NCBI GenBank assembly: GCA_026399755.1
Contig: JAPLQI010000032.1
Coordinates: forward strand, 1 to 64,000
Length of the DNA stretch: 64,000 nucleotides
DNA from: Pseudomonadota bacterium
GTDB taxonomy: Bacteria; Pseudomonadota; Gammaproteobacteria; Burkholderiales; Chitinibacteraceae
Direction: 5' to 3'
Position numbers and translations under genes: made by a program. This document shows positions 1-64,000 of the stretch, one piece after another. The notes under the pieces were generated by a model. It was given only the letters and a program-made list of their open reading frames with translations. It ran no database searches and was not told the origin of the DNA. The stretch's first letter is position 1. The number at the start of each line of letters is the position of its first letter.

Positions 1-176
1 ATATTGTAATTATAAATCAGTGAGTTGCGATTGATTAAAGATGTTGCCGCATGCCTTGAATAAAGGCAAGCGGCTTAAGTTGATAGGATTGGGTGAAAAG
101 TGCCTTGGAAACTGTAGCAGTTATATTTAGATTACAAAGATATTTTTTTTTCTTCCTTTAGAATTAATTAATTTTG

Positions 177-725
177 TCATTGGTGTAATTTATTTAGGCG
201 ATACAAGCAGTGTTCTTGCAAGAAATGGCCCTCTGGCACTTTAGGGTGCATAAAAGTGTCGGCATCGCGCTGCATGCCTAGTTTTTGCATCACGGCCTGT
301 GAACGCAAATTAGGCAGGGCAGTAAATGACACGATCTCATCCAATTGCAGGGTATTAAAGCCAAAATCTAAAGCTGCTCGAGCAGCCTCGCTGGCGTAAC
401 CCTTACCCCAATGCTCAAAAGCCAGCCGCCAGCCTATTTCTACACAGGGGGAGCATGGCAGTTCGGGAAGCGGAATATGCAGGCCGGTAAAGCCAATAAA
501 CTGCTGCGTTTCTTTCAGCTCCAGCGCCCAAAGTCCCCAGCCACGTTTGGCAATTGGCTGTGTTAGCCGCTCTTGCATCACCAAGCTGGCCGCTGTATCT
601 ATAGGCCCAAGCAGATATTCCATCACGCGTGGATCGCTGCTCATTTGGGCGAAAGCTTCAGTATCCGACGCCCGCCATTGGCGTAAGCACAAGCGCTCGG
701 TGGATAGTTCGATGATTTTTGGCAT
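177..725 (-). CDS. GNAT family N-acetyltransferase (RimJ/RimL-like)
   Basis: This 182-residue protein looks like an acetyl-CoA dependent N-acetyltransferase of the RimJ/RimL type, which modifies N-termini or small amines in the cytoplasm. The start ELSTERLCLRQWRASD is the usual first strand and helix of the family. EIGWRLAFEHWGKGYASEA, near residues 95-115, matches motif A with the Q/RxxGxG/A acetyl-CoA loop, here WGKGYA. The later LPNLRSQAVMQKLGM is the typical N-x-x-S-x-x-V-x-x-K-x-G-M motif. The length is normal. The gene stands alone, facing the left edge and divergent from the RAYT gene. The acceptor substrate cannot be told from sequence. Family assignment is firm, function is open. Confidence 0.85.
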   Translation of the reverse strand: MPKIIELSTERLCLRQWRASDTEAFAQMSSDPRVMEYLLGPIDTAASLVMQERLTQPIAKRGWGLWALELKETQQFIGFTGLHIPLPELPCSPCVEIGWRLAFEHWGKGYASEAARAALDFGFNTLQLDEIVSFTALPNLRSQAVMQKLGMQRDADTFMHPKVPEGHFLQEHCLYRLNKLHQ

Positions 726-753
726 AGGATTAAATTTACATTGGTTTTGGATT

Positions 754-840
754 TTCGTAGGGTGTGCAAGTTGCTTTTCTTGCGCACCGCTCTTGTGACA
801 CTGCGGTGCGTAACGCCTACGGCGTTTTGCACCCTACGAA
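754..840. repeat. REP/BIME-like hairpin element, copy A
   Basis: An imperfect palindrome begins ttcgtagggtgtgcaa and ends ttgcaccctacgaa. It has an inner inverted pair, gcgcaccgc and gcggtgcgt. It lies directly upstream of the RAYT transposase gene. A near-identical element occurs at 11512-11590 and a half copy follows the transposase at about 1451-1509. The arrangement is what RAYT-associated REP sequences show. Confidence 0.8.
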
Positions 841-901
841 GGTGAAGTTATTTTGATGGTTTATGCTGATGGATAAATAGCCGCTTATATGGGGAAAGAA
901 A

Positions 902-1447
902 ATGCCCAATTACCGCCGATATCAAGCCATCAGTACCTGTTATTTTTTTACGATAGTGACACATCAGCGGCAGATGATTTTAACTGATGAATTGTTTCGC
1001 AATACTTTACGAAAAGCAATATTGAAAGTGCGCGCTCAATATCCTTTTAAGATCGATGCTTGGGTATTACTTCCCGATCATTTACATTGTATTTGGACTT
1101 TACCCGCTGGCGATACAAATTTTAGTTTGCGTTGGAATTGGATTAAAAGCTTTGTGACGCGTCATATTGCTGATAAATATCAGCGAGCTGATTTACTTTC
1201 TGATTCTCGGCTTCATCGTGGCGAATCAACGCTGTGGCAAAGGCGTTTTTGGGAGCATGCCATTTTGAGTGAGGCCGATTATATTGCGCATATGGAATAT
1301 GTGCATATCAATCCTTTAAAGCATGGATTGGTCGCTCAAGTTAAAGATTGGCCTTATTCAACATTTCATCGTTTAGTGCGCGAAGGGGTTTATCCGCCTG
1401 ATTGGGCGGGGAGTGGCGACGATGTTTTATTTGATTTTGATAAGTAG
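902..1447 (+). CDS. REP-associated tyrosine transposase (RAYT, Y1/TnpA-REP family)
   Basis: This 181-residue protein is a single-domain HUH-superfamily transposase related to IS200/IS605 TnpA. The N-terminal YRRYQAISTCYFFTIVT is the usual first strand. LPDHLHCIW near residue 57 carries the H-x-H metal-binding pair. HMEYVHINPLKHGLV near residues 130-145 carries the expected catalytic Tyr and the conserved NP-hydrophobic-HGL ending. RAYTs are domesticated: they normally move or process REP palindromes rather than themselves. Here the gene is bracketed by REP-like hairpins 62 bases upstream and a half copy just downstream. The reading frame is intact, so it may be active. Host targets are inferred from position only. 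Confidence 0.92.
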   Translation: MPNYRRYQAISTCYFFTIVTHQRQMILTDELFRNTLRKAILKVRAQYPFKIDAWVLLPDHLHCIWTLPAGDTNFSLRWNWIKSFVTRHIADKYQRADLLSDSRLHRGESTLWQRRFWEHAILSEADYIAHMEYVHINPLKHGLVAQVKDWPYSTFHRLVREGVYPPDWAGSGDDVLFDFDK

Positions 1448-1450
1448 TTT

Positions 1451-1509
1451 TTCTTGCTACACCATTTTGCCACGGTGCGTAACGCCTACGGCGTTTTGTA
1501 CCCTATGAA
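1451..1509. repeat. REP-like element, copy B (degraded or half unit)
   Basis: The segment retains cggtgcgtaacgcctacgg and a cgttttgtaccctatgaa end that match the right half of copies A and C. The left arm is degraded to ttcttgctacaccattttgcc. It starts a few bases after the RAYT stop codon. Confidence 0.7.
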
Positions 1510-1544
1510 AGTACGCCCAAGGCAAGGATGGTGGGCTTCCCCAT

Positions 1545-1577
1545 AAAAAAAGCCAGCCCTCATCAGGCTGGCTTTTG
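1545..1577 (-). terminator. Rho-independent terminator of purL
   Basis: Read on the minus strand, the stem ccagcc/ggctgg closes a short loop and is followed by a run of T after ggctggc. It lies about 20 bases past the purL stop codon. Confidence 0.85.
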
Positions 1578-1594
1578 CGTGGGCAGTGAAGCAA

Positions 1595-4500
1595 TTAGCC
1601 AACAAATTGACGTGCATTGCGGAACATACGCATCCATGCGCCGTCGTCGGTCCAATCGCTTGGGTGCCATGAGTTTTGCACGGTGCGGAATACGCGTTCT
1701 GGGTGCGGCATCATGATGCTGAAGCGGCCATCGGCGGTGGTGACACCGGCAATTCCCTGTGGGCTGCCGTTTGGATTAGCTGGATAAGCCTCGGTGGTTT
1801 TACCGTGGCTATCAACATAACGCATGGCGATTAAGGCTTTGTTAATATCGCCTTGCTGGCTGAAGTTGGCAAAGCCTTCGCCGTGCGATACCACTACAGG
1901 CATACGGCTGCCGGCCATTTCGCTGAAGAAGAGCGATGGAGATTTTGTCAGCTCAGCCATTACCAAGCGTGCTTCAAACTGCTCGCTTTGATTACGGGTG
2001 AATTTAGGCCAGTGTGCAGCACCGGGGATAATGCCGGAGAGATTCGCCATCATCTGGCAACCATTACACACGCCCAAACCAAAGGTGTCTGTGCGGCCAA
2101 AGAAGGCTTCAAATTGCGCGCGGGCCGATGCATTAAATAAGATCGATTTAGCCCAGCCTTCGCCTGCACCCAGAACATCGCCGTAGCTAAAGCCACCGCA
2201 AGCGGCCAAGCCTTGGAAATCTGCCAGTTGTACGCGGCCAGAAATCACATCGCTCATATGCACGTCAACGGCCGTAAAGCCTGCACGGGTAAAGGCCGCG
2301 GCCATTTCTACATGGCCATTCACGCCTTGCTCACGCAGCACGGCGATCTTAGGGCGAATACCGGTAGAGATATACGGCGCGGCGATGTCGATATTCTGAT
2401 CAAAGCTTAGCTTGGCGAATAAGCCTTTCTCGTGCTTATCGCTAAGGCGTGCATATTCCGCATCGGCACCGGCAGGATTATCCCGCAGGCGTTGAATGCG
2501 CCAGCTGGTTTCCGACCATGCTTTATGCAGATCAATGCGTGATTCTTCAAAGACCAAGCGATTACGCGCCTTGATTTTGAGCTTGTCGTCGTGGTTGGTG
2601 CTACCAATTACATGCAGCTCGGAGCGAATATCAACGTTCGCAAAGGCGGCAATCACGGCGGCAGTATCGGTGCGCTTCACTTGTAATACCGCGCCCAGCT
2701 CTTCGTTAAACAGCACGCCCATCACGCGGGCATTGGCATCACGAACCACGTCCTCAGCGGTGATTTCATCTTGCTGACGCTGGCGGCGACGACGCTCGAT
2801 ACACAGCTCGTCTACTTCCAAGGTCACGCCAACATGGCTGGCGAACATCATTTCAGAAATCGTGGCAAACAGGCCGCCATCAGAGCGGTCGTGGTATGCC
2901 AGCAATTTGCCTTCTGCATTGAGCTGCTGAACCGTAGCAAAGAAGGATTTAAGGTGCGGCACATTCACGATATCAGGCGCGCTATTACCAATCTGCTTAT
3001 AAACCTGCGCCAGTGCAGAGCCACCTAAGCGGCATTTGCCATCACCCAAGTCGATCAGAATCAGATCAGAATCAACGCCAGTTTGCAGCTCAGGGGTCAG
3101 CGTCTTGCGTACATCGGTGACCGGTGCAAAGGCAGAAATCACTAAGGACAGCGGCGCGACCACTTGCTTGGCGTCGCCTGCCTCATCCCAGACAGTCTTC
3201 ATTGATAATGAATCTTTACCGACCGGAATCGATACACCCAGCTCGCGGCAAAGCTCTAAGCCGACAGCTTGTACGGTGTCATAAAGATTAGCGTCTTCAC
3301 CTGCATGGCCAGCAGGGGCCATCCAGTTAGCAGAAAGCTTAACATCAGATAGCTGACGAATTGGCGCAGCGGCAATATTGGTCAGCGCTTCACCCACCGC
3401 CATACGGCCAGAAGCCGGGCCAGAAATCAGCGCCAGCGGCGTGCGCTCGCCCATCGCCATGGCTTCGCCTAAATAGCTATCGTAAGCCATGGCGGTCACG
3501 GCCACGTCAGCCACCGGTACTTGCCAAGGGCCAACCATTTGGTCGCGAGCGGTAAAGCCGCCCACGGTGCGATCGCCGATATTAATCAGGAAAGATTTAT
3601 CGGAAACGGAAGGCAAGCGCAATACGCGGTAAGCGGCTTCTTTCAGCTCCAAATCAGAAGCGTCAAAAACAGCCAGCTCAGGCGTAATACGGCTCACGTC
3701 GCGTGTCATTTTGGGTGGCTTGCCGAGTAAGACATTCATCGGCATATCGACAGGCTTGTTCTCGAAATGATCATCAGCCAAGACCAGATGCTTTTCGTCG
3801 GTAACACGGCCAACCACGGCAAACGGGCAACGCTCACGTTCGCAAATCGCTTCAAAAGCCAGCAAATCTTTAGGATCGATCGCCAATACATAACGCTCTT
3901 GGCTTTCGTTCGACCAGATTTCCTTAGGCGCCATGCCTTTTTCTTCGATATTGACTTTGCGTAGATTAAATACCGCGCCTTGGCCTGCATCATTCACCAG
4001 CTCTGGGAAGGCATTAGAAATACCACCCGCGCCTACATCGTGAATCGACAACACTGGGTTGTTTGCACCCAGCTGCCAGCAGCGATCAATCACTTCTTGC
4101 GCACGGCGTTGGATTTCTGGGTTGCCGCGCTGTACTGAATCGAAATCCAGATTGGCTGCATTATCCCCAGTTGCCATTGAGCTGGCCGCGCTGCCGCCCA
4201 TACCAATCAACATGCCGGGGCCGCCGATTTGGATGAGGAGCGAGCCATCAGGCAAGCCGTTTTTCTTAACGTGCAGGGCGCTGATATTGCCTAAACCACC
4301 GGCAATCATAATCGGCTTATGGTAGCCACGACGCTCGCCGTTCAGGTCTTCTTCAAAGGTGCGGAAGTAACCACAAATATTAGGGCGGCCAAATTCATTA
4401 TTAAATGCGGCAGCGCCAATCGGGCCTTCGATCATGATATCCAGCGCGCTGGCAATACGATCTGGCTTGCCGTAAGGCTGAGCTTCCCAAGGCTGCTCGG

Positions 4501-5545
4501 CCCCCGGAATGTTTAAGTTGGATACGGTAAATCCTGCCAAGCCAGCCTTAGGCTTAGAGCCACGGCCCGTTGCGCCTTCGTCGCGAATTTCACCACCCGA
4601 GCCGGTTGCGGCTCCGGCAAACGGCGAAATAGCTGTTGGGTGGTTATGCGTTTCCACCTTCATTAAAATATGCGTTTGTTCGGTGCTGAATGCGTATTCG
4701 GCGCTGCCTGCTTGTGGATAAAAGCGGCCGATTTCTGCGCCTTCAATCACCGAAGAGTTATCCGAATAAGCCACGACCGTGCCCGCTGGTGCCGCTTTAT
4801 GCGTTTCGCGAATCATGCCAAACAGGCTGTAATCTTGTTTCTCGCCATTGATAATAAAATCGGCGTTAAAAATCTTGTGGCGACAGTGCTCAGAATTAGC
4901 CTGCGCAAACATGGTCAGCTCAACGTCAGTGGGGTTACGGCCCAGCTTGTTGAAGTTTTCTACCAAGTAATCAATTTCATCATCGCTCAGTGCCAAGCCA
5001 AATTCGCTATTGGCTTTGACCAACGCGGTTTTGCCACCACCGAGGATATCGACAGTCAGAAAAGGCTTAGGCTCAAAGTGGCGGAATAAGTCACGGCCAG
5101 CCTCCAAGCTACTAAATACTTCTTCGGTCATTCTGTCGTGAATCAAGGGGAGAAGCAGGCTTTGTTCTGCTGCTGATAAGGGGCTGCCGCCTTCCTTGCT
5201 GGCGTAAATCACGACGCCGCGCTCAATACGTTGGATATTTTTCAAACCACAATGCTGAGCAATATCGGTGGCTTTCGACGACCAAGGAGAAATTGTCCCC
5301 AAGCGCGGCAATACCATAATCAGGCTACCGACGGCTAAGTCAGGCTGAGCGGGCTCGCCATAGTGCAGAATCTTGCTGAGGATGGAGTTTTCATCTTCCG
5401 TCAGCGCAGCGCTGGTTTCGGCAAAGTGCCAATACTCAGCATAAATCTGCGCGGAAATACCCTTAGCAGCGAGAGCGGCGGTCAGTTTTTCGACCCGGAA
5501 AGATGAAAGCGCGGTACCGCCGCGCAATTGGAGAACGTCAGCCAT
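1595..5545 (-). CDS. purL: Phosphoribosylformylglycinamidine synthase, large single-chain form
   Basis: PurL converts FGAR, glutamine and ATP to FGAM in purine synthesis. The protein has the full proteobacterial long-form layout: an N-terminal PurS-like domain ([15 protein letters not shown]), FGAM synthetase halves with [14 protein letters not shown] and [17 protein letters not shown], and a C-terminal class I glutaminase with the nucleophile in GVCNGCQMM and a His-Glu pair near PHPERVFR. I chose the ATG at 5545 (1316 residues). The track ORF starts at a GTG 87 bases earlier, but the added 29 residues have no counterpart in family members, which start as MxxxLRG. An Arg/Gln-rich insert ([11 protein letters not shown]) precedes [11 protein letters not shown]. 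It is monocistronic with its own terminator. Confidence 0.95.
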
Positions 5546-6099
5546 GTCTTTGATCTTTGATAGGTAAGCCTCGGGAAGTCGCAATGATACCCAAAAACGA
5601 CTCATTTCGCCTCGAATATCGGCAAAGTTCACGAACTATATGGGTGGTTTAGCAGGGCATGCTGACTTATGAAAGGAGTTTTCTTGGTTTTGCTTACTGT
5701 TAGTTTGGGGAAATATTTTAATATGCTTAAGCTGTTGTTGTGGCATAGATATGAAAGGCTGTTGATAGCGTCTTGAAAATTTAGGGATTTAACTTTCTGT
5801 ACGAATCAAAAATGCCAGATTGCTGCACGGTAAAATCAAAGGCTTATGAGTGCTTTATTTATAAAAAATTGATTGGTGCAGGGGTTGGAACATAATAATT
5901 AGAGCGTAAAAAGGGCAAAGTCATTCCGACTTTGCCCTTTTTGTTTGAAACTTAGGCGCTGATTAATTCACGTCACCAAACCCAATTAAACAGTGAGGGA
6001 TTAGCGAGTTAATTGTGCTTAAATTATTACTTTTATGAAAAATAGATATGATTACTTCAACCTACAGGGCCAGATCGACCCTACAGGAGATTTGCTTTC
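5546..6099. other. Intergenic region upstream of purL
   Basis: About 550 bases without a convincing gene. It must hold the purL promoter (minus strand), but no clear -35/-10 pair stands out. The only firm structure is the hairpin terminator at 5908-5942. Close to the receptor stop codon the octamer cctacagg occurs twice (around 6060-6085). Confidence 0.5.
5908..5942 (-). terminator. Strong bidirectional hairpin terminator
   Basis: A perfect 15-bp stem, aaaaagggcaaagtc against gactttgcccttttt, closes a 5-base loop. Poly-T follows on either strand. It lies about 160 bases past the TonB receptor stop and most likely ends that transcript. Confidence 0.9.
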
Positions 6100-8661
6100 T
6101 TAGAACGAGTACTTAACGCCAACTTGGTAAAAGGTGCCGCGTGCTGTATATAACGGAGCAAACCCAGGTGCAGAAAACGTTCCAGCGGCCACACCCGAGA
6201 ACTCAGGCATACGGTCAAATACGTTCTTCACCGCTGCATCAATCCTCAGATTTTTGATACCGGTGTAAGCCAGCGTCAGATCAACCTCGGAGTAACTAGC
6301 AACATGGGGAGCTTCTGGATCGTAGTTCGCCTTATCGTCCGGGCTGGCATTAACGTCTTGGAAGCTGGCCGTAGTACGCACAGCTGCCCCACCTGTCCAA
6401 CCGCCATGCTCTACATCGAAGCGGAAGGTATTACGCCATTGTGGCGAGCCATAGGTATCAACCCATTCTTCCATCGACCCCGTATCGTTTGATTTTTTCA
6501 AACTGACGTAATAGGTGTTGTTATTGCTGAAGGTGAATGTTGCTAGTGAAGTCGGAAAGCGCAGCTTCATATCGGTATCAATACCGACATTCTCTTGCTT
6601 GTTACGGTTTTTCTTCTTCTGCGTCATCATCCAGCCATACTCGGCGCTAGGGGCAATCTGACCTGCTTGCAGTGCTTCAAGGTATGTTTGATCAGAAATA
6701 ACATCATCTTTCTTGACCATCCACCAGTCCAGCGAGCCGCTAAATGGACCCGCCTCACCCACTATGCCTAGATTGATCGACTGACCTTTTTCGGGTTTCA
6801 GCTCAGCATTGCTACTTGTAGTGCGCTGACCATTAATGCCATTTTTCTTGCAATCAGCTAGATCGGCAGCATTCAGGTTTGGAATGTAATCACACTCTGC
6901 ATCTGTAAAGGTATGCGCGCCTTGTGATGGACCTTGATACAAATCCTGCAGCGTAGGCATGCGGAAGCTTTCGGAGTACGAAGCGCGAAACATCAGGTTT
7001 GAAATAGGCTGGAAACGTGCCGCCAAACGTGGTGAAACTTTGGAATGCCCCCCTTGGTAGCTGTCGTAACGCAATGCAGCTTGCAGCTCAAGCGATTCGA
7101 GAACCGGGGCAATAACTTCCCCAAAGATCGCTTTACCCGTGCGTGAGCCTTCGGTGACAACCTGCTTGATCGAACCATAAACTTGGTCGTTTTGCTGTAG
7201 CTGATCAGGAACGTCTGATAGCTTCTCATGCGTCAAGCTGGTGCCGACCGCAAATACAACTGCGCCACCGGCCAGTTTCAGACCCGTTTCACCGCTAATT
7301 TTGGTATCAAAAAACGCTTGTTCCAGTTTGGCTTCACGCTGAGACAAAATCTTCAGGCTATCAACCATCGATTGATTGTTGTTCATTGAAGTTGGATCAA
7401 TTTGCTGCTTAGCTAGCGCATCAAAGAACTTACCCTTATGCACCCCGCTATCACTATTTGTGTTACGGCTTACCCCATAACCCCCTGCTATGCTCCAGTC
7501 AAAATCAATAATTTGACCATCAACCCCGAGCACAACATGACTAAGCGTATTTTCTTTTTCCGAAATACGTCGCCCCGGCTGCATAAAACGACCGTTAAAG
7601 TAAACTTGCTTCGCTGGGTCGGTTGTCACCGCGCCAGTACTGTCGATCATCTGGCCATTTTTGTAATATGGCATGCCACCTGGTGCAGGGTGCCCTTCAA
7701 ATCGATCTTTGCTCTCTGTGTAGAGGTATTGAGCATAGGCCTGTGTCGTCTCGTTAAGTTTAACGCGACCGAGTAACATCAGGTTTTTGCGGTCAGCACC
7801 CGTACTTAATGTCAATACATCTTGGTTAAAGTCGTAAGCACACTGACCATTGCTCCTGAGTAACTCAGCTGGGCAGCCAGGTGCAACTTGCTGCCATTTT
7901 TTATTAATTAGAACATTGCCATAAGGAGACAAACCGCTACGAGAATCTTTGCCACCAAAACGGCGATAATCTGCTGTTTTTGAAATCTCTCGGTCTTTGG
8001 TATAAATCGGATCGCGTTTTAAAACATCAAACGATCCAAATACATTAAAGCCTTGCTCATCAAGGTCACCATAACCGCCCGTTATACCTGCTGTTTTTTC
8101 GGTGCCATCACCACGGCTGGATTGGCCAAATGAGCTGCGAATCTCACCGCCCTGATAATTTTTCTTGGTAATAAAGTTCACGACACCAGCGACTGCATCG
8201 GCGCCATAAATGGCAGAACCACCGTCCTTAAGTATGTCCACACGCTCGATGCCAGACATCGGTAGGGCGTTAATATCAAAAGATTCACCACCAGTCATCG
8301 CGTGCTTGGGCAAACGATGGCCATCCAGCAGGATCAAGGTATTACTACTGTCCAAGCCACGCATGCTGATAAATGCACTACCCGAAGCGGACGGATAGTT
8401 CGATTTTTGCTCGTAAGAATCATCAAAATCGAGGCTGGCCACGTTTTTAACGACTTCCTGTACCGTGGTTGCGGCTGTTTTTTCCAGCGCTTTACGGTTT
8501 AGTGTTTCTACTACGGCTGCACCCTCTTTCTGAATGCGCTTAATGCTTGAGCCCGTTACTTCAACACGTTGAACTTTGTTAGGAGCATCTTCTGCTGCAG
8601 CAATAGATACATAGCTGATGCTGGCAATTGCTAAGGTTAGTGCTTTTAAAGGGAATTTCAT
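6100..8661 (-). CDS. TonB-dependent outer membrane receptor
   Basis: This 853-residue protein is an outer membrane gated transporter. Residues 1-23 form a signal peptide ending SIAAA. A short TonB-box-like stretch (VQRVEVTGSSIKR) precedes a plug domain of about residues 45-165, with SMRGLDSSNTLILLDG and IERVDILKDGGSAIYGADAVAGVVNF. A 22-strand type barrel follows and ends in aromatic YSF, as expected for BAM-assembled proteins. The overall style (long plug, GSSIKR, DGHRLP) resembles the receptors that Gammaproteobacteria and Betaproteobacteria use for glycans or peptides rather than classic siderophore receptors. It is divergent from a GH20 hexosaminidase, so chitooligosaccharides are a plausible substrate. 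That is inference only. A gaggat ribosome site precedes the ATG. Confidence 0.9.
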   Translation of the reverse strand: MKFPLKALTLAIASISYVSIAAAEDAPNKVQRVEVTGSSIKRIQKEGAAVVETLNRKALEKTAATTVQEVVKNVASLDFDDSYEQKSNYPSASGSAFISMRGLDSSNTLILLDGHRLPKHAMTGGESFDINALPMSGIERVDILKDGGSAIYGADAVAGVVNFITKKNYQGGEIRSSFGQSSRGDGTEKTAGITGGYGDLDEQGFNVFGSFDVLKRDPIYTKDREISKTADYRRFGGKDSRSGLSPYGNVLINKKWQQVAPGCPAELLRSNGQCAYDFNQDVLTLSTGADRKNLMLLGRVKLNETTQAYAQYLYTESKDRFEGHPAPGGMPYYKNGQMIDSTGAVTTDPAKQVYFNGRFMQPGRRISEKENTLSHVVLGVDGQIIDFDWSIAGGYGVSRNTNSDSGVHKGKFFDALAKQQIDPTSMNNNQSMVDSLKILSQREAKLEQAFFDTKISGETGLKLAGGAVVFAVGTSLTHEKLSDVPDQLQQNDQVYGSIKQVVTEGSRTGKAIFGEVIAPVLESLELQAALRYDSYQGGHSKVSPRLAARFQPISNLMFRASYSESFRMPTLQDLYQGPSQGAHTFTDAECDYIPNLNAADLADCKKNGINGQRTTSSNAELKPEKGQSINLGIVGEAGPFSGSLDWWMVKKDDVISDQTYLEALQAGQIAPSAEYGWMMTQKKKNRNKQENVGIDTDMKLRFPTSLATFTFSNNNTYYVSLKKSNDTGSMEEWVDTYGSPQWRNTFRFDVEHGGWTGGAAVRTTASFQDVNASPDDKANYDPEAPHVASYSEVDLTLAYTGIKNLRIDAAVKNVFDRMPEFSGVAAGTFSAPGFAPLYTARGTFYQVGVKYSF

Positions 8662-9015
8662 CTTTGTGTATCCTCGGGTAGAACTTGTTTTTTTGATTGC
8701 GTGTGGCCGAAAAAAAGCACGTAACCCGATCGTAACAATTGCCTAGGTAATATTCCCGTATTAAACGTAAATATGTGTAGTTTGTTGCGCATCTATGACA
8801 CATAAGGCAATGAATCACCTTGATTTTGGCTAAAGGCTGCATGTGGGCTTGATTAACACAGGGGTGGGGTGAAATCAGGAGTCAGTGAATTGCGCAATAT
8901 GGGCAAAGTGCGTGGCTGGTTTCGCTAAGTGATTGACCCTACACTCGCCTTGCTCAATACGAGTGCGATGTTTCTTTAGCTAAATACATAAAATGATAAA
9001 AATGGAGCAGACCAG
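8662..9015. promoter_or_regulatory. Divergent control region between TonB receptor and GH20 genes
   Basis: This 354-base gap must contain promoters for both flanking genes. A 6-bp inverted repeat, cactcg and cgagtg separated by 12 bases (8942-8965), could be an operator; its position 50-75 bases before the GH20 start fits, but nothing proves it. A ggagca ribosome site precedes the GH20 ATG. I could not assign -35/-10 boxes with confidence. Confidence 0.4.
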
Positions 9016-11499
9016 ATGACGCAGCCAGCGGGTGCACATATACAGTTGAAGTGGGAATGCCTGACTAATCATTACGAGGGTGATCACTTTTTAGCCGAGC
9101 TGACGATTACTAATCTGTCGGATGTGGCTTTAAGCGGGCAAGATTGGGCGATTTATTTCAATACCTGCCGCAAGATTAAGCCAGAGACGGTGCAAGGCGG
9201 CGTGGTGATGGAGCATGTAAACGGCGACGTTTCGCGCTTTATTCCCGCAGCGGATTTTGTGGGCTTGCCTGCGGGCGCATCGATGGTGGTTCGCTATCAG
9301 GGGATTTTCTGGGTAATTAACGAAACTGATGCGCCACTGGGTTTTTATATTGTTTATGGCAATGCGGTGGCTGATGCGATTGGCGATCCGGAGATCGTGC
9401 CTTTTAGCCGCCCGGAGCAATGTAATCGTAATTTAGTAGATGCTGTGCCTTTGATGACGCCTGCATTACGCTTTGCTGAGAACCAAACACTTACGCTCTT
9501 GCCTAGCGATGCCGTTGGCAAGATTACGCCAACACCGCTCGAGGCGCGTTGGGATGCGGGTCAGTATCTGATTACGGCGGCAACTTTGATTGTGCATGGC
9601 GAAGCGCTGGCTAAAGAAGCGGCCTTTTTGCGTGCTGCTTTGTGCGATGTATCAGGCGTGGAGCTACAAAGAGCCAGCCGTGGTGCGGGCATTATCTTGC
9701 AAGTGGCTAAGGTGGATGTGCCCCAGAGTGGCGCGCCGCTAGAGGCTTATAGCTTAGAAATTAGCGCGACAGGAATTGTGATTAGCGGTGCAAGCGCGGC
9801 AGGCGTGATGAATGGGATTCAATCGCTGCGTCAGCTTTTACCCGTAGATAGCTATCTTAATCCACAGGCTAGCTTGGCCGTGCCTTTCGGCTATGTGATT
9901 GATGCACCCCGTTTTGCTTATCGCGGCATGCAGCTGGATGTGGGGCGTAATTTCTCTAGCAAGGAAACGGTGCTGCGCCTTTTAGATTGCATGGCTTTAT
10001 ATAAGCTGAATAAATTCCACTTTCATTTAACTGATGATGAAGGCTGGCGTTTAGAGATTCCATCCCTGCCCGAGTTAACCGAATTCGGTTCCTTGCGTGG
10101 CTTTAGTCCTAATGAAGAAAGTAGCTTGCTGCCAAGCTTTGGCTCGGGCGCTGTAGTGCAAGGTTCGGCGGGGACTGGTTTTTATAGCCGTGCCGATTTT
10201 ATCGAAATCTTGCAATTTGCTACCGCTCGCCATATCGAAGTAATCCCAGAGATCGACGTGCCAGGCCATGCCCGCGCCGCAATCAAGGCGATGGAATTGC
10301 GTTATGAGCGTTTAAAAGCGGCGGGCGATTTGGTGGGGGCAGAAGAATATCTGCTTAGCGATTTCAACGATCAATCTAAATATGAATCGGTGCAGCTGTG
10401 GCACGATAATGTGATGTGTATCGGCCAGGAATCTTGCTACCGCTTTATTGAAACGGTGTTGGTGGATATGAAGGCGATGTTTGCCGAGGCAGGCGCACCG
10501 CTCACCACCATGCATACCGGTGGCGATGAAGTGCCTCACGGCGCATGGGAAGGCTCGCCTGTGTGTCAGGCATTTATGCAAGAGCAGGGTATTACTTCGA
10601 TTCAGGCCTTACAAAATTATTTCCTTGCCCGTTATCGCACCCTGCTGCAAAAACATAATCTGGTATTCGGCGGCTGGGAAGAAATTGCTTTATCTAAGCA
10701 AGACGGCAAGCACGGCCCGAATCCAGAATTTGTGGATGCCAAATTCCAGCCCTATGTTTGGAATAATGTCTGGGGCTGGGGGCAGGAGGATTTTGCTTAT
10801 CAGCTTGCCAATGCAGGCTATCAAGTGGTGCTGTCGAATGTGACAAATCTGTATTTCGATTTGTCCTACGCGAAAGACCCGCAAGAGCCGGGCTATTACT
10901 GGGGGGGGGTTATTGAAACGCGCGGCGCTTATGAATTCTGCCCGTTGGATATTTACACTACCGCTACGGTTGATCTGTTTGGTAATCCGCTTAATGCGGA
11001 TAGTCTTGCCAAAATGCAGCGCCTGACGCCTGAGGGCACTAAAAATATTTTGGGAATGCAGGGCCAGCTTTGGGGCGAAAATACACGTAGCCAAGAGCGA
11101 GTTGAATACCTTGCGATGCCACGAGTGATTGCGCTGGCAGAGCGTGCTTGGGCAGCGGACCCGGGCTGGACCAAGATGAGCGACGTGGCCGCACGCTCTG
11201 CAAAAATGGATGCAGATTGGAATCAATTTGCTAACCGCTTGGGCCAGCGCGATATGCCGCGTTTGGATGGTTTTTTAGGTGGCTACGGCTACCGGATTCC
11301 CTTGCCGGGCGTACAGCGTGTGGATGGCAAGCTTGCGCTGAATATATCTGCGCCGGGCTTGGCTTTGCGTTACACCTTGGATGGCAGCGAGCCAACGGTT
11401 GAATCGGCGCTGTATACCGAGCCGTTTGCAGCAGATGGGGCCGTAAAAGTTGCAAGCTTTAGCCGTACAGGGCGTAAGAGTAAGACGGTCGTAGCTTAA
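9016..11499 (+). CDS. Beta-N-acetylhexosaminidase, GH20 (chitobiase type)
   Basis: The 827-residue enzyme should release GlcNAc from chitobiose and chitooligosaccharides. Domains in order: a CHB/HEX N-terminal carbohydrate-binding domain (about 1-155), GH20b (about 165-290), the GH20 TIM barrel from about 300 (YRGMQLDVGRNF, FHFHLTDDEGWRLEIP), and a C-terminal domain ending in the LRYTLDGSEPT motif. HTGGDEVPHG places the catalytic Asp-Glu pair at D504-E505. The length matches Vibrio and Serratia chitobiases. No signal peptide is visible at MTQPAGAHIQLKWE, so either the enzyme is cytoplasmic or it leaves by another route. A nine-G run occurs in frame inside the catalytic domain at 10901. It pairs by context with the divergent TonB receptor. 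Confidence 0.95.
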   Translation: MTQPAGAHIQLKWECLTNHYEGDHFLAELTITNLSDVALSGQDWAIYFNTCRKIKPETVQGGVVMEHVNGDVSRFIPAADFVGLPAGASMVVRYQGIFWVINETDAPLGFYIVYGNAVADAIGDPEIVPFSRPEQCNRNLVDAVPLMTPALRFAENQTLTLLPSDAVGKITPTPLEARWDAGQYLITAATLIVHGEALAKEAAFLRAALCDVSGVELQRASRGAGIILQVAKVDVPQSGAPLEAYSLEISATGIVISGASAAGVMNGIQSLRQLLPVDSYLNPQASLAVPFGYVIDAPRFAYRGMQLDVGRNFSSKETVLRLLDCMALYKLNKFHFHLTDDEGWRLEIPSLPELTEFGSLRGFSPNEESSLLPSFGSGAVVQGSAGTGFYSRADFIEILQFATARHIEVIPEIDVPGHARAAIKAMELRYERLKAAGDLVGAEEYLLSDFNDQSKYESVQLWHDNVMCIGQESCYRFIETVLVDMKAMFAEAGAPLTTMHTGGDEVPHGAWEGSPVCQAFMQEQGITSIQALQNYFLARYRTLLQKHNLVFGGWEEIALSKQDGKHGPNPEFVDAKFQPYVWNNVWGWGQEDFAYQLANAGYQVVLSNVTNLYFDLSYAKDPQEPGYYWGGVIETRGAYEFCPLDIYTTATVDLFGNPLNADSLAKMQRLTPEGTKNILGMQGQLWGENTRSQERVEYLAMPRVIALAERAWAADPGWTKMSDVAARSAKMDADWNQFANRLGQRDMPRLDGFLGGYGYRIPLPGVQRVDGKLALNISAPGLALRYTLDGSEPTVESALYTEPFAADGAVKVASFSRTGRKSKTVVA

Positions 11500-11511
11500 A
11501 GCTGAGGGCGT

Positions 11512-11590
11512 TTCGTAGGGTGTGCAAGTCGCTTTTCTTGCGCACCGCTTTGTCGCGGTGCGTAACGCCTCTGGCGTTTTGCACCCTACG
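11512..11590. repeat. REP/BIME-like hairpin element, copy C
   Basis: It matches copy A almost base for base: cgtagggtgtgcaag, gcttttcttgcgcaccgc, gcggtgcgtaacgcct, ggcgttttgcaccctacg. It sits between the convergent GH20 and C15-like genes, where it may also act as a transcription stop. Confidence 0.8.
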
Positions 11591-11599
11591 TTTATGTTT

Positions 11600-12733
11600 C
11601 TATTTCGCCGACGCCGCTTTCAACATCTCTTCAATCTGCTGAACAATCGCCGCTTCTTTATCTGCATCGTATTGCTTAATCGCAGGCGTATGGATATGGC
11701 CAACAGGGATTTTTACCCCGAGCTGATCGCGCAGGCGTAGGCTGCGGTAGGAAATCTCATTGGATAAATAACCGCCACCAGAGCCTTCTACCGATACTTC
11801 ATTCGCTAATGCAGCCTGATTTTTTGGGCAAAACTCTTTTTGCCGCAGGCTGCTAATGGTGCAATTTTCGTGCACGATAAACGGCGTTTGCACGGTGAGC
11901 ATATTTTTGATCGGTAGGCTGAATTCTACAAATTCTGCTCCAGCTAAGGTGCTGCCTTTGAGTTGTGGCAGCACGGGTTTGGTCAGTGTGCCGCCCGTTT
12001 TAACATTCAAATTGTCCGGAAAATCAGCCGAGCGGCGTTTGCCCGGGTAGCGCTCTAAATCAAAATCTTTGCGTCCCATGCTGACAGTCACAATTAAATC
12101 GACAGGATTTTTTAGATAGGGCGTGAGCAGGTCTTCCACAAAGCCTGCGTCAAAATCGGCAAAGCGTACGGGTGCAATGGCAGTTTCGATTTGCGCCCGC
12201 TGGCCATTTAATTCAATAAACTTACCATCAAGTAGCAGTGCGGCCAGCCCTGATGGATTACTTTGATTGATGTTTCTATCCAGTAGAAATGGGTCAAAAC
12301 CCGTGAGCAAGATGCGCCGCACACCTTGGGTGTAGCGAATATCTTGAATGCCACGGCTGTTTTGCTCAAAGAGCGCTAGCCAGCTATTACGCTGGGCAAT
12401 ATCGGCTTCAAAACCTAATTTTCCATCGCGAATTTGTTGGGTGATTGCGAGGCGAGCCCAGTAAAGCGGCCTGTCGTCCGTGGTTTGCCGCGCTTGTTGG
12501 CGAGCATCGCTCCATAGAGTATGCCCAGCACTGATCAATAAGGCATCGATTTCCGCACTGTTTTTTGCCGTGGCCAAGTTAATGCTCAACTTGCTGATTT
12601 GAGTCTCAAAAGGGGCGAGTAAATGCGGCATAGCGGCTTTGGCAGCATCTAAGCGTTTTTCTTCCACATTGGCTGCAAAGCTGGAGGCGCTAACAATCAG
12701 GCTAAGGCAGAGGCAGGCCGCTTTTAATATCAT
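11600..12733 (-). CDS. Exported pyroglutamyl-peptidase-I-like protein with Cys-to-Ser change
   Basis: I start the gene at the ATG at 12733 (377 residues), because the track start lies inside the sodB terminator and this Met opens a clean signal peptide, MILKAACLCLSLIVSASSFA. After about 135 unassigned residues comes a region like peptidase family C15: RRILLTGFDPF and NQSNPSG near residue 140, then LERY with the expected catalytic Glu (E227), GGGYLSNEISY where Pcp enzymes have YVCN, and GHIHTP with the His (H348). The expected nucleophile Cys is therefore Ser324. Family C15 enzymes are normally about 215 residues and cytoplasmic. Export, the long N-terminal extension and the Ser all suggest a changed function. 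The C15 relation is an inference from motifs. Confidence 0.7.
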   Translation of the reverse strand: MILKAACLCLSLIVSASSFAANVEEKRLDAAKAAMPHLLAPFETQISKLSINLATAKNSAEIDALLISAGHTLWSDARQQARQTTDDRPLYWARLAITQQIRDGKLGFEADIAQRNSWLALFEQNSRGIQDIRYTQGVRRILLTGFDPFLLDRNINQSNPSGLAALLLDGKFIELNGQRAQIETAIAPVRFADFDAGFVEDLLTPYLKNPVDLIVTVSMGRKDFDLERYPGKRRSADFPDNLNVKTGGTLTKPVLPQLKGSTLAGAEFVEFSLPIKNMLTVQTPFIVHENCTISSLRQKEFCPKNQAALANEVSVEGSGGGYLSNEISYRSLRLRDQLGVKIPVGHIHTPAIKQYDADKEAAIVQQIEEMLKAASAK

Positions 12734-12803
12734 TCTATTTTGTCCGGTTTGGGGGCTTGTATTGAGTGCGTAAGCATAAGCTGATCGCAATGATAGCAGG
12801 CAT

Positions 12804-12857
12804 AAAAAAACGCCTGAGCTCACATACTGTTGTATGTAAGCGCCAGACGTTTTTTAA
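12804..12857 (-). terminator. Long hairpin terminator of sodB
   Basis: A nearly continuous stem runs from aaaaaacgcctgagctcacatac to gtatgtaagcgccagacgtttttt with a small tgtt loop and a few mismatches. It has poly-A and poly-T on its two ends. It lies about 95 bases beyond the sodB stop. Confidence 0.8.
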
Positions 12858-12951
12858 GTATGAGCATGTTGGGTTACGCTATGTTGTTAGCCATAAACCG
12901 GCTGACAACATAGCTAACCGCAACCTACGGCAACTTGTATTTAGGAGTCAA

Positions 12952-13545
12952 TTAAGCAGCTAAGCGTGCAGCAACAACATCCCAGTCAACCAGCTTCCAG
13001 AAACCTGTCAGGTAGTTAGGGCGGCTATTACGGTAGTCGATGTAATAAGCATGTTCCCAAACATCACAGGTCAACAGCGCTGTGTCAGCGGTAGTGAGCG
13101 GTGTTGCAGCTGCAGAAGTGTTTACGAGATCGAGTGAACCATCTGCTTTCTTAACTAGCCATGTCCAGCCAGAGCCAAAGTTACCAGCAGCAGAAGCATT
13201 GAAAGCTTCTTGGAACTTAGCAAACGAGCCCCATTTTGCATCGATAGCAGCAGCCAAAGCGCCCGCAGGTGCGCGGTCTGCAGCCTCAGCATTTGGCTTA
13301 AAGCCTAGCCAGAAGAAAGTGTGGTTCCAAACTTGCGCTGCATTATTAAACAGGCCGCCAGCAGGGGCTTTTTTAACGATTTCTTCAAGCGACAATGATT
13401 CGTTATCAGTGCCTTTGATTAAATTGTTAAGGTTGGTGATGTAAGTTTGATGATGCTTGCCGTAGTGATACGACAGCGTTTCAGCTGACATAAATGGAGC
13501 GAGTGCATCTTGTGCATAAGGCAATTCAGGTAGCTTGTGTTCCAT
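12952..13545 (-). CDS. sodB: Superoxide dismutase, Fe type
   Basis: The 197-residue cytoplasmic enzyme dismutes superoxide. The iron/manganese SOD fold is clear: [28 protein letters not shown] at the N-terminus, WNHTFFW in the middle, and [19 protein letters not shown] near the C-terminus, giving the His-His-Asp-His metal set. [20 protein letters not shown] and the length are typical of the iron-preferring proteobacterial SodB rather than SodA. A ggag ribosome site lies 7 bases before the ATG. The gene is monocistronic, with a long hairpin terminator. Confidence 0.96.
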
Positions 13546-13993
13546 CGTGATCTCCGATCGGGTATGTTTTTAGGCGCGAAACAGCTTAAATAAACATTGG
13601 GACTAAGCTTTGTTTTTTCAAGCGTCCAGCTAAGTGACAGCCAGTATTTTGCCAGCTTTCCGGTAAATTAAGTCGGTAATCTGTGCCAAATAAGATACGC
13701 AGCGCTTTATGCTTAGAGTGTGGCTTGAAATTAATCCCTGTATGTAAAACCGTCATCCCCGAGTGTTTTTATCGGGGATTCCGCCGCGCCGCTGGATTCC
13801 TGCTAAAGACACGCGGGAATGACGACACTTCAGAGTGGGAAGTTAAGACGAACCTGCTCCTTCGCGGATGTTTGTAATTAATAAGACGTTGCCCCTGTGC
13901 TATGTAAGCACACTTGGTTTTGGGGCAAGCACCTGCCTGTGGTATCTTTCGCCGTCTGCTAGTAGTCGGTAAGACCGGCTTTGGGAATCTTAA
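13546..13993. other. Intergenic region carrying one hairpin repeat
   Basis: No gene is supported in these 448 bases; the 64-codon ORF in the track crosses the hairpin repeat at 13751-13824 and resembles nothing. It includes the sodB promoter side (minus) and the leader of the next plus-strand gene. No clear promoter boxes were found. Confidence 0.5.
13751..13824. repeat. Palindromic intergenic repeat (cgtcatcccc ... gggaatgacg)
   Basis: The left arm, cgtcatccccgagtg through ggggattcc, pairs imperfectly with the right arm, ggattcctgctaaagacacgcgggaatgacg. Elements with the same gtcat(t/c)cccg ends are common dispersed repeats in proteobacterial genomes. Only one copy was seen in this window. 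Confidence 0.65.
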
Positions 13994-14920
13994 ATGACCA
14001 TTCTTGCACTTATTATTGCACTGGCGCTGGAGCAGTTCCGGCCCTTATCGAATCGCAATCTGTTTACTTTGGCCTTTGTGCGCCTTGCTAATCAATTAGA
14101 GCGTGGCCTGAATGCCGGCGAATACCGAAATGGTATGGGTGCTTGGTTGATACTGGTATTGCCTTTATTGATTGTGTCCTTCGTGGTGTACATGATGCTG
14201 TGTCGCGTTAATGTGGGCTTTGCCCTGATTTGGGACGTGGCTATCTTGTATCTGACGATGGGCTTTCGCCAGTTTAGCCATGCTTTTTCTGGGATTTCTA
14301 AAGCCTTGCAGGCTGACGATCTAGATACGGCGCGCGCCTTACTGGCCGATTGGAATGGTCAGCATACTTCTGAAATGAGCGCTGATGAAGTCTCCAGAAT
14401 GGCCATCGAGCAAGGTCTTGCGGATTCTTATCGCTATGTATTTGGTACTCTATTTTGGTTTGTGGTGCTGGCGTGGTTTGCTGGCCCTGCTGGTGCGCTG
14501 CTTTATCGCTCAGCGAGTTTACTTGCGCAAAAATGGGGCCGCAGCTCAGGCACGTTTGGCCGCTTCTCGCTGATGGCGCTGGAAATTCTCGATTACCTGC
14601 CGGTGCGTCTTACCGCTGCCAGCTTTGCGATTATGGGTAATTTTGAAGATGCTGTTTACTGCTGGCGCACACAAGCTCAAAGCTGGACAGACTATATCGA
14701 TGGTATTTTGTTATCGAGTGGTGCTGGCGCGATTGGCGTGCGTTTGGGCGACACCTTGCATCAAGACCACACGGTAAAATTCCGCCCCGAGCTGGGTGTG
14801 GGTGAGGCGGCGACGCCTGATTATTTGGCGAGTGCGGTAGGCCTGATCTGGCGCACGGCTATTTTGTGGATTGCACTGGTATTACTGTTCAGCCTTGGCT
14901 CGTGGCTTGGGCGCGTTTAA
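13994..14920 (+). CDS. CobD/CbiB (AmpE-like) family membrane protein
   Basis: This 308-residue polytopic membrane protein begins MTILALIIALALEQFRPL, which is the start of the CobD/CbiB superfamily (adenosylcobinamide-phosphate synthase and the regulator AmpE). Hydrophobic segments occur near residues 45-70, 75-90, 150-175 and at the C-terminus (AILWIALVLLFSLGSWLG). The middle SASFAIMGNFEDAVYCWRTQA fits the family signature for the CbiB loop. No other cobalamin gene is nearby, so a true cobalamin role is doubtful. Betaproteobacteria often keep this stand-alone paralogue with unknown function. A hairpin terminator follows 34 bases after the stop. Confidence 0.8.
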   Translation: MTILALIIALALEQFRPLSNRNLFTLAFVRLANQLERGLNAGEYRNGMGAWLILVLPLLIVSFVVYMMLCRVNVGFALIWDVAILYLTMGFRQFSHAFSGISKALQADDLDTARALLADWNGQHTSEMSADEVSRMAIEQGLADSYRYVFGTLFWFVVLAWFAGPAGALLYRSASLLAQKWGRSSGTFGRFSLMALEILDYLPVRLTAASFAIMGNFEDAVYCWRTQAQSWTDYIDGILLSSGAGAIGVRLGDTLHQDHTVKFRPELGVGEAATPDYLASAVGLIWRTAILWIALVLLFSLGSWLGRV

Positions 14921-14953
14921 TCGTCAGGCTTGATTTTTAGGTCAAGCTCATTT

Positions 14954-14981
14954 AAAAGCGGGCATTCGTCCGCTTTTTTTT
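14954..14981 (+). terminator. Rho-independent terminator
   Basis: The stem aaaagcgg/ccgctttt closes an 8-base loop and is followed by further T residues. It separates the CobD-like gene from the FAH-family gene and shows that the track's earlier FAH start (14930) is not used. Confidence 0.8.
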
Positions 14982-14998
14982 ATCTGAGGAAGTTGCTC

Positions 14999-15649
14999 AT
15001 GCCCAGTATTCAAATCGATCAAACTAAGCTTAGTGTTAATAATATTTTCTGTGTTGCTCGCAATTATGTGGCCCACGCGGCAGAAATGGGCGCAAGTATA
15101 GGCAGCGAGCCGGTGGTATTTATTAAGCCGAATTCCGCCATTTTGCAGTCTGGCCAAGCCTTGCAGCTACCAAGCTGGTCTAAGGATGTTCATCACGAAG
15201 CAGAGCTCGTGGTGGCGATTGGTCGTGGCGGTAAGAATATCAGCAAGGAAAACGCGCTGGGGCATGTGGCTGGCTACGCACTGGGGCTGGATTTAACGGC
15301 ACGTGATGTGCAGACAGAGGCCAAGCGAACAGGTATGCCATGGACTTTGGCGAAGGGCTTTGATGGGGCCGCCGTGCTCACGCATTTTGTACCTGCGAGT
15401 GCCATTGGTAATCCATCCGAATTAGAATTCACTTTAGAAATTAACGGCAAAAGTAAGCAGCATGCCGATACGCGATTGATGGCTTTTGATGTAGCCACAC
15501 TGATTGCGTGGATTTCTAGCCGCTTTACGCTGCAAGCGGGTGATTTAATTTATACCGGCACGCCTGAAGGCGTAGGTCAGCTTCATTCTGGCGACCAGTT
15601 GCATCTGAGCTTGGCTGATCTGATTAATGAGAAGTTTGTAGTGGCTTGA
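14999..15649 (+). CDS. Fumarylacetoacetate hydrolase (FAH) family protein
   Basis: The 216-residue cytoplasmic enzyme belongs to the small FAH family that cleaves or decarboxylates beta-keto acids such as acylpyruvates and oxaloacetate. Visible motifs: CVARNYVAHAAEMG, PVVFIKPNSAIL, the metal-binding HHEAELVVAIG, GYALGLDLTARDVQ, and IYTGTPEGVGQL at the end. The size and motif set match the YcgM/FAHD1 type. I chose the ATG at 14999 because tgagga lies 9 bases before it and the track's upstream start lies before a terminator. The exact substrate is unknown. It is probably monocistronic and convergent with tsaD. Confidence 0.88.
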   Translation: MPSIQIDQTKLSVNNIFCVARNYVAHAAEMGASIGSEPVVFIKPNSAILQSGQALQLPSWSKDVHHEAELVVAIGRGGKNISKENALGHVAGYALGLDLTARDVQTEAKRTGMPWTLAKGFDGAAVLTHFVPASAIGNPSELEFTLEINGKSKQHADTRLMAFDVATLIAWISSRFTLQAGDLIYTGTPEGVGQLHSGDQLHLSLADLINEKFVVA

Positions 15650-15710
15650 TGGCATTGGTCTGAAATAAGGCCGATGAGCAAGAAAACTGCTCTGCACACC
15701 GGTCCTCGAT

Positions 15711-16724
15711 TTAAACCGCAGGCAAGCTAGATAAATCCCAGCGGGGTTGCACGGCATAGCTGCCAGCGGGTGTGGCAAACTTCAAACGTTGTGCACCCGC
15801 AAAGGCAATCATCGCGCCATTGTCGGTACATAATTCGAGTGGCGGATAAAACACTTCAAAGCGACGTTTTTTAGCTGCGGCATCAAGGCCAGCACGCAGC
15901 TGCTTGTTCGCGCCTACACCACCGGCAATCACCAAGCGATTCATTCCTGTTTGCTTGAGTGCGGCCAAGCATTTTTTGCTCAGCACTTCTACCACCGCTT
16001 CTTGAAACGCGGCGCAAATATCGGCTTGTGTTTGTGGATCAAGCGCTTCTTGCTTGTTGGCTAAAGTCAGCACGGCCGTTTTTAGTCCGCTAAAACTAAA
16101 ATCTAAGTTGCCAGAATGCAACATCGGCCGTGGCAGGGTAAAGCGCTTCGCATCGCCAAGCTCGGCCAATTTAGATAGCGCCGGGCCGCCGGGATAGCCT
16201 AGGCCTAATAATTTGGCAGATTTATCAAATGCTTCACCCGCAGCATCGTCGACCGTCTCCCCCAGAATTTCATACTGCCCAATGCCGCGCACGGCCATCA
16301 GCTGGGTGTGGCCACCAGAAACGAGCAAGGCAATAAAGGGGAATTGGGGGGCTGGGCTCGCTAAGAGCGGAGAAAGTAAGTGTCCCTCTAGGTGATGCAC
16401 AGCAACCACAGGCTTGCCTAATGAGAACGCGAGGGCATTGGCCACCGAAGCGCCGACTAAAAGCGCGCCAGCCAGCCCTGGGCCAGCTGTATAGGCAATG
16501 GCATCAATATCAGCTAATGATTTTCCAGATTCGGCTAGGCACGCGGCAGTCAGCGGCAGGGCGCGGCGAATGTGATCGCGCGAAGCGAGCTCGGGCACAA
16601 CGCCACCATATTCGGTGTGCATGGCGATTTGCGAGTGGATTTGATGCGCAAGCAAACCTGCGTCAGTGTCGTATAGCGCAATGCCGGTTTCGTCACAAGA
16701 AGATTCAATGCCTAATACCAACAT
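15711..16724 (-). CDS. tsaD: tRNA N6-threonylcarbamoyladenosine transferase TsaD
   Basis: TsaD transfers the threonylcarbamoyl group to A37 of ANN-decoding tRNAs, working with TsaB and TsaE. The protein has the ASKHA fold: [19 protein letters not shown] at the start, the iron site HxxxH in [18 protein letters not shown], and [11 protein letters not shown] for nucleotide binding. I start at the ATG at 16724 (337 residues, the normal length). The track ORF adds 22 residues not found in the family. The gene is divergent from the rpsU operon, the arrangement found in many proteobacteria. Confidence 0.96.
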
Positions 16725-16807
16725 GCCAATAACTCTAAAAGGTGGAGATAATCTGCTATAGTAACGGGCTGTTGCAGATCTATAAAGCACTGATGCTCGA
16801 TTGTCCT

Positions 16808-16836
16808 TTGACAGGTAGCAATAGTTTATGGATAAT
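16808..16836 (+). promoter_or_regulatory. Sigma70 promoter of the rpsU-yqeY-dnaG-rpoD operon
   Basis: A perfect -35 box ttgaca (16808-16813) is separated by 17 bases from the -10 box gataat (16831-16836). Transcription would start near 16843, giving a leader of about 55 bases before rpsU. This is the best promoter match I noticed in the window. Confidence 0.85.
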
Positions 16837-16898
16837 GCTACGCCTTGATTGATGTAAACGATTCGGTCTTTCAGATCATCGTAAAACAGGATTGCTCG

Positions 16899-17070
16899 AT
16901 GCCTAACGTACGCGTAAAAGAAAATGAACCGTTTGAAGTTGCGATGCGTCGCTTCAAGCGTGCAATTCTACGAAAAGCCAACGGCTGAACGTAAACGCAA
17001 ACAAGCTGCTGCTGTAAAGCGTCAGCACAAGCGTCTGCGTAGCCAAACACTGCCACCAAAACTCTACTAA
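16899..17070 (+). pseudogene. rpsU: 30S ribosomal protein S21, frameshifted by an internal deletion
   Basis: Translation from the ATG at 16899 gives a perfect S21 start ([23 protein letters not shown]), then leaves frame and stops at a TGA at 16986. The correct S21 ending ([13 protein letters not shown] ... [11 protein letters not shown]) continues in another frame to the TAA at 17068. The 13 residues that normally join them (EKTGLLTELRARE in relatives) are absent. A full gene would be 213 bases; this span is 172, so 41 bases are missing. The junction gcaattctac would arise by recombination between two aatt tetramers. As written it encodes only a 29-residue product. Promoter, ribosome site (acagga) and terminator are all intact, so the lesion is recent or is a sequencing or assembly artefact. 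Confidence 0.92.
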
Positions 17071-17095
17071 GAGTTTTTGTAGTAGCGCATGCCGG

Positions 17096-17119
17096 AAGGT
17101 CGCCTAGAGCGGCCTTTTA
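17096..17119 (+). terminator. Terminator or attenuator between rpsU and yqeY
   Basis: The stem aaggtcgc/gcggcctt (one G-T pair) with a 5-base loop is followed by a short T run. In this operon an rpsU-distal attenuator normally lowers dnaG expression. Confidence 0.7.
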
Positions 17120-17224
17120 GCATTTCTACTTAATTAGATCGTTGCAAATGCGAAGACCCAAAGGCCACAAACCGGCGGTGAGCTTGGCTAATGCAGCGAT
17201 TTAATCCAATCACAGGAAATGATC

Positions 17225-17668
17225 ATGACTCTTAGACTGCAAATCCAGAACGATATGAAAGCTGCAATGAAAGCGAAAGAAGCGGACCGCCTCGGTACGA
17301 TTCGACTTCTGTGGTCGGCGGTTAAGCAGCGTGAAGTGGATGAGCGCATTGAGCTTGATGATGTGGCAATTACTGCCGTAATTGAAAAAATGTTGAAGCA
17401 GCGTAAAGACAGCATTCAACAGTTTGAAGCGGCTAATCGCCAAGATTTGGCAGATAAAGAAAAGCTAGAGGTCGAGGTATTGGTGGCTTATATGCCGCAA
17501 CAATGCTCCCCGGAAGAAGTTGCTGCTGCGGTTGCTGCGGCAATTACTAGCCACGGCAAAACACCTGCCGCAATGGGCAAGATTATGGCTGAGCTGAAAG
17601 CTGCTTTGTCTGGCCGTGCCGATATGAGCGAAGTATCTAAGCTAGTTAAAGCTGGGATGGCTGCTTAA
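17225..17668 (+). CDS. yqeY: GatB/YqeY domain protein
   Basis: This 147-residue protein is the stand-alone tRNA-binding tail domain found in GatB, typical of the rpsU-yqeY-dnaG-rpoD operon. It is helical throughout; LGTIRLLWSAVKQREVDERIELDD and YMPQQCSPEEVAAAV, with AAMGKIMAELKAALSGRADMSEVSKLVK at the end, are family signatures. The ATG at 17225 is preferred over the one at 17219 because aggaa lies 6 bases before it and the family starts MTL/MSL. Its role is presumed to be tRNA binding or amidotransferase support, unproven for free-standing members. Confidence 0.92.
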   Translation: MTLRLQIQNDMKAAMKAKEADRLGTIRLLWSAVKQREVDERIELDDVAITAVIEKMLKQRKDSIQQFEAANRQDLADKEKLEVEVLVAYMPQQCSPEEVAAAVAAAITSHGKTPAAMGKIMAELKAALSGRADMSEVSKLVKAGMAA

Positions 17669-17742
17669 GTTTTGTAGGGGCGACTGAAATCTGTTGCCCA
17701 GAAATGATGAGTCCATCTTTTAAGGCATAAAAACAGCACAAG

Positions 17743-19707
17743 ATGGCAAAAATACCTGACGATTTTATTCAAGATCTCCTTAACCGCGTTGATATTGTTG
17801 ACGTCGTTGAGCGCTATCTGCCGCTTAAAAAAGCGGGTCAGAATTACAGTGCTTGTTGTCCGTTTCATAAAGAAAAATCCCCCTCGTTTACGGTGAGCCA
17901 GACTAAGCAGTTTTATCACTGTTTTGGCTGTGGTGCGCATGGCTCGGCGGTGGGTTTTGTGATGGAGCATCAGGGAATGAGTTTTCCTGATGCGGTGCGG
18001 ATGCTGGCCGAATCGGTGGGCATGCAAGTGCCGGTGAGTGACGCGCCGATGAGTGAAAAAGCCAAGGCCGCTCCAGGTATTTATGACGTATTAAAAACCG
18101 CCATGAATTATTACCGTGCGCAGCTTAAAACGGCATCGGCAGCGATTGAATACTTAAAAAGCCGAGGCGTAGAAGGTAAAACGGCCGCTCGCTTTGGCTT
18201 GGGCTTTGCACCCAGCGCAGGGCAATCGTTAAAAGCGGTGTTCGCTGATTACGATAAAAATCCTGTTATTAAAGACGCTGGGCTGGTGGCCGAAGAAGAA
18301 AATACCTTGCGGCGCTATGATCGATTTCGCTCGCGGGTGTTGTTTCCTATTTTGAACCAACGCAGCCAAGTGATTGGTTTTGGTGGCCGAATTATGGGCA
18401 ATGGTGCGCCCAAGTACTTGAATTCACCAGAAACGCCCGTATTTGAAAAGGGTAAAGAGCTGTATGGCCTGCCGCAAGCCAGAGCCGCGATTCGTGATCG
18501 TGGCCGTGTGCTGGTCGTGGAGGGCTATATGGATGTGGTGATGCTGAATCAGCATGGCGTGGAATACGCCGTCGCCTCCTTAGGGACAGCATGCACGCCC
18601 GAGCATATCCGCAAATTACTGAAGCTGGCTGACGAAGTGTATTTTTGCTTCGATGGTGATAAAGCCGGTAAAAAAGCCGCATGGCGAGCGCTAGAAAATA
18701 GTTTAGAGCAACTAGTTGATGGCAAGAAATTAGCATTCTTATTTTTACCCGCTGAGCATGACCCAGATTCTTATGTGCAAGAATTTGGCCAAGTTCGCTT
18801 TGAAAATGCTTTGTTGCAAGATTCTGTGCCGTTGGCGCAGTTTTTATTGAAAGAATTATCCGGGCAAGTTGAGTTAGAAAGTGAAGAGGGCAGGGCAAAA
18901 CTGATTTCTTTGGCGGCCCCAATGCTGAGCCAAGTGAAAGCGCCCGCCTTTGGTATGATGATTAGAAAGCGTTTGGCTGAGCTGTCTCGCTTAGAAATGA
19001 GCGAATTAAGCACCGTTTTAGACGGTAGCCCTGTAAGATCTGTGCCCGAATATGTGCCAAGTGAAAGTTATCAGGGTGAATCTGCTCCCGAGCCTTGGCA
19101 AGATAATCAGACTTGGGCGAATGATTGGCAGCCTAGTCAGCAGCAAAATCAGCCAAATACACAATATGCTAGGCAAAGTAACCGGCCAGCTTGGAAGCCT
19201 AATTGGCAGCCCAAAGGTAAGTGGAAGGGGCGTGGTGACGAACGGATGCCTGCGCATATGATGCCAAGGCCAGCGCCTAGGGCGGCACCTACGGGGCCAG
19301 TGCATAAATTAATTCAACTGGTTTTGGCGCATCCCAATTTGGTGCGCCGTAGTGAGCCAGTATGGTTATCGTGGCCAGAGACCGATGCGATGGGTCTGGC
19401 ACAAGAGTTGCTTCAAAAGATTTGTAACTATCCTGATTTGGCTAGTTTGCAAATCGTTGAATCATGGCAGGGCATGTTTGACTACGATGTTTTACATCGT
19501 TTGCTGATTTCTGGAGGGGAGTATTTTGATAAAGCCTCAGAAGCAGAGCTGGAAGAGCAACTTGCCGCTACGCTAAAAGCGGTGGAAGTCAGCGTGATTC
19601 GCCCTATGATGCAAGAGCGGTTTTATGCTCTGACCTATAAGCAAGCGAATGGTGGACTAACGGAGGCAGAAAAACTGGAATTTGCAGCACTCGTATCTCG
19701 CCGATAA
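17743..19707 (+). CDS. dnaG: DNA primase
   Basis: DnaG makes RNA primers at the replication fork. Of its 654 residues, about 38-62 form the CHC2-type zinc site (CCPFHKEKSPSFTVS, FYHCFGCGAHG), followed by the RNA polymerase core (SPETPVFEKGKELYGL), the Toprim centre (VVEGYMDVVMLNQ and FDGDKAGKKAA) and a C-terminal DnaB-interacting helical domain after about residue 520. Between core and C-terminal domain lies a linker rich in Gln, Trp, Pro and Asn (about 430-510) that is unusually long and repetitive. It is the third gene of the macromolecular synthesis operon. Confidence 0.97.
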   Translation: MAKIPDDFIQDLLNRVDIVDVVERYLPLKKAGQNYSACCPFHKEKSPSFTVSQTKQFYHCFGCGAHGSAVGFVMEHQGMSFPDAVRMLAESVGMQVPVSDAPMSEKAKAAPGIYDVLKTAMNYYRAQLKTASAAIEYLKSRGVEGKTAARFGLGFAPSAGQSLKAVFADYDKNPVIKDAGLVAEEENTLRRYDRFRSRVLFPILNQRSQVIGFGGRIMGNGAPKYLNSPETPVFEKGKELYGLPQARAAIRDRGRVLVVEGYMDVVMLNQHGVEYAVASLGTACTPEHIRKLLKLADEVYFCFDGDKAGKKAAWRALENSLEQLVDGKKLAFLFLPAEHDPDSYVQEFGQVRFENALLQDSVPLAQFLLKELSGQVELESEEGRAKLISLAAPMLSQVKAPAFGMMIRKRLAELSRLEMSELSTVLDGSPVRSVPEYVPSESYQGESAPEPWQDNQTWANDWQPSQQQNQPNTQYARQSNRPAWKPNWQPKGKWKGRGDERMPAHMMPRPAPRAAPTGPVHKLIQLVLAHPNLVRRSEPVWLSWPETDAMGLAQELLQKICNYPDLASLQIVESWQGMFDYDVLHRLLISGGEYFDKASEAELEEQLAATLKAVEVSVIRPMMQERFYALTYKQANGGLTEAEKLEFAALVSRR

Positions 19708-19909
19708 TCATCGTTGCCAACCAATTGTAGCGATTGTTGTCTAAATAACCTGCGTTTACAGCGTAAACGAGGACTATGGTGGCTTATTGTCACAACATCA
19801 TCGGCATTGGTTTCGCAGTGAGATGCGGTGGATTTACTTAGGCCGAAGAAAGGTCACGTATTTGTGATACAATCTACGGTTTTTCCGAACATACCTGAAT
19901 TCGAGAAAC

Positions 19910-21874
<1,965 letters not shown>

Positions 21875-21917
21875 AATGGCGCCTCTTTTCGAGTCCGCTC
21901 GAAAATAAAAGAATGAC

Positions 21918-21994
21918 GGGCCTGTAGCTCAGTTGGTTAGAGCAGAGGACTCATAATCCTTTGGTCGTCGGTTCAAGTCCGACCGGGCCCACCA
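21918..21994 (+). tRNA. tRNA-Ile2 (anticodon CAT, lysidine-modified)
   Basis: The 77-base cloverleaf is complete with encoded CCA: acceptor gggcctg/cgggccc, D arm gctcagttggttagagc, anticodon stem gagga/tcctt with loop ctcataa, and T arm gtcgg ttcaagt ccgac. CAT could mean Met or Ile2. The C4-G69 and C5-G68 acceptor pairs are those TilS is reported to use to recognise Ile2, and the sequence resembles known Ile2 genes, so I favour tRNA-Ile2 reading AUA. It is about 40 bases downstream of rpoD. Confidence 0.85.
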
Positions 21995-22012
21995 GTATCG
22001 CAATAGAAAAAT

Positions 22013-22038
22013 ACCCAGCCATGTGCTGGGTTTTTTTT
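22013..22038 (+). terminator. Rho-independent terminator after tRNA-Ile2
   Basis: The stem acccagc/gctgggt with loop catgt is followed by eight T residues. It ends the tRNA transcript and probably also rpoD readthrough. Confidence 0.92.
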
Positions 22039-22375
22039 CGTCTTTTACTTCCCTTTTTGCTTCGCAGTTCGACGCCCTCACAAATTTTGTCTTGGCATTT
22101 TTTGTATTCATACTTATTGGTTGAGTGAACGAGTTTTGTTATTTTTTGCAAACTGTAAGGATATGGAGGAGAAAATTTAATCAGAAGCTACTCTAGTATC
22201 GTTCATTAGCATTTTATAATGTAAATCAAAGTATGCAGTAAGTTACAAATACAGGTAAACTAAGAAAAAACTATATAAAAATGTAATAATTAGCCTAGGT
22301 TTTTAGTAGGAATTCTGAAATACACTATGTGTATATTCTTTCTAAGAATAGTAAAACAAGTAAGGATTAGGATAG
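22039..22375. promoter_or_regulatory. AT-rich leader of the exopolysaccharide cluster
   Basis: This gap of about 335 bases marks the switch from higher-GC housekeeping genes to the AT-rich cluster. It must hold the promoter of the first eps operon. Several tata-like stretches occur near 22270-22350 (ctatataaaaatg, ctatgtgtatattc), but none pairs with a convincing -35 box, so I do not place a promoter. Confidence 0.35.
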
Positions 22376-23548
22376 ATGTGGTTTCGTGTTTGCCTGCTAG
22401 GGCTCTGTATGGCTGATGCTGCTCAAGCTGCCTATGACTCAGAAGACCCGTTTAAGTTGAATGCAAACGTAAACTATCAATATGATAGTAATTTTTTTAA
22501 ACTAGCTGAAAATAGTAGCAATGCGCAGGTCAATCGACATGGAAAGCGCTCTGAGTCTAAATTAGAAGCAAAATTAAGTGGGCGTTTAGATTTAAAGCTA
22601 TCTCGCCAGCTCGTCTCTTTGACTGCAGATATTAATCAGATAAATTATAAAAATTTTAAAGAACTAAACCATTCAGAATGGAGTTCAGGTTTAACGTGGA
22701 ATTGGGCTGTTGGTAGTTTGCTTAGTGGGCAATTAAATGCAAGCACCTCAACTAAAATGTCCTCATTTGAAGATAACATATTGGATGGCGCTGATAATAG
22801 CGCTTTGGATATGCAGCGCCAGAATAGTCTATATTTTCAAACGGTGTTAAAGCTAAAAAGCACTGTTGATTTAATTGCAACGGTGGGAGTAAGCACGGAA
22901 GAGCATGATTTTAAAAAATATATAAATGCAAAAAGTATGACTACGAGTATTGCCACTCGTTATCGATCAGACCAAGGAAATTATATTTCTGCTCGGTATA
23001 GTCGACGAAAATATACATATGATTTAGATTTGCCTTTTAGATCGGGTTTTACCGAGCAAGTTGGCTCTGTAGATATGGGGTATTCCCCGAGTAGCAAAAT
23101 AGATATAAGTTTAAATTTAGGCCTAGGTCGCTGGGAATCGGCATTTAATGGGCAGAGTCAAACAACCCCGCAGGGGGATGTGGGGCTAAGCTGGCGTGCC
23201 ACAAATAAAACAACATTTAAATTTGTTTATGGCCAAAATTTTTCTGAGTTTACAAGTGGAGCGGGTCGAAATTTAGACCGTTATTATGGCTTAACGACTA
23301 AATGGCTAATGACAGAAAAAACAGCGTGGGATTTTGATTTAAATCGTCGAGAACGTAGCCTTGAAGTGGCAGGACGCGGTGGGGTTAATGATGAAGATAC
23401 AAATAGCGCACGCTTTGCACTTACTTATAAAATACTACCCACTGTAAATCTTAGTAGTTATATTCAAGCAGAACAACGTATTAGCAATAATATCAGTGGC
23501 AATTATAAGGATTACCAATTTGGGTTAAATGCAGGGCTTGATTACTAA
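22376..23548 (+). CDS. epsL: EpsL-like outer membrane beta-barrel of the exopolysaccharide operon
   Basis: This 390-residue protein starts with a short signal peptide (cleavage probably after ADAAQA). The rest is a series of alternating amphipathic strands with many Tyr, Arg, Asn and Asp: FKLNANVNYQYDSNFFKLAE, YISARYSRRKY, TFKFVYGQNFSEF, ending in GLNAGLDY. This matches the putative exopolysaccharide biosynthesis protein EpsL family, found with EpsH-type exosortases, and suggests an outer membrane channel or anchor for the polymer. An in-frame stop directly precedes the ATG, so the start is fixed at the 5' side. It is the first gene of the operon, 76 bases before the priming transferase. Confidence 0.8.
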   Translation: MWFRVCLLGLCMADAAQAAYDSEDPFKLNANVNYQYDSNFFKLAENSSNAQVNRHGKRSESKLEAKLSGRLDLKLSRQLVSLTADINQINYKNFKELNHSEWSSGLTWNWAVGSLLSGQLNASTSTKMSSFEDNILDGADNSALDMQRQNSLYFQTVLKLKSTVDLIATVGVSTEEHDFKKYINAKSMTTSIATRYRSDQGNYISARYSRRKYTYDLDLPFRSGFTEQVGSVDMGYSPSSKIDISLNLGLGRWESAFNGQSQTTPQGDVGLSWRATNKTTFKFVYGQNFSEFTSGAGRNLDRYYGLTTKWLMTEKTAWDFDLNRRERSLEVAGRGGVNDEDTNSARFALTYKILPTVNLSSYIQAEQRISNNISGNYKDYQFGLNAGLDY

Positions 23549-23624
23549 CTTTTTTTCATAATGAAAGTGTTTAGTTCCTATATTCGCATAGAGATAGAAT
23601 TATAGGGATTTTAGGTGGTTTTAA

Positions 23625-25130
23625 ATGATGAGGGTACTTGATATTGTGAACGAACCAATAAAAAATATGGATCAATATCTTGACAAGAGTTCTTTAGAAT
23701 CGAGCATTGTTGCTTCGCCTAGCTTGCTTGCTGATCGTTTTCGTGAGTTTTCTAATGCAGCCCCATTTATAAGTTTTTTTAAATTATTTATAGACCCTGT
23801 ATTAGTTGTTGCTTCATTGTATTTATTATCGATTCCATTCAATGTTGCAATGGATGGATATGAGTTTGTTTTAGCTGCATTATCATTTTTGCTGACCGCC
23901 ATAATGCTAGATGGTATGTTTTTATTTATGCCGGGCTATTCTAAACTCTGGGTAGGCCTTGGGCGGTTTGTTGCCGAATGGCTAGCAGTAGTTGTTGCTT
24001 TAATACTGATTGGGCGAATTTCTGGTTTTATTGATTATTATTATCCACCATTTATATTTACATGGTTTATTGTTGCACCAATCACTTTGATTTGTATACA
24101 TATAGCTATTCGTGAATATATTTTACGAGTTGATTTAGGTGATGATTCAGAACGTAGTAAGGTGGTAGTGGTTGGGATAAATCAACCAAGTCAAATATTA
24201 GTAAAAAATATAAATGAAGAACCATTTTTAAAAATGGACTTTATGGGGTACTTTGATGATAGAGCCGTCAGTCGATTACCAAAAAATGCATCAGCACAGC
24301 TTATTGGTAGCCTAGATGTCCTTCCTCTATATATAAAAAAAAATGCTATTAAAAAAATATATATCTCTCTGCCAATGAGCTCACAGCCAAGGGTTCTTGA
24401 GTTAATTGATGAGTTAAAGGATAGCACTGCTTCTATTTATTTTATCCCAGATTTATTTGTATTTGATTTGATTAATGCACGCTTTGATAATGTTGCGGGT
24501 ATGCCCATGGTGGCGATCTGCGAGAGTCCTTTTATGGGGCTAAATGGGGTAATAAAGCGTATTAGCGATGTTGTATTGTCTTTATTTATTTTGGCGATGA
24601 TTTGGCCTATTCTATTAATCATTGCGCTTGCCGTTAAATTTACATCGGCTGGACCTGTTATTTTCAAGCAACGTCGCTATGGAGAAAATGGCGATAGTGT
24701 TCTGGTGTATAAATTTCGCTCGATGACGGTCATGGAAGATAGTGAGCAAGTCGTTCAGGCGATTAAGAATGATCAGCGTCTAACACCCATTGGTCGATTT
24801 TTGCGTAAATCATCATTAGACGAGCTGCCACAGTTTATTAATGTATTAGAAGGGAAAATGAGTATTGTTGGTCCTCGGCCACATGCAAATGCCCATAATG
24901 AGCAATATAGGAAACTGATCAAAGGTTATATGATTCGCCATAAAGTGAAGCCAGGGATTACAGGCTGGGCTCAGGTGAATGGTTTTAGAGGGGAGACAGA
25001 TACTCTTGAAAAAATGCAAAATAGAATTAAATATGATTTAGATTATCTACGTAATTGGTCCGTATGGTTGGATGTGAAAATTATTTTGATGACCATTTTA
25101 GTTGTATTCAAAGATAGAAATGCATACTAA
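23625..25130 (+). CDS. Polyprenyl glycosylphosphotransferase (priming sugar transferase)
   Basis: The 501-residue inner membrane enzyme starts repeat-unit assembly by placing a hexose-1-phosphate on undecaprenyl phosphate. The N-terminal half has four transmembrane helices (about 45-170) and a CoA-binding-like Rossmann domain (VVVVGINQPSQILVKNI, GYFDDRA). A membrane helix near 315-335 precedes the catalytic domain: SAGPVIFKQRRYGENG, VYKFRSM, RFLRKSSLDELPQF, VGPRPHA and KPGITGWAQVNGFRGE. This is the WcaJ-type architecture, so glucose-1-phosphate is the likely donor but is not proven. It is transcribed with epsL, epsD and epsE. Confidence 0.93.
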   Translation: MMRVLDIVNEPIKNMDQYLDKSSLESSIVASPSLLADRFREFSNAAPFISFFKLFIDPVLVVASLYLLSIPFNVAMDGYEFVLAALSFLLTAIMLDGMFLFMPGYSKLWVGLGRFVAEWLAVVVALILIGRISGFIDYYYPPFIFTWFIVAPITLICIHIAIREYILRVDLGDDSERSKVVVVGINQPSQILVKNINEEPFLKMDFMGYFDDRAVSRLPKNASAQLIGSLDVLPLYIKKNAIKKIYISLPMSSQPRVLELIDELKDSTASIYFIPDLFVFDLINARFDNVAGMPMVAICESPFMGLNGVIKRISDVVLSLFILAMIWPILLIIALAVKFTSAGPVIFKQRRYGENGDSVLVYKFRSMTVMEDSEQVVQAIKNDQRLTPIGRFLRKSSLDELPQFINVLEGKMSIVGPRPHANAHNEQYRKLIKGYMIRHKVKPGITGWAQVNGFRGETDTLEKMQNRIKYDLDYLRNWSVWLDVKIILMTILVVFKDRNAY

Positions 25131-25166
25131 TTTCAATACACAACAATAGATTGGAGTAGATTTCAA

Positions 25167-26060
25167 ATGCTAAAAACAACAATAAAACCTTTGGTACTCA
25201 CTTTTACTGCTGCTATGTTATTGGTGGGCTGCGGGGATAAAGAAGAGAAAAAGTCTCCGAGCCAAGTATTGGCTAAAGTGAATAGCACAGAAATTACAGT
25301 GCATCAATTAAATACTTTATTGGGGCAAGTTCAGAAGGCTACGCCACAAATTAAACAGAGCATGCTAGATCAGCTGATTGATCAAGAGTTGTTAGTGCAA
25401 AAAGCTAGCGAGCTAAAATTAGATAGGGAGCCGAACGTTTTACAGTCTATTGAAACAGCTAAGCGCCAGATTTTGGCTCAAGCTGCGGCAGGCCGTATTT
25501 TTGCTAAGGCAGAAGAGCTAAAGCCTGCAGATATTGAGTTGTTTTATAGTAAAAATCCAGCCCTATTTGCGGAGAGAAAAGTATATGACTTTGAAATTTT
25601 TAGCTTTGATAAAAAAGCCTACGACGATGCTTTAATCAAACAGCTGGATAAAATAAATAGTGCTCAGGAAGTAAAAGCAATACTAAGTACAGCTCAAATT
25701 AAATTTACCGAAAACGGAGTAAAGCGTACTGCTGAGCAATTACCTATCGCGCTATTAAATAAATTTGCTGCTATGAAGAACGGCGATATTATGGCAATGC
25801 CAGAAGCAGAAAAAATAGTTCTATTGGTATTAAAAGAAAGTATTGCTGCTCCTGTTGAAAAAGATAAGGCCGCTCCTGTTATTAAAAGTTATTTGCAGAA
25901 CGATAAAGCACAAACTGATGCAAAGCTTAAAATAAAATCTCTGCGTGATGCTGCAAAAATTGAATATGTACAAAAATTTGCAGAGAGCAAAATAGATGCG
26001 GCAAGTGCACCTGTGAATGATAACAGTGGCATTTCTGCAGGGTTAAAAGGGCTTAAATAA
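25167..26060 (+). CDS. epsD: EpsD-family peptidyl-prolyl isomerase lipoprotein
   Basis: The 297-residue protein has a lipoprotein signal peptide with lipobox LLVGCGDK (Cys at about residue 22). It then shows the SurA/PpiC-like pattern: VLAKVNSTEITVHQLNTLLGQ and MLDQLIDQELLVQKASEL, with a C-terminal parvulin-like region. This is the EpsD family found in exosortase-linked polysaccharide loci, thought to help fold or assemble periplasmic or outer membrane export proteins. The parvulin catalytic motif is not obvious, so isomerase activity is uncertain. Its stop overlaps the epsE start (TAATG). Confidence 0.88.
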   Translation: MLKTTIKPLVLTFTAAMLLVGCGDKEEKKSPSQVLAKVNSTEITVHQLNTLLGQVQKATPQIKQSMLDQLIDQELLVQKASELKLDREPNVLQSIETAKRQILAQAAAGRIFAKAEELKPADIELFYSKNPALFAERKVYDFEIFSFDKKAYDDALIKQLDKINSAQEVKAILSTAQIKFTENGVKRTAEQLPIALLNKFAAMKNGDIMAMPEAEKIVLLVLKESIAAPVEKDKAAPVIKSYLQNDKAQTDAKLKIKSLRDAAKIEYVQKFAESKIDAASAPVNDNSGISAGLKGLK

Positions 26061-26842
26061 TGAAAGCTTGGCAAATAGTTTTAGCGTTTATCTTAACTTT
26101 TAGCGCTGCTGCTATGGCAGCGCCAAGTGCTGAATATCGCCTTGGGCCTGGCGATATCGTTAAAATTAGTGTCTATGACCACCCTGACTTAACCACAGAA
26201 TTGCAGTTAAGTGATAAAGGGACAGTCGCATTTCCATTATTGGGTGATATTAAGCTATTGGGCCTGCCCTATGTGGAGGCTGAGGCGTTAATTAGCGCAG
26301 GTTTAAAAAATGGTGGTTTTATTAATAGCCCTAATGTCAGTGTTTTAATTACTCAGTATCGAAGTCAGAGAATAGCTGTGATTGGTGAGGTAAATCGGGC
26401 TGGGCGTTATGCATTAGAAGGTGCGACGGATGTAGTTGATTTGCTTGCGCTTGCTGGTGGATTAAATCCAAATGCAGGCGATAAGATAATCATATTACGC
26501 GGAGCAGATCGGATTGAATATCAGCTAAGCCAAGCGATGAAATTAACTGATCAAACAAAACGCAATATGTCGATTGTTAATGGCGATGTAGTGTATGTAC
26601 CGAAGGCACAACAATTTTATGTATACGGAGAAGTAAACCGCCCTGGTGTTTTCCGTTTAGAGCCACAAATGACAGTAATGCAAGCTTTGGCCATGGCAGG
26701 TGGGTTTAATCCACGAGCATCTCGTAGAACAATAGAACTTCATCGTGTAGATAAGAATGGTGCGGTCACTAGGGTTGAAGTGAAATTAAATGATTTGCTA
26801 GTAGAAAATGACACGATTTTTGTTGAAGAAAGTATTTTTTAA
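26060..26842 (+). CDS. epsE: Polysaccharide export protein EpsE (Wza/OPX family)
   Basis: The 260-residue periplasmic or outer membrane export component has a signal peptide (about residues 1-20, ending AAMAAPS). Its polysaccharide export sequence domain contains YRLGPGDIVKISVYDHPDLTTE and GTVAFPLLGDIKLLG. Two SLBB domains follow (RIAVIGEVNRAGRYAL with AGGLNPNAGD, and FYVYGEVNRPGVFRL with AGGFNPRAS). No lipobox Cys is present, so unlike Wza it is not obviously a lipoprotein; it may depend on EpsL for the outer membrane pore. It starts inside the epsD stop codon and is followed by a terminator. Confidence 0.94.
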   Translation: MKAWQIVLAFILTFSAAAMAAPSAEYRLGPGDIVKISVYDHPDLTTELQLSDKGTVAFPLLGDIKLLGLPYVEAEALISAGLKNGGFINSPNVSVLITQYRSQRIAVIGEVNRAGRYALEGATDVVDLLALAGGLNPNAGDKIIILRGADRIEYQLSQAMKLTDQTKRNMSIVNGDVVYVPKAQQFYVYGEVNRPGVFRLEPQMTVMQALAMAGGFNPRASRRTIELHRVDKNGAVTRVEVKLNDLLVENDTIFVEESIF

Positions 26843-26882
26843 TATCCAAAGTATGCGTTATTTATATTAAGGCATAGCGCTG

Positions 26883-26912
26883 AAGGCCTCTGAAAATCAG
26901 ACGGCCTTTTTA
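26883..26912 (+). terminator. Terminator between epsE and epsF, with DUS-like stem
   Basis: The stem aaggcctctga/tcagacggcctt (one bulge) with an aaa loop is followed by T residues. The right arm contains tcagacggc, nine bases of the reverse complement of the Neisseria uptake sequence gccgtctgaa. It divides the export genes epsL-epsE from epsF onward. Confidence 0.82.
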
Positions 26913-26991
26913 TTCCTTTTTGAACGAAACCCAGCAATGCTAAATTCCAGATTTATCGGGATTAGCTACTCTTGCAAGCCAATAATGCATA

Positions 26992-27003
26992 CCCCTAGAG
27001 GGG
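26992..27003. repeat. Short perfect palindrome before epsF
   Basis: The sequence cccctagagggg is a 12-base perfect palindrome 15 bases before the epsF ATG. It could mask or modulate the ribosome site or bind a dimeric protein. No function is shown. Confidence 0.35.
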
Positions 27004-27018
27004 CAGAGTTTAATTACT

Positions 27019-28416
27019 ATGACATTCGAACAATTTATAAATATTTTACGGGCTAGAAAGTGGATTGGAATTGCAATCTTCCTGACTGTTATTTTAGCGA
27101 CAATGATAATTAGTATTTTGTTGCCAAAGCAATACTCCTCGGAGGCTACTTTGGCAGTAGATGTGAAAGCTACAGACCCCGTTACAGGCCAACAAATTGC
27201 GGGTTTCTTAGCCCCTAGTTATATGGCGACACAGGTAGAAATGATTTCCAGCCAAAACGGTGCATTAAAAGTGGTTGATGCGCTTGGCCTGGCTAAATTG
27301 CCTGAAGCACAAGCTCAATTTATGCAAGCAACGCAAGGTAGAGGCGATATACGCGTGTGGTTTGCTGATTCATTACTCAAAGGCCTAGAAGTAAAACCAA
27401 GCCGTGAAAGTAATGTCATTAATTTGACCTATACCGGAACAGATCCACAATTTGCGGCGGCCTTGGCCAATGCATTTACCCAAGCATATATTCGTACTAC
27501 GGTTGATATTAAGGTTGCCGCTGCACAGCAGAATAATGTATTTTTTCAAGAGCAATTAAAATCGTTGCAATCCAATTTAGAAAAAACACAGCAAAAATTA
27601 TCAGAATATCAGCAAGAAAAAGGCATTGTCGCCACTGATGAGCGTTTAGACATTGAAATGCAAAGGCTCAATGAAATATCTAGCCAATTGGTAGGGGCAC
27701 AATCACAAACCTTTGATGCACAGGCCAGAGCTCGTGGCGGCCAAAGTGCACCAGATGTATTGAATAATCCATTGATTTTACAATTAAAAGGACTGCTTTC
27801 TGCTCAAGAAGCAAAGCTAAAAGAATTGGCAGAAAAGAATGGCCCTAATCACCCTCATTATCGCCAAGCATTAGCAGAAGTCACTGCAACGCAGAGTCAA
27901 CTCAAGGAATTAATGCAGCAGTATTCGGGAGGCTTAAGCGGAGTAGCAGGGAACTCGCAATCTCGGCAGGCAGCATTAACTGAAGCCATGAAGACACAAA
28001 AGGAACGGGTCTTAGAACTAAAGTCTGGACGTGCCAGCATTGATGTCTTGCAGCGTAATGTAGATAACGCACAGCGCAGTTATGATCAAGCCTTGCAACG
28101 TTTTAGCCAGACCATGCTAGAAAGCCGTTCCGATCAAAGTAATATCACCATATTAAAATCAGCCTCTGCGCCATTAACACATTCAAAACCTAGAACCGTA
28201 TTGAATATGCTTTTAGCTAGTTTTGTTGGAACATTGCTAGCTGTCGCTTCAATTCTAATTTTTGAATTATTAAATAGGCGAGTGCGCACTAAAGTTGATA
28301 TTGAAAATTATTTGGGCTTACATGTATTAGCAGAGCTTGGGAAAAAGGATGCAAAGAAATTATTTGGTAATAAATATAAAGGCAAAAAAAGAGTCATCAT
28401 AGGGGAAGTCTCGTGA
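27019..28416 (+). CDS. epsF: Chain length determinant protein EpsF (Wzz/PCP family)
   Basis: The 465-residue inner membrane protein controls chain length and links polymerisation to export. One transmembrane helix lies near residues 15-37 (WIGIAIFLTVILATMIISILL) and a second near 390-415 (NMLLASFVGTLLAVASILIFELL). Between them is a long periplasmic coiled-coil domain (FFQEQLKSLQSNLEKTQQKLSEYQQEKG), as in polysaccharide co-polymerases. There is no cytoplasmic kinase domain; this is supplied by the next gene, whose start overlaps the epsF stop by four bases. Confidence 0.94.
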   Translation: MTFEQFINILRARKWIGIAIFLTVILATMIISILLPKQYSSEATLAVDVKATDPVTGQQIAGFLAPSYMATQVEMISSQNGALKVVDALGLAKLPEAQAQFMQATQGRGDIRVWFADSLLKGLEVKPSRESNVINLTYTGTDPQFAAALANAFTQAYIRTTVDIKVAAAQQNNVFFQEQLKSLQSNLEKTQQKLSEYQQEKGIVATDERLDIEMQRLNEISSQLVGAQSQTFDAQARARGGQSAPDVLNNPLILQLKGLLSAQEAKLKELAEKNGPNHPHYRQALAEVTATQSQLKELMQQYSGGLSGVAGNSQSRQAALTEAMKTQKERVLELKSGRASIDVLQRNVDNAQRSYDQALQRFSQTMLESRSDQSNITILKSASAPLTHSKPRTVLNMLLASFVGTLLAVASILIFELLNRRVRTKVDIENYLGLHVLAELGKKDAKKLFGNKYKGKKRVIIGEVS

Positions 28417-29267
28417 CAATTGCTCAATTAGATCAAGCAAAGTCTAGTAGTAATATTGGTAAGTTATTATTGGATAATGGTAAATTAGATAGCAGCCAAG
28501 CAGAAAAAATATTGTTGTTACAAAAAGAAGAGGGGATACGTTTTGGAGAGGCTGCAATTCGACTCGGTTTTATTAGTGAAGATGATATACAGCAAGTGTT
28601 GGCTTTGCAGTTTTCATATCCCTACTTGCAAATTGGAAAATCAAAACTAAGTGCAAGCTTAGTGGCTGCTTATGATCCTTTTGATAAGATTGTTGAAGAA
28701 GTTCGCTGTTTGCGAAGTCAGATTTTACTACGTTGGATTGGGCTTGGGCATAAAAGCGTATTGATTGCATCATGTGATGAAGTGGCGGGTGAATTAATAG
28801 CCAATTTAGCCATTGTGTTTTCTCAAATGGGTGAAAAAACCTTATTGGTTGATGCAAATTTACGTCAGCCACATCAGCATGAATTATTCGGTTTACAAAA
28901 TCGCCAAGGATTTAGTGAAGTATTAGCAGCAAGAGTACCATTGCAAGCTGCGATTCAGCATGTTGATGGTTTATTGGATTTAAGTATTTTAACTGCAGGA
29001 ACAAAAGCACCTAATCCTCAAGAGCTATTATCGAAGGGAGATATGGGGCGGTTTACTGCAGAATTAGAATCTGTTTACGACATTATATTATACGATGCTC
29101 CTGCAAGTAGTAAGGCTGCAGATGTGCAATTATTAGCAGCAAGAACCAAGGGGGTTATTTTGGTCGCGGTGCGTAATAAAACGACACTTAAAGATTTGGC
29201 ACAATTACGCGATCAATGTGAAATGGCCGGAGCCGAAGTATTGGGTTGTGTTTTGCTAGGATCATAA
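28413..29267 (+). CDS. epsG: EpsG-like chain-length tyrosine kinase with a degenerate P-loop
   Basis: This 284-residue cytoplasmic protein has the EpsG layout: an N-terminal MshEN/GspE-type domain (about 15-75: IGKLLLDNGKLDSSQAEKIL, FGEAAIRLGFISEDDIQQVL), then a BY-kinase/MinD-like domain. The Walker A' region (KTLLVDANLRQP, about 142-153) and Walker B (DIILYDAP, about 223-230) are recognisable. At the Walker A position (about 119-131) the sequence is SCDEVAGELIAN, where relatives have an S/P-x4-GEGR/KS-type loop, so both the basic residue and the Ser/Thr are lost. The usual Tyr-rich tail is also absent. It may be a pseudokinase that still partners EpsF. The start overlaps epsF. Confidence 0.85.
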   Translation: MTIAQLDQAKSSSNIGKLLLDNGKLDSSQAEKILLLQKEEGIRFGEAAIRLGFISEDDIQQVLALQFSYPYLQIGKSKLSASLVAAYDPFDKIVEEVRCLRSQILLRWIGLGHKSVLIASCDEVAGELIANLAIVFSQMGEKTLLVDANLRQPHQHELFGLQNRQGFSEVLAARVPLQAAIQHVDGLLDLSILTAGTKAPNPQELLSKGDMGRFTAELESVYDIILYDAPASSKAADVQLLAARTKGVILVAVRNKTTLKDLAQLRDQCEMAGAEVLGCVLLGS

Positions 29268-29269
29268 AA

Positions 29270-30145
29270 ATGAACTCTATTCAGACTCGCTTTGCGCCAG
29301 CAGCGGTTTTAAAATATTTACAAGAATATGGCTGGATAATATTGGGTATTTGCATTCTTGGGGGGCCTACTTTATTTGATTTAAATAAAGAACTATGGAA
29401 TACCCCCGAGCAAGGTCATGGTCCTTTTATTTTAATTATTGTTTTATGGCTATTTTATAAATCAAAAAATAATAATGTGCTCGCTCAGCAACAGCCTGAT
29501 ACCGTGCTAGGGGGGGGATTATTTTCTATTGGCGCTTTGTCTTATATATTGGGCAGATCTCAAGAAATTTGGTTATTTGAAGTCGGGGCATTTATTCCGC
29601 TTTTAGCGGGTATTATATTGTTGGCGGAGGGTAGAGCTTCATTTCGTAAATATTTTTTTGCAATTTCATTTCTTGTTTTTTTAATTCCTTTGCCTGGCGT
29701 TGTGGTCGATGCACTTACTACGGGCTTAAAAAGCCATGTATCACATTGGGCTGAAGTATTGCTCTATGCGGCAAACTATCCTGTCGCCCGTTCTGGTGTA
29801 ATGCTGGTTGTAGGACAATATCAATTACTGGTGGCAGATGCATGCTCTGGGATGAACTCATTATTTAGTTTGTTTTCTCTTGGGCTGTTATATATCCATA
29901 TCGGTGGATATGGTTTTAGCTGGCGAGGCGTATTATTATTTTTATGCGTGATACCCATTGCATTTATTGCGAATGTAGTTCGTGTCATGATTTTGATACT
30001 AGTGACTTATCATTTTGGAGATGAAGCGGGGCAGGGGTTTATCCATGACTTTGCTGGGATGGTGGTTTTTGCTGTCGCGTTGATTGCCTTTTTTGCGATT
30101 GATTTTATATTAGGTATCTTGCTCGTTAAAAAGGTAGCAAAATGA
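29270..30145 (+). CDS. xrtB: Exosortase XrtB / EpsH-type membrane protease-transpeptidase
   Basis: Exosortases are multi-pass membrane enzymes that process PEP-CTERM proteins. In EpsH loci they are co-located with exopolysaccharide synthesis. The 291-residue protein has about eight transmembrane helices and the full catalytic set: Cys in VADACSGMNSLFSLF (C192), Arg in FIANVVRVMILI (R238) and His in GFIHDFAGMVVF (H259). I chose the ATG at 29270, with agga 11 bases before it, over the track start at 29246 inside epsG. A G8 run at 29510-29517 lies in the coding sequence. No PEP-CTERM substrate was seen in the window. The stop overlaps the epsI start. Confidence 0.93.
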   Translation: MNSIQTRFAPAAVLKYLQEYGWIILGICILGGPTLFDLNKELWNTPEQGHGPFILIIVLWLFYKSKNNNVLAQQQPDTVLGGGLFSIGALSYILGRSQEIWLFEVGAFIPLLAGIILLAEGRASFRKYFFAISFLVFLIPLPGVVVDALTTGLKSHVSHWAEVLLYAANYPVARSGVMLVVGQYQLLVADACSGMNSLFSLFSLGLLYIHIGGYGFSWRGVLLFLCVIPIAFIANVVRVMILILVTYHFGDEAGQGFIHDFAGMVVFAVALIAFFAIDFILGILLVKKVAK

Positions 30146-30816
30146 TTGTAAATAAAAAAATCGTATTGTTTATCCTAATGAGTATTACTGCGGGTTTAAC
30201 TTATTTTTTGACCCCCCATATCGTTATGGCCGATATGCACCATATTGAACTAGAAAAAATGGTGCCTAACCACTTTGACGATTGGAAAAAAGAAGAAACA
30301 GCTGCTGCTTTAGTACAAGCACCAGATGTAGAGGCGCTATTAAGTAAACTATATTCAAATTTATTAATGCGAACCTATATAAACAGCAAGGGCGAGCGCA
30401 TGATGTTATCGATCGCCTATGGCCCAGATCAGCGGGATAATGGCGGCAGGCAGGTACATCGTCCTGAAGTCTGCTATCCAGCACAGGGCTTTAATATTGT
30501 GGCTAATCAAGCCGCGATATTTAGCTCTCAATACGGTGAAATACCGGTAAGGCATTTAATCGCAAAGCAGAATAATAGGGTTGAGCCCATTACCTATTGG
30601 TTGACTGTTGGTTTAATTGCCGTTAATAACACTTCGAGCTTTAAATTTAGCCAGCTCTCCTATGGTGTAAAAGGCTATATACCTGATGGAATGCTTATTC
30701 GTGTTTCTAGTATCGATGCAAATACTGAAGAAGCCTATAAAAAACAAGCTGCCTTTTTAAATAAACTAGCTGCTGCATTACCTGAAAAAAATAGAAAAAA
30801 CTTTGGCTTTAATTAA
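30142..30816 (+). CDS. epsI: Exosortase-associated protein EpsI
   Basis: The 224-residue protein has an N-terminal membrane anchor (IVLFILMSITAGLTYFL, residues 6-25) and a periplasmic EpsI/DUF3485 domain: MVPNHFDDWKKEE, MLSIAYGPDQRDNGGRQVHRPEVCYPAQGF, VEPITYWLTVG. The HRPEVCYPAQGF segment is the family hallmark. EpsI partners exosortases in polysaccharide loci; its biochemical role is unknown. Translational coupling with xrtB (ATGA-type overlap) supports a functional pair. Confidence 0.93.
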   Translation: MIVNKKIVLFILMSITAGLTYFLTPHIVMADMHHIELEKMVPNHFDDWKKEETAAALVQAPDVEALLSKLYSNLLMRTYINSKGERMMLSIAYGPDQRDNGGRQVHRPEVCYPAQGFNIVANQAAIFSSQYGEIPVRHLIAKQNNRVEPITYWLTVGLIAVNNTSSFKFSQLSYGVKGYIPDGMLIRVSSIDANTEEAYKKQAAFLNKLAAALPEKNRKNFGFN

Positions 30817-30839
30817 AATAATTACTAGGATAATGCTTT

Positions 30840-31967
30840 ATGTTTCAAAAGAAGGTTGCATTAATTACAGGGATTACAGGGCAGGATGGATCATATCTAG
30901 CTGAATTACTATTAGAAAAAGGTTATGAAGTACATGGCATTAAGCGGCGTGCCTCATCGTTTAATACCCAGCGCGTTGATCATATTTACCAAGACCCTCA
31001 CCTTGAAAATAATAGCTTCAAATTACATTATGGTGATTTAAGCGATTCATCAAATTTAACGCGTATTTTACAAGAAGTGCAGCCGGATGAAGTTTATAAC
31101 CTTGGTGCTCAATCGCATGTCGCTGTTAGCTTTGAATCGCCAGAATACACCGCCGATGTGGATGGCATGGGCACACTACGCTTATTAGAAGCGATTCGTT
31201 TTCTTGGCCTAGAAAAGAAAACACGTTTCTATCAAGCGTCTACTTCTGAGCTATTTGGTTTGGTGCAAGAAATACCGCAAAAAGAAACTACGCCATTCCA
31301 CCCTCGTAGCCCATATGCAGTGGCTAAAATGTATGCTTATTGGATTGTGGTTAATTATCGTGAAGCTTATGGCATGTACGCATGCAACGGTATTTTGTTT
31401 AACCATGAAAGCCCACGTCGTGGAGAAACATTTGTTACACGTAAGATTAGCCGTGGCTTAGCAAATATCGCCCAAGGCTTAGAAAAATGCTTATTTATGG
31501 GTAATATCGATTCATTGCGTGATTGGGGCCATGCCCGTGATTACGTCAAAATGCAATGGATGATGTTGCAACAAGAAGTGGCAGATGATTTTGTAATTGC
31601 TACGGGTGTGCAGTATAGCGTGCGTGATTTTATCCGTATGGCAGCCCGTGAATTAGGCGTGTCGCTTAATTTTGTGGGCGAAGGAGTGGATGAAACCGCT
31701 ATTGTTGCCAAAATTGAAGGCGATAAAGCACCTGCGCTGCAAGTGGGGGATATCATTATGCGAGTAGACCCACGTTATTTTCGCCCTGCCGAAGTTGAAA
31801 CCCTTTTAGGCGATCCAACAAAAGCGAAAGATAAATTAGGCTGGATACCAGAAACAAGCTTGCCTGAATTAGTACAAGAAATGGTTGCTTATGATTTAGT
31901 TCAAGCTCGTCAACATGCTTTGCTTAAAATACATGGCTATAAGATTGCGGTCTCTACAGAGCAATAA
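30840..31967 (+). CDS. gmd: GDP-mannose 4,6-dehydratase
   Basis: Gmd turns GDP-D-mannose into GDP-4-keto-6-deoxy-D-mannose, the branch point for GDP-L-fucose, GDP-rhamnose and perosamine. The 375-residue short-chain dehydrogenase shows the NADP loop in [19 protein letters not shown], the catalytic Thr/Glu region in QASTSELFG, and the Y-x3-K pair in [29 protein letters not shown] and DWGHARDYV are Gmd signatures. The usual partner, fcl, is present only as a decayed remnant directly downstream. Supply of GDP-mannose comes from manC and manB in the same window. Confidence 0.96.
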
Positions 31968-32039
31968 TTTGGATTAGACATTGCGTGTCGTTTTAACGCT
32001 AATAAGTTAAAGGTACCTAACGTCTTATATCTAAGCTAT

Positions 32040-32330
32040 GCATGCAATTTATATTGCAGGTCTTTGTGAGATAGTTGATTTTGATATTGTAACGCAGCTG
32101 ATAAATATCAGTGCCGCTGGAAATCTAGCCATTCGTGAGTTAGCAAGCACTATTCGTGCAGTGCTGGGTTTATAGTGCAATTTATCTTTGATGCCAGCAA
32201 TATCAACAGCACGATTAGTCAGCGATAAGAAGCTCGTCAACTGATTGGCCATAGGCTGGAAAGATAAATAAAGTTTCGTCACGGTTTAGCTATTGCTTAT
32301 CAAGAGTTCTTTGAAAGATTAGGCATTTAG
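32040..32330 (+). pseudogene. fcl: GDP-L-fucose synthase remnant (C-terminal third, frameshifted)
   Basis: No track ORF covers this gap, but two reading frames together recover the end of a GDP-fucose synthase. One frame gives INISAAGNLAIRELASTIRAVLGL then a stop, matching the family's N-I-G-x-G-x-D-x-x-I-R-E-L-A-E-x-I-x-x-V-x-G. The next frame gives FIFDASN ... then EARQLIGHRLER and a final HGLAIAYQEFFERL, matching F-D-x-S-K-P-D-G-T ... L-G-W ... G-L-x-x-T-Y-x-W-F. The linking parts hold stop codons. The N-terminal two thirds, with the NADP site, are gone. It sits where fcl normally follows gmd. Confidence 0.75.
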
Positions 32331-32349
32331 TATTTAAAAGGTGTCATAA

Positions 32350-33819
32350 GTGTCTGATTTAAATAAAGTAAAGCTGGGAATGAGCTGGGGGGGCGCTTCA
32401 ACGGTTGTAGTTGCAGGGTTTCAAATTGTTTTTATGGCAATTTTAGCTCGATTAATTGAACCTGCAGCCTTTGGATTGGTGGCACTTTCTGGCCTAGGCC
32501 TACGGTTTTTAAGCTATTTTGCTCAGTTGGGCATAGGCCCAGCAATTATTCAGCGTGAAAAATTGGATGATAAGGATATTGTTGCTGCTCTATATGTATC
32601 AGTTAGTGTAGCTGCATTTTTTTCTATTATCGCAATCTGCCTTGCTCCATATTTTTCAAATTACTTTGCTATGCCAAAGCTAACGCCTGTATTGCAGGTA
32701 TTAGCCTTAAACTTTGTAATTAGTGGATTTTCTGTTGTTGCTCAAAGTCTTTTACGTAGAAATATGAGATTTAAAGCGATCTCAGTTATTGATGTAATAT
32801 CTTATACTGTATCTTATGGTGTAATTGGCGTGAGTGCAGCCTATATGGGCCTTGGTGTTTGGGCCCTTGTCGCTGCTGTGTCATCTCAATTATTATTAAA
32901 TGCCTTACTATCCTATTATCTAGTTTGCCATCCAATTGTTGGGAAAATTGATATGCCGAGGTGTAAAGAATTATTTTTATACGGTGGAAAATATTCTTTA
33001 ATTGGGTTTGTTGAGTTTTTCTCATTAACTGTTGATGCTCTTATTGTCGGAAAACTACATGGTGATGTTGTAGCTGGCCAATATACACGTGGTCAAATTA
33101 TCTCTCAGCTACCGATACAAAACATTGTAAATTTATATACCAAAATTATTTTCCCTATCATGTCTCGAAAGGCAGAGGAGCAAGGAAATATTGCAAATTA
33201 TTTTGTACTGAGCATATTAGCGATAGGTTTGTACGCATTTCCTATCGGAATTTATATGCACATCTATGCCAGTGATATTATAGCGATCTTGTTAGGCAAA
33301 GGGTGGGGGCAAGCAGCTGAAGTAATGTCCTTATTTTGTTTGGTGGTTGGTTTTACATTTTTAAATCAAATATGTGGAATGACTTTAGATGTTTTGGGCG
33401 AAGTTAATATAAAATTAAAAATACAAACTTCTGCTTTTGCTCTTTTGTTGCTGTTGATGTCAATTTTATATCCAATTTTTAGCATTTCAGGGCTCATTTT
33501 TTCAATGTTAATCGTTGAATTTACTCGATTTTGTGTTTTTTCATTCTTGATGATTATTAGGCTAAAAATCAAGTGGCGTGAGTATATGAAAATTTTGATA
33601 TTCATTGCATTGGTTGTAGTCACTTCGGTAGCTCCAATATATTTATTAAAAATTTATTGTTTGGTTGAATTTTTACCCATTTTTAGATTGCTGATATCTG
33701 GGATTGTATTTGTATTTATATATGCTTGCGCAATTTTTATCTATTCAACTATTGTTAATAAAATTGAATGTATTATTGTATTTTGTCAGAGGGTTCCATT
33801 TTTAGCACGATTAGTTTAA
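32350..33819 (+). CDS. Oligosaccharide flippase (Wzx, MOP/PST family)
   Basis: The 489-residue membrane protein has about 12-14 helices and begins with the flippase pattern LGMSWGGASTVVVAGFQIVFMAILARLIEPAAFGLVALSGLGLRF. PAAFGLVALSG and QLGIGPAIIQRE are characteristic of the WzxC/lipopolysaccharide flippase branch. It should move lipid-linked repeat units to the periplasmic face for the polymerase at 36282. Translation starts at GTG (32350). A G7 run lies at 32387-32393 near the 5' end. The gene is strongly AT-rich. Confidence 0.92.
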   Translation: MSDLNKVKLGMSWGGASTVVVAGFQIVFMAILARLIEPAAFGLVALSGLGLRFLSYFAQLGIGPAIIQREKLDDKDIVAALYVSVSVAAFFSIIAICLAPYFSNYFAMPKLTPVLQVLALNFVISGFSVVAQSLLRRNMRFKAISVIDVISYTVSYGVIGVSAAYMGLGVWALVAAVSSQLLLNALLSYYLVCHPIVGKIDMPRCKELFLYGGKYSLIGFVEFFSLTVDALIVGKLHGDVVAGQYTRGQIISQLPIQNIVNLYTKIIFPIMSRKAEEQGNIANYFVLSILAIGLYAFPIGIYMHIYASDIIAILLGKGWGQAAEVMSLFCLVVGFTFLNQICGMTLDVLGEVNIKLKIQTSAFALLLLLMSILYPIFSISGLIFSMLIVEFTRFCVFSFLMIIRLKIKWREYMKILIFIALVVVTSVAPIYLLKIYCLVEFLPIFRLLISGIVFVFIYACAIFIYSTIVNKIECIIVFCQRVPFLARLV

Positions 33820-33820
33820 A

Positions 33821-33830
33821 GGGGGGGGGT
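33821..33830 (+). promoter_or_regulatory. G9 tract forming the ribosome binding site of a GT4 gene
   Basis: Nine consecutive G residues followed by a single T directly precede the ATG at 33831. No other Shine-Dalgarno sequence is available, so the homopolymer is or contains the ribosome site. Slippage would change spacing and so translation of the glycosyltransferase. Confidence 0.6.
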
Positions 33831-35033
33831 ATGCATATTGGCATAGCTGGTCCACTATCGTTTCAAGATATCGCACACCTCTTACCAATGGCAGATCCAA
33901 TGACTGCTAGTGAGATGAAAGGATCATCGTTATTGGTCTGTTTAATTGAGGAGCTTCTTAGGCGTGGTTATAAAGTTTCAGCATATACAACCGAGCCAGG
34001 GCTAGATCTTGATGGGCCCGAGTATTTACTGACTCAAAGTGCAAATTTTTTATTTTATCAGGTGCCTTTGAGGAAAAAAGGGTTTAGAACTGATCGAGGC
34101 AGATGTGGGCGAATGCTTGATCTATTTGCTTTCGAGCGCAAATGCATCCAGGCTGCAATAGAGCATAGTAAGGTGGATATAGTTCATGCACATTGGAGCT
34201 ATGAATTTGCTTGGGCGGCTCAAAATACAAAAGTACCTTTGCTAATTACATGTCACGATGCACCTTGGAAAATATTAAAGCTAATGCCTGATCTTTATCG
34301 CCTTGGGCGTTTATTAATGGCGCATTTTGTATTGGCTAGGGCAAAGTATCTGACTGCAGTCTCACCCTATGTTATTGATAATATTAAATGGATGCACAGA
34401 GCAAAAATAGAAATCATCCCCAACCCATTGCCAGATGGTTTATTTACCGATAGTAAGAATGAAAATAGTCCACTTATTATTGGAATGATTATAAATAATT
34501 GGTCTAAGCTAAAAAATGGTGCGGCTGGAATGACGGCATTACGCGAATTGAAGCAGCAATTCCCAAAAGTAAAGCTTCATCTTTATGGCCCCGGAATGGG
34601 TATCCATGAGGCGGCATGGCAATGGGCAAAGCTGCATAATTGTGTTGATGATTTTGTTTTTTTTGGCTCTCAGCCTTATGCTGTAATTAAATCCGCCATT
34701 ATAAATTTCAAAATACTATTGCATCCCTCACTAGAAGAATCATTTGGTATGACCATTGCGGAGGCAATGGCAGTAGGGGTCCCTGTTATTGCTGGGGAAA
34801 AGAGTGGAGCTGTTCCATGGGTGCTAAGTAATACGGGATTGTTAGTAGATGTGAGGCAGCCAAAATTGATGCTCAATGCACTCATACTATTATTGAATAA
34901 CCAAACGCTTTATGAGGAATGTGTTAAATCTGGGAGACGTAGGGCAAAAGAATACTTTGCCGTTAAATCGGTTGTTGAACAGTATATTACACAGTATAAA
35001 TTAATATTAAGGTGTCAATGTAGTGAAAAATAA
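33831..35033 (+). CDS. Glycosyltransferase family 4
   Basis: The 400-residue cytoplasmic enzyme has the GT-B fold: MHIGIAGPLSFQDIAHLLP opens the N-terminal Rossmann domain, with DIVHAHWSYEFAWAA in the acceptor side. SFGMTIAEAMAVGVPVIAGEKSGAVPWV in the donor half holds the EX7E-type nucleotide-sugar motif. GTs of this kind are retaining enzymes, using NDP-sugars such as GDP-mannose. I chose the ATG at 33831 rather than the track's 33768 start, which overlaps the flippase gene by 52 bases and adds 21 unrelated residues. Donor and acceptor are unknown. The next GT4 gene overlaps its end. Confidence 0.9.
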   Translation: MHIGIAGPLSFQDIAHLLPMADPMTASEMKGSSLLVCLIEELLRRGYKVSAYTTEPGLDLDGPEYLLTQSANFLFYQVPLRKKGFRTDRGRCGRMLDLFAFERKCIQAAIEHSKVDIVHAHWSYEFAWAAQNTKVPLLITCHDAPWKILKLMPDLYRLGRLLMAHFVLARAKYLTAVSPYVIDNIKWMHRAKIEIIPNPLPDGLFTDSKNENSPLIIGMIINNWSKLKNGAAGMTALRELKQQFPKVKLHLYGPGMGIHEAAWQWAKLHNCVDDFVFFGSQPYAVIKSAIINFKILLHPSLEESFGMTIAEAMAVGVPVIAGEKSGAVPWVLSNTGLLVDVRQPKLMLNALILLLNNQTLYEECVKSGRRRAKEYFAVKSVVEQYITQYKLILRCQCSEK

Positions 35034-36129
35034 AACGGTGAGAGTACTACATATTTTAAATGAGTTAAATCCATCAGGGGCTGAAACTATGTTGTATTCT
35101 GCGGCATCTCGATGGAGTCAGCATGGGATTGATTGTGATATTTTATCAACAGGTGCTCAGATTGGCCCCTATGCAGAAAATTTACAGAGTGTAGGATACG
35201 GTATTTTTCATATTCACAATACTAAACGCCCCAAGTTTTTTATTGAACTAAAGAAATTAATTGAATCTGGTTGTTATGATGTTATTCATCAGCATGCAGA
35301 GGGCGTTAGTTTTTGGACTATGCTTTTAGCAAAGCTTATGGGGAAAAAAGTAATTAGAACGGTGCATAATAATTTCAACTTTTCTGGTAATTTGTGCATA
35401 CGCAGAAAAATACAAAGAAAGATATTAAGTATATTGGGTGTAATGTATGTCTCTATTTCAGAGAGTGTACAAAAAAATGAATTGCTTCGTTTTGGGTTAA
35501 GAACTAAAAAGATAAATAACTGGGCATCAATAGATTATTTTTTACCTCCAAATACGGTACAAAGAAGTAATGCAAGAGAAACTTTTGGTTTTAAAGATTC
35601 AGATTTAGTCATGGTCAGTGTTGGAAATTGTAATGAAGTTAAAAATCATGAAAGTATTATCGAGGCAATTGCGAAATTAGTAAATTATTCTAGCTTGAAA
35701 TACTTACACATTGGGGATGGTTCCGCTTGTGCTCATGAGCAGCAACTTGTTGCAAGCTTGAATATTGGAGAGCAAGTTGTCTTTGCTGGGCAGCAAAATC
35801 CTTTACCCGCTTTATATGCTGCTGATTTCTTTATTATGCCCTCGAGATATGAGGGGTTTGGTATTGCTGCTTTAGAGGCATACTCAACTAATTTACCATG
35901 TATTTTGGCGGATGTAGCGGGTTTGCGTGATTTTAAATCATTATTTAAAAATACAGTTTATTGTAATGCTGAAGGAAATGATTTGGATGTGTGTATATTA
36001 AACATGATTGAAAATATTGATCTATATAGAGCACACGCTTTAGCTTATCATGATGTTGCTAAAACAAACTTTTCTATTGAGGATGGTGTAGCCTCCTATT
36101 CAATGGCATATATTGATTTGTTAATCTAA
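35023..36129 (+). CDS. Glycosyltransferase family 4
   Basis: The 368-residue GT-B enzyme opens VRVLHILNELNPSGAETMLYSAASRW, a standard GT4 start with the Gly-Ala-Glu loop. DVIHQHAEGVSFW and VIRTVHNNFNFSG follow. The donor domain has MPSRYEGFGIAALEAYSTNLPCILADVAG with the EX7E motif. It starts at GTG and overlaps the preceding GT4 by 11 bases, showing tight coupling. It is not closely similar to its neighbour, so it probably adds a different sugar or linkage. Substrates unknown. Confidence 0.9.
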   Translation: MKNKTVRVLHILNELNPSGAETMLYSAASRWSQHGIDCDILSTGAQIGPYAENLQSVGYGIFHIHNTKRPKFFIELKKLIESGCYDVIHQHAEGVSFWTMLLAKLMGKKVIRTVHNNFNFSGNLCIRRKIQRKILSILGVMYVSISESVQKNELLRFGLRTKKINNWASIDYFLPPNTVQRSNARETFGFKDSDLVMVSVGNCNEVKNHESIIEAIAKLVNYSSLKYLHIGDGSACAHEQQLVASLNIGEQVVFAGQQNPLPALYAADFFIMPSRYEGFGIAALEAYSTNLPCILADVAGLRDFKSLFKNTVYCNAEGNDLDVCILNMIENIDLYRAHALAYHDVAKTNFSIEDGVASYSMAYIDLLI

Positions 36130-36281
36130 ATTAGATATGTCATGTCAAACTAGGCTCTAACTTAATTAAAAAGTTAGTGATATTTTTATTTTATATTTAC
36201 CTCTTTATTTAAAATGTGTGTAAGGTTGGTTTTAAATTGTGGATTATTCTTTGTAAAATTTTTTATATTGGCGTTTAATAT

Positions 36282-37580
36282 ATGTACGATATTATTAATT
36301 TTTTCACTTACTTTATTCCATTTTCTTTTGCAATTATTTCTGCTGTTTTGTTAGTATGGTACATCTATTGCTGCTCTGAAAATGTGTTATATGGTGCAGT
36401 TTTAATTGCATTTTCGTATATTTTAGAAACTGCTTTTGTTACGGCGCCAAAAATTAGTGTCGGCATGATGTTGAGTAGTAATGATTGCATGATTGCTATA
36501 CTTATTTCTTCACTCATGTTGAGAGTATTAATTTATGGGGTCAATGGAGTCAATAAGGGCGTAGTCATATGGTTGATGATGCTTGTATTGTTTGCATATA
36601 ACCTATCGATTGGCTTATTGCACTTTGGTAGCAAAGCGGGCGTCGAAGCTAGAGAGGATTTTTATTTCCTTATCGTTGGATTGTATTTTATGTCATTTTC
36701 ATTTTCAGAAAAAATGATAAAAAATATTTCCAAAATCGGACTATTTATGATTTATGCTATTGTGTTTATTAGCGTATATCGTTTTATTGGCGTTGAGCTG
36801 GGCTTTGTTTCTAAAGGTGAGGTCCATCAAATTGGTGCTAGCAACGAATTTAGGGTGGTAGGGTCTGGTCAGGCATTATTATTTTCTGCTATTGGCGGTG
36901 TTTTTTTTCACCTTTGGCTTATTCATAATAAAGCTCAACTTGCTTATTGTAGCGTTATATTTTTTCTTCTCGTCATTGTTCTTCAACATCGAAGTGTGTG
37001 GGTCGCTTCAATATTTTTATTGATCATGCTCGCATTCTTAAATACAAATGCTTTTCTAGCAAGAAGTAAAAAGATGATTCCAGCATTTGTATTTATGGCA
37101 ATTTCAGTTTTATTTATATTTGCTTATTATTCTGGGGCGACAGTATTTGATTCCCTTGGGAAATCGATTATGTCAGCAACAGATACTGAAAATGGTACGC
37201 AGGTGGATCGTTGGGAGACATGGGTGCTTTTAATGTCACGATGGGCTAATTCATCAATAGGAAATTATTTAACGGGCCTAGATTATGGCTCAGGCTGGAA
37301 TCGATATCAACGTGGTAGGTTTTTAGAATTTGCGCCGCATAATCAGTATGTTTACGTTTTATTAAGGCAAGGTGTTTTAGGGTTGTTATTGTTTATAAGT
37401 ATGATTTTTATACTTGTTGCTGGATTAAAAAGAGAAATAGCAAATTGTAATATGGCAATCATACTGATGAGCTTAATAGTTGCGTTGATGATTTACTATA
37501 TACCGTATCAGATTCATTACATTCATGCTATTTTATTTGGTGTGAGCACTAGCTATTTAGCACGAAAAAAGAGTGAATAA
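36282..37580 (+). CDS. O-antigen polymerase/ligase-like membrane protein (Wzy candidate)
   Basis: The 432-residue protein is almost wholly hydrophobic, with roughly ten to twelve membrane helices. The periplasmic stretch TDTENGTQVDRWETWVLLMSRWAN ... followed by FAPHNQYVYVLLRQGVLGLLLFI is the Wzy/WaaL signature: an Arg-Trp near the loop start and an H-N-x-Y/F before a late helix. In this locus it would polymerise flipped repeat units under EpsF control. Ligase function cannot be excluded, but a polymerase is otherwise missing from the cluster. Sequence-level assignment of this family is always loose. It is followed by an overlapping glycosidase gene. Confidence 0.82.
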   Translation: MYDIINFFTYFIPFSFAIISAVLLVWYIYCCSENVLYGAVLIAFSYILETAFVTAPKISVGMMLSSNDCMIAILISSLMLRVLIYGVNGVNKGVVIWLMMLVLFAYNLSIGLLHFGSKAGVEAREDFYFLIVGLYFMSFSFSEKMIKNISKIGLFMIYAIVFISVYRFIGVELGFVSKGEVHQIGASNEFRVVGSGQALLFSAIGGVFFHLWLIHNKAQLAYCSVIFFLLVIVLQHRSVWVASIFLLIMLAFLNTNAFLARSKKMIPAFVFMAISVLFIFAYYSGATVFDSLGKSIMSATDTENGTQVDRWETWVLLMSRWANSSIGNYLTGLDYGSGWNRYQRGRFLEFAPHNQYVYVLLRQGVLGLLLFISMIFILVAGLKREIANCNMAIILMSLIVALMIYYIPYQIHYIHAILFGVSTSYLARKKSE

Positions 37581-38877
37581 AATGAGGAAATTATTATACT
37601 TATTTCTATTGTTTATTCATGTCTCGGCTATTGCTGGGCTGGTTATTAAGCATGATAGTAATATAACTCGTTACGCATCTAGTTTTGGGATGCATTTTCA
37701 TCGTATTGGTTGTGAAAAAATTGAAGGGGGCGATGATGGGGGGAGATGGCCGACTTCATTTGTCGTTCCCATAGTTCGTTTGTGGGATTCAGGGGTTGAT
37801 TGGCGAAGAATTGAGCCTGCAGCAAACACATATGATTTTCGTTGTTTTGATCATTTCATTCGAAATGTTCAAAGACACGAATCAAAAATTATTTATACAT
37901 TTGCAAATAGCCCACAATGGGCATCGGCTCGGCCATATGAGCCTTGTGCCTATGGTTTTGGGTGTGCGGCAGAGCCATTGCATATGGGGGATTGGGAGCG
38001 CTATGTTCGTGAAGTCATTATCCGTTATCGCGGGAAAATTGATTATTACGAAGTGTGGAATGAGCCTATGTTACAAGAGATACTCACTGATAAAGGCAAG
38101 ATTGGTTTTTACTCTGGATCAGTTAAAAAATTAATAGAAATGACCAGGATTGTACGCAAGGTTATAAATGAGCAAGATCCAAATGCAAAATTACTTTCAC
38201 CTGCATTTACTAATGGAGCTGACCGGCTTGATTTATTTTTAAAAGAGGGAGGCCTACAGCTTATTGATGGTGTGGCTTATCATTTTTATGCGGGGTCGAT
38301 GTATAGTTTTTTTGAAGTGTTTTTGCCAGTTCAAGCGGTAATGAATAAGTATGGTATTTCTGATATGCCACTTTTGAATACTGAATGGGGGGTGGGACGT
38401 ACTCCGGCGGGTGTTCCTGCTAAAGATATATTAAAAGAAAGCAATGAAAGCGTGGCAGATTTTATTGCTCAGACCATGGTTTTAAATTTGGCTGCAAATT
38501 TTAAGTACTCAGTGTATTACGCATATGATGATGAAGTTTTAGGGCTTGTTGATACAATAAATAAAAGAACATTGCCCCAGTATAAAATGTTTGAATTTAT
38601 GCGAGAAATATTGAAAGACTATGCAATAGAAGCTTGTAACGTAGAAAAAAGCTCTGCTGTATTTTGTGATGGATTGATATTAAAAGAGCCCGTGCGACTT
38701 TTTTGGTCTAGTGTGCCTTTAAAGTATAAGGTGAAAATACCAGCTAAATATCATTATGCTGTACTTTCGCCTCTTTCCTCTTCTGAAGGGGGGGGAGGGG
38801 AAGTGCGAATAAGAGATGGAGATCTTATAAACTCCATGAATAAAATACAAATTTTACGATTTAAAGCGATCAAATAA
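37573..38877 (+). CDS. Exported glycoside hydrolase, PslG/GH39-like
   Basis: The 434-residue protein has a signal peptide (LLYLFLLFIHVSAIAG) and a (beta/alpha)8 glycosidase domain. VRLWDSGVDWRRIEP and IYTFANSPQWAS are typical of clan GH-A enzymes of the PslG type. DYYEVWNEPM supplies the acid/base Glu and LLNTEWGVGR the nucleophile Glu. PslG-like enzymes are periplasmic endoglycosidases encoded in exopolysaccharide loci, where they trim or release polymer. A C-terminal beta-rich region follows, with a G8 run (38788-38795) in frame. The track start is GTG at 37573; the ATG at 37582 is an equally good start and gives the cleaner signal peptide. It overlaps the polymerase gene. Confidence 0.85.
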   Translation: MNKMRKLLYLFLLFIHVSAIAGLVIKHDSNITRYASSFGMHFHRIGCEKIEGGDDGGRWPTSFVVPIVRLWDSGVDWRRIEPAANTYDFRCFDHFIRNVQRHESKIIYTFANSPQWASARPYEPCAYGFGCAAEPLHMGDWERYVREVIIRYRGKIDYYEVWNEPMLQEILTDKGKIGFYSGSVKKLIEMTRIVRKVINEQDPNAKLLSPAFTNGADRLDLFLKEGGLQLIDGVAYHFYAGSMYSFFEVFLPVQAVMNKYGISDMPLLNTEWGVGRTPAGVPAKDILKESNESVADFIAQTMVLNLAANFKYSVYYAYDDEVLGLVDTINKRTLPQYKMFEFMREILKDYAIEACNVEKSSAVFCDGLILKEPVRLFWSSVPLKYKVKIPAKYHYAVLSPLSSSEGGGGEVRIRDGDLINSMNKIQILRFKAIK

Positions 38878-38891
38878 CTTTATGATTATCT

Positions 38892-39740
38892 ATGTATAAA
38901 ATTACTGCGGTGCTTACTTCTTTTAATCGAAAAGATAAAACGACAAATTGCTTGCGTTTATTTGAGATTTCCTGCCTTGACGCGGGTGTGATGTACGAGG
39001 CTATTTTAGTTGATGATGGTTCGACCGATGGCACAGCTGATTATATTGCTGAATTTTTTCCGTGGGTTGATGTGATCAAGGGGAGCGGTGATTTATTTTG
39101 GTGTCGTGGTATGAATATTGCTATGAGTGCCGCATTTGATAAAAAGTCAGATTATATATTGTGGTTAAATGACGATACTGATTTATACGAAAGTGCAATT
39201 AATAAACTATTGACGTGTTTTTTCGATAAAACATATAAAGGCCAATTACCTATTGTGGTGGGAAGTACTACATCAGATGGCGTAAATATTACTTACGGTG
39301 GGCAGGTTAAGAAAAGTATTATTCAGCGTTTTACATATGAAAAAGTGTGCTCTGATTTAGAGCCTTTAGAGTGCGATGTAATGAATGGGAATGTTGTTTT
39401 AATTCCTTTTGAAGTGGCATTGAAAGTTGGAAATTTAGATCCTGCTTATGAGCATGCGATGGGAGATATTGATTACTCCTTGCGAGCAGCGGCGCTGGGG
39501 GTAAAAGTCTTTGTAGCTCCTGGTCGTGTTGGCCATTGCAGTAATAATTCAACGGATGACTCATATACGGATACTCAATATTCGTTAGCTGAGCGTTGGA
39601 AAAAAATGAAAAGCAAAAAGGGATTGCCCATTAAATCGTGGAGGCATTTTACGCATAGGCATGGTGGATTTTTTTGGGGAATATATTTTGCTTACCCATA
39701 TATAAAATTTTTTGCTAAAGCTATTTTATTAAAAAAATAA
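38892..39740 (+). CDS. Glycosyltransferase family 2
   Basis: The 282-residue GT-A enzyme begins YKITAVLTSFNRKDKTTNCL. ILVDDGSTDGTADYI supplies the nucleotide-binding Asp residues and YILWLNDDTDLYESAI the DxD-type metal motif. AMGDIDYSLRAAALG is the usual catalytic-base region (E/D-D). It ends with a hydrophobic amphipathic helix, suggesting membrane association. GT2 enzymes of this length and with this GDxDxxxR pattern are frequently rhamnosyl- or mannosyltransferases, but the donor cannot be assigned. The start is 15 bases after the glycosidase stop. Confidence 0.9.
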   Translation: MYKITAVLTSFNRKDKTTNCLRLFEISCLDAGVMYEAILVDDGSTDGTADYIAEFFPWVDVIKGSGDLFWCRGMNIAMSAAFDKKSDYILWLNDDTDLYESAINKLLTCFFDKTYKGQLPIVVGSTTSDGVNITYGGQVKKSIIQRFTYEKVCSDLEPLECDVMNGNVVLIPFEVALKVGNLDPAYEHAMGDIDYSLRAAALGVKVFVAPGRVGHCSNNSTDDSYTDTQYSLAERWKKMKSKKGLPIKSWRHFTHRHGGFFWGIYFAYPYIKFFAKAILLKK

Positions 39741-39768
39741 TTAAGTAATAGCTTATTTAGGATAAATA

Positions 39769-40788
39769 ATGATTTTTATTACAAGTAAAAGAATATCATT
39801 TCGAGGTGAAGGGCTGGGGAATGAATTATTGCCTGTTGGAAAAGCATTAACAGCAAAGAGATTGTTGCCAAATGCATTTTTAGTTAAACACGCTTGGGGT
39901 TTAAATAGGCGAGGTTATCGAAATTTATTTAATTCTTCTGTCTTTGATTGGATTTTTCAAGCATTAATAACTTTTATTTTCCCCGTTTATGTTTTTGATA
40001 AATGTGAATTCTCGACGGGAAGCTTTTATAATGATTTAGCGCTGTGGATTGATAAAAAAAATATTAGAATTAAAAAAATTGCAGTCGTTCAACTTGAAGG
40101 TATGTGGGGGGGGTATCCTGCAATTGCTGAGGTCTTGCCTGATATTCAAGAAATGCTTTATAAATCGCATCGGGCTTCTAGCAATATTAAGGACACTATT
40201 TTTTCCTACCCAAAGGATAAAATAATTATTGGTATACATATTCGTCAAGGTGATTTTAGCCAGCCAATTCCTATTGATGAATACAAGAATAAATTTAATG
40301 TTTCCATTCCTTTAAAGTGGTATGACCATGTCTGTACATCGCTACTAACGGAGCTGGAAAAAAGCGTCCAGTTTGTTTTTTTTTGCGACGTATTTTCTGA
40401 TGAAATACATGCTTTAATAAAAAAATTTAATGGTATTACGCCATCACAAAAATATCGTGCGGATGCAAGTGATGTTTTGTTGTTGGCAAATTGTGATTTA
40501 ATTTGCTGCTCTATTTCATCTTTTTCACTTTTAGCGGTTGCTCTAGGAAAAAATCCTTATATATGGTTCGAGCATCAACTACATTGTGAAAATGGGATGT
40601 GCAGCATATGGGGGCATGAAGAAAATCACGCTTTAGAATTTGATTCATCACTCAATGTTGGCAGAGGGTTTCCTGTTAGGATCGATGGTGTTATAGATCC
40701 AATCTTATTGGAATATCTCAATATGATAAAAATGTTCAGAAATCCAAAAACAGATCTTTCACTTTATGGGGCTTTGTTGCAGAAATAA
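39769..40788 (+). CDS. Fucosyltransferase-fold glycosyltransferase (GT11/GT23-like candidate)
   Basis: I do not recognise an exact family, but the 339-residue protein has two features of GT-B fucosyltransferases. IIIGIHIRQGDF (about residues 151-162) matches the H-x-R-x-G-D donor motif, and CDLICCSISSFSLLAVALGKNPY near 245-268 matches the S-x-S-S-F-S-x-x-A-x-x-L motif. The start ITSKRISFRGEGLGNELLPVGKALTAKRLLP resembles the G-L-G-N-Q motif of alpha-1,2/1,6-fucosyltransferases. A G8 run lies at 40106-40113. Its expected donor, GDP-fucose, would need Fcl, which is decayed in this cluster. Another GDP-6-deoxy sugar could be used instead. Confidence 0.6.
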   Translation: MIFITSKRISFRGEGLGNELLPVGKALTAKRLLPNAFLVKHAWGLNRRGYRNLFNSSVFDWIFQALITFIFPVYVFDKCEFSTGSFYNDLALWIDKKNIRIKKIAVVQLEGMWGGYPAIAEVLPDIQEMLYKSHRASSNIKDTIFSYPKDKIIIGIHIRQGDFSQPIPIDEYKNKFNVSIPLKWYDHVCTSLLTELEKSVQFVFFCDVFSDEIHALIKKFNGITPSQKYRADASDVLLLANCDLICCSISSFSLLAVALGKNPYIWFEHQLHCENGMCSIWGHEENHALEFDSSLNVGRGFPVRIDGVIDPILLEYLNMIKMFRNPKTDLSLYGALLQK

Positions 40789-40904
40789 TGTATGAAATAT
40801 GTATAATATATTAGTGTAAATTCGAAGAATAGAATATGTATTAGGCGATTTTCATCGTTTTTTAATGAAGATGAGCTTACGCAATATTATTTTACAGGTG
40901 CGAT

Positions 40905-41621
40905 ATGTTATTTTTAACCTCCTGGGATGATGGTCACCCATCTGATCTTCGGCTAGCAGAGCTGTTAAATAAATATGATCTAAAAGGTACTTTCTTTGTG
41001 CCTGTTACAAATAAAGAAGGCTATGAAGTTTTAGATTCTGCTCAGTTAAAAGTACTGGATAAAAATTTTGAAATTGGCGGCCATACGCTTAGCCACAGTT
41101 ATTTACAGGGCTTGCCGCATCAAGAATTAAATAATGAAATTGTTCGTGGAAAAGAGATAATTGAAGATATCCTTGGACATTCAATCGATGGTTTTTGTTA
41201 TCCGGGAGGAGTTTTTGATAGAAAGGTGATCCAAGCTGTCAAATCAGCTGGTTTTTCTTATGCTAGAACTGTAGAGAATTTATGTTTTGATTTAGGTGAG
41301 TCTGCTTGGGAAATGCCAACTAGCTTTCAGTTTTATCCACATAGTGCCTATGTATTTGCGAAGAATTCGCTTAAATATCTGAAAATATCAAAAATTAATA
41401 TTGTCAAAATGCGTTGGAGTGAGAGTGATTTTTTACGCTTTATGGAAAAACAGCTGATATTAGCTAGTTATCAGCAGAGTGTGTTTCATATATGGGGACA
41501 TAGCTGGGAATTGGATGAGTTTCATTTATGGAATAAGCTTGAGATGTTTTTTAAATTACTTGCAAACTTTCCGATTCAAGCTATGACCTTAGCTGAAGCG
41601 AATAAACTTAATAAGTCGTGA
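40905..41621 (+). CDS. Polysaccharide deacetylase (NodB homology, CE4)
   Basis: The 238-residue protein has CE4 motifs: TSWDDGHPSD (catalytic base and metal Asp), EIGGHTLSHSYL (metal His pair) and GFCYPGGVFD (substrate groove R/P region). HIWGHSWELDEF near the C-terminus fits motif 5. No signal peptide is visible, so it may act in the cytoplasm on lipid-linked or nucleotide-linked N-acetyl sugars rather than on finished polymer. The gene is preceded by a noncoding gap of 116 bases. The substrate is unknown. Confidence 0.87.
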   Translation: MLFLTSWDDGHPSDLRLAELLNKYDLKGTFFVPVTNKEGYEVLDSAQLKVLDKNFEIGGHTLSHSYLQGLPHQELNNEIVRGKEIIEDILGHSIDGFCYPGGVFDRKVIQAVKSAGFSYARTVENLCFDLGESAWEMPTSFQFYPHSAYVFAKNSLKYLKISKINIVKMRWSESDFLRFMEKQLILASYQQSVFHIWGHSWELDEFHLWNKLEMFFKLLANFPIQAMTLAEANKLNKS

Positions 41622-41655
41622 TTTTTTTAAAGCTAATCAAAATGATAATGAAATC

Positions 41656-42810
41656 ATGATTGATCAAAACCTTTCTGCAACTTCTCCTGTCGTTCTCTTT
41701 GTACAAAGGCGATTGCCACATTATCGCGTACCATTTTTTGAGGCTTTAAAGAAGGAGTTAGATGCGAGGGGGTGCCATTTGCGTTTGCTGCATGGCTTGC
41801 CTAATGCCGAGGAGTTGCATAAGAATGATTCCGGTGACTTGCCATGGGCTGAGTCATTACCTAATAGATACTTTTTTGGTGGGAAAATATGTTGGCAATC
41901 CTTTGCAAGTCAGTCTAAAGGGGCTGATCTGGTTATTTGCAGTCATGAAAATAAATTAATATTTAACTTATTGTTTCAATATTTTTATACAAAAACAAAA
42001 TTTGGGCTATTGGGGCATGGCGCTAATTTACAGGGTAAGTCTAGTAGCCTACGTGAGCGATTTAAGCGTAAAGCAGCAAGCAAAGCAGATTGGTGGTTTG
42101 CTTATACCTCAATGAGTTTGCCTTTAATTAAGGGTTTTGGTTTTCCTGAAGATAGAATTACTATCGCAAATAATTCTATAGATACCCATGGGCTTGCTCA
42201 TCATTTTAATAGAATAGATGATATTGAGCCTATTCGTAATAGGCTAGGCATTACTGGTAGTAAGGTTGGGGTTTATATCGGATCTTTTTATTCTGAAAAG
42301 AGAATTGAGTTTTTATTGAATTCTCTTCTTTTAATTAGGAATGAAATCAGTGATTTTGAAATGATTATTGCTGGGGATGGGGTTGAGCGACCTTTAATTG
42401 AAGCTTTTTGTGCTAAACATCCATGGACAAGATATGTAGGTTTGGTCAAGGGAGCTGCCAAGGCAGAAATATTAGCTACTGCTGATGTTATGCTTAACCC
42501 AGGTTTAGTTGGATTAAGTGTATTAGATTCTTTTGTTTGCGCTGTTCCAATGTTTACTACCGATTGTGGCTTACATAGCCCTGAAGTTGTTTATCTTAAA
42601 AATGGTGTCAATGGCTATATATCGGCAAATACCATGGCTGATTATGTAGAGTCAGTTGTATATTATATTCAGAATGCAGATAAATTAGCAGAAATGCAAA
42701 AAGCGTGCATACAAAGTGCCGCTTATTTTAGTGTTGAGAATATGGCTAAAAATTTTGCGGATGGAATTATGGCATGTTTAAGTATGCCTTTGTATAGAAA
42801 TGGTTTTTGA
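41656..42810 (+). CDS. Glycosyltransferase family 4
   Basis: The 384-residue GT-B enzyme opens VVLFVQRRLPHYRVPFFEALKKEL, with the H-Y-R-x-P-F acceptor-side loop of GT4 enzymes that act on lipid-linked sugars. GVYIGSFYSEKRIEFLLNSLLLI is the start of the donor domain. In place of the usual E-G-F-G-x-x-x-x-E motif it has NPGLVGLSVLDSFVCAVPMFTTD, so the first Glu of EX7E is replaced; this variant is common in some GT4 subfamilies. Its stop (TGA) overlaps the start of the next gene (TGATG). The substrate is unknown. Confidence 0.87.
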   Translation: MIDQNLSATSPVVLFVQRRLPHYRVPFFEALKKELDARGCHLRLLHGLPNAEELHKNDSGDLPWAESLPNRYFFGGKICWQSFASQSKGADLVICSHENKLIFNLLFQYFYTKTKFGLLGHGANLQGKSSSLRERFKRKAASKADWWFAYTSMSLPLIKGFGFPEDRITIANNSIDTHGLAHHFNRIDDIEPIRNRLGITGSKVGVYIGSFYSEKRIEFLLNSLLLIRNEISDFEMIIAGDGVERPLIEAFCAKHPWTRYVGLVKGAAKAEILATADVMLNPGLVGLSVLDSFVCAVPMFTTDCGLHSPEVVYLKNGVNGYISANTMADYVESVVYYIQNADKLAEMQKACIQSAAYFSVENMAKNFADGIMACLSMPLYRNGF

Positions 42811-44012
42811 TGTTGCGCATTCTTATTGTTCATAATTCATACCAACAAAAGGGTGGGGAAGATTCAGTTGTTGATAATGAAACTGCGCTATTAAAGGCAT
42901 GTGGGCATCAGGTCGAACTTTATTTGCGGCACAATAATGAATTACACGGCCTATCTAAATTCTCTATTTTAAAGCAGGCTGTTTGGTCTAAGCAAACTTC
43001 GCGAGATTTACATGTTTTACTGCAGCAGTTTAAGCCTGATGTGATTCATGTTCACAATACTTTGTCTGTTATTTCCCCTTCATTGTATTGGGCGGCAGCT
43101 AAATTAAATATTCCTGTTGTACAAACATTACATAATTTTCGTTTGCTATGCCCTCAAGCGATGTTTTTACGTAAAGGAAAAGTTTGTGAAAGTTGCATGG
43201 GGCGAAGCACTTGGCGGAGTGTAATTTATCGCTGTTATCGTTCATCGGCTTCTCAATCTGCAGTGATATCTGGAATTATTCATTTTCATCGAGGGCTGGG
43301 TACATATAAAAAAAATGTGAGCCGCTATATCGCATTAAATACCTTTTGTAAGGATAAGTTTATTGAGGGCGGTTTGCCTGAAAATAAGATTCGTATTAAG
43401 CCAAATTTTGTAGCAGATGTAATACCTATCGCTGTCGCTAGAAATGGTTTTTTATTTGTTGGGCGACTCTCTGCCGAAAAAGGGTTGCGAACTTTAACGG
43501 ATGCTTTTAATTATCAATTGCACGGTCAATTAAGCGTGGTTGGAGGTGGTGAAGATTTTGAGTTGCTCAGAGAGCGAGCTGAAATAAAATCACTAGGTGT
43601 GCTGGCTTCTAATGAGATTAATTTTGAAATGCAAAGAAGCTGTGCACTGATTTTACCAAGTATCTGGTATGAAAATATGCCGATGACTTTGGTTGAGGCC
43701 TTTATGAATGGTTTGCCGGTTATCGCTAGCAAAATTGGTGCTTTAGCTGAGTTGGTAGAGGATGGTGTGACTGGCTTATTATTCAGGGCTGGTGATGCAG
43801 ATGATTTATCAAAGAAAATGAAATGGGCGGTTGATCACCCTGTGTTAATGCTGCAAATGGGGATGAATGCGAGAAATAAATATTTAAGCTCTTACTGCCC
43901 AGAGGTGAATATTAAATTACTTGTTGATATATATCATGAGGCAATTTCAAGCATGGCTGTTGATGGTTTACCTGTTGGGGAATGTTATTCGAGTACAGCA
44001 ATACAGGCCTAG
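42810..44012 (+). CDS. Glycosyltransferase family 4, tandem paralogue 1
   Basis: The 400-residue enzyme opens LRILIVHNSYQQKGGEDSVVDNE and has a GT4 donor motif PSIWYENMPMTLVEAFMNGLPVIAS. In its N-terminal domain it carries a Cys-bearing insert, LCPQAMFLRKGKVCESCMGRSTW ... RCYR, with four Cys that could bind zinc. The next gene is a close paralogue with the same insert. I use the ATG at 42810, which overlaps the previous stop; the track's TTG one codon earlier is less likely. Donor unknown. Confidence 0.9.
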   Translation: MLRILIVHNSYQQKGGEDSVVDNETALLKACGHQVELYLRHNNELHGLSKFSILKQAVWSKQTSRDLHVLLQQFKPDVIHVHNTLSVISPSLYWAAAKLNIPVVQTLHNFRLLCPQAMFLRKGKVCESCMGRSTWRSVIYRCYRSSASQSAVISGIIHFHRGLGTYKKNVSRYIALNTFCKDKFIEGGLPENKIRIKPNFVADVIPIAVARNGFLFVGRLSAEKGLRTLTDAFNYQLHGQLSVVGGGEDFELLRERAEIKSLGVLASNEINFEMQRSCALILPSIWYENMPMTLVEAFMNGLPVIASKIGALAELVEDGVTGLLFRAGDADDLSKKMKWAVDHPVLMLQMGMNARNKYLSSYCPEVNIKLLVDIYHEAISSMAVDGLPVGECYSSTAIQA

Positions 44013-44095
44013 ATTAAGTATTTCTAATGGTGATTGTCTTAATATTATAAGAATGAAATGCTTGAGTGCTATGTTGGGTTTTTTTGAGATAGCTA

Positions 44096-45250
44096 ATGAA
44101 AAAAATTTTAATTGTTCATAATATCTACCAGCAAAATGGCGGTGAGGATTCTGTAGTTGTTAATGAGGCTGCATTGCTTAGAAAATATGGCCATCAGGTT
44201 GATATCTATTTCCGCCATAATAATGATATTGCTGGACAGACTAGTGTTAGTTTATTAGCACAGGCGGTTTACTCAAATAAATCTTATGCAGATATTATTG
44301 ATAAAATAACATCGTTTAAGCCTGATATTATTCATGTTCACAATACACTTCCTTTAGTCTCGCCCTCTGTTTTTTGGGCCGCTCATGCTTCAAATGTCGC
44401 TATTGTGCAAACGCTGCATAATTTTCGCTTACTTTGCCCGCAGGCTACTTTTTTACGGGCAGGAAAAATTTGTGAAGATTGTATTGGCAAAATGCCATGG
44501 CGAGGGGTTTTGCATCGGTGCTATAGAAAATCGTTTACTCAGACAGCGGCACTGACTAGCGTGCTACTTGTGCATCGTGTGATAGGTACATATCGAAAAA
44601 AAATTGATGCTTTTATTGCTTTGAATACATTTAGTAAGAATAAATATATTCAAGGTGGCATGCTTGCTGAGAAAATTTATATCAAGCCGAATTTTGCAGA
44701 AGATTTAGGTGTCGGTATAGAGAGCCGTGCAGATTTTTTATATGTGGGCCGCTTATCTCCTGAAAAAGGCGCTAGGATTTTTGCTAAAGCATTTGATATA
44801 GAAAATCATGGGCTTTTAAAAGTTGTGGGCGATGGTGAAGAACGTACTTTTTTAGCTTCAATTAATCATATTGAGCTATTAGGTGCCTTATCTCAAGCTG
44901 AGGTTAGGCAGCTAATGAAGTCGTGCCTTGCTTTAGTTTTACCGAGTATTTGTTATGAAAATATGCCAATGACTTTGGTTGAGGCATACTCCTGCGGATT
45001 ACCTGTGATTGCCAGCCGCCTAGGCGCTCTTTGTCATTTGGTTGAGGATGGCGTAACTGGATTATTATTCAATGCCGGTGATGCGAATGATTTAGCAGAA
45101 AAAATGACTTGGGCTAAAGCTCATCCTGAGGAAATGGCCGTGATGGGACGTAATGCACGGGACAAGTATTTAAAAGAATATACTCCAGAAAAAAATTACG
45201 AAATTTTGATGAACATCTATGACAAGGCGTTACTTTCATGTCAGAAGTAG
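44096..45250 (+). CDS. Glycosyltransferase family 4, tandem paralogue 2
   Basis: The 384-residue protein is homologous to the preceding gene along its full length: KKILIVHNIYQQNGGEDSVVVNE, HVHNTLPLVSPSVFWAAH, LCPQATFLRAGKICEDCIGKMPW, RCYRKS, and PSICYENMPMTLVEAYSCG. By eye the two share roughly half their residues, so this is an older tandem duplication. The four-Cys insert is conserved. Paired paralogous GT4 genes often add the same sugar in successive linkages. The gene overlaps the start of the WecG-like gene by 13 bases. Confidence 0.9.
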   Translation: MKKILIVHNIYQQNGGEDSVVVNEAALLRKYGHQVDIYFRHNNDIAGQTSVSLLAQAVYSNKSYADIIDKITSFKPDIIHVHNTLPLVSPSVFWAAHASNVAIVQTLHNFRLLCPQATFLRAGKICEDCIGKMPWRGVLHRCYRKSFTQTAALTSVLLVHRVIGTYRKKIDAFIALNTFSKNKYIQGGMLAEKIYIKPNFAEDLGVGIESRADFLYVGRLSPEKGARIFAKAFDIENHGLLKVVGDGEERTFLASINHIELLGALSQAEVRQLMKSCLALVLPSICYENMPMTLVEAYSCGLPVIASRLGALCHLVEDGVTGLLFNAGDANDLAEKMTWAKAHPEEMAVMGRNARDKYLKEYTPEKNYEILMNIYDKALLSCQK

Positions 45251-46020
45251 AGGTAGATCTTATCTTTAATAGAAAAAAAGTGTCTGTTCTAGGTGTATTT
45301 ATTGACGTTTTAGATTGGGATCTTGTATTACATAAAATTAAAGTATGGGGTAGTCTTCGGGATTCTCGTTATGTGTGCATATGTAATGTGCATTCTATTG
45401 TAACGACAAGTAGTGATATTGAATTTTATAATGCAGTTAAGAATGCCGATATGGCAACCCCCGATGGGGCGCCGATTGCATGGTTTATGAGAATGTTAGA
45501 TTGCACTAGGCAGCAGCGGATTAATGGCCCAGATCTAATGTGGAGGTATTGCCTTGAAGCCAATAGGCAGGATGATTGGCCTTCGATCTATTTGTATGGT
45601 TCAAGGGAAGAAACATTAAGTATTTTACAGCAAAGATTGGCCGATCAATTTCCAAAGCTAAGCATAGTAGGAGCATATTCTCCTCCTTTTCGAGCGCTAA
45701 ATTCAAATGAAGAACTCAATATAATCAATGACATTAATGATTCTGGGGCGGGAGTTATCTGGGTTAGTTTGGGTTGTCCTAAGCAGGAAAAATGGATGGC
45801 CGCACAGCAGGGTAAAGTGAGGGGTGTGATGATTGGGGTGGGGGCAGCCTTTGATTACCATGCCGGCACGGTTGTTAGAGCCCCTTTGTGGATGCAGTAT
45901 TCGGGTTTGGAATGGTTGCATCGTTTGTGCTCGGAGCCACGGCGATTATGGAGGCGTTATTTGGTAACAAATACCATCTTTATTATCAAAGTGATCAAAC
46001 AACTGTTGAAAAATAATTAA
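45238..46020 (+). CDS. WecG/TagA/CpsF family glycosyltransferase (GT26)
   Basis: The 260-residue protein matches GT26 inverting transferases that add N-acetylmannosaminuronic acid, ManNAc or glucuronic acid to polyprenyl-linked sugars. [76 protein letters not shown] and [33 protein letters not shown] are family signatures. The C-terminal basic amphipathic region binds the membrane. The gene directly precedes ugd, so UDP-GlcA or a derivative is a reasonable guess for its donor. It overlaps the preceding GT4 gene. Confidence 0.92.
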
Positions 46021-46037
46021 ATGTAGGGGTATTTGTT

Positions 46038-47372
46038 ATGAAAATTACAGTAATTGGTTCGGGCTATGTAGGCTTGGTAACCGGCACTTGCTTGGCCGAG
46101 TATGGCAATGATGTGCTGTGTTTAGACGTTGATGCTAATAAGATTCGCATCTTACAAGAAGGCGGCGTGCCGATTTTTGAGCCTGGCCTCGAGGAGATGA
46201 TTAAGCGTAATGTGGCTGTAGGGCGTCTGCGTTTTACCACCGATATTAAAGAATCGGTAGAGCATGGCACGATTCAGTTTATTGCCGTAGGCACACCTCC
46301 CGATGAAGATGGCTCGGCAGATTTGAAATATGTGTTGGCTGCGGCACGTAGTATTGGCCGCCACATGAATGGCTATAAAGTGATTGTGGATAAATCCACT
46401 GTGCCGGTGGGGACTGGGGATAAGGTGCGTGCTGCAATTAGCGATGAGTTGGCTCAGCGTGGCGAGCAAACGAGTTTTGCGATTGTTTCTAATCCAGAGT
46501 TCTTGAAAGAAGGCGCGGCAATTGAAGACTTTATGCGACCTGATCGAATTGTGATTGGTGCAGATGATGAAACAGCTAAAGACTTGATGGGCTCTTTATA
46601 TGCCCCACTGGTGCGTAATCATGATCGTATTTTATTTATGGATGTGCGTTCGGCTGAAATGACCAAATATGCGGCTAATGCCATGCTGGCAACGCGTATT
46701 TCATTTATGAATGAATTGGCCAATTTATCAGAAGTTATGGGGGCAGATATTGAGCTGGTGCGTAAAGGCATTGGTTCTGATCCACGCATTGGCTATCACT
46801 TTTTATATCCAGGGGTGGGCTACGGCGGCTCTTGTTTTCCTAAAGATGTACAAGCTTTGCAGCGCACGGCAGAAGAGCACGGTATTAGCCTGAAGGTATT
46901 GGATGCGGTAGAAAAAGCCAATCATGCGCAAAAGTCTGTGCTTGTGGATAAAATTGTTAAACGCTTTGGTAGTGATTTAAAAGGTAAGCATTTTGCGATA
47001 TGGGGCTTAGCATTTAAGCCTAATACCGACGATATGCGCGACGCGCCCAGCCGTGTGATTATCGAGTATCTGCTTAACCAAGGTGCAACCGTGGCAGCGC
47101 ATGATCCGGTGGCGATGCATGAAGCACAGCGCGTGATGCCGAGTTGGCAAGGTCTGACTTATGGCGAGAACCCACAGGCAGTATTGCCTAAGGCGGATGC
47201 GCTGATTATTGTTACCGAATGGAAAGCATTCCGTAGCCCTGATTTTACAGAAATGAAGAAACAGCTTAAAACGCCAGTTATTTTTGACGGCCGTAACCTA
47301 TTTGATCCAAAGCGTATGCAAAAAGAAGGCTTTGAGTATTACCCTATTGGTCGTCAGCAGGTTACGGAATAA
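46038..47372 (+). CDS. ugd: UDP-glucose 6-dehydrogenase
   Basis: Ugd oxidises UDP-glucose to UDP-glucuronic acid with two NAD. The 444-residue protein has the NAD loop [21 protein letters not shown], the catalytic Cys in [16 protein letters not shown], substrate residues in [15 protein letters not shown] and a C-terminal UDP-binding domain ([13 protein letters not shown]). The base composition rises here compared with the AT-rich transferase block, suggesting that ugd belongs to the older, ancestral part of the locus. It lies 17 bases after the WecG-like gene and supplies a uronic acid donor to the cluster. Confidence 0.97.
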
Positions 47373-47704
47373 TTATTCTGCATTCTTGAATAGGATGTTT
47401 TTCAGGCTGGTGATAATGGGGTATTTATTCCTTAGCGGCTTGAAACATAATTCAGAGCGCTCCTTTTGGGGCCTCTGCTTAAAACAATATATAAATTATG
47501 GTGCTCAGTAAATCAATGGCTTATGGCTATTTTCTTCTTTTACTAGCTAATTGAATGTAAGTTTCAAATTTAATGCGAATTAAATTATTATCCAATTTAG
47601 ATTTTGAATGCTTGCTTGCTCAAAAATCATTAAGATAGTGCTAATCAGCCTGTTGTAATAGTATTTGCTAATATTTATTTTTTAATTAATTTATTGGGTC
47701 ATTC
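47373..47704. other. Intergenic region before manC
   Basis: No gene or convincing terminator was found in these 332 bases. The track ORF crossing it is a shadow of the end of ugd. It is AT-rich and should carry the manC promoter, but I could not pair -35 and -10 boxes. Confidence 0.4.
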
Positions 47705-49123
47705 ATGTCAATAACTCCAGTCATTCTTTGTGGTGGTTCAGGTAGCCGTATGTGGCCGTTGTCTCGTGGCGGTTATCCTAAGCAGTTTTTAAAATTGCAT
47801 GGTGATCAAAGCTTGCTACAGCAAACGGCAACACGCTTGCAGGGGATGCCGGATGTAGCCACGCCTTTATTGATTAGTAATCAAGAACATCGCTTTTTGG
47901 TGGCCGAGCAATTACGCGCCGTGGGCATGGGCGACTCAAAGGTGGTTTTAGAGCCGATGGGGCGCAATACTGCACCTGCTGTGGCCGCTGCGGCTTTGAT
48001 TGCGCTGGAAGACAATCCAGACGCCATGCTGCTAGTGTTGCCATCGGATCATGTGATTCAGTTTGGCGATGTGTTTCAATCTTTGGTGGCGCAGGCCGCA
48101 AGCGTGGCTGCAACAGGCAAGTTGGTTACTTTCGGGATTACGCCAACTGAGCCACAAACGGGCTATGGCTATATTCGCCGTGGTGAGCGCCTATCGGGGG
48201 ATGCTTATGCCGTCGCCGCCTTTGTAGAAAAACCGAATGCTGAGCGCGCTGCTGAGTTTTTAGCTTCTGGCGATTACTATTGGAATAGCGGCATGTTTAT
48301 GTTCCGCGCCGATGCGTATGTGCGTGAAATGGCGGCTTACCAGCCTGCCATGTTGCAAGCGGTGCAGGCAGCGGTTTCTAAAGGTGTGCGCGATTTAGAC
48401 TTCTTGCGCTTAGATAGCGATGCGTTTGCGGCATGTGAATCGGATTCAATCGATTACGCGGTGATGGAAAAAACCGCTCATGCGGCGGTGATTGCGGCGG
48501 CAGGCTTGGGCTGGAGTGATATTGGCTCTTGGTCGGCATTGCGCGATGTCACGCCTCAGGATGAAGCAGGCAATAGCGTACTGGGCGATGTGATGCTAGA
48601 TCGTGTATCGGGCAGCTATATCCGTAGCGAGACCCGCATGATTGCTGCGATTGGCGTGCAAGATCTGGTGATTGTAGAGACCGCCGATGCGATTTTGGTG
48701 GCGCATAAAGACCATGTGCAGGACGTGAAAAAGATTGTTGAGCGCTTAAATAAAGCGGGTCGCAGCGAATCGGTTACGCATCGCCGCGTGTATCGCCCTT
48801 GGGGCAGCTATGAAGGCATCGATGCCGGTTCGCGCTTCCAAGTGAAGCGGATTGTGGTTAATCCGGGTGCATCGCTTAGCCTGCAAATGCATTACCACCG
48901 TGCTGAACATTGGATAGTGGTGAAAGGTACGGCTAAGGTGGTGAACGGGGATCAAGTGATTCTCTTGTCAGAAAACCAATCGACTTATATCCCATTAGGC
49001 ACGACGCATCGTTTAGAAAACCCGGGCAAGATGCCGCTAGAGCTAATCGAAGTGCAATCTGGCTCCTATTTGGGTGAAGACGATATCGTGCGCTTTGAAG
49101 ATGTATATGGCCGCAGTAAGTAA
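47705..49123 (+). CDS. manC: Mannose-1-phosphate guanylyltransferase / mannose-6-phosphate isomerase
   Basis: The 472-residue bifunctional enzyme makes GDP-mannose from mannose-1-phosphate and can also isomerise fructose-6-phosphate. The pyrophosphorylase domain begins [28 protein letters not shown], with [14 protein letters not shown] and [15 protein letters not shown]. The C-terminal cupin isomerase domain carries [28 protein letters not shown] and [14 protein letters not shown]. This is the CpsB/AlgA type II architecture. It feeds gmd and any mannosyltransferases. The GDP-mannose hydrolase gene overlaps its end by 17 bases. Confidence 0.96.
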
Positions 49124-49576
49124 GCCCACAGCCAGCCTGCTGCCGTTTGCGGATTTTTTGCAAGTGGTTGAGCGCGCACCCCTGATCTCGATTGATCTGG
49201 TGGTGCAAAACTCAGCAGGCGAAGCCCTGCTGGGCTGGCGCACCAACCAACCCGCCTGCGATCACTGGTTTGTGCCGGGCGGGCGGGTGCAAAAAAACGA
49301 AACGCTAGATGCGGCTTTTTTACTGAGTTGGGTGTGGCTTTGCTGCGTTCTTCTGCCCAGTGGCTGGGTGTTTACGAGCACTTTTACGATAGCAATGCCG
49401 GGCGTGTGGAAGGCTTTGGTACGCATTATGTGGTGCTTGCTTATACCTTGCAGCTGAATGAATCCGATATGGCCTTGCCACTGGGCGAGCAGCATTCCCA
49501 GTATCGCTGGGCCAGCAAGGAAGAGATCTTGCTAGATGAGACTGTTCACCTGCATTCCCGCGCCTATTTTGAGTAA
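49107..49576 (+). pseudogene. gmm: GDP-mannose mannosyl hydrolase (Nudix), frameshifted
   Basis: Two track ORFs in different frames together give a Gmm/WcaH protein. Frame one reads [51 protein letters not shown]. Frame two resumes at [22 protein letters not shown] and ends SQYRWASKEEILLDETVHLHSRAYFE. Compared with E. coli WcaH, the segment between AAF and ELG is 13 bases short, so the Nudix box is cut and out of frame. The gene starts inside the end of manC (ATG 49107, or 49101 in the same frame). Gmm normally hydrolyses GDP-mannose and GDP-glucose to free sugar. As written it is inactive unless the frameshift is a sequencing error. Confidence 0.85.
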
Positions 49577-49582
49577 AGCTTT

Positions 49583-49776
49583 AAAACCCAAACCTTGAAC
49601 CACGGAGAACACAGAGAACACGGAGTTTCACGGAGAAAACCTTAGGGGCTGTTGCCACGTGGGGAATGATAAGGCAGCGTCCACCCTAAACGTGTTTCGT
49701 CGTGCACAAACTCGTATTGCCTTTCTCCGTGACCCTCCGTGTTCTCCTTATCTCCATGTTTTAAGACTTGGTTTTT
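49583..49776. repeat. Hairpin/MITE-like repeat, copy 1 (cacggag family)
   Basis: It begins aaaacccaaaccttgaaccacgg and ends tctccatgttttaagacttggtttt, an imperfect terminal inverted repeat. Internal motifs are acacggagtttcacggag and tccgtgttctcc. The left third is almost identical to copy 2 at 55438. About 60 bases of extra sequence fill the centre. There is no coding potential. The track's first manB codons fall inside it. Confidence 0.75.
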
Positions 49777-49822
49777 CGCCTATCTTCAGCACCTGTTTGC
49801 AATGACTATTTCGAGTAAATCT

Positions 49823-51187
49823 ATGACTTCTCTAACTTGTTTTAAAGCCTACGATATCCGTGGCCAGCTGGGTACCGAGCTTAATACTGATATTGCTTAT
49901 CGTATTGGTCGCGCTTATGGCCAGCTGCTCAAACCTAAGCGTGTTGCGCTCGGTGGCGATGTTCGCCTGACCAGTGAAGAGTTAAAACAAGCGCTGGCGA
50001 ATGGCTTGATGGATGCCGGTAGCGATGTGGTTGATTTAGGTATGACCGGCACAGAGGAAGTCTATTTCGCTGCGTTTCATTTAGATGTGGATGGCGGGAT
50101 TGAAGTGACTGCCAGCCATAATCCAATGGATTACAACGGCATGAAGCTGGTGAAGCGCGGTGCGGTGCCGATTAGCGGCGATACCGGCCTGCGTGATATT
50201 CAGCAGCTGGCCGAATCGGCTGATTTTGCCCCGATTGCTCAGCGCGGTAGTAGCAGCTCGCTGTCTATTTTGGATGCTTATATCGAACACTTGATGGGCT
50301 ATGTGGATTTATCCGCCTTGCGCCCATTAAAAATTGTGCTGAATTCAGGCAATGGCGCGGCTGGCCATGTGGTGGATGCGCTGGAGGCCAAATTTAAAGC
50401 GGCGCAAGTGCCGGTTGAGTTTATCAAAGTACATAACCAGCCTGACGGTACCTTCCCACACGGCATCCCTAATCCACTCTTGCCAGAAAACCGCGCAGAC
50501 ACCGCCAATGCGGTGATTACGAATGGCGCTGATTTGGGAATTGCTTGGGATGGCGATTTTGATCGTTGCTTCTTGTTTGACGAGCGTGGCGATTTTATTG
50601 AAGGCTATTACATAGTTGGCCTCTTGGCTGAGGCCTTTTTGCAAAAGAACCCAGGGCAAAAAATCATTCATGATCCGCGTTTAACCTGGAATACGGTTGA
50701 TGTGGTGCAAGCTGCTGGCGGTGTAGCGATCCAAAGCAAAACCGGCCACGCCTTTATTAAAGAGCGGATGCGCTTGGAGGACGCGGTGTATGGTGGCGAA
50801 ATGAGCGCACATCATTACTTCCGCGATTTTGCCTATTGCGATAGCGGCATGATTCCATGGTTATTAGTGATCGAGCTGATGAGCCGCCGCGAGCAAAAAT
50901 TGTCCGCCATGGTGGAGCAGCGCATTGCGGCTTATCCATCGTCAGGCGAAATTAACCGCAAGCTGACAGACGCCAAAGCGGCGATTGCTCGTGTTTGTGC
51001 GGCGTATCAAAGCGACGCTTTAATCGTCGATACGACGGACGGCATCAGCATGGAATACGCGGATTGGCGCTTTAATCTGCGCTCGAGTAATACCGAGCCA
51101 GTGGTGCGTTTAAATGTGGAATCGCGTGCGGATATGGCTTTAATGCAAAAGCATACTGAGGCAATTTTGCAGCTGTTAGACGCATAA
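49823..51187 (+). CDS. manB: Phosphomannomutase / phosphoglucomutase
   Basis: The 454-residue enzyme interconverts mannose-6-phosphate and mannose-1-phosphate, and probably the glucose equivalents. It has the alpha-D-phosphohexomutase domains: [15 protein letters not shown], the phosphoserine loop [18 protein letters not shown], the metal loop [18 protein letters not shown], the sugar-specificity loop [10 protein letters not shown], and the phosphate loop [15 protein letters not shown]. The GEMSAHH loop is typical of PMM/PGM (AlgC, ManB). I prefer the ATG at 49823; the track start lies in the upstream repeat. With manC it provides GDP-mannose to the locus. A terminator follows. Confidence 0.96.
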
Positions 51188-51205
51188 AGATGTATTGGAA
51201 TAACG

Positions 51206-51234
51206 AAAAACGCCTCCGATGAGGCGTTTTTTTT
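51206..51234 (+). terminator. Rho-independent terminator after manB
   Basis: The stem aaaacgcct/aggcgtttt with a 6-base loop is followed by T residues. The A-rich start also makes it usable on the minus strand for the convergent CinA-like gene, though its distance inside the gap favours manB. Confidence 0.9.
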
Positions 51235-51258
51235 GTGAACCTAATTTATATTCGCTAC

Positions 51259-51990
51259 TTAAATTTTCAGCGCCGCATCTAAGCTGGCCTGAAAATAGCT
51301 CATCGCCTCGGCGGCTAATTCTGGCTCTGCGGTAATACTAAATTCAATATGTGGCTCAGGGTGAAGCTCGTTGCCATAAGAGGGCAGGCTGCTAAAGCCA
51401 ACCTGAGGGTAACGCGTGGTAAATGCTTGCATCACGCCAATCAATTCGCCTTCGCGGGCATTAAGTAAAACGATGGATAGCGTGGCCTCATGCGCCTCGT
51501 CTCTATAGTGCTGATCGAGTATCCAATCGAGCATCGGCCAGGCCATGCTGGGAAAACCCGGCACAAGATAATGATGCTGTAAAAAGCAGCCCGCCACTTG
51601 ATTTACAGGGTTGGGAATTAGCTCGCAGCCCTTTGGAAAGTAGGCCATCTGAATACGATGCGGGTAAGCGGCGTCGGCAAAGCGGGTGGTGATCAGCTCA
51701 GCCGCTTCTGGATGCAAGCTCAGCGGCAGCCCTAGTGCATTGGCAAAGGCCAAACGGGTGTGATCATCGGGCGTAGCGCCTATGCCGCCACAAGAAATCA
51801 CATGTTGGCCTGCACTGAGGCTGCGTTTAAAGGCCTCGGTTAGAGCCGCGCTATCGTCTGGTAAATAAGACGCGCTGCCTACTTTATGCCCTCTTTTTTT
51901 AAGCGTTTCTAAAATATGGGCAAAGTGCTTATCTTGACGGCGGCCAGATAGGATTTCGTCGCCAATAATAAATAGATGAAATGTAGCCAT
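51259..51990 (-). CDS. Molybdopterin-binding / CinA N-terminal domain protein
   Basis: The 243-residue protein contains the MoaB/Mog-like domain of CinA: FHLFIIGDEILSGRRQDKHFAHILETLKKRGHKV, then HVISCGGIGATPDDHTRLAFANALGLPL, and GCFLQHHYLVPGFPSMAWPMLDWIL. It lacks the C-terminal nicotinamide-nucleotide amidase domain of full CinA, so it is the short COG1058 type. Such proteins may hydrolyse ADP-ribose or NMN-related compounds, but the function of the short form is not established. It is convergent with manB and alone on its strand. Confidence 0.88.
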   Translation of the reverse strand: MATFHLFIIGDEILSGRRQDKHFAHILETLKKRGHKVGSASYLPDDSAALTEAFKRSLSAGQHVISCGGIGATPDDHTRLAFANALGLPLSLHPEAAELITTRFADAAYPHRIQMAYFPKGCELIPNPVNQVAGCFLQHHYLVPGFPSMAWPMLDWILDQHYRDEAHEATLSIVLLNAREGELIGVMQAFTTRYPQVGFSSLPSYGNELHPEPHIEFSITAEPELAAEAMSYFQASLDAALKI

Positions 51991-52299
51991 TGGGCGTCTC
52001 TTTTTGTGAGCTTTAAAGCGGGGTCATGCTTATCTAGGCATATTTTTTCGGGGAGGGTGAAATCAATGTGCAATACTCATTATAAATACGCGGGTTTCTC
52101 CCACTTTGCGATATCTATATAAGCCACGCAATTAAACAGTATGTTCTGTGAATTTTATCATCGCAATGATTGATTTTATATCCATTAAGCATAATGAACT
52201 TATGTGAGTTTTATCTGCCCAAGCAGTAAGGTAAAAATAATACTTTGATCGAACAGATCCCTTGTTTATGATCAATCCTTTCAGACCCGCTTATTCAAA
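51991..52299. other. Intergenic region between cinA-like and rfaE2 genes
   Basis: The 309-base divergent gap holds AT-rich sequence (attataaatacgcggg, atatctatataagcc) that may carry promoters for both genes. No repeat, operator or small ORF was convincing. Confidence 0.4.
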
Positions 52300-52794
52300 A
52301 TGCCCACATATCCTAGCCCTTCATTTGAACAAAAAATTTGCCCGCCAGAAGAATTGGCCGCAAGGCTAGCTAGCTTGCCTCGCCCACTGGTGTTTACCAA
52401 TGGCTGCTTTGATATTTTGCACCGTGGTCATGTGACTTGCCTAGCTCAGGCGCGAGCCTTGGGCGCGGGCTTGGTGGTGGCGATTAATACCGATGCGTCG
52501 GTAAAGCGCCTTGGTAAGGGGGACGATAGGCCTGTGAATCATACTGAGCAGCGTGCTGCTGTATTAGCCGCCTTGGAGTGTGTGAGCTTGGTGACATGGT
52601 TTGATGCAGATACGCCGCTGGATATCATCTTGGCTGTGCGCCCTGATGTGTTGGTCAAGGGCGGCGATTGGGCGCCCGAGCATATTGTGGGCAGCCAGCA
52701 AGTTCTGGAGTGGGGGGGTAGCGTGCATTCTATTCCCTTCTTATTTGCGACTTCCACCACCGAAACGATTAAGCGGATACGCCAAAGCTCATGA
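52300..52794 (+). CDS. rfaE2: D-glycero-beta-D-manno-heptose 1-phosphate adenylyltransferase
   Basis: The 164-residue enzyme transfers AMP to heptose-1-phosphate to form ADP-heptose for the LPS core. It is the separate C-terminal half of HldE: VFTNGCFDILHRGHVTCLAQARALG contains the H-x-G-H nucleotidyltransferase motif, followed by VVAINTDASVKRLGKGDDRPVN, VKGGDWAPE and the ISSTTET-like FLFATSTTETIKRI. Neisseriales and other betaproteobacteria commonly keep this as a separate gene from the kinase half (rfaE1). A G7 run occurs at 52712-52718. Its stop overlaps the mechanosensitive channel start (ATGA). Confidence 0.94.
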   Translation: MPTYPSPSFEQKICPPEELAARLASLPRPLVFTNGCFDILHRGHVTCLAQARALGAGLVVAINTDASVKRLGKGDDRPVNHTEQRAAVLAALECVSLVTWFDADTPLDIILAVRPDVLVKGGDWAPEHIVGSQQVLEWGGSVHSIPFLFATSTTETIKRIRQSS

Positions 52795-54104
52795 GCACAC
52801 GTAATAACTTATTGATTGATTTTGTAAATGATCTTGCAGATCAAGGCTATTTACATCCGCAGTTTTTTGCCCAGATCGGCATGGTTTTATTAGCCTTGGG
52901 ATTGTCTTGGTGGGTGAATCGTAGTGTAAAGCGCAGAGTGAGCCCTGATCAAAATAGCTGGCACTGGCGCATGGGGGGAGAGGGATTACTGCGGGCTTTT
53001 TTCCCTTTAAATGCTTATTTGTTGGTTATTTTATCGGGCGTCATTCTTAACGTATGGTTTACGCCGCCTTTTAAATTTATTGCTCTGGCGAGTGTGTTGT
53101 TATTGGCGATGGCCAATATTCGCATTTTGGTTTATGTGATTCGCCGTGTTTTTGATGGTGCATCTTGGGTCATGCGCTGGGAGAAATATATTGCGGGGGC
53201 AATCTGGTTTATCTATGCCTTGCATGTCTTGGGAATCTCACCTGAAGTCGCTGAAATGCTTGATAGCATCAGCTTACCTATAGGCAAAGCGCATATCTCG
53301 GTATTAACGATTGGGCAGGGCTTGCTATCTGTTGCGGCGACCTTGCTGATAGCCATGTGGATGGGCCGAGAATTAGAGCGGCGCTTAATGTCCAGCCAAA
53401 TGATGGATATGAACGTCCGCGTGGTGCTTTCTAAAATATCTAGCGTACTATTGCTGATTATTGCCATCGTGATTGCTCTACCCTTGGTGGGCATTGATTT
53501 AACCGTTTTATCCGTTTTTGGTGGTGCAGTGGGTGTGGGCTTGGGTTTTGGCTTGCAGAAAATTGCATCTAATTATTTATCGGGCTTTATTATTTTGCTT
53601 GATCGCTCAATCAAAATTGGCGATTTAGTTCAAATTGATAATCGACTAGGTACCATTAGCAGTATTACGGCGCGCTATGTGGTTTTAAAATCAGCCGATG
53701 GCACCGAGGCTTTGGTGCCTAATGACACGCTGATTACCTCAACGGTGGTCAATCAATCTTATAACGATAAATCGGTATGGATTTCATTGCCGATACAGGT
53801 GGCTTACGGCACTGATTTAGATTTTGTTTTAGAATTATTGCGCTCAATGACGGTAGATGAAGAGCGAATTTTAAAAGATCCAGCGCCCAATGCCTTTGTT
53901 TCAGCCTTTGCAGATAGCGGAATTAATTTACTCTTGGGCTTTTGGCTGGCCGATCCTGAAAATGGCCAACTTTCTTTACGATCTAGTCTAAATCTAAAGA
54001 TCTGGCACTTGTTTCAAGAGCACAATATTGAAATCCCTTACCCTAGGCGTGAAGTGACCTTGCTTAACACTGCGGCATTGCAAAAGCCACTTGATACTGC
54101 CTAA
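52791..54104 (+). CDS. MscS-family mechanosensitive ion channel
   Basis: The 437-residue inner membrane protein has about five to six transmembrane helices (from PQFFAQIGMVLLALGLSWWV onward). The conserved pore and upper beta domain of MscS follow: LTVLSVFGGAVGVGLGFGLQKIASNYLSGFIILLDRSIKIGDLVQI, then YVVLKSADGTEALVPNDTLITSTVVNQS. The Gly/Ala-packed TM3 helix (GGAVGVGLGFGLQ) and KIASN kink are diagnostic. The longer N-terminus puts it in the YbdG/YjeP-like group rather than minimal MscS. It should relieve turgor on osmotic downshift. It is coupled by a 4-base overlap to rfaE2. Confidence 0.93.
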   Translation: MSTRNNLLIDFVNDLADQGYLHPQFFAQIGMVLLALGLSWWVNRSVKRRVSPDQNSWHWRMGGEGLLRAFFPLNAYLLVILSGVILNVWFTPPFKFIALASVLLLAMANIRILVYVIRRVFDGASWVMRWEKYIAGAIWFIYALHVLGISPEVAEMLDSISLPIGKAHISVLTIGQGLLSVAATLLIAMWMGRELERRLMSSQMMDMNVRVVLSKISSVLLLIIAIVIALPLVGIDLTVLSVFGGAVGVGLGFGLQKIASNYLSGFIILLDRSIKIGDLVQIDNRLGTISSITARYVVLKSADGTEALVPNDTLITSTVVNQSYNDKSVWISLPIQVAYGTDLDFVLELLRSMTVDEERILKDPAPNAFVSAFADSGINLLLGFWLADPENGQLSLRSSLNLKIWHLFQEHNIEIPYPRREVTLLNTAALQKPLDTA

Positions 54105-54175
54105 TTGGCAAGTCTTGCGTAGAATCCGTGCTTACAAAAAATAAAACAGGCTACTGGCCTGTGTGGAGATAAGAG

Positions 54176-55363
54176 ATGACTTGGCTCAATGGGCTGATTG
54201 ACCTACCTTGGTGGGCTTATATCGTGGTAACGCTGGTACTGACGCATATTACTATTGCCTCAGTCACCATTTTTTTACATCGCCATCAGGCGCATCGAGC
54301 GCTGGATTTGCACGCTATTCCTAGTCATTTCTTTCGCTTCTGGCTTTGGTTGACCACAGGGCAGATCACCAAAGAATGGGCGTCTATTCACCGCAAACAC
54401 CATGCCAAATGCGAGACGGCGGAAGACCCGCATAGCCCGCAAATTTACGGCATTAAGAAAGTATTTTGGGAAGGCTACGAGCTGTATCGCGCCGAAGCCG
54501 CGAATAAAGAAACCATGCAAAAGTATGGGCATGGCACGCCAGATGATTTCTTAGAGCGTCATCTCTATAGCAAGCACAATACCCTTGGCCCTGTGGTGAT
54601 GCTGCTGATTGATCTTTGCCTGTTTGGCGCAAATGGGATCTGGATTTGGGCCGTGCAAATGATGTGGATCCCCATTACCGCTGCCGGCATTATTAATGGG
54701 ATTGGTCATTACTGGGGCTATCGCAATTTTGAATGTGAGGATGCTTCAACCAATATTGTTCCTTGGGGAATTATGATTGGTGGTGAAGAGCTGCATAATA
54801 ATCACCACACTTTTGGCACATCGGCCAAGCTGTCTTATAAATGGTTTGAGTTCGATATTGGCTGGATGTATATCCGCATTATTGAAATGCTCGGCCTTGC
54901 CAAAGTACGCAAAATTGCACCGAAGATGACGCTTTCAGCTGCTGCAAAACGCGAGCTGGATGAAGCCTCTTTGCAGGCGATTATTGCTAATCGTTATGCG
55001 ATTGCCGCCAATTACGCACGCACTTTAAAAGATACCGTGGGTGAAGAGGTGGAAAGGATGCGTAGCTCGGCGAAATTGCCACAGATCGATTTTGATCCGG
55101 TGCGGCAGATGAAAATCTGGCTCAAGCAAGATGCTAAAGATACGCCAGAGCAAGATCAGCAGCTCTTGGCCAAGGTCTTAGCAGAAAGCACGGTGCTGGA
55201 GCAGATTTACCAAATGCGCCAGGAATTAACCCGGCTTTGGGAGCGCTCTACCTTATCCCGCCCAGAGTTGCTAACGCTGCTGCAAGATTGGTGTAATCGA
55301 GCGGAAGCCAGTGGCATTAAAGCACTGCAAGACTTCTCATTCCGACTGCGCACCGTGGTTTGA
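54176..55363 (+). CDS. Membrane fatty acid (acyl) desaturase
   Basis: The 395-residue di-iron desaturase has the three histidine boxes of stearoyl-CoA-type desaturases: FLHRHQAHRA, SIHRKHHAKCE and ELHNNHHTFG, plus NGIGHYWGYRNFE. Transmembrane helices lie near residues 15-35 and 135-170. About 150 extra C-terminal residues are helical and charged (MTLSAAAKRELDEASLQAI ... LTRLWERSTLSRPELL), a tail known from betaproteobacterial members, with no known role. It should introduce a cis double bond, probably delta-9, into acyl chains, which fits a cold-tolerant freshwater organism. A ggagataag ribosome site precedes the ATG and a strong terminator follows. Confidence 0.93.
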   Translation: MTWLNGLIDLPWWAYIVVTLVLTHITIASVTIFLHRHQAHRALDLHAIPSHFFRFWLWLTTGQITKEWASIHRKHHAKCETAEDPHSPQIYGIKKVFWEGYELYRAEAANKETMQKYGHGTPDDFLERHLYSKHNTLGPVVMLLIDLCLFGANGIWIWAVQMMWIPITAAGIINGIGHYWGYRNFECEDASTNIVPWGIMIGGEELHNNHHTFGTSAKLSYKWFEFDIGWMYIRIIEMLGLAKVRKIAPKMTLSAAAKRELDEASLQAIIANRYAIAANYARTLKDTVGEEVERMRSSAKLPQIDFDPVRQMKIWLKQDAKDTPEQDQQLLAKVLAESTVLEQIYQMRQELTRLWERSTLSRPELLTLLQDWCNRAEASGIKALQDFSFRLRTVV

Positions 55364-55369
55364 TGATAT

Positions 55370-55401
55370 AAAAAAGGCGAACGAGGGTTCGCCTTTTTTG
55401 T
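55370..55401 (+). terminator. Rho-independent terminator after desaturase
   Basis: The stem aaaaaaggcgaac/ggttcgcctttttt (13-14 bp with a 3-base loop) is directly downstream of the desaturase stop codon. Confidence 0.93.
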
Positions 55402-55437
55402 CATTAATATGTAACAGCAGCAATTCCACCCCAGCTT

Positions 55438-55568
55438 AAAACCCAAACCTTGAAACACGGAGATCTCAGAGGACACGGAGTTTCACAGAGAAAACCTTTA
55501 TTTATGTATGTTTTTCTCCGTGGCCCTCTGTGTTCTCCTTTTCCTCCGTGGTTTAAGATTTGGGTTTT
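55438..55568. repeat. Hairpin/MITE-like repeat, copy 2 (cacggag family)
   Basis: This is the cleanest copy. The left end aaaacccaaaccttgaaacacggag is matched by the right end ctccgtggtttaagatttgggtttt as a 25-base terminal inverted repeat. Internally, acacggagtttcacagag is matched by ctctgtgttctcc. It lies between the desaturase terminator and ridA. About 131 bases, noncoding. Confidence 0.85.
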
Positions 55569-55644
55569 GCTGAGTGGTTTTATATTTGGCAATCTCAGCA
55601 CATTGTGGGATTATTTTTAATATTATTTAACTCAGGAGTTCTAA

Positions 55645-55995
55645 ATGTCTTCAATTCAACGTTATCACGTCGGCCCGCGTTTATCTGAAATTGTGGTGCA
55701 CAACAATACGGTTTATTTAGCTGGGCAAATTGCTGAAAATTTGGAAGCTGATGCAAAAAGCCAAACCGTTGAAGTATTAGGCTTTATTGATAAATTATTA
55801 GGTGAAATTGGCTCGGATAAACAAAAGATTCTTTCGGTCACTATTTATCTGGCAGATATGGCCGATTATGATGCAATGAATATTGCTTGGTCAGAATGGG
55901 TGCCTGCCGGTCATACCCCTTGCCGTGCAACGGTTGAAGCTCGTTTGGCTGATCCGCGTTATAAAGTAGAAATGTCGGTGATCGCAGCCCTGTAA
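55645..55995 (+). CDS. RidA family protein (YjgF/YER057c/UK114)
   Basis: The 116-residue protein has the RidA fold: IQRYHVGPRLSEIVVHNNTVYLAGQIAENL, the conserved Arg and Glu in TPCRATVEARLADPRYKVEMSVIAAL, and LGEIGSDKQKILSVTIYLADM in the middle. True RidA deaminates reactive enamines or imines. This sequence is nearer to the Rid paralogues with ARLADP, so imine deaminase activity is likely but its physiological substrate is not fixed. It is followed closely by the chitinase gene (32-base gap), and the two could be cotranscribed. Confidence 0.92.
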   Translation: MSSIQRYHVGPRLSEIVVHNNTVYLAGQIAENLEADAKSQTVEVLGFIDKLLGEIGSDKQKILSVTIYLADMADYDAMNIAWSEWVPAGHTPCRATVEARLADPRYKVEMSVIAAL

Positions 55996-56027
55996 GCTGG
56001 GCATGGTTGAGAGTAGATGAGGGCGCT

Positions 56028-57080
56028 ATGAAACATATTTTATTGGGCTATATCGCAGGCTGGTCTGATTGGACTGGGCTGCCGCTGGAGCGGGATGCTG
56101 CAAGGCTCACGCATATTTGCTATGCCTTTGCCAATATTCAGGATGGTGAAGTGGTGTTGTTTACCGAGCAGAGCAAAGATCAAAGTCAGCCCCGTGCTGT
56201 GGAGGGGATCGCCCATTTGCGTGGCCTGCGCTCTCGGCACCCTCATCTTAAATTACTGATTTCAATTGGTGGCTGGGGAGCAGAAGGCTTCTCGGATGCG
56301 GCTTTAACCGCCCGCTCGCGCGCGCAATTTGCAGCATCGGCAATTCGCTTTATGCATCTGCATGGTTTTGATGGTATTGATCTGGATTGGGAGTACCCAG
56401 CTAATGATATGGCGGGGATTAAGGCAAGGCCGGAAGACAAGCATAATTTTACGCTGCTCTTGGCTGAATTACGCCGCCAGCTGAATGCAGAATCCCAAGC
56501 TGGTGGTGATCGTTATTTGCTGACTATTGCTGCCGGTGCTGGCCAGTATTATCTCGATGGCGTAGAGATGCCTGCAGTGGCCGAGCTATGCGATTTGGTT
56601 AATTTAATGACTTACGATTTTTATAATGGCTGGGCGACGCGTGCTGGTCATCACAGCAATCTATTTAATAGCCCGATTGATCCCGAAGGTGATAGTTGCG
56701 CTAAATCGGTGGCGCTCTTTACCGCTCATGGCGTACCGGCAAATAAACTGGTTTTAGGTTGCGCATTTTATGGCCGCAGCCTGATTGCGCCTGCCTTAGG
56801 TGAGACTGGGGTCGCCAAGAGTAATGGCGGAGCGAGCTATAGCCAAATTGTTCACGAGCTGATCCCCGCAGGCGCGGTGCGGCATTGGGATGATGAGGCT
56901 AAAGCGCCATGGTTGATGGCGGGTGAGCGCTTTGTGAGCTATGAAGACGAAGCTTCCATTGCCCACAAAATGGCTTTTGTGAAGCAGCATGGCTTAGCAG
57001 GCGCTTTCTTTTGGGAATATTCAGAAGACCGAGATGGCATCTTGATGGATGCGCTGTGGGAAGGCTTGCAGTATTCCTAG
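56028..57080 (+). CDS. GH18 chitinase-like glycosidase
   Basis: The 350-residue enzyme is a family 18 TIM barrel: ILLGYIAGWSDW, THICYAFANIQDGEV, LKLLISIGGWGAEGFSD, the catalytic FDGIDLDWEYP (D-x-x-D-x-D-x-E, with the acid Glu at residue 122), VNLMTYDFYNGW and KLVLGCAFYGRS. The C-terminus GAFFWEYSEDRDG completes the barrel. It has an alpha+beta insertion typical of exo-acting subfamily A chitinases, but no signal peptide and no chitin-binding module. It may act on imported chitodextrins in the cytoplasm, or leave by an unknown route. The ATG at 56028 with gagg upstream is preferred to the track's TTG at 56007. Confidence 0.93.
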   Translation: MKHILLGYIAGWSDWTGLPLERDAARLTHICYAFANIQDGEVVLFTEQSKDQSQPRAVEGIAHLRGLRSRHPHLKLLISIGGWGAEGFSDAALTARSRAQFAASAIRFMHLHGFDGIDLDWEYPANDMAGIKARPEDKHNFTLLLAELRRQLNAESQAGGDRYLLTIAAGAGQYYLDGVEMPAVAELCDLVNLMTYDFYNGWATRAGHHSNLFNSPIDPEGDSCAKSVALFTAHGVPANKLVLGCAFYGRSLIAPALGETGVAKSNGGASYSQIVHELIPAGAVRHWDDEAKAPWLMAGERFVSYEDEASIAHKMAFVKQHGLAGAFFWEYSEDRDGILMDALWEGLQYS

Positions 57081-57188
57081 GGCGCTAGCCAAGCGTTTTT
57101 TGCTTGGCTTTATTACTCCGCATGGGGATTGCGAATACACGGTGCAATACGTCTGGATAAAGTCTCAAACTTATTGCACCCTAAGTTT

Positions 57189-58046
57189 TTATTTAAACAA
57201 ACTACCTATCCGCTGTTCTGCGGACAAGATGTATTTCTGGCCGTTGTCTTGCAAGGCTTTGCCATCAAAGCGATCAATACGATAGATCGTGCCAAAAGAG
57301 AAGGTTGGCGCGGCAACGCCGGCTCCACCGACTACTTCTGCCCCACGGCGTACATTATCGGCCATCCATGAAGTTAAACGCAGATGGTAAGGATTGCGTT
57401 GTACTTCGCCTACATGGCAAGCCAGTGCTGCGATGAGGTCGGCGGTGTCAGCAATATTCGTTTCGATCAGCGTATTCGGTGTGGCCATAGCGCGCCAAAA
57501 TTCAGATTGCACCACAAAGCAGGCGTGGCCGAGTTTAGCCAGCGCATCCAGTAATAAATAATGCGTGCCGATATGCGCGGCGTGGCCATCGTTGTCGTTA
57601 GGCACGACGCATACGGTAGGCTGGTATTGCTTAATCAACGCGGCAATCACATCGACTTTTTCTGCCCATGCGGCAGGATCGCTATCACGAGTCTTAGGGT
57701 TAACGGCCGTCAGGCCACCCGGAATGCTATCTTGTAATTCAAAACCTAGTACCTGACAGGCACGATCTAGCTCGGCTAGGCGTTCTGGCTGGCGCGGCAA
57801 ATTTGAGCCGAGTGTGACGGCAACATTGATCACACGATAGCCATCTTCACGGGCTAAACGCAGTGGCAGGGCACCGATAATGCATTCATCGTCTGGGTGA
57901 GGCGCAAAAATCATGGCAACGGGCGCTGCCGTATTGTCTTGCTTCGCCGCAATACTCAGGCCATCTAGCGTGGTAAATAAGGGAGCGTCTTGTTTTTGTA
58001 ATAGGGCGTCGTGGGCCTTAACCAGCTCGATATACGGATTGCTCAT
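57189..58046 (-). CDS. PIG-L (LmbE) family deacetylase
   Basis: The 285-residue protein shows the zinc site of PIG-L deacetylases: MIFAPHPDDECIIGALPLRLARED (H-P-D-D) and the distal His in HAAHIGTHYLLLDAL. YRVINVAVTLGSNLPRQPERLAELDRACQVLGFEL is typical. The family removes acetyl groups from GlcNAc-linked substrates; members include GlcNAc-PI and bacillithiol precursor deacetylases. It is convergent with the GH18 gene, so a role in chitin-derived sugars is possible but not shown. The ATG at 58046 has ggag 8 bases upstream. The track's TTG at 58061 would overlap that site. Confidence 0.9.
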   Translation of the reverse strand: MSNPYIELVKAHDALLQKQDAPLFTTLDGLSIAAKQDNTAAPVAMIFAPHPDDECIIGALPLRLAREDGYRVINVAVTLGSNLPRQPERLAELDRACQVLGFELQDSIPGGLTAVNPKTRDSDPAAWAEKVDVIAALIKQYQPTVCVVPNDNDGHAAHIGTHYLLLDALAKLGHACFVVQSEFWRAMATPNTLIETNIADTADLIAALACHVGEVQRNPYHLRLTSWMADNVRRGAEVVGGAGVAAPTFSFGTIYRIDRFDGKALQDNGQKYILSAEQRIGSLFK

Positions 58047-58203
58047 TAACGTCTTCTCCAAGTTGTTAAGTGGAACTACTTACGCAGTATATGCTTTTGC
58101 GCTAATGGAAGGGAGAGGGGGACTTTGATGTAGATCGTGATTGGGCGGGCTTCCCGTGTAGGCAGGAGTGGTGCCCCCACTCCCATCTATCTTTATCCTC
58201 TGT

Positions 58204-59568
58204 TTACAAAGCGGCCAATATTTTGCCGTGCACGCCACCAAAGCCGCCGTTGCTCATAATCAAAATATGGTCCCCCGCTTGTGCCGCTTGGCGAACGGCT
58301 TCAATGAGCTGGGTGAGATCATCGAAGCTTTGGGCTTTTTTGCCTAAGCATGCAAGGGCGTCACTGCTGCTCCAGCCTAAGTTAGCGCCGTAGCAGAAAA
58401 TTAGGTCAGCATCTTGCAAGCTACCTGGCAGGGCTTCTTTCATGCTGCCTAGTTTCATGGTGTTGGAGCGTGGCTCCAAGACGGCCAAGATGCGGGCATT
58501 GCCAATTTTTTGGCGCAAACCGGCTACGGTGGTGGCAATGGCTGTAGGGTGATGAGCAAAGTCGTCGTAAACGGTAATGCCTTTGGTGTGACCTTTGATT
58601 TCCATGCGGCGTTTTACATTTTCAAATTCAGCCAGTGCAGCGATGGCAATCTGCGGTGTAACACCCACATGGCGCGCTGCGGCAATCGCAGCTAGCGCAT
58701 TCATTTGGTTGTGCTCGCCCATCAAGGCCCAATGCAATTCGCCTTGTGGCTGATCACCCAGTAGTACTTCAAAGCCATCGTCAAAGCATTTCCCTACGCG
58801 CCAGCCGGATGCGCCGCCAAAGTATTCCACTTCGCTCCAGCAGCCTTTATCTAAGACTCGTTTTAGGCTTTCTTCCTTACCATTGACGAGCAGCCGGCCA
58901 AGGCCGGGGACGGTGCGTACTAAATGGTGGAATTGGGTTTCGATGGCGGCCAGATCGGCAAAAATATCGGCGTGGTCAAATTCCAGATTATTCAAGACGG
59001 CGGTGCGTGGCCGGTAATGAACAAATTTGCTGCGCTTATCAAAAAATGCCGTGTCGTATTCGTCGGCTTCCAACACAAAGAAAGGCGAGGTGGAGGCGGC
59101 ATCTTGCTTCGGTATGCCGGGCACGCGGGCAGAAATCCCAAAGTTTTCTGGAATGCCACCAATTAAGAATCCCGGGGCCAAACCTGCGTATTCTAAAATC
59201 CATGCCAGCATCGAGCTGGTGCTGGTTTTACCGTGAGTACCTGCAACGCAGAGCACCCATTTATCGCGCAGCAGATTGTCGCCTAGCCATTGTGGGCCTG
59301 ATGTATAAGGCAAGCCGCGATTAAGGATTTCTTCCATTAGCGGGTTGCCACGGGTGACCACATTGCCGATCACATAGAGATCCGCACCTAAGGTCAGCTG
59401 GTCTAAACCCCAGCCTTCGATGAGCTCAATACCGAGCGCTTCAAGCTGGGTAGACATTGGCGGATAAACATTGGCGTCGCAGCCGGTCACTTTATGGCCA
59501 CTGCTACGGGCAAGTGCTGCAATACCCCCCATAAATGTGCCGCAGATGCCAAGGATATGTATATGCAT
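58204..59568 (-). CDS. mpl: UDP-N-acetylmuramate:L-alanyl-gamma-D-glutamyl-meso-DAP ligase
   Basis: Mpl recycles the murein tripeptide by joining it to UDP-MurNAc. The 454-residue Mur ligase has the three domains: N-terminal Rossmann (MHIHILGICGTFMGGIAALAR), central ATPase (CVAGTHGKTSTSSMLAWILE, EADEYDTAFFDKRSKF, NNLEFDHADIF) and C-terminal domain (VYDDFAHHPTAIATTVAGLR, LEPRSNTMKLG). The GTFMGG and DEYDTAFFDKRSKF signatures separate Mpl from MurC. Length is as in E. coli. It is monocistronic, divergent from the GGDEF gene. Confidence 0.97.
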   Translation of the reverse strand: MHIHILGICGTFMGGIAALARSSGHKVTGCDANVYPPMSTQLEALGIELIEGWGLDQLTLGADLYVIGNVVTRGNPLMEEILNRGLPYTSGPQWLGDNLLRDKWVLCVAGTHGKTSTSSMLAWILEYAGLAPGFLIGGIPENFGISARVPGIPKQDAASTSPFFVLEADEYDTAFFDKRSKFVHYRPRTAVLNNLEFDHADIFADLAAIETQFHHLVRTVPGLGRLLVNGKEESLKRVLDKGCWSEVEYFGGASGWRVGKCFDDGFEVLLGDQPQGELHWALMGEHNQMNALAAIAAARHVGVTPQIAIAALAEFENVKRRMEIKGHTKGITVYDDFAHHPTAIATTVAGLRQKIGNARILAVLEPRSNTMKLGSMKEALPGSLQDADLIFCYGANLGWSSSDALACLGKKAQSFDDLTQLIEAVRQAAQAGDHILIMSNGGFGGVHGKILAAL

Positions 59569-59672
59569 ATTGATTCAAATTCCTAGGGTAATAAGGGTAT
59601 TGTCATAGATTCATTAGTCGTGATTGCGTACAATCGTTCGTCTAAACTATTGTGCAATGGCTTTGTGTATCT

Positions 59673-60647
59673 ATGTCTAATGTCTCAGCGTCTATAAATC
59701 CGGTAGAAATTGCACGGATCGCACTCAAAAAGCTTTCGGAACGTGGATTGGCACCTACGCCAGAAAATTACACTAAATTTTACAATGCTATTGCCACAAT
59801 TAAGTCCCCCGATGCCAAGTCCTCGTTTGAAACCTTACAAGCATGGCAGTTGCTTTACAAGGTAGAAGATATACTTGGTGATATGGGCGAAACAACTGAG
59901 CAGCTACTGACCGCTTTAGCGGGCGGTAATGAAACTATGTCGGCTAGCTTGGATCAGTTACAAGATACTCGACGCGCCCATTTAGAGCAGGGCGCTAGCG
60001 CTGATGATACGCATAGCAAATTAGAGTCGTTACTTAATAAGATTATTAGCTCTACCTCTGAATTACATACGTCGGTGTCATTATCCAGCACAGATTTATT
60101 AGCGATTCGTGAATCGGTTCGCAGCATCGAAGAAAACCTCGCCGTGAATCGACAGATTTTAGAGCAAGATGCGTTAACAGGGGCGATGAATCGGCAAGGT
60201 TTTGATAATCGCCTCGTGCGTGAAGCCAAACTTGCACACCGCCACGGGCATAAATTATCGGTGGTGCTGTTTGATTTAGACGACTTTAAATTAGTGAATG
60301 ATCGTTTTGGCCATGCGGTTGGCGATAATGTTTTAATTCATATTGCAGGACTCGCTAAATCGGTATTAAGAGAATCCGATATTCTCGTGCGCTATGGCGG
60401 TGAAGAGTTTTTGATTTTACTTGCAGAAACAGATATTCACGGTGCTCGTTATGTATTGGAGCGCTTACAGCAAATGACTCGCCGTAATCCATTTATGTAT
60501 AAGCAGCAGCGATTAGAAGTGACTTTCTCAACAGGCATTGCGATGCTGCGCGACGATGAAAATGGCCGTGCTTTGGTATTACGAGCCGATGAAGCCTTAT
60601 ACGTGGCTAAACGCAATGGTCGTGGTTTAATTGAAATGGCTGAGTAA
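59673..60647 (+). CDS. Diguanylate cyclase (GGDEF), soluble
   Basis: The 324-residue protein should make cyclic di-GMP from GTP. The N-terminal half (about 1-150) is helical, starting VEIARIALKKLSERGLAPTPENYTKFYNAIA, a region shared with other betaproteobacterial GGDEF proteins but without a named sensor. It ends in a coiled coil (SVRSIEENLAVNRQILEQDALTGAMNR). The GGDEF domain has VVLFDLDDFKLVNDRFGH, an intact RYGGEEFLILLAE active site and an R-E-S-D inhibitory I-site five residues before it. No transmembrane helix or signal peptide is seen. I start at the ATG at 59673; the track GTG at 59652 is less likely. Confidence 0.93.
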   Translation: MSNVSASINPVEIARIALKKLSERGLAPTPENYTKFYNAIATIKSPDAKSSFETLQAWQLLYKVEDILGDMGETTEQLLTALAGGNETMSASLDQLQDTRRAHLEQGASADDTHSKLESLLNKIISSTSELHTSVSLSSTDLLAIRESVRSIEENLAVNRQILEQDALTGAMNRQGFDNRLVREAKLAHRHGHKLSVVLFDLDDFKLVNDRFGHAVGDNVLIHIAGLAKSVLRESDILVRYGGEEFLILLAETDIHGARYVLERLQQMTRRNPFMYKQQRLEVTFSTGIAMLRDDENGRALVLRADEALYVAKRNGRGLIEMAE

Positions 60648-60688
60648 GATGCGGCTGGGCTTAAATATACTGTGTTTAAGCCCATCGT

Positions 60689-62089
60689 TTAACGTACTTT
60701 TTTGGTAAAGACAGATACTTGATTTCTGCCATTATGCTTGGCGGCATAAAGCGCTAAATCGGCATATTCGAGTAATTTTTTAGAATTCTCAGTGTGTTGT
60801 GGGTAAACGGCGATACCTGCTGAAAAAGTCAGCTTAAATTCATTATTTTGATAATGAATCAATATTTTAGAAAAATCATCTCGGTATTGGTCAATTTTCA
60901 TTTGGGCATTATCGCCCGATGCACCCATCATCAAAATCAGAAATTCTTCCCCACCTAATCGGCAAACGATATCGCTGGTGCGGGCTTGCGCGCTTAAAAA
61001 TTGCGCTAGGCATTTAAGTGCCTCATCTCCAGTTGGGTGGCCATAGCTATCGTTGACGTCTTTAAAATGGTCGATATCAATCATCACTGCGCTTAGAGGC
61101 ACTTTATTTCGTGTGGCTTGGGCGAGCATGATATCGAGTGTTTCTGTTAAGTAACGGCGGTTGTATAGGCCGGTAAGCGGGTCTCTTACTGCGGCTTCTA
61201 ACAGCTTTTCTTGCAAAGAAACGATCTCTGTTAGCTTAGTTTCTAGCTTGATCTTGGCGTCTTGCAGCGCATCAAAAGTGTGTTTTCTTTGGGTGATATC
61301 TTCGTAGGCTCCCACTATTCCAATCACCGATCCATCTGTTTCTAATAGGGGGACATGATTGAGGCTGATGTGGGTAAGCTTGCCATCATGGGTGGTAATT
61401 GCCCCTTCTTGATTGAGTAGGCTTTGGCCTGTGGTGATCACGGTATGGGCGAAGGCTTGCAGGGCAAAGGCACGTTCGGGCATTAAGTCAAAATCTGTTC
61501 TACCGATAATCTCTTCAGAAGAATTCATGCCGTTATCATTGGCAAAATGACGATTACAGCCAATATAGCGTGCATCAGGATCTTTCCAAAAAACACGGAT
61601 AGGGATTGCATCTAATACAGCATTAAGTAAGCGCTTGGATTTATCGGCTTCTAGCTCTTTTTGCTCTAGCTCTTGGGAAAAAGCTAACAGCTTATCTTTC
61701 ATTTTCTTTTGCAAAATATGAGCACGAACTCTAGCCCGCAAGGTAGTGCAGCTAATTGGCTTGCTTACATAGTCCACTGCTCCAAGCGCAAAGCCACGTT
61801 CTTCATCTGCCGCATTGAGTAAAGCCGTTACAAAGATAATAGGAATTTCAGTAGTACAGGGCTGGGCTTTGAGCTGTTCGCATACGCCGTAGCCATCTAG
61901 ATTGGACATCACCACATCGAGCAAAATCAAATCAGGTAAATGGCGGGCGGCAAGTTCGATGGCGGTATGGCCGTTGTTTGCAGTGAGCAGGTGATATTCA
62001 TCGGCTAGGCAAGACGACAAGATGGTGATGCTTTCCAACATATCATCGACGATTAAAACAGTAGCCTTGTTTTCGGTTTCGGTACTCAT
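60689..62089 (-). CDS. Response regulator with REC, PAS and GGDEF domains
   Basis: The 466-residue protein is a phosphorylation-controlled diguanylate cyclase. REC (about 8-125): VLIVDDMLESITILSS, the phosphoacceptor Asp in LILLDVVMSNLDGYG, and VDYVSKPIS. A helical linker leads to PAS (about 150-270: AVLDAIPIRVFWKDPDARYIGCNRHFAN, DITQRKHTFDALQDA), then a coiled coil and GGDEF (DPLTGLYNRRYLTETL, VMIDIDHFKDVNDSYGH, RLGGEEFLILMMG) with an R-T-S-D I-site. The start at 62089 is chosen because REC proteins begin just before VLIVDD; the track adds 48 unrelated residues. No histidine kinase is adjacent. It is convergent with the other cyclase. Confidence 0.94.
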   Translation of the reverse strand: MSTETENKATVLIVDDMLESITILSSCLADEYHLLTANNGHTAIELAARHLPDLILLDVVMSNLDGYGVCEQLKAQPCTTEIPIIFVTALLNAADEERGFALGAVDYVSKPISCTTLRARVRAHILQKKMKDKLLAFSQELEQKELEADKSKRLLNAVLDAIPIRVFWKDPDARYIGCNRHFANDNGMNSSEEIIGRTDFDLMPERAFALQAFAHTVITTGQSLLNQEGAITTHDGKLTHISLNHVPLLETDGSVIGIVGAYEDITQRKHTFDALQDAKIKLETKLTEIVSLQEKLLEAAVRDPLTGLYNRRYLTETLDIMLAQATRNKVPLSAVMIDIDHFKDVNDSYGHPTGDEALKCLAQFLSAQARTSDIVCRLGGEEFLILMMGASGDNAQMKIDQYRDDFSKILIHYQNNEFKLTFSAGIAVYPQHTENSKKLLEYADLALYAAKHNGRNQVSVFTKKVR

Positions 62090-62397
62090 ATTGGACCGCG
62101 ATGTTTTATAAGTGCGTTTAAATACAAAAATTATAGGATTAGCAATCGCCACTTGCGCTGAAAAGGTGAACGTTGGCATCGTCGATGCTGAATATCTATT
62201 CGGCGCATAACTTACAGCATATACACCACGCAAAATGATTAGGGTTAAGCTTACCCTGTGAGAATGTTCACAAGACCATTACGTCGATCAACGGCTGGCA
62301 CACAAGTGGCAAGTGTTAAACCAAACCTTAAGCACAGAGTCAAATCCCGTGGCCTCCCTGTTTTAAGGTTTTGGTTTTAATTTGCAAAATCAGCGAC
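62090..62397. other. Intergenic region upstream of the REC-PAS-GGDEF gene
   Basis: About 308 bases. It contains the degenerate cacggag-family repeat at 62318-62378 and otherwise no gene or clear promoter. Confidence 0.4.
62318..62378. repeat. Hairpin/MITE-like repeat, copy 3 (shortened)
   Basis: The ends aaaccaaaccttaa and ttaaggttttggtttt form an inverted repeat resembling those of copies 1 and 2 (aaaacccaaaccttg / ttaagatttgggtttt). The inner cacggag blocks are mostly lost, leaving cacagag and cccgtggcc. It is 61 bases, an internally deleted relative. Confidence 0.6.
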
Positions 62398-64000
62398 TTA
62401 ATTTAGACCCCGTTTTCCTAGCAAAGGGCCTACGTCAGCAGTGTGGCCTCTAAAAGCAAGGTAGCTTTGGGCGGGGTCTACTGAATTACCCACGCTATAA
62501 ATATGCTGATAGAGGCGCTCTGCCGTGGCTGGATCAAATGGATTGCCACTTTCTATAAAGGCATCAAAGGCATCAGCCTCTAAAACTTCAGCCCACATAT
62601 ATACGTAGTAGCCTGCAGCATAGCCATCGCTGGCAAAAATATGCCCAAAATGCGGCAGGCGGTGGTTGATCCCCACCGCTTTTGGCAGGCCGATTTTCTT
62701 TAGCGTGGCGGCTTCAAAAGCACTGATATCATTTACATCGCTTGATAAATCTAAATGGATTTGCAGATCAAGCAAGGCCGAGCCTAAATAGCGAACGGTC
62801 TCAAAACCCTGATTAAAAAAGCGCGCGTTTTTGATTTTGGCCAGCAGCGCATCGGGGATGGCTGCGCCGGTTTCGATATGTAGCGCGTGTTTTTTGAGCA
62901 CTTCATCTTGCTCAGCCCAGTTTTCATACAACTGTGATGGCAGCTCTACATAATCTCGTGCAACCGCAGGCCCTGCTAGTTGCCGGTATTCCACATCGGA
63001 TAGCAGCCCGTGCAAACCATGGCCAAATTCGTGGAAGAGGGTACGCACATCATCAAACGACAGTAGGGTCGCTTGGCCAGCGGGCGCTTTAGAAAAATTA
63101 TTATTGTTGATCACAATCGGCACAATGCGTTGGCCTTCGCTGCGGCTTTGGCTGCGAAATTCATGCATCCACGCCCCGCCTTGCTTGCTGGTGCGGGAGA
63201 AATTATCGCCAATAAAGAGCCCAATCACGGCCCCTTGGCGGCTTACTTCCCATAGCCTTGCATCGGGGTGATACAGCGGTACATCAAAGCGCTCTTTAAA
63301 GCTCAGGCCAAATAAACGATGTGCACAGTCAAAAGCGGCGGCAATCATATTCTCTAGGGCAAAGTAAGGCTTGATTTCCGCATCGTCTAAATCAAATCGC
63401 GCCAAGCGCTGTTGCTCGGCCAAATAAAACCAATCCCAAGGCTGAATATCAAGCGGCTCGCCCAGCTCCGCAGCCAGTGTTTGCAAATCGGCTTGCTCTT
63501 CCAAAACGCGTTTAAGTGCCGGTGTCCACACTTTTTGCAGTAAATCTAAAGCCGCTTGCGGCGTGCCTGCCATGCGATCGCTCAGGGCGTAATCGGCAAA
63601 ATTGGCGTAGCCCAGCAATTGGGATTGCTCAAGGCGCAGCGCCAAAATACGTGGAGCGATGGGGCGATTATCGGCATTCCCAGCATTTTCACCACGTGCT
63701 TTCCAAGCCTTGTGGGCCACTTCGCGTAAATCACGGCGGCTAGAGTAGGTGAGGAAAGGCACAACAGATGAGCGGCTGAGGGTAATCACATAGCCATCTA
63801 CACCGCGATCAGCTGCAGCTTGCTTGGCTGAGCTTTTAATCGAATCGGGCAAGCCCGCTAAATCATTTTCATGATTAAGCACTAAGCGATATTCCGCTTC
63901 ATCACTGCGTACATTTTGGGCAAATTGCGTGCAGAGCGTCGCCAGCTCGGCCACGATGGCCGCAAAGCGCAGCCGAGGCTCGCCGCTTAACTTGGCACCA
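62398..64000 (-). CDS. prlC: Oligopeptidase A (M3 metallopeptidase), partial at right edge
   Basis: The cytoplasmic zinc peptidase degrades small peptides and cleaved signal peptides. The window holds the C-terminal 534 residues or so of a family usually about 680 long. In VRTLFHEFGHGLHGLLSDVEY is the H-E-F-G-H zinc motif, and FETVRYLGSALLDLQIHLD, GYAAGYYVYMWAEVLEADAF and FDPATAERLYQHIYSVGNS are OpdA signatures. The track places the start at a GTG at 63954, but the open frame continues to the window edge and reads AKLSGEPRLRFAAIVAELA, which also matches the family, so the true start is outside. Confidence 0.95.
   Translation of the reverse strand, partial: GAKLSGEPRLRFAAIVAELATLCTQFAQNVRSDEAEYRLVLNHENDLAGLPDSIKSSAKQAAADRGVDGYVITLSRSSVVPFLTYSSRRDLREVAHKAWKARGENAGNADNRPIAPRILALRLEQSQLLGYANFADYALSDRMAGTPQAALDLLQKVWTPALKRVLEEQADLQTLAAELGEPLDIQPWDWFYLAEQQRLARFDLDDAEIKPYFALENMIAAAFDCAHRLFGLSFKERFDVPLYHPDARLWEVSRQGAVIGLFIGDNFSRTSKQGGAWMHEFRSQSRSEGQRIVPIVINNNNFSKAPAGQATLLSFDDVRTLFHEFGHGLHGLLSDVEYRQLAGPAVARDYVELPSQLYENWAEQDEVLKKHALHIETGAAIPDALLAKIKNARFFNQGFETVRYLGSALLDLQIHLDLSSDVNDISAFEAATLKKIGLPKAVGINHRLPHFGHIFASDGYAAGYYVYMWAEVLEADAFDAFIESGNPFDPATAERLYQHIYSVGNSVDPAQSYLAFRGHTADVGPLLGKRGLN

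Follow-up and report, generated by a model that had tools for sequence, protein, structure and literature searches.

A branch of C15 family proteins with serine at the catalytic cysteine position and predicted export from the cell

Pyroglutamyl peptidases (Pcps) belong to MEROPS clan CF, which consists of the single family C15 and is characterized by a Glu-Cys-His triad (PMC12445089). A switch of nucleophile inside one fold is known from the Ser/Cys proteases of the PA clan, whose fold is unrelated to C15; in TEV protease the Cys-to-Ser swap costs about 1e4-fold, and a bare swap usually cripples cysteine enzymes (PMC4576821). C15-like domains have also been noted among polymorphic toxins and PVC secretion systems, as a probable component of the toxin (PMC3482391), in one sentence that does not give the Ser/Cys identity. 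An ORF called 'peptidase C15' that adjoins blaOXA-48-like genes in Shewanella is a member of the family analyzed here; in the parts of the two reports that name it, it is a flank marker only, and neither serine nor export is mentioned (PMC3480492, PMC9604219). Some Streptomyces members are named 'pyroglutamyl peptidase' by automatic annotation. Our literature search found no paper on a Ser-type C15 protein, a C15 nucleophile switch or an exported bacterial Pcp, and no published statement of the Ser change and export in this branch, which has earlier appeared only as the Shewanella ORF and under automatic annotation.

We analyzed a C15-like gene in a 64,000-nucleotide stretch of DNA, referred to below as the window. 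The features discussed are as follows.

11600..12733, minus strand: coding sequence of a Ser-type C15 protein of 377 aa, predicted to be exported (ORF, congener orthologues, dN/dS)
12674..12733, minus strand: putative signal peptide, residues 1-20, cleavage near SSFA/AN (hydrophobic N-terminus, low-confidence model tail)
12341..12667, minus strand: helical N-terminal domain, residues 23-131 (pLDDT > 93, modelled whole and alone)
11606..12322, minus strand: C15 (pyroglutamyl peptidase) fold, residues 138-376 (PF01470, Foldseek)
12053..12055, minus strand: codon of Glu227, catalytic Glu position (Glu in 110/111 of the family and 24/24 ordinary Pcps)
11762..11764, minus strand: codon of Ser324 (TCC), catalytic Cys position (Ser in 111/111 of the family, Cys in 24/24 ordinary Pcps)
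11696..11698, minus strand: codon of His346, branch-specific invariant residue (His in 65/65, Phe in 24/24 ordinary Pcps)
11690..11692, minus strand: codon of His348, catalytic His position (His in 110/110 of the family and 24/24 ordinary Pcps)

The reading frame opens with ATG at 12733 and ends with a stop codon at 11602-11600. Full-length orthologues, 86-93% identical, are present in seven of the eight other Iodobacter species, and the nearest named public record is Iodobacter sp. BJB302 (90% match, full length); the window's own genome thus appears to belong to Iodobacter. The gene occupies an equivalent site in the congeners, with a GH20 hexosaminidase gene on one side and sodB on the other, and the neighbours are syntenic. 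Across the genus dN/dS is mostly 0.06-0.09, which demonstrates that purifying selection acts on the gene. A decaying copy or a sequencing artefact was ruled out, since the frames are open genus-wide and dN/dS is near 0.07. The neighbouring GH20 hexosaminidase of the window (9016-11499, 827 aa) carries carbohydrate-binding domains, and its predicted start, MTQPAGAH..., is without a signal peptide. Scans for promoters and terminators at the C15-like gene gave no signal exceeding chance; an imperfect inverted repeat with A- and T-runs in the sodB/C15 intergenic region (12800-12855) is terminator-like by eye and was missed by the terminator scan.

An earlier note on this DNA had proposed a C15 fold, with a structure model lacking C15 similarity as the outcome that would speak against it. 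PF01470 (Peptidase_C15) matched the window protein with E=1.2e-8 and 35.6 bits against a cut-off of 22.7, and it matched all 56 relatives scanned, with E up to 0.01. The AlphaFold model built on a 56-row alignment had a mean pLDDT of 94.3 and a pTM of 0.91; when it was compared with the PDB by Foldseek, the best 34 matches were all Pcp with probability 1.00 (best E about 2e-12, TM up to 0.78 by target length). The window protein is thus a C15 member by homology. It scores far below the cut-offs of the equivalog models, with 25.7 bits against 201.75 for TIGR00504 and 32.4 against 199 for NF009676 (pyroglutamyl-peptidase I). In the model Glu227 and His348 end their strands (224-227 and 344-349, respectively) and Ser324 stands at the start of helix 323-338, a placement which we take to be that expected for the Pcp triad.

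Relatives were collected by a genome-contig scan with an alignment of ten relatives, which gave at least 304 relatives, of which 80 loci were kept; one of the two patterns used contained the Ser motif. Loci found without that motif were also all Ser: those in 13 genomes from a profile search of 399 whole genomes, those of the genus and order relatives, and those found by tblastn on plasmids. A larger unbiased class-level sample yielded two genomes only, both already in the set. Ordinary Pcps for comparison were the 24 readable sequences from a PF01470 search of 299 genomes of the phylum.

The catalytic motif of the window protein reads GSGGGYLSNE. In the alignment with the ordinary Pcps S324 falls on Cys, E227 on Glu and H348 on His in each of the 24, and in a profile alignment S324 falls on residue 142 of P. 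furiosus Pcp, which carries a laboratory Cys-to-Ser mutation in the crystal entries concerned. All 111 aligned loci, a few of them duplicate retrievals of a gene, have Ser at position 324; position 227 is Glu in all of them except the Tenacibaculum locus, which has Asp, and positions 346 and 348 are both His in the 110 loci extending to those columns. A catalytic Cys elsewhere in the window protein was ruled out, as it has no other aligned Cys. The earlier observation that Ser replaces Cys while Glu and His are kept is upheld, and of the residues that define a C15 cysteine peptidase in MEROPS the window protein has the Glu and the His and lacks the Cys. The codons for Ser324 belong to the TCN class in 109 cases and to AGY in two, indicating that serine was held through a change of codon class.

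The fold, the Glu-nucleophile-His order and the GF-PF and N-P-S/T motifs are alike in this branch and in ordinary Pcps, which have in common GF-PF (146-149), N159, D240 (60/65), N325 and P350. What sets the Ser branch apart in sequence is the Ser for Cys, an extra N-terminal domain, predicted to be helical, and the export signal. Besides C324S, four further fixed differences separate ordinary Pcps from the Ser branch, G216T, A218S, A319G and F346H, and E326 and R330 are invariant in the Ser branch only; the change of nucleophile was thus accompanied by a remodelled site, around which S218, E326, R330 and H346 form the branch's own invariant polar residues.

The earlier note had left open whether the protein is an inactive binder or a serine hydrolase. 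Of these two the sequences favour the serine hydrolase, because all three residues, Ser, Glu and His, persist jointly in at least 110 highly divergent sequences, and because both Ser codon classes and the branch-specific invariant polar residues occur. The window protein is probably a functional serine enzyme whose site of action lies outside the cytoplasm, not a dead copy. The cost of a bare swap in other cysteine enzymes is, by analogy, a counterpoint to this. Loss of the Cys is moreover a classic mark of non-peptidase homologues, and the kept GF-PF pocket residues could hold a ligand without catalysis, as in an extracytoplasmic binder of pyroglutamyl or other peptides serving, for example, sensing or transport; yet dead homologues usually lose both Glu and His, which are kept here in effectively every member, and the recurrent neighbours of Ser-C15 genes show no linked transporter, so such a binder appears unlikely. 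Replacement of the acyl-enzyme chemistry by a metal site formed by HxH 346/348 together with a Glu or Asp has in its favour that HxH is invariant and that strand residues two apart face one side. This we regard as very improbable: the Pcp triad already accounts for His348 and Glu227, a third invariant metal ligand is not evident, and the invariance of Ser324 would be needless. If Ser324 is catalytic, as we consider probable, cysteine is not the sole nucleophile of clan CF. The clan would then include a natural switch from Cys to Ser that is old and widespread, with relatives on either side of it and a clean phylogeny, so that the way in which enzymes exchange their nucleophile could be tested in both directions on natural sequences.

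As to export, the window protein begins with a plausible Sec-type signal peptide, MILKAACLCLSLIVSASSFA/AN, with a hydrophobicity of 2.46 against 1.74 for the 95th percentile of internal windows; by the same measure 81 of 110 Ser-C15 members exceed 2.0, and a Sec signal peptide or lipobox is found in most members. The signal peptide pattern in this protein and most relatives agrees with the export previously suggested. The exceptions are a Pseudomonadales/K189A MAG clade (L077-L080, L086, L091), whose shorter proteins leave no space for a signal, and the Tenacibaculum protein, which is encoded in a type VI secretion cluster. Just upstream of three of the signal-less genes, in gammaproteobacterial MAGs, lies a PF00144 serine hydrolase gene (L077 4663-5901, L080 4707-5936, L091 3600-4835). 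The Iodobacter proteins have two cysteines, C292 and C303 (window 11825-11860), in a branch-specific loop; they could form a disulfide, which would be consistent with export.

The stretch of about 135 unassigned residues that the earlier note placed ahead of the C15 fold is shorter, about 115 residues counted from the signal peptide. It forms a confidently modelled helical domain of about 110 residues, with a pLDDT of 93.9 when modelled by itself, and has no match to Pfam, PDB sequences or PDB folds. Among the aligned loci it always accompanies the Ser-type C15 domain. It contains the invariant W74 and the motif DDRxLYWxR (86-94), whose residues D86, D87, R88, L90, W92 and R94 match the triad in invariance, and this suggests that the domain takes part in substrate handling.

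The hosts of the Ser branch are Iodobacter, marine gammaproteobacteria, Burkholderiales, Streptomyces, Kribbella, Tsukamurella and Tenacibaculum, with Actinomycetota and Bacteroidota sampled by the motif-based scan and plasmids only. The phylogeny of the long forms, listed earlier as a check, was computed with the S/C column removed and separates the Ser branch from the Cys branch of ordinary Pcps with 100% SH-aLRT. The window gene lies within a 36-row clade that is nearly all marine gammaproteobacteria (98% support), whereas sequences from the window's own family and order (L009, L010) fall among homologues of Burkholderiales and actinobacteria. Given this placement, the simplest reading of the tree is that the window gene was acquired by transfer from a marine gammaproteobacterium. 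A phage or viral origin was rejected, there being no match in phages, IMG/VR or BFVD. The plasmid pOXA436 carries, adjoining blaOXA-436, a homologue that has the Ser motif and shares about 46% identity with the window protein. If the Ser is catalytic, the function considered below is also proposed for an ORF that on a clinical plasmid travels with the OXA-436 carbapenemase gene and that in Shewanella lies beside blaOXA-48-like genes.

In the mechanism that we prefer, a C15-fold enzyme would have switched its nucleophile from Cys to Ser and would be exported by Sec to the periplasm or beyond. There Ser324, activated by His348 and Glu227, would attack the amide beside an N-terminal pyroglutamyl or similar lactam cap, an acyl-enzyme would form, and the deblocked peptide would be released for uptake or further digestion. 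Judging from the invariance of its DDRxLYWxR residues, the N-terminal domain probably lies over the active site and restricts or chooses the substrates. As a speculation, Ser may suit an oxidising compartment outside the cell better than Cys. Extracytoplasmic deblocking of pyroglutamyl proteins could possibly serve nutrition or act against other bacteria.

Glutaminyl cyclase makes N-terminal pyroglutamate, and Pcp removes it. In two Pseudomonadales MAGs a glutaminyl cyclase gene lies directly upstream of the Ser-C15 gene, in one with an ATGA overlap (L078, 5213-6957; PF05096, E=4.3e-86) and in the other with a 51 bp gap (L079, about 4966-6966), which ties the family to N-terminal pyroglutamate. 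In both MAGs a signal peptide is present on the cyclase and apparently lacking from the C15 protein. Across the 399 genomes strong cyclase matches were found in 1 of 13 with the long form and in 18 of 386 others, no excess over chance, and glutaminyl cyclase is absent from the window's genome. A genome-wide link is not supported, the linkage being local and confined to these two MAGs.

Activity of the Ser enzyme on pyroglutamyl-like caps or close analogues has, on these data, about an even chance; the lack of genome-wide cyclase co-occurrence and of a signal peptide in the cyclase-coupled members counts against it, and the substrate may be another because the pocket differs from that of ordinary Pcp (G216T, A218S, A319G, F346H). 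That the substrate is strictly a pyroglutamyl-peptide is possible but somewhat doubtful. An active Ser acyl-enzyme hydrolase or acyltransferase with a substrate that is not pyroglutamyl-like, such as a cell-wall peptide or ester, would fit the invariant T216, S218, E326, R330 and H346 near the site, the new N-terminal domain, the member in a type VI secretion cluster and the PF00144 neighbours (L077, L080, L091). We consider it rather unlikely, as the phenylalanines of the pocket persist along with the overall fold, the genes of two members are coupled to one for glutaminyl cyclase, and Foldseek gave no fold match to cell-wall enzymes.

In a plasmid-borne type VI secretion cluster of Tenacibaculum finnmarkense (L017, 4302-6612) the C15 domain makes up the C-terminal portion of a protein of 594 aa. 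Its gene is flanked on one side by a VgrG-like gene and on the other by an ORF of 186 aa that has a signal peptide, and the cluster also holds tssR, TssD and a DUF4280 gene. By its cluster, VgrG neighbour and immunity-like partner it has the context of a putative type VI effector, comparable with the toxin-associated C15-like domains mentioned above, by description only; the window protein has neither this setting (its neighbours are GH20, SodB and CobD/CbiB) nor the lack of a signal peptide. In Bacteroidota pyroglutamate is the first residue of most exported proteins (the Q-rule), and Porphyromonas gingivalis has glutaminyl cyclase as an essential enzyme (PMC10653852, PMC5837995), so that a periplasmic pyroglutamyl peptidase would be a plausible weapon against Bacteroidota. 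The combined proposal, that the Ser branch are extracytoplasmic pyroglutamyl peptidases and that the Tenacibaculum form is a weapon decapping periplasmic proteins of rival Bacteroidota, seems to us quite improbable. The immunity-like partner, with predicted cleavage at ...CYA/QASW, itself appears to be a Q-rule export. In the record of a second T. finnmarkense strain (L142, 7274-9586) the effector reading frame is broken.
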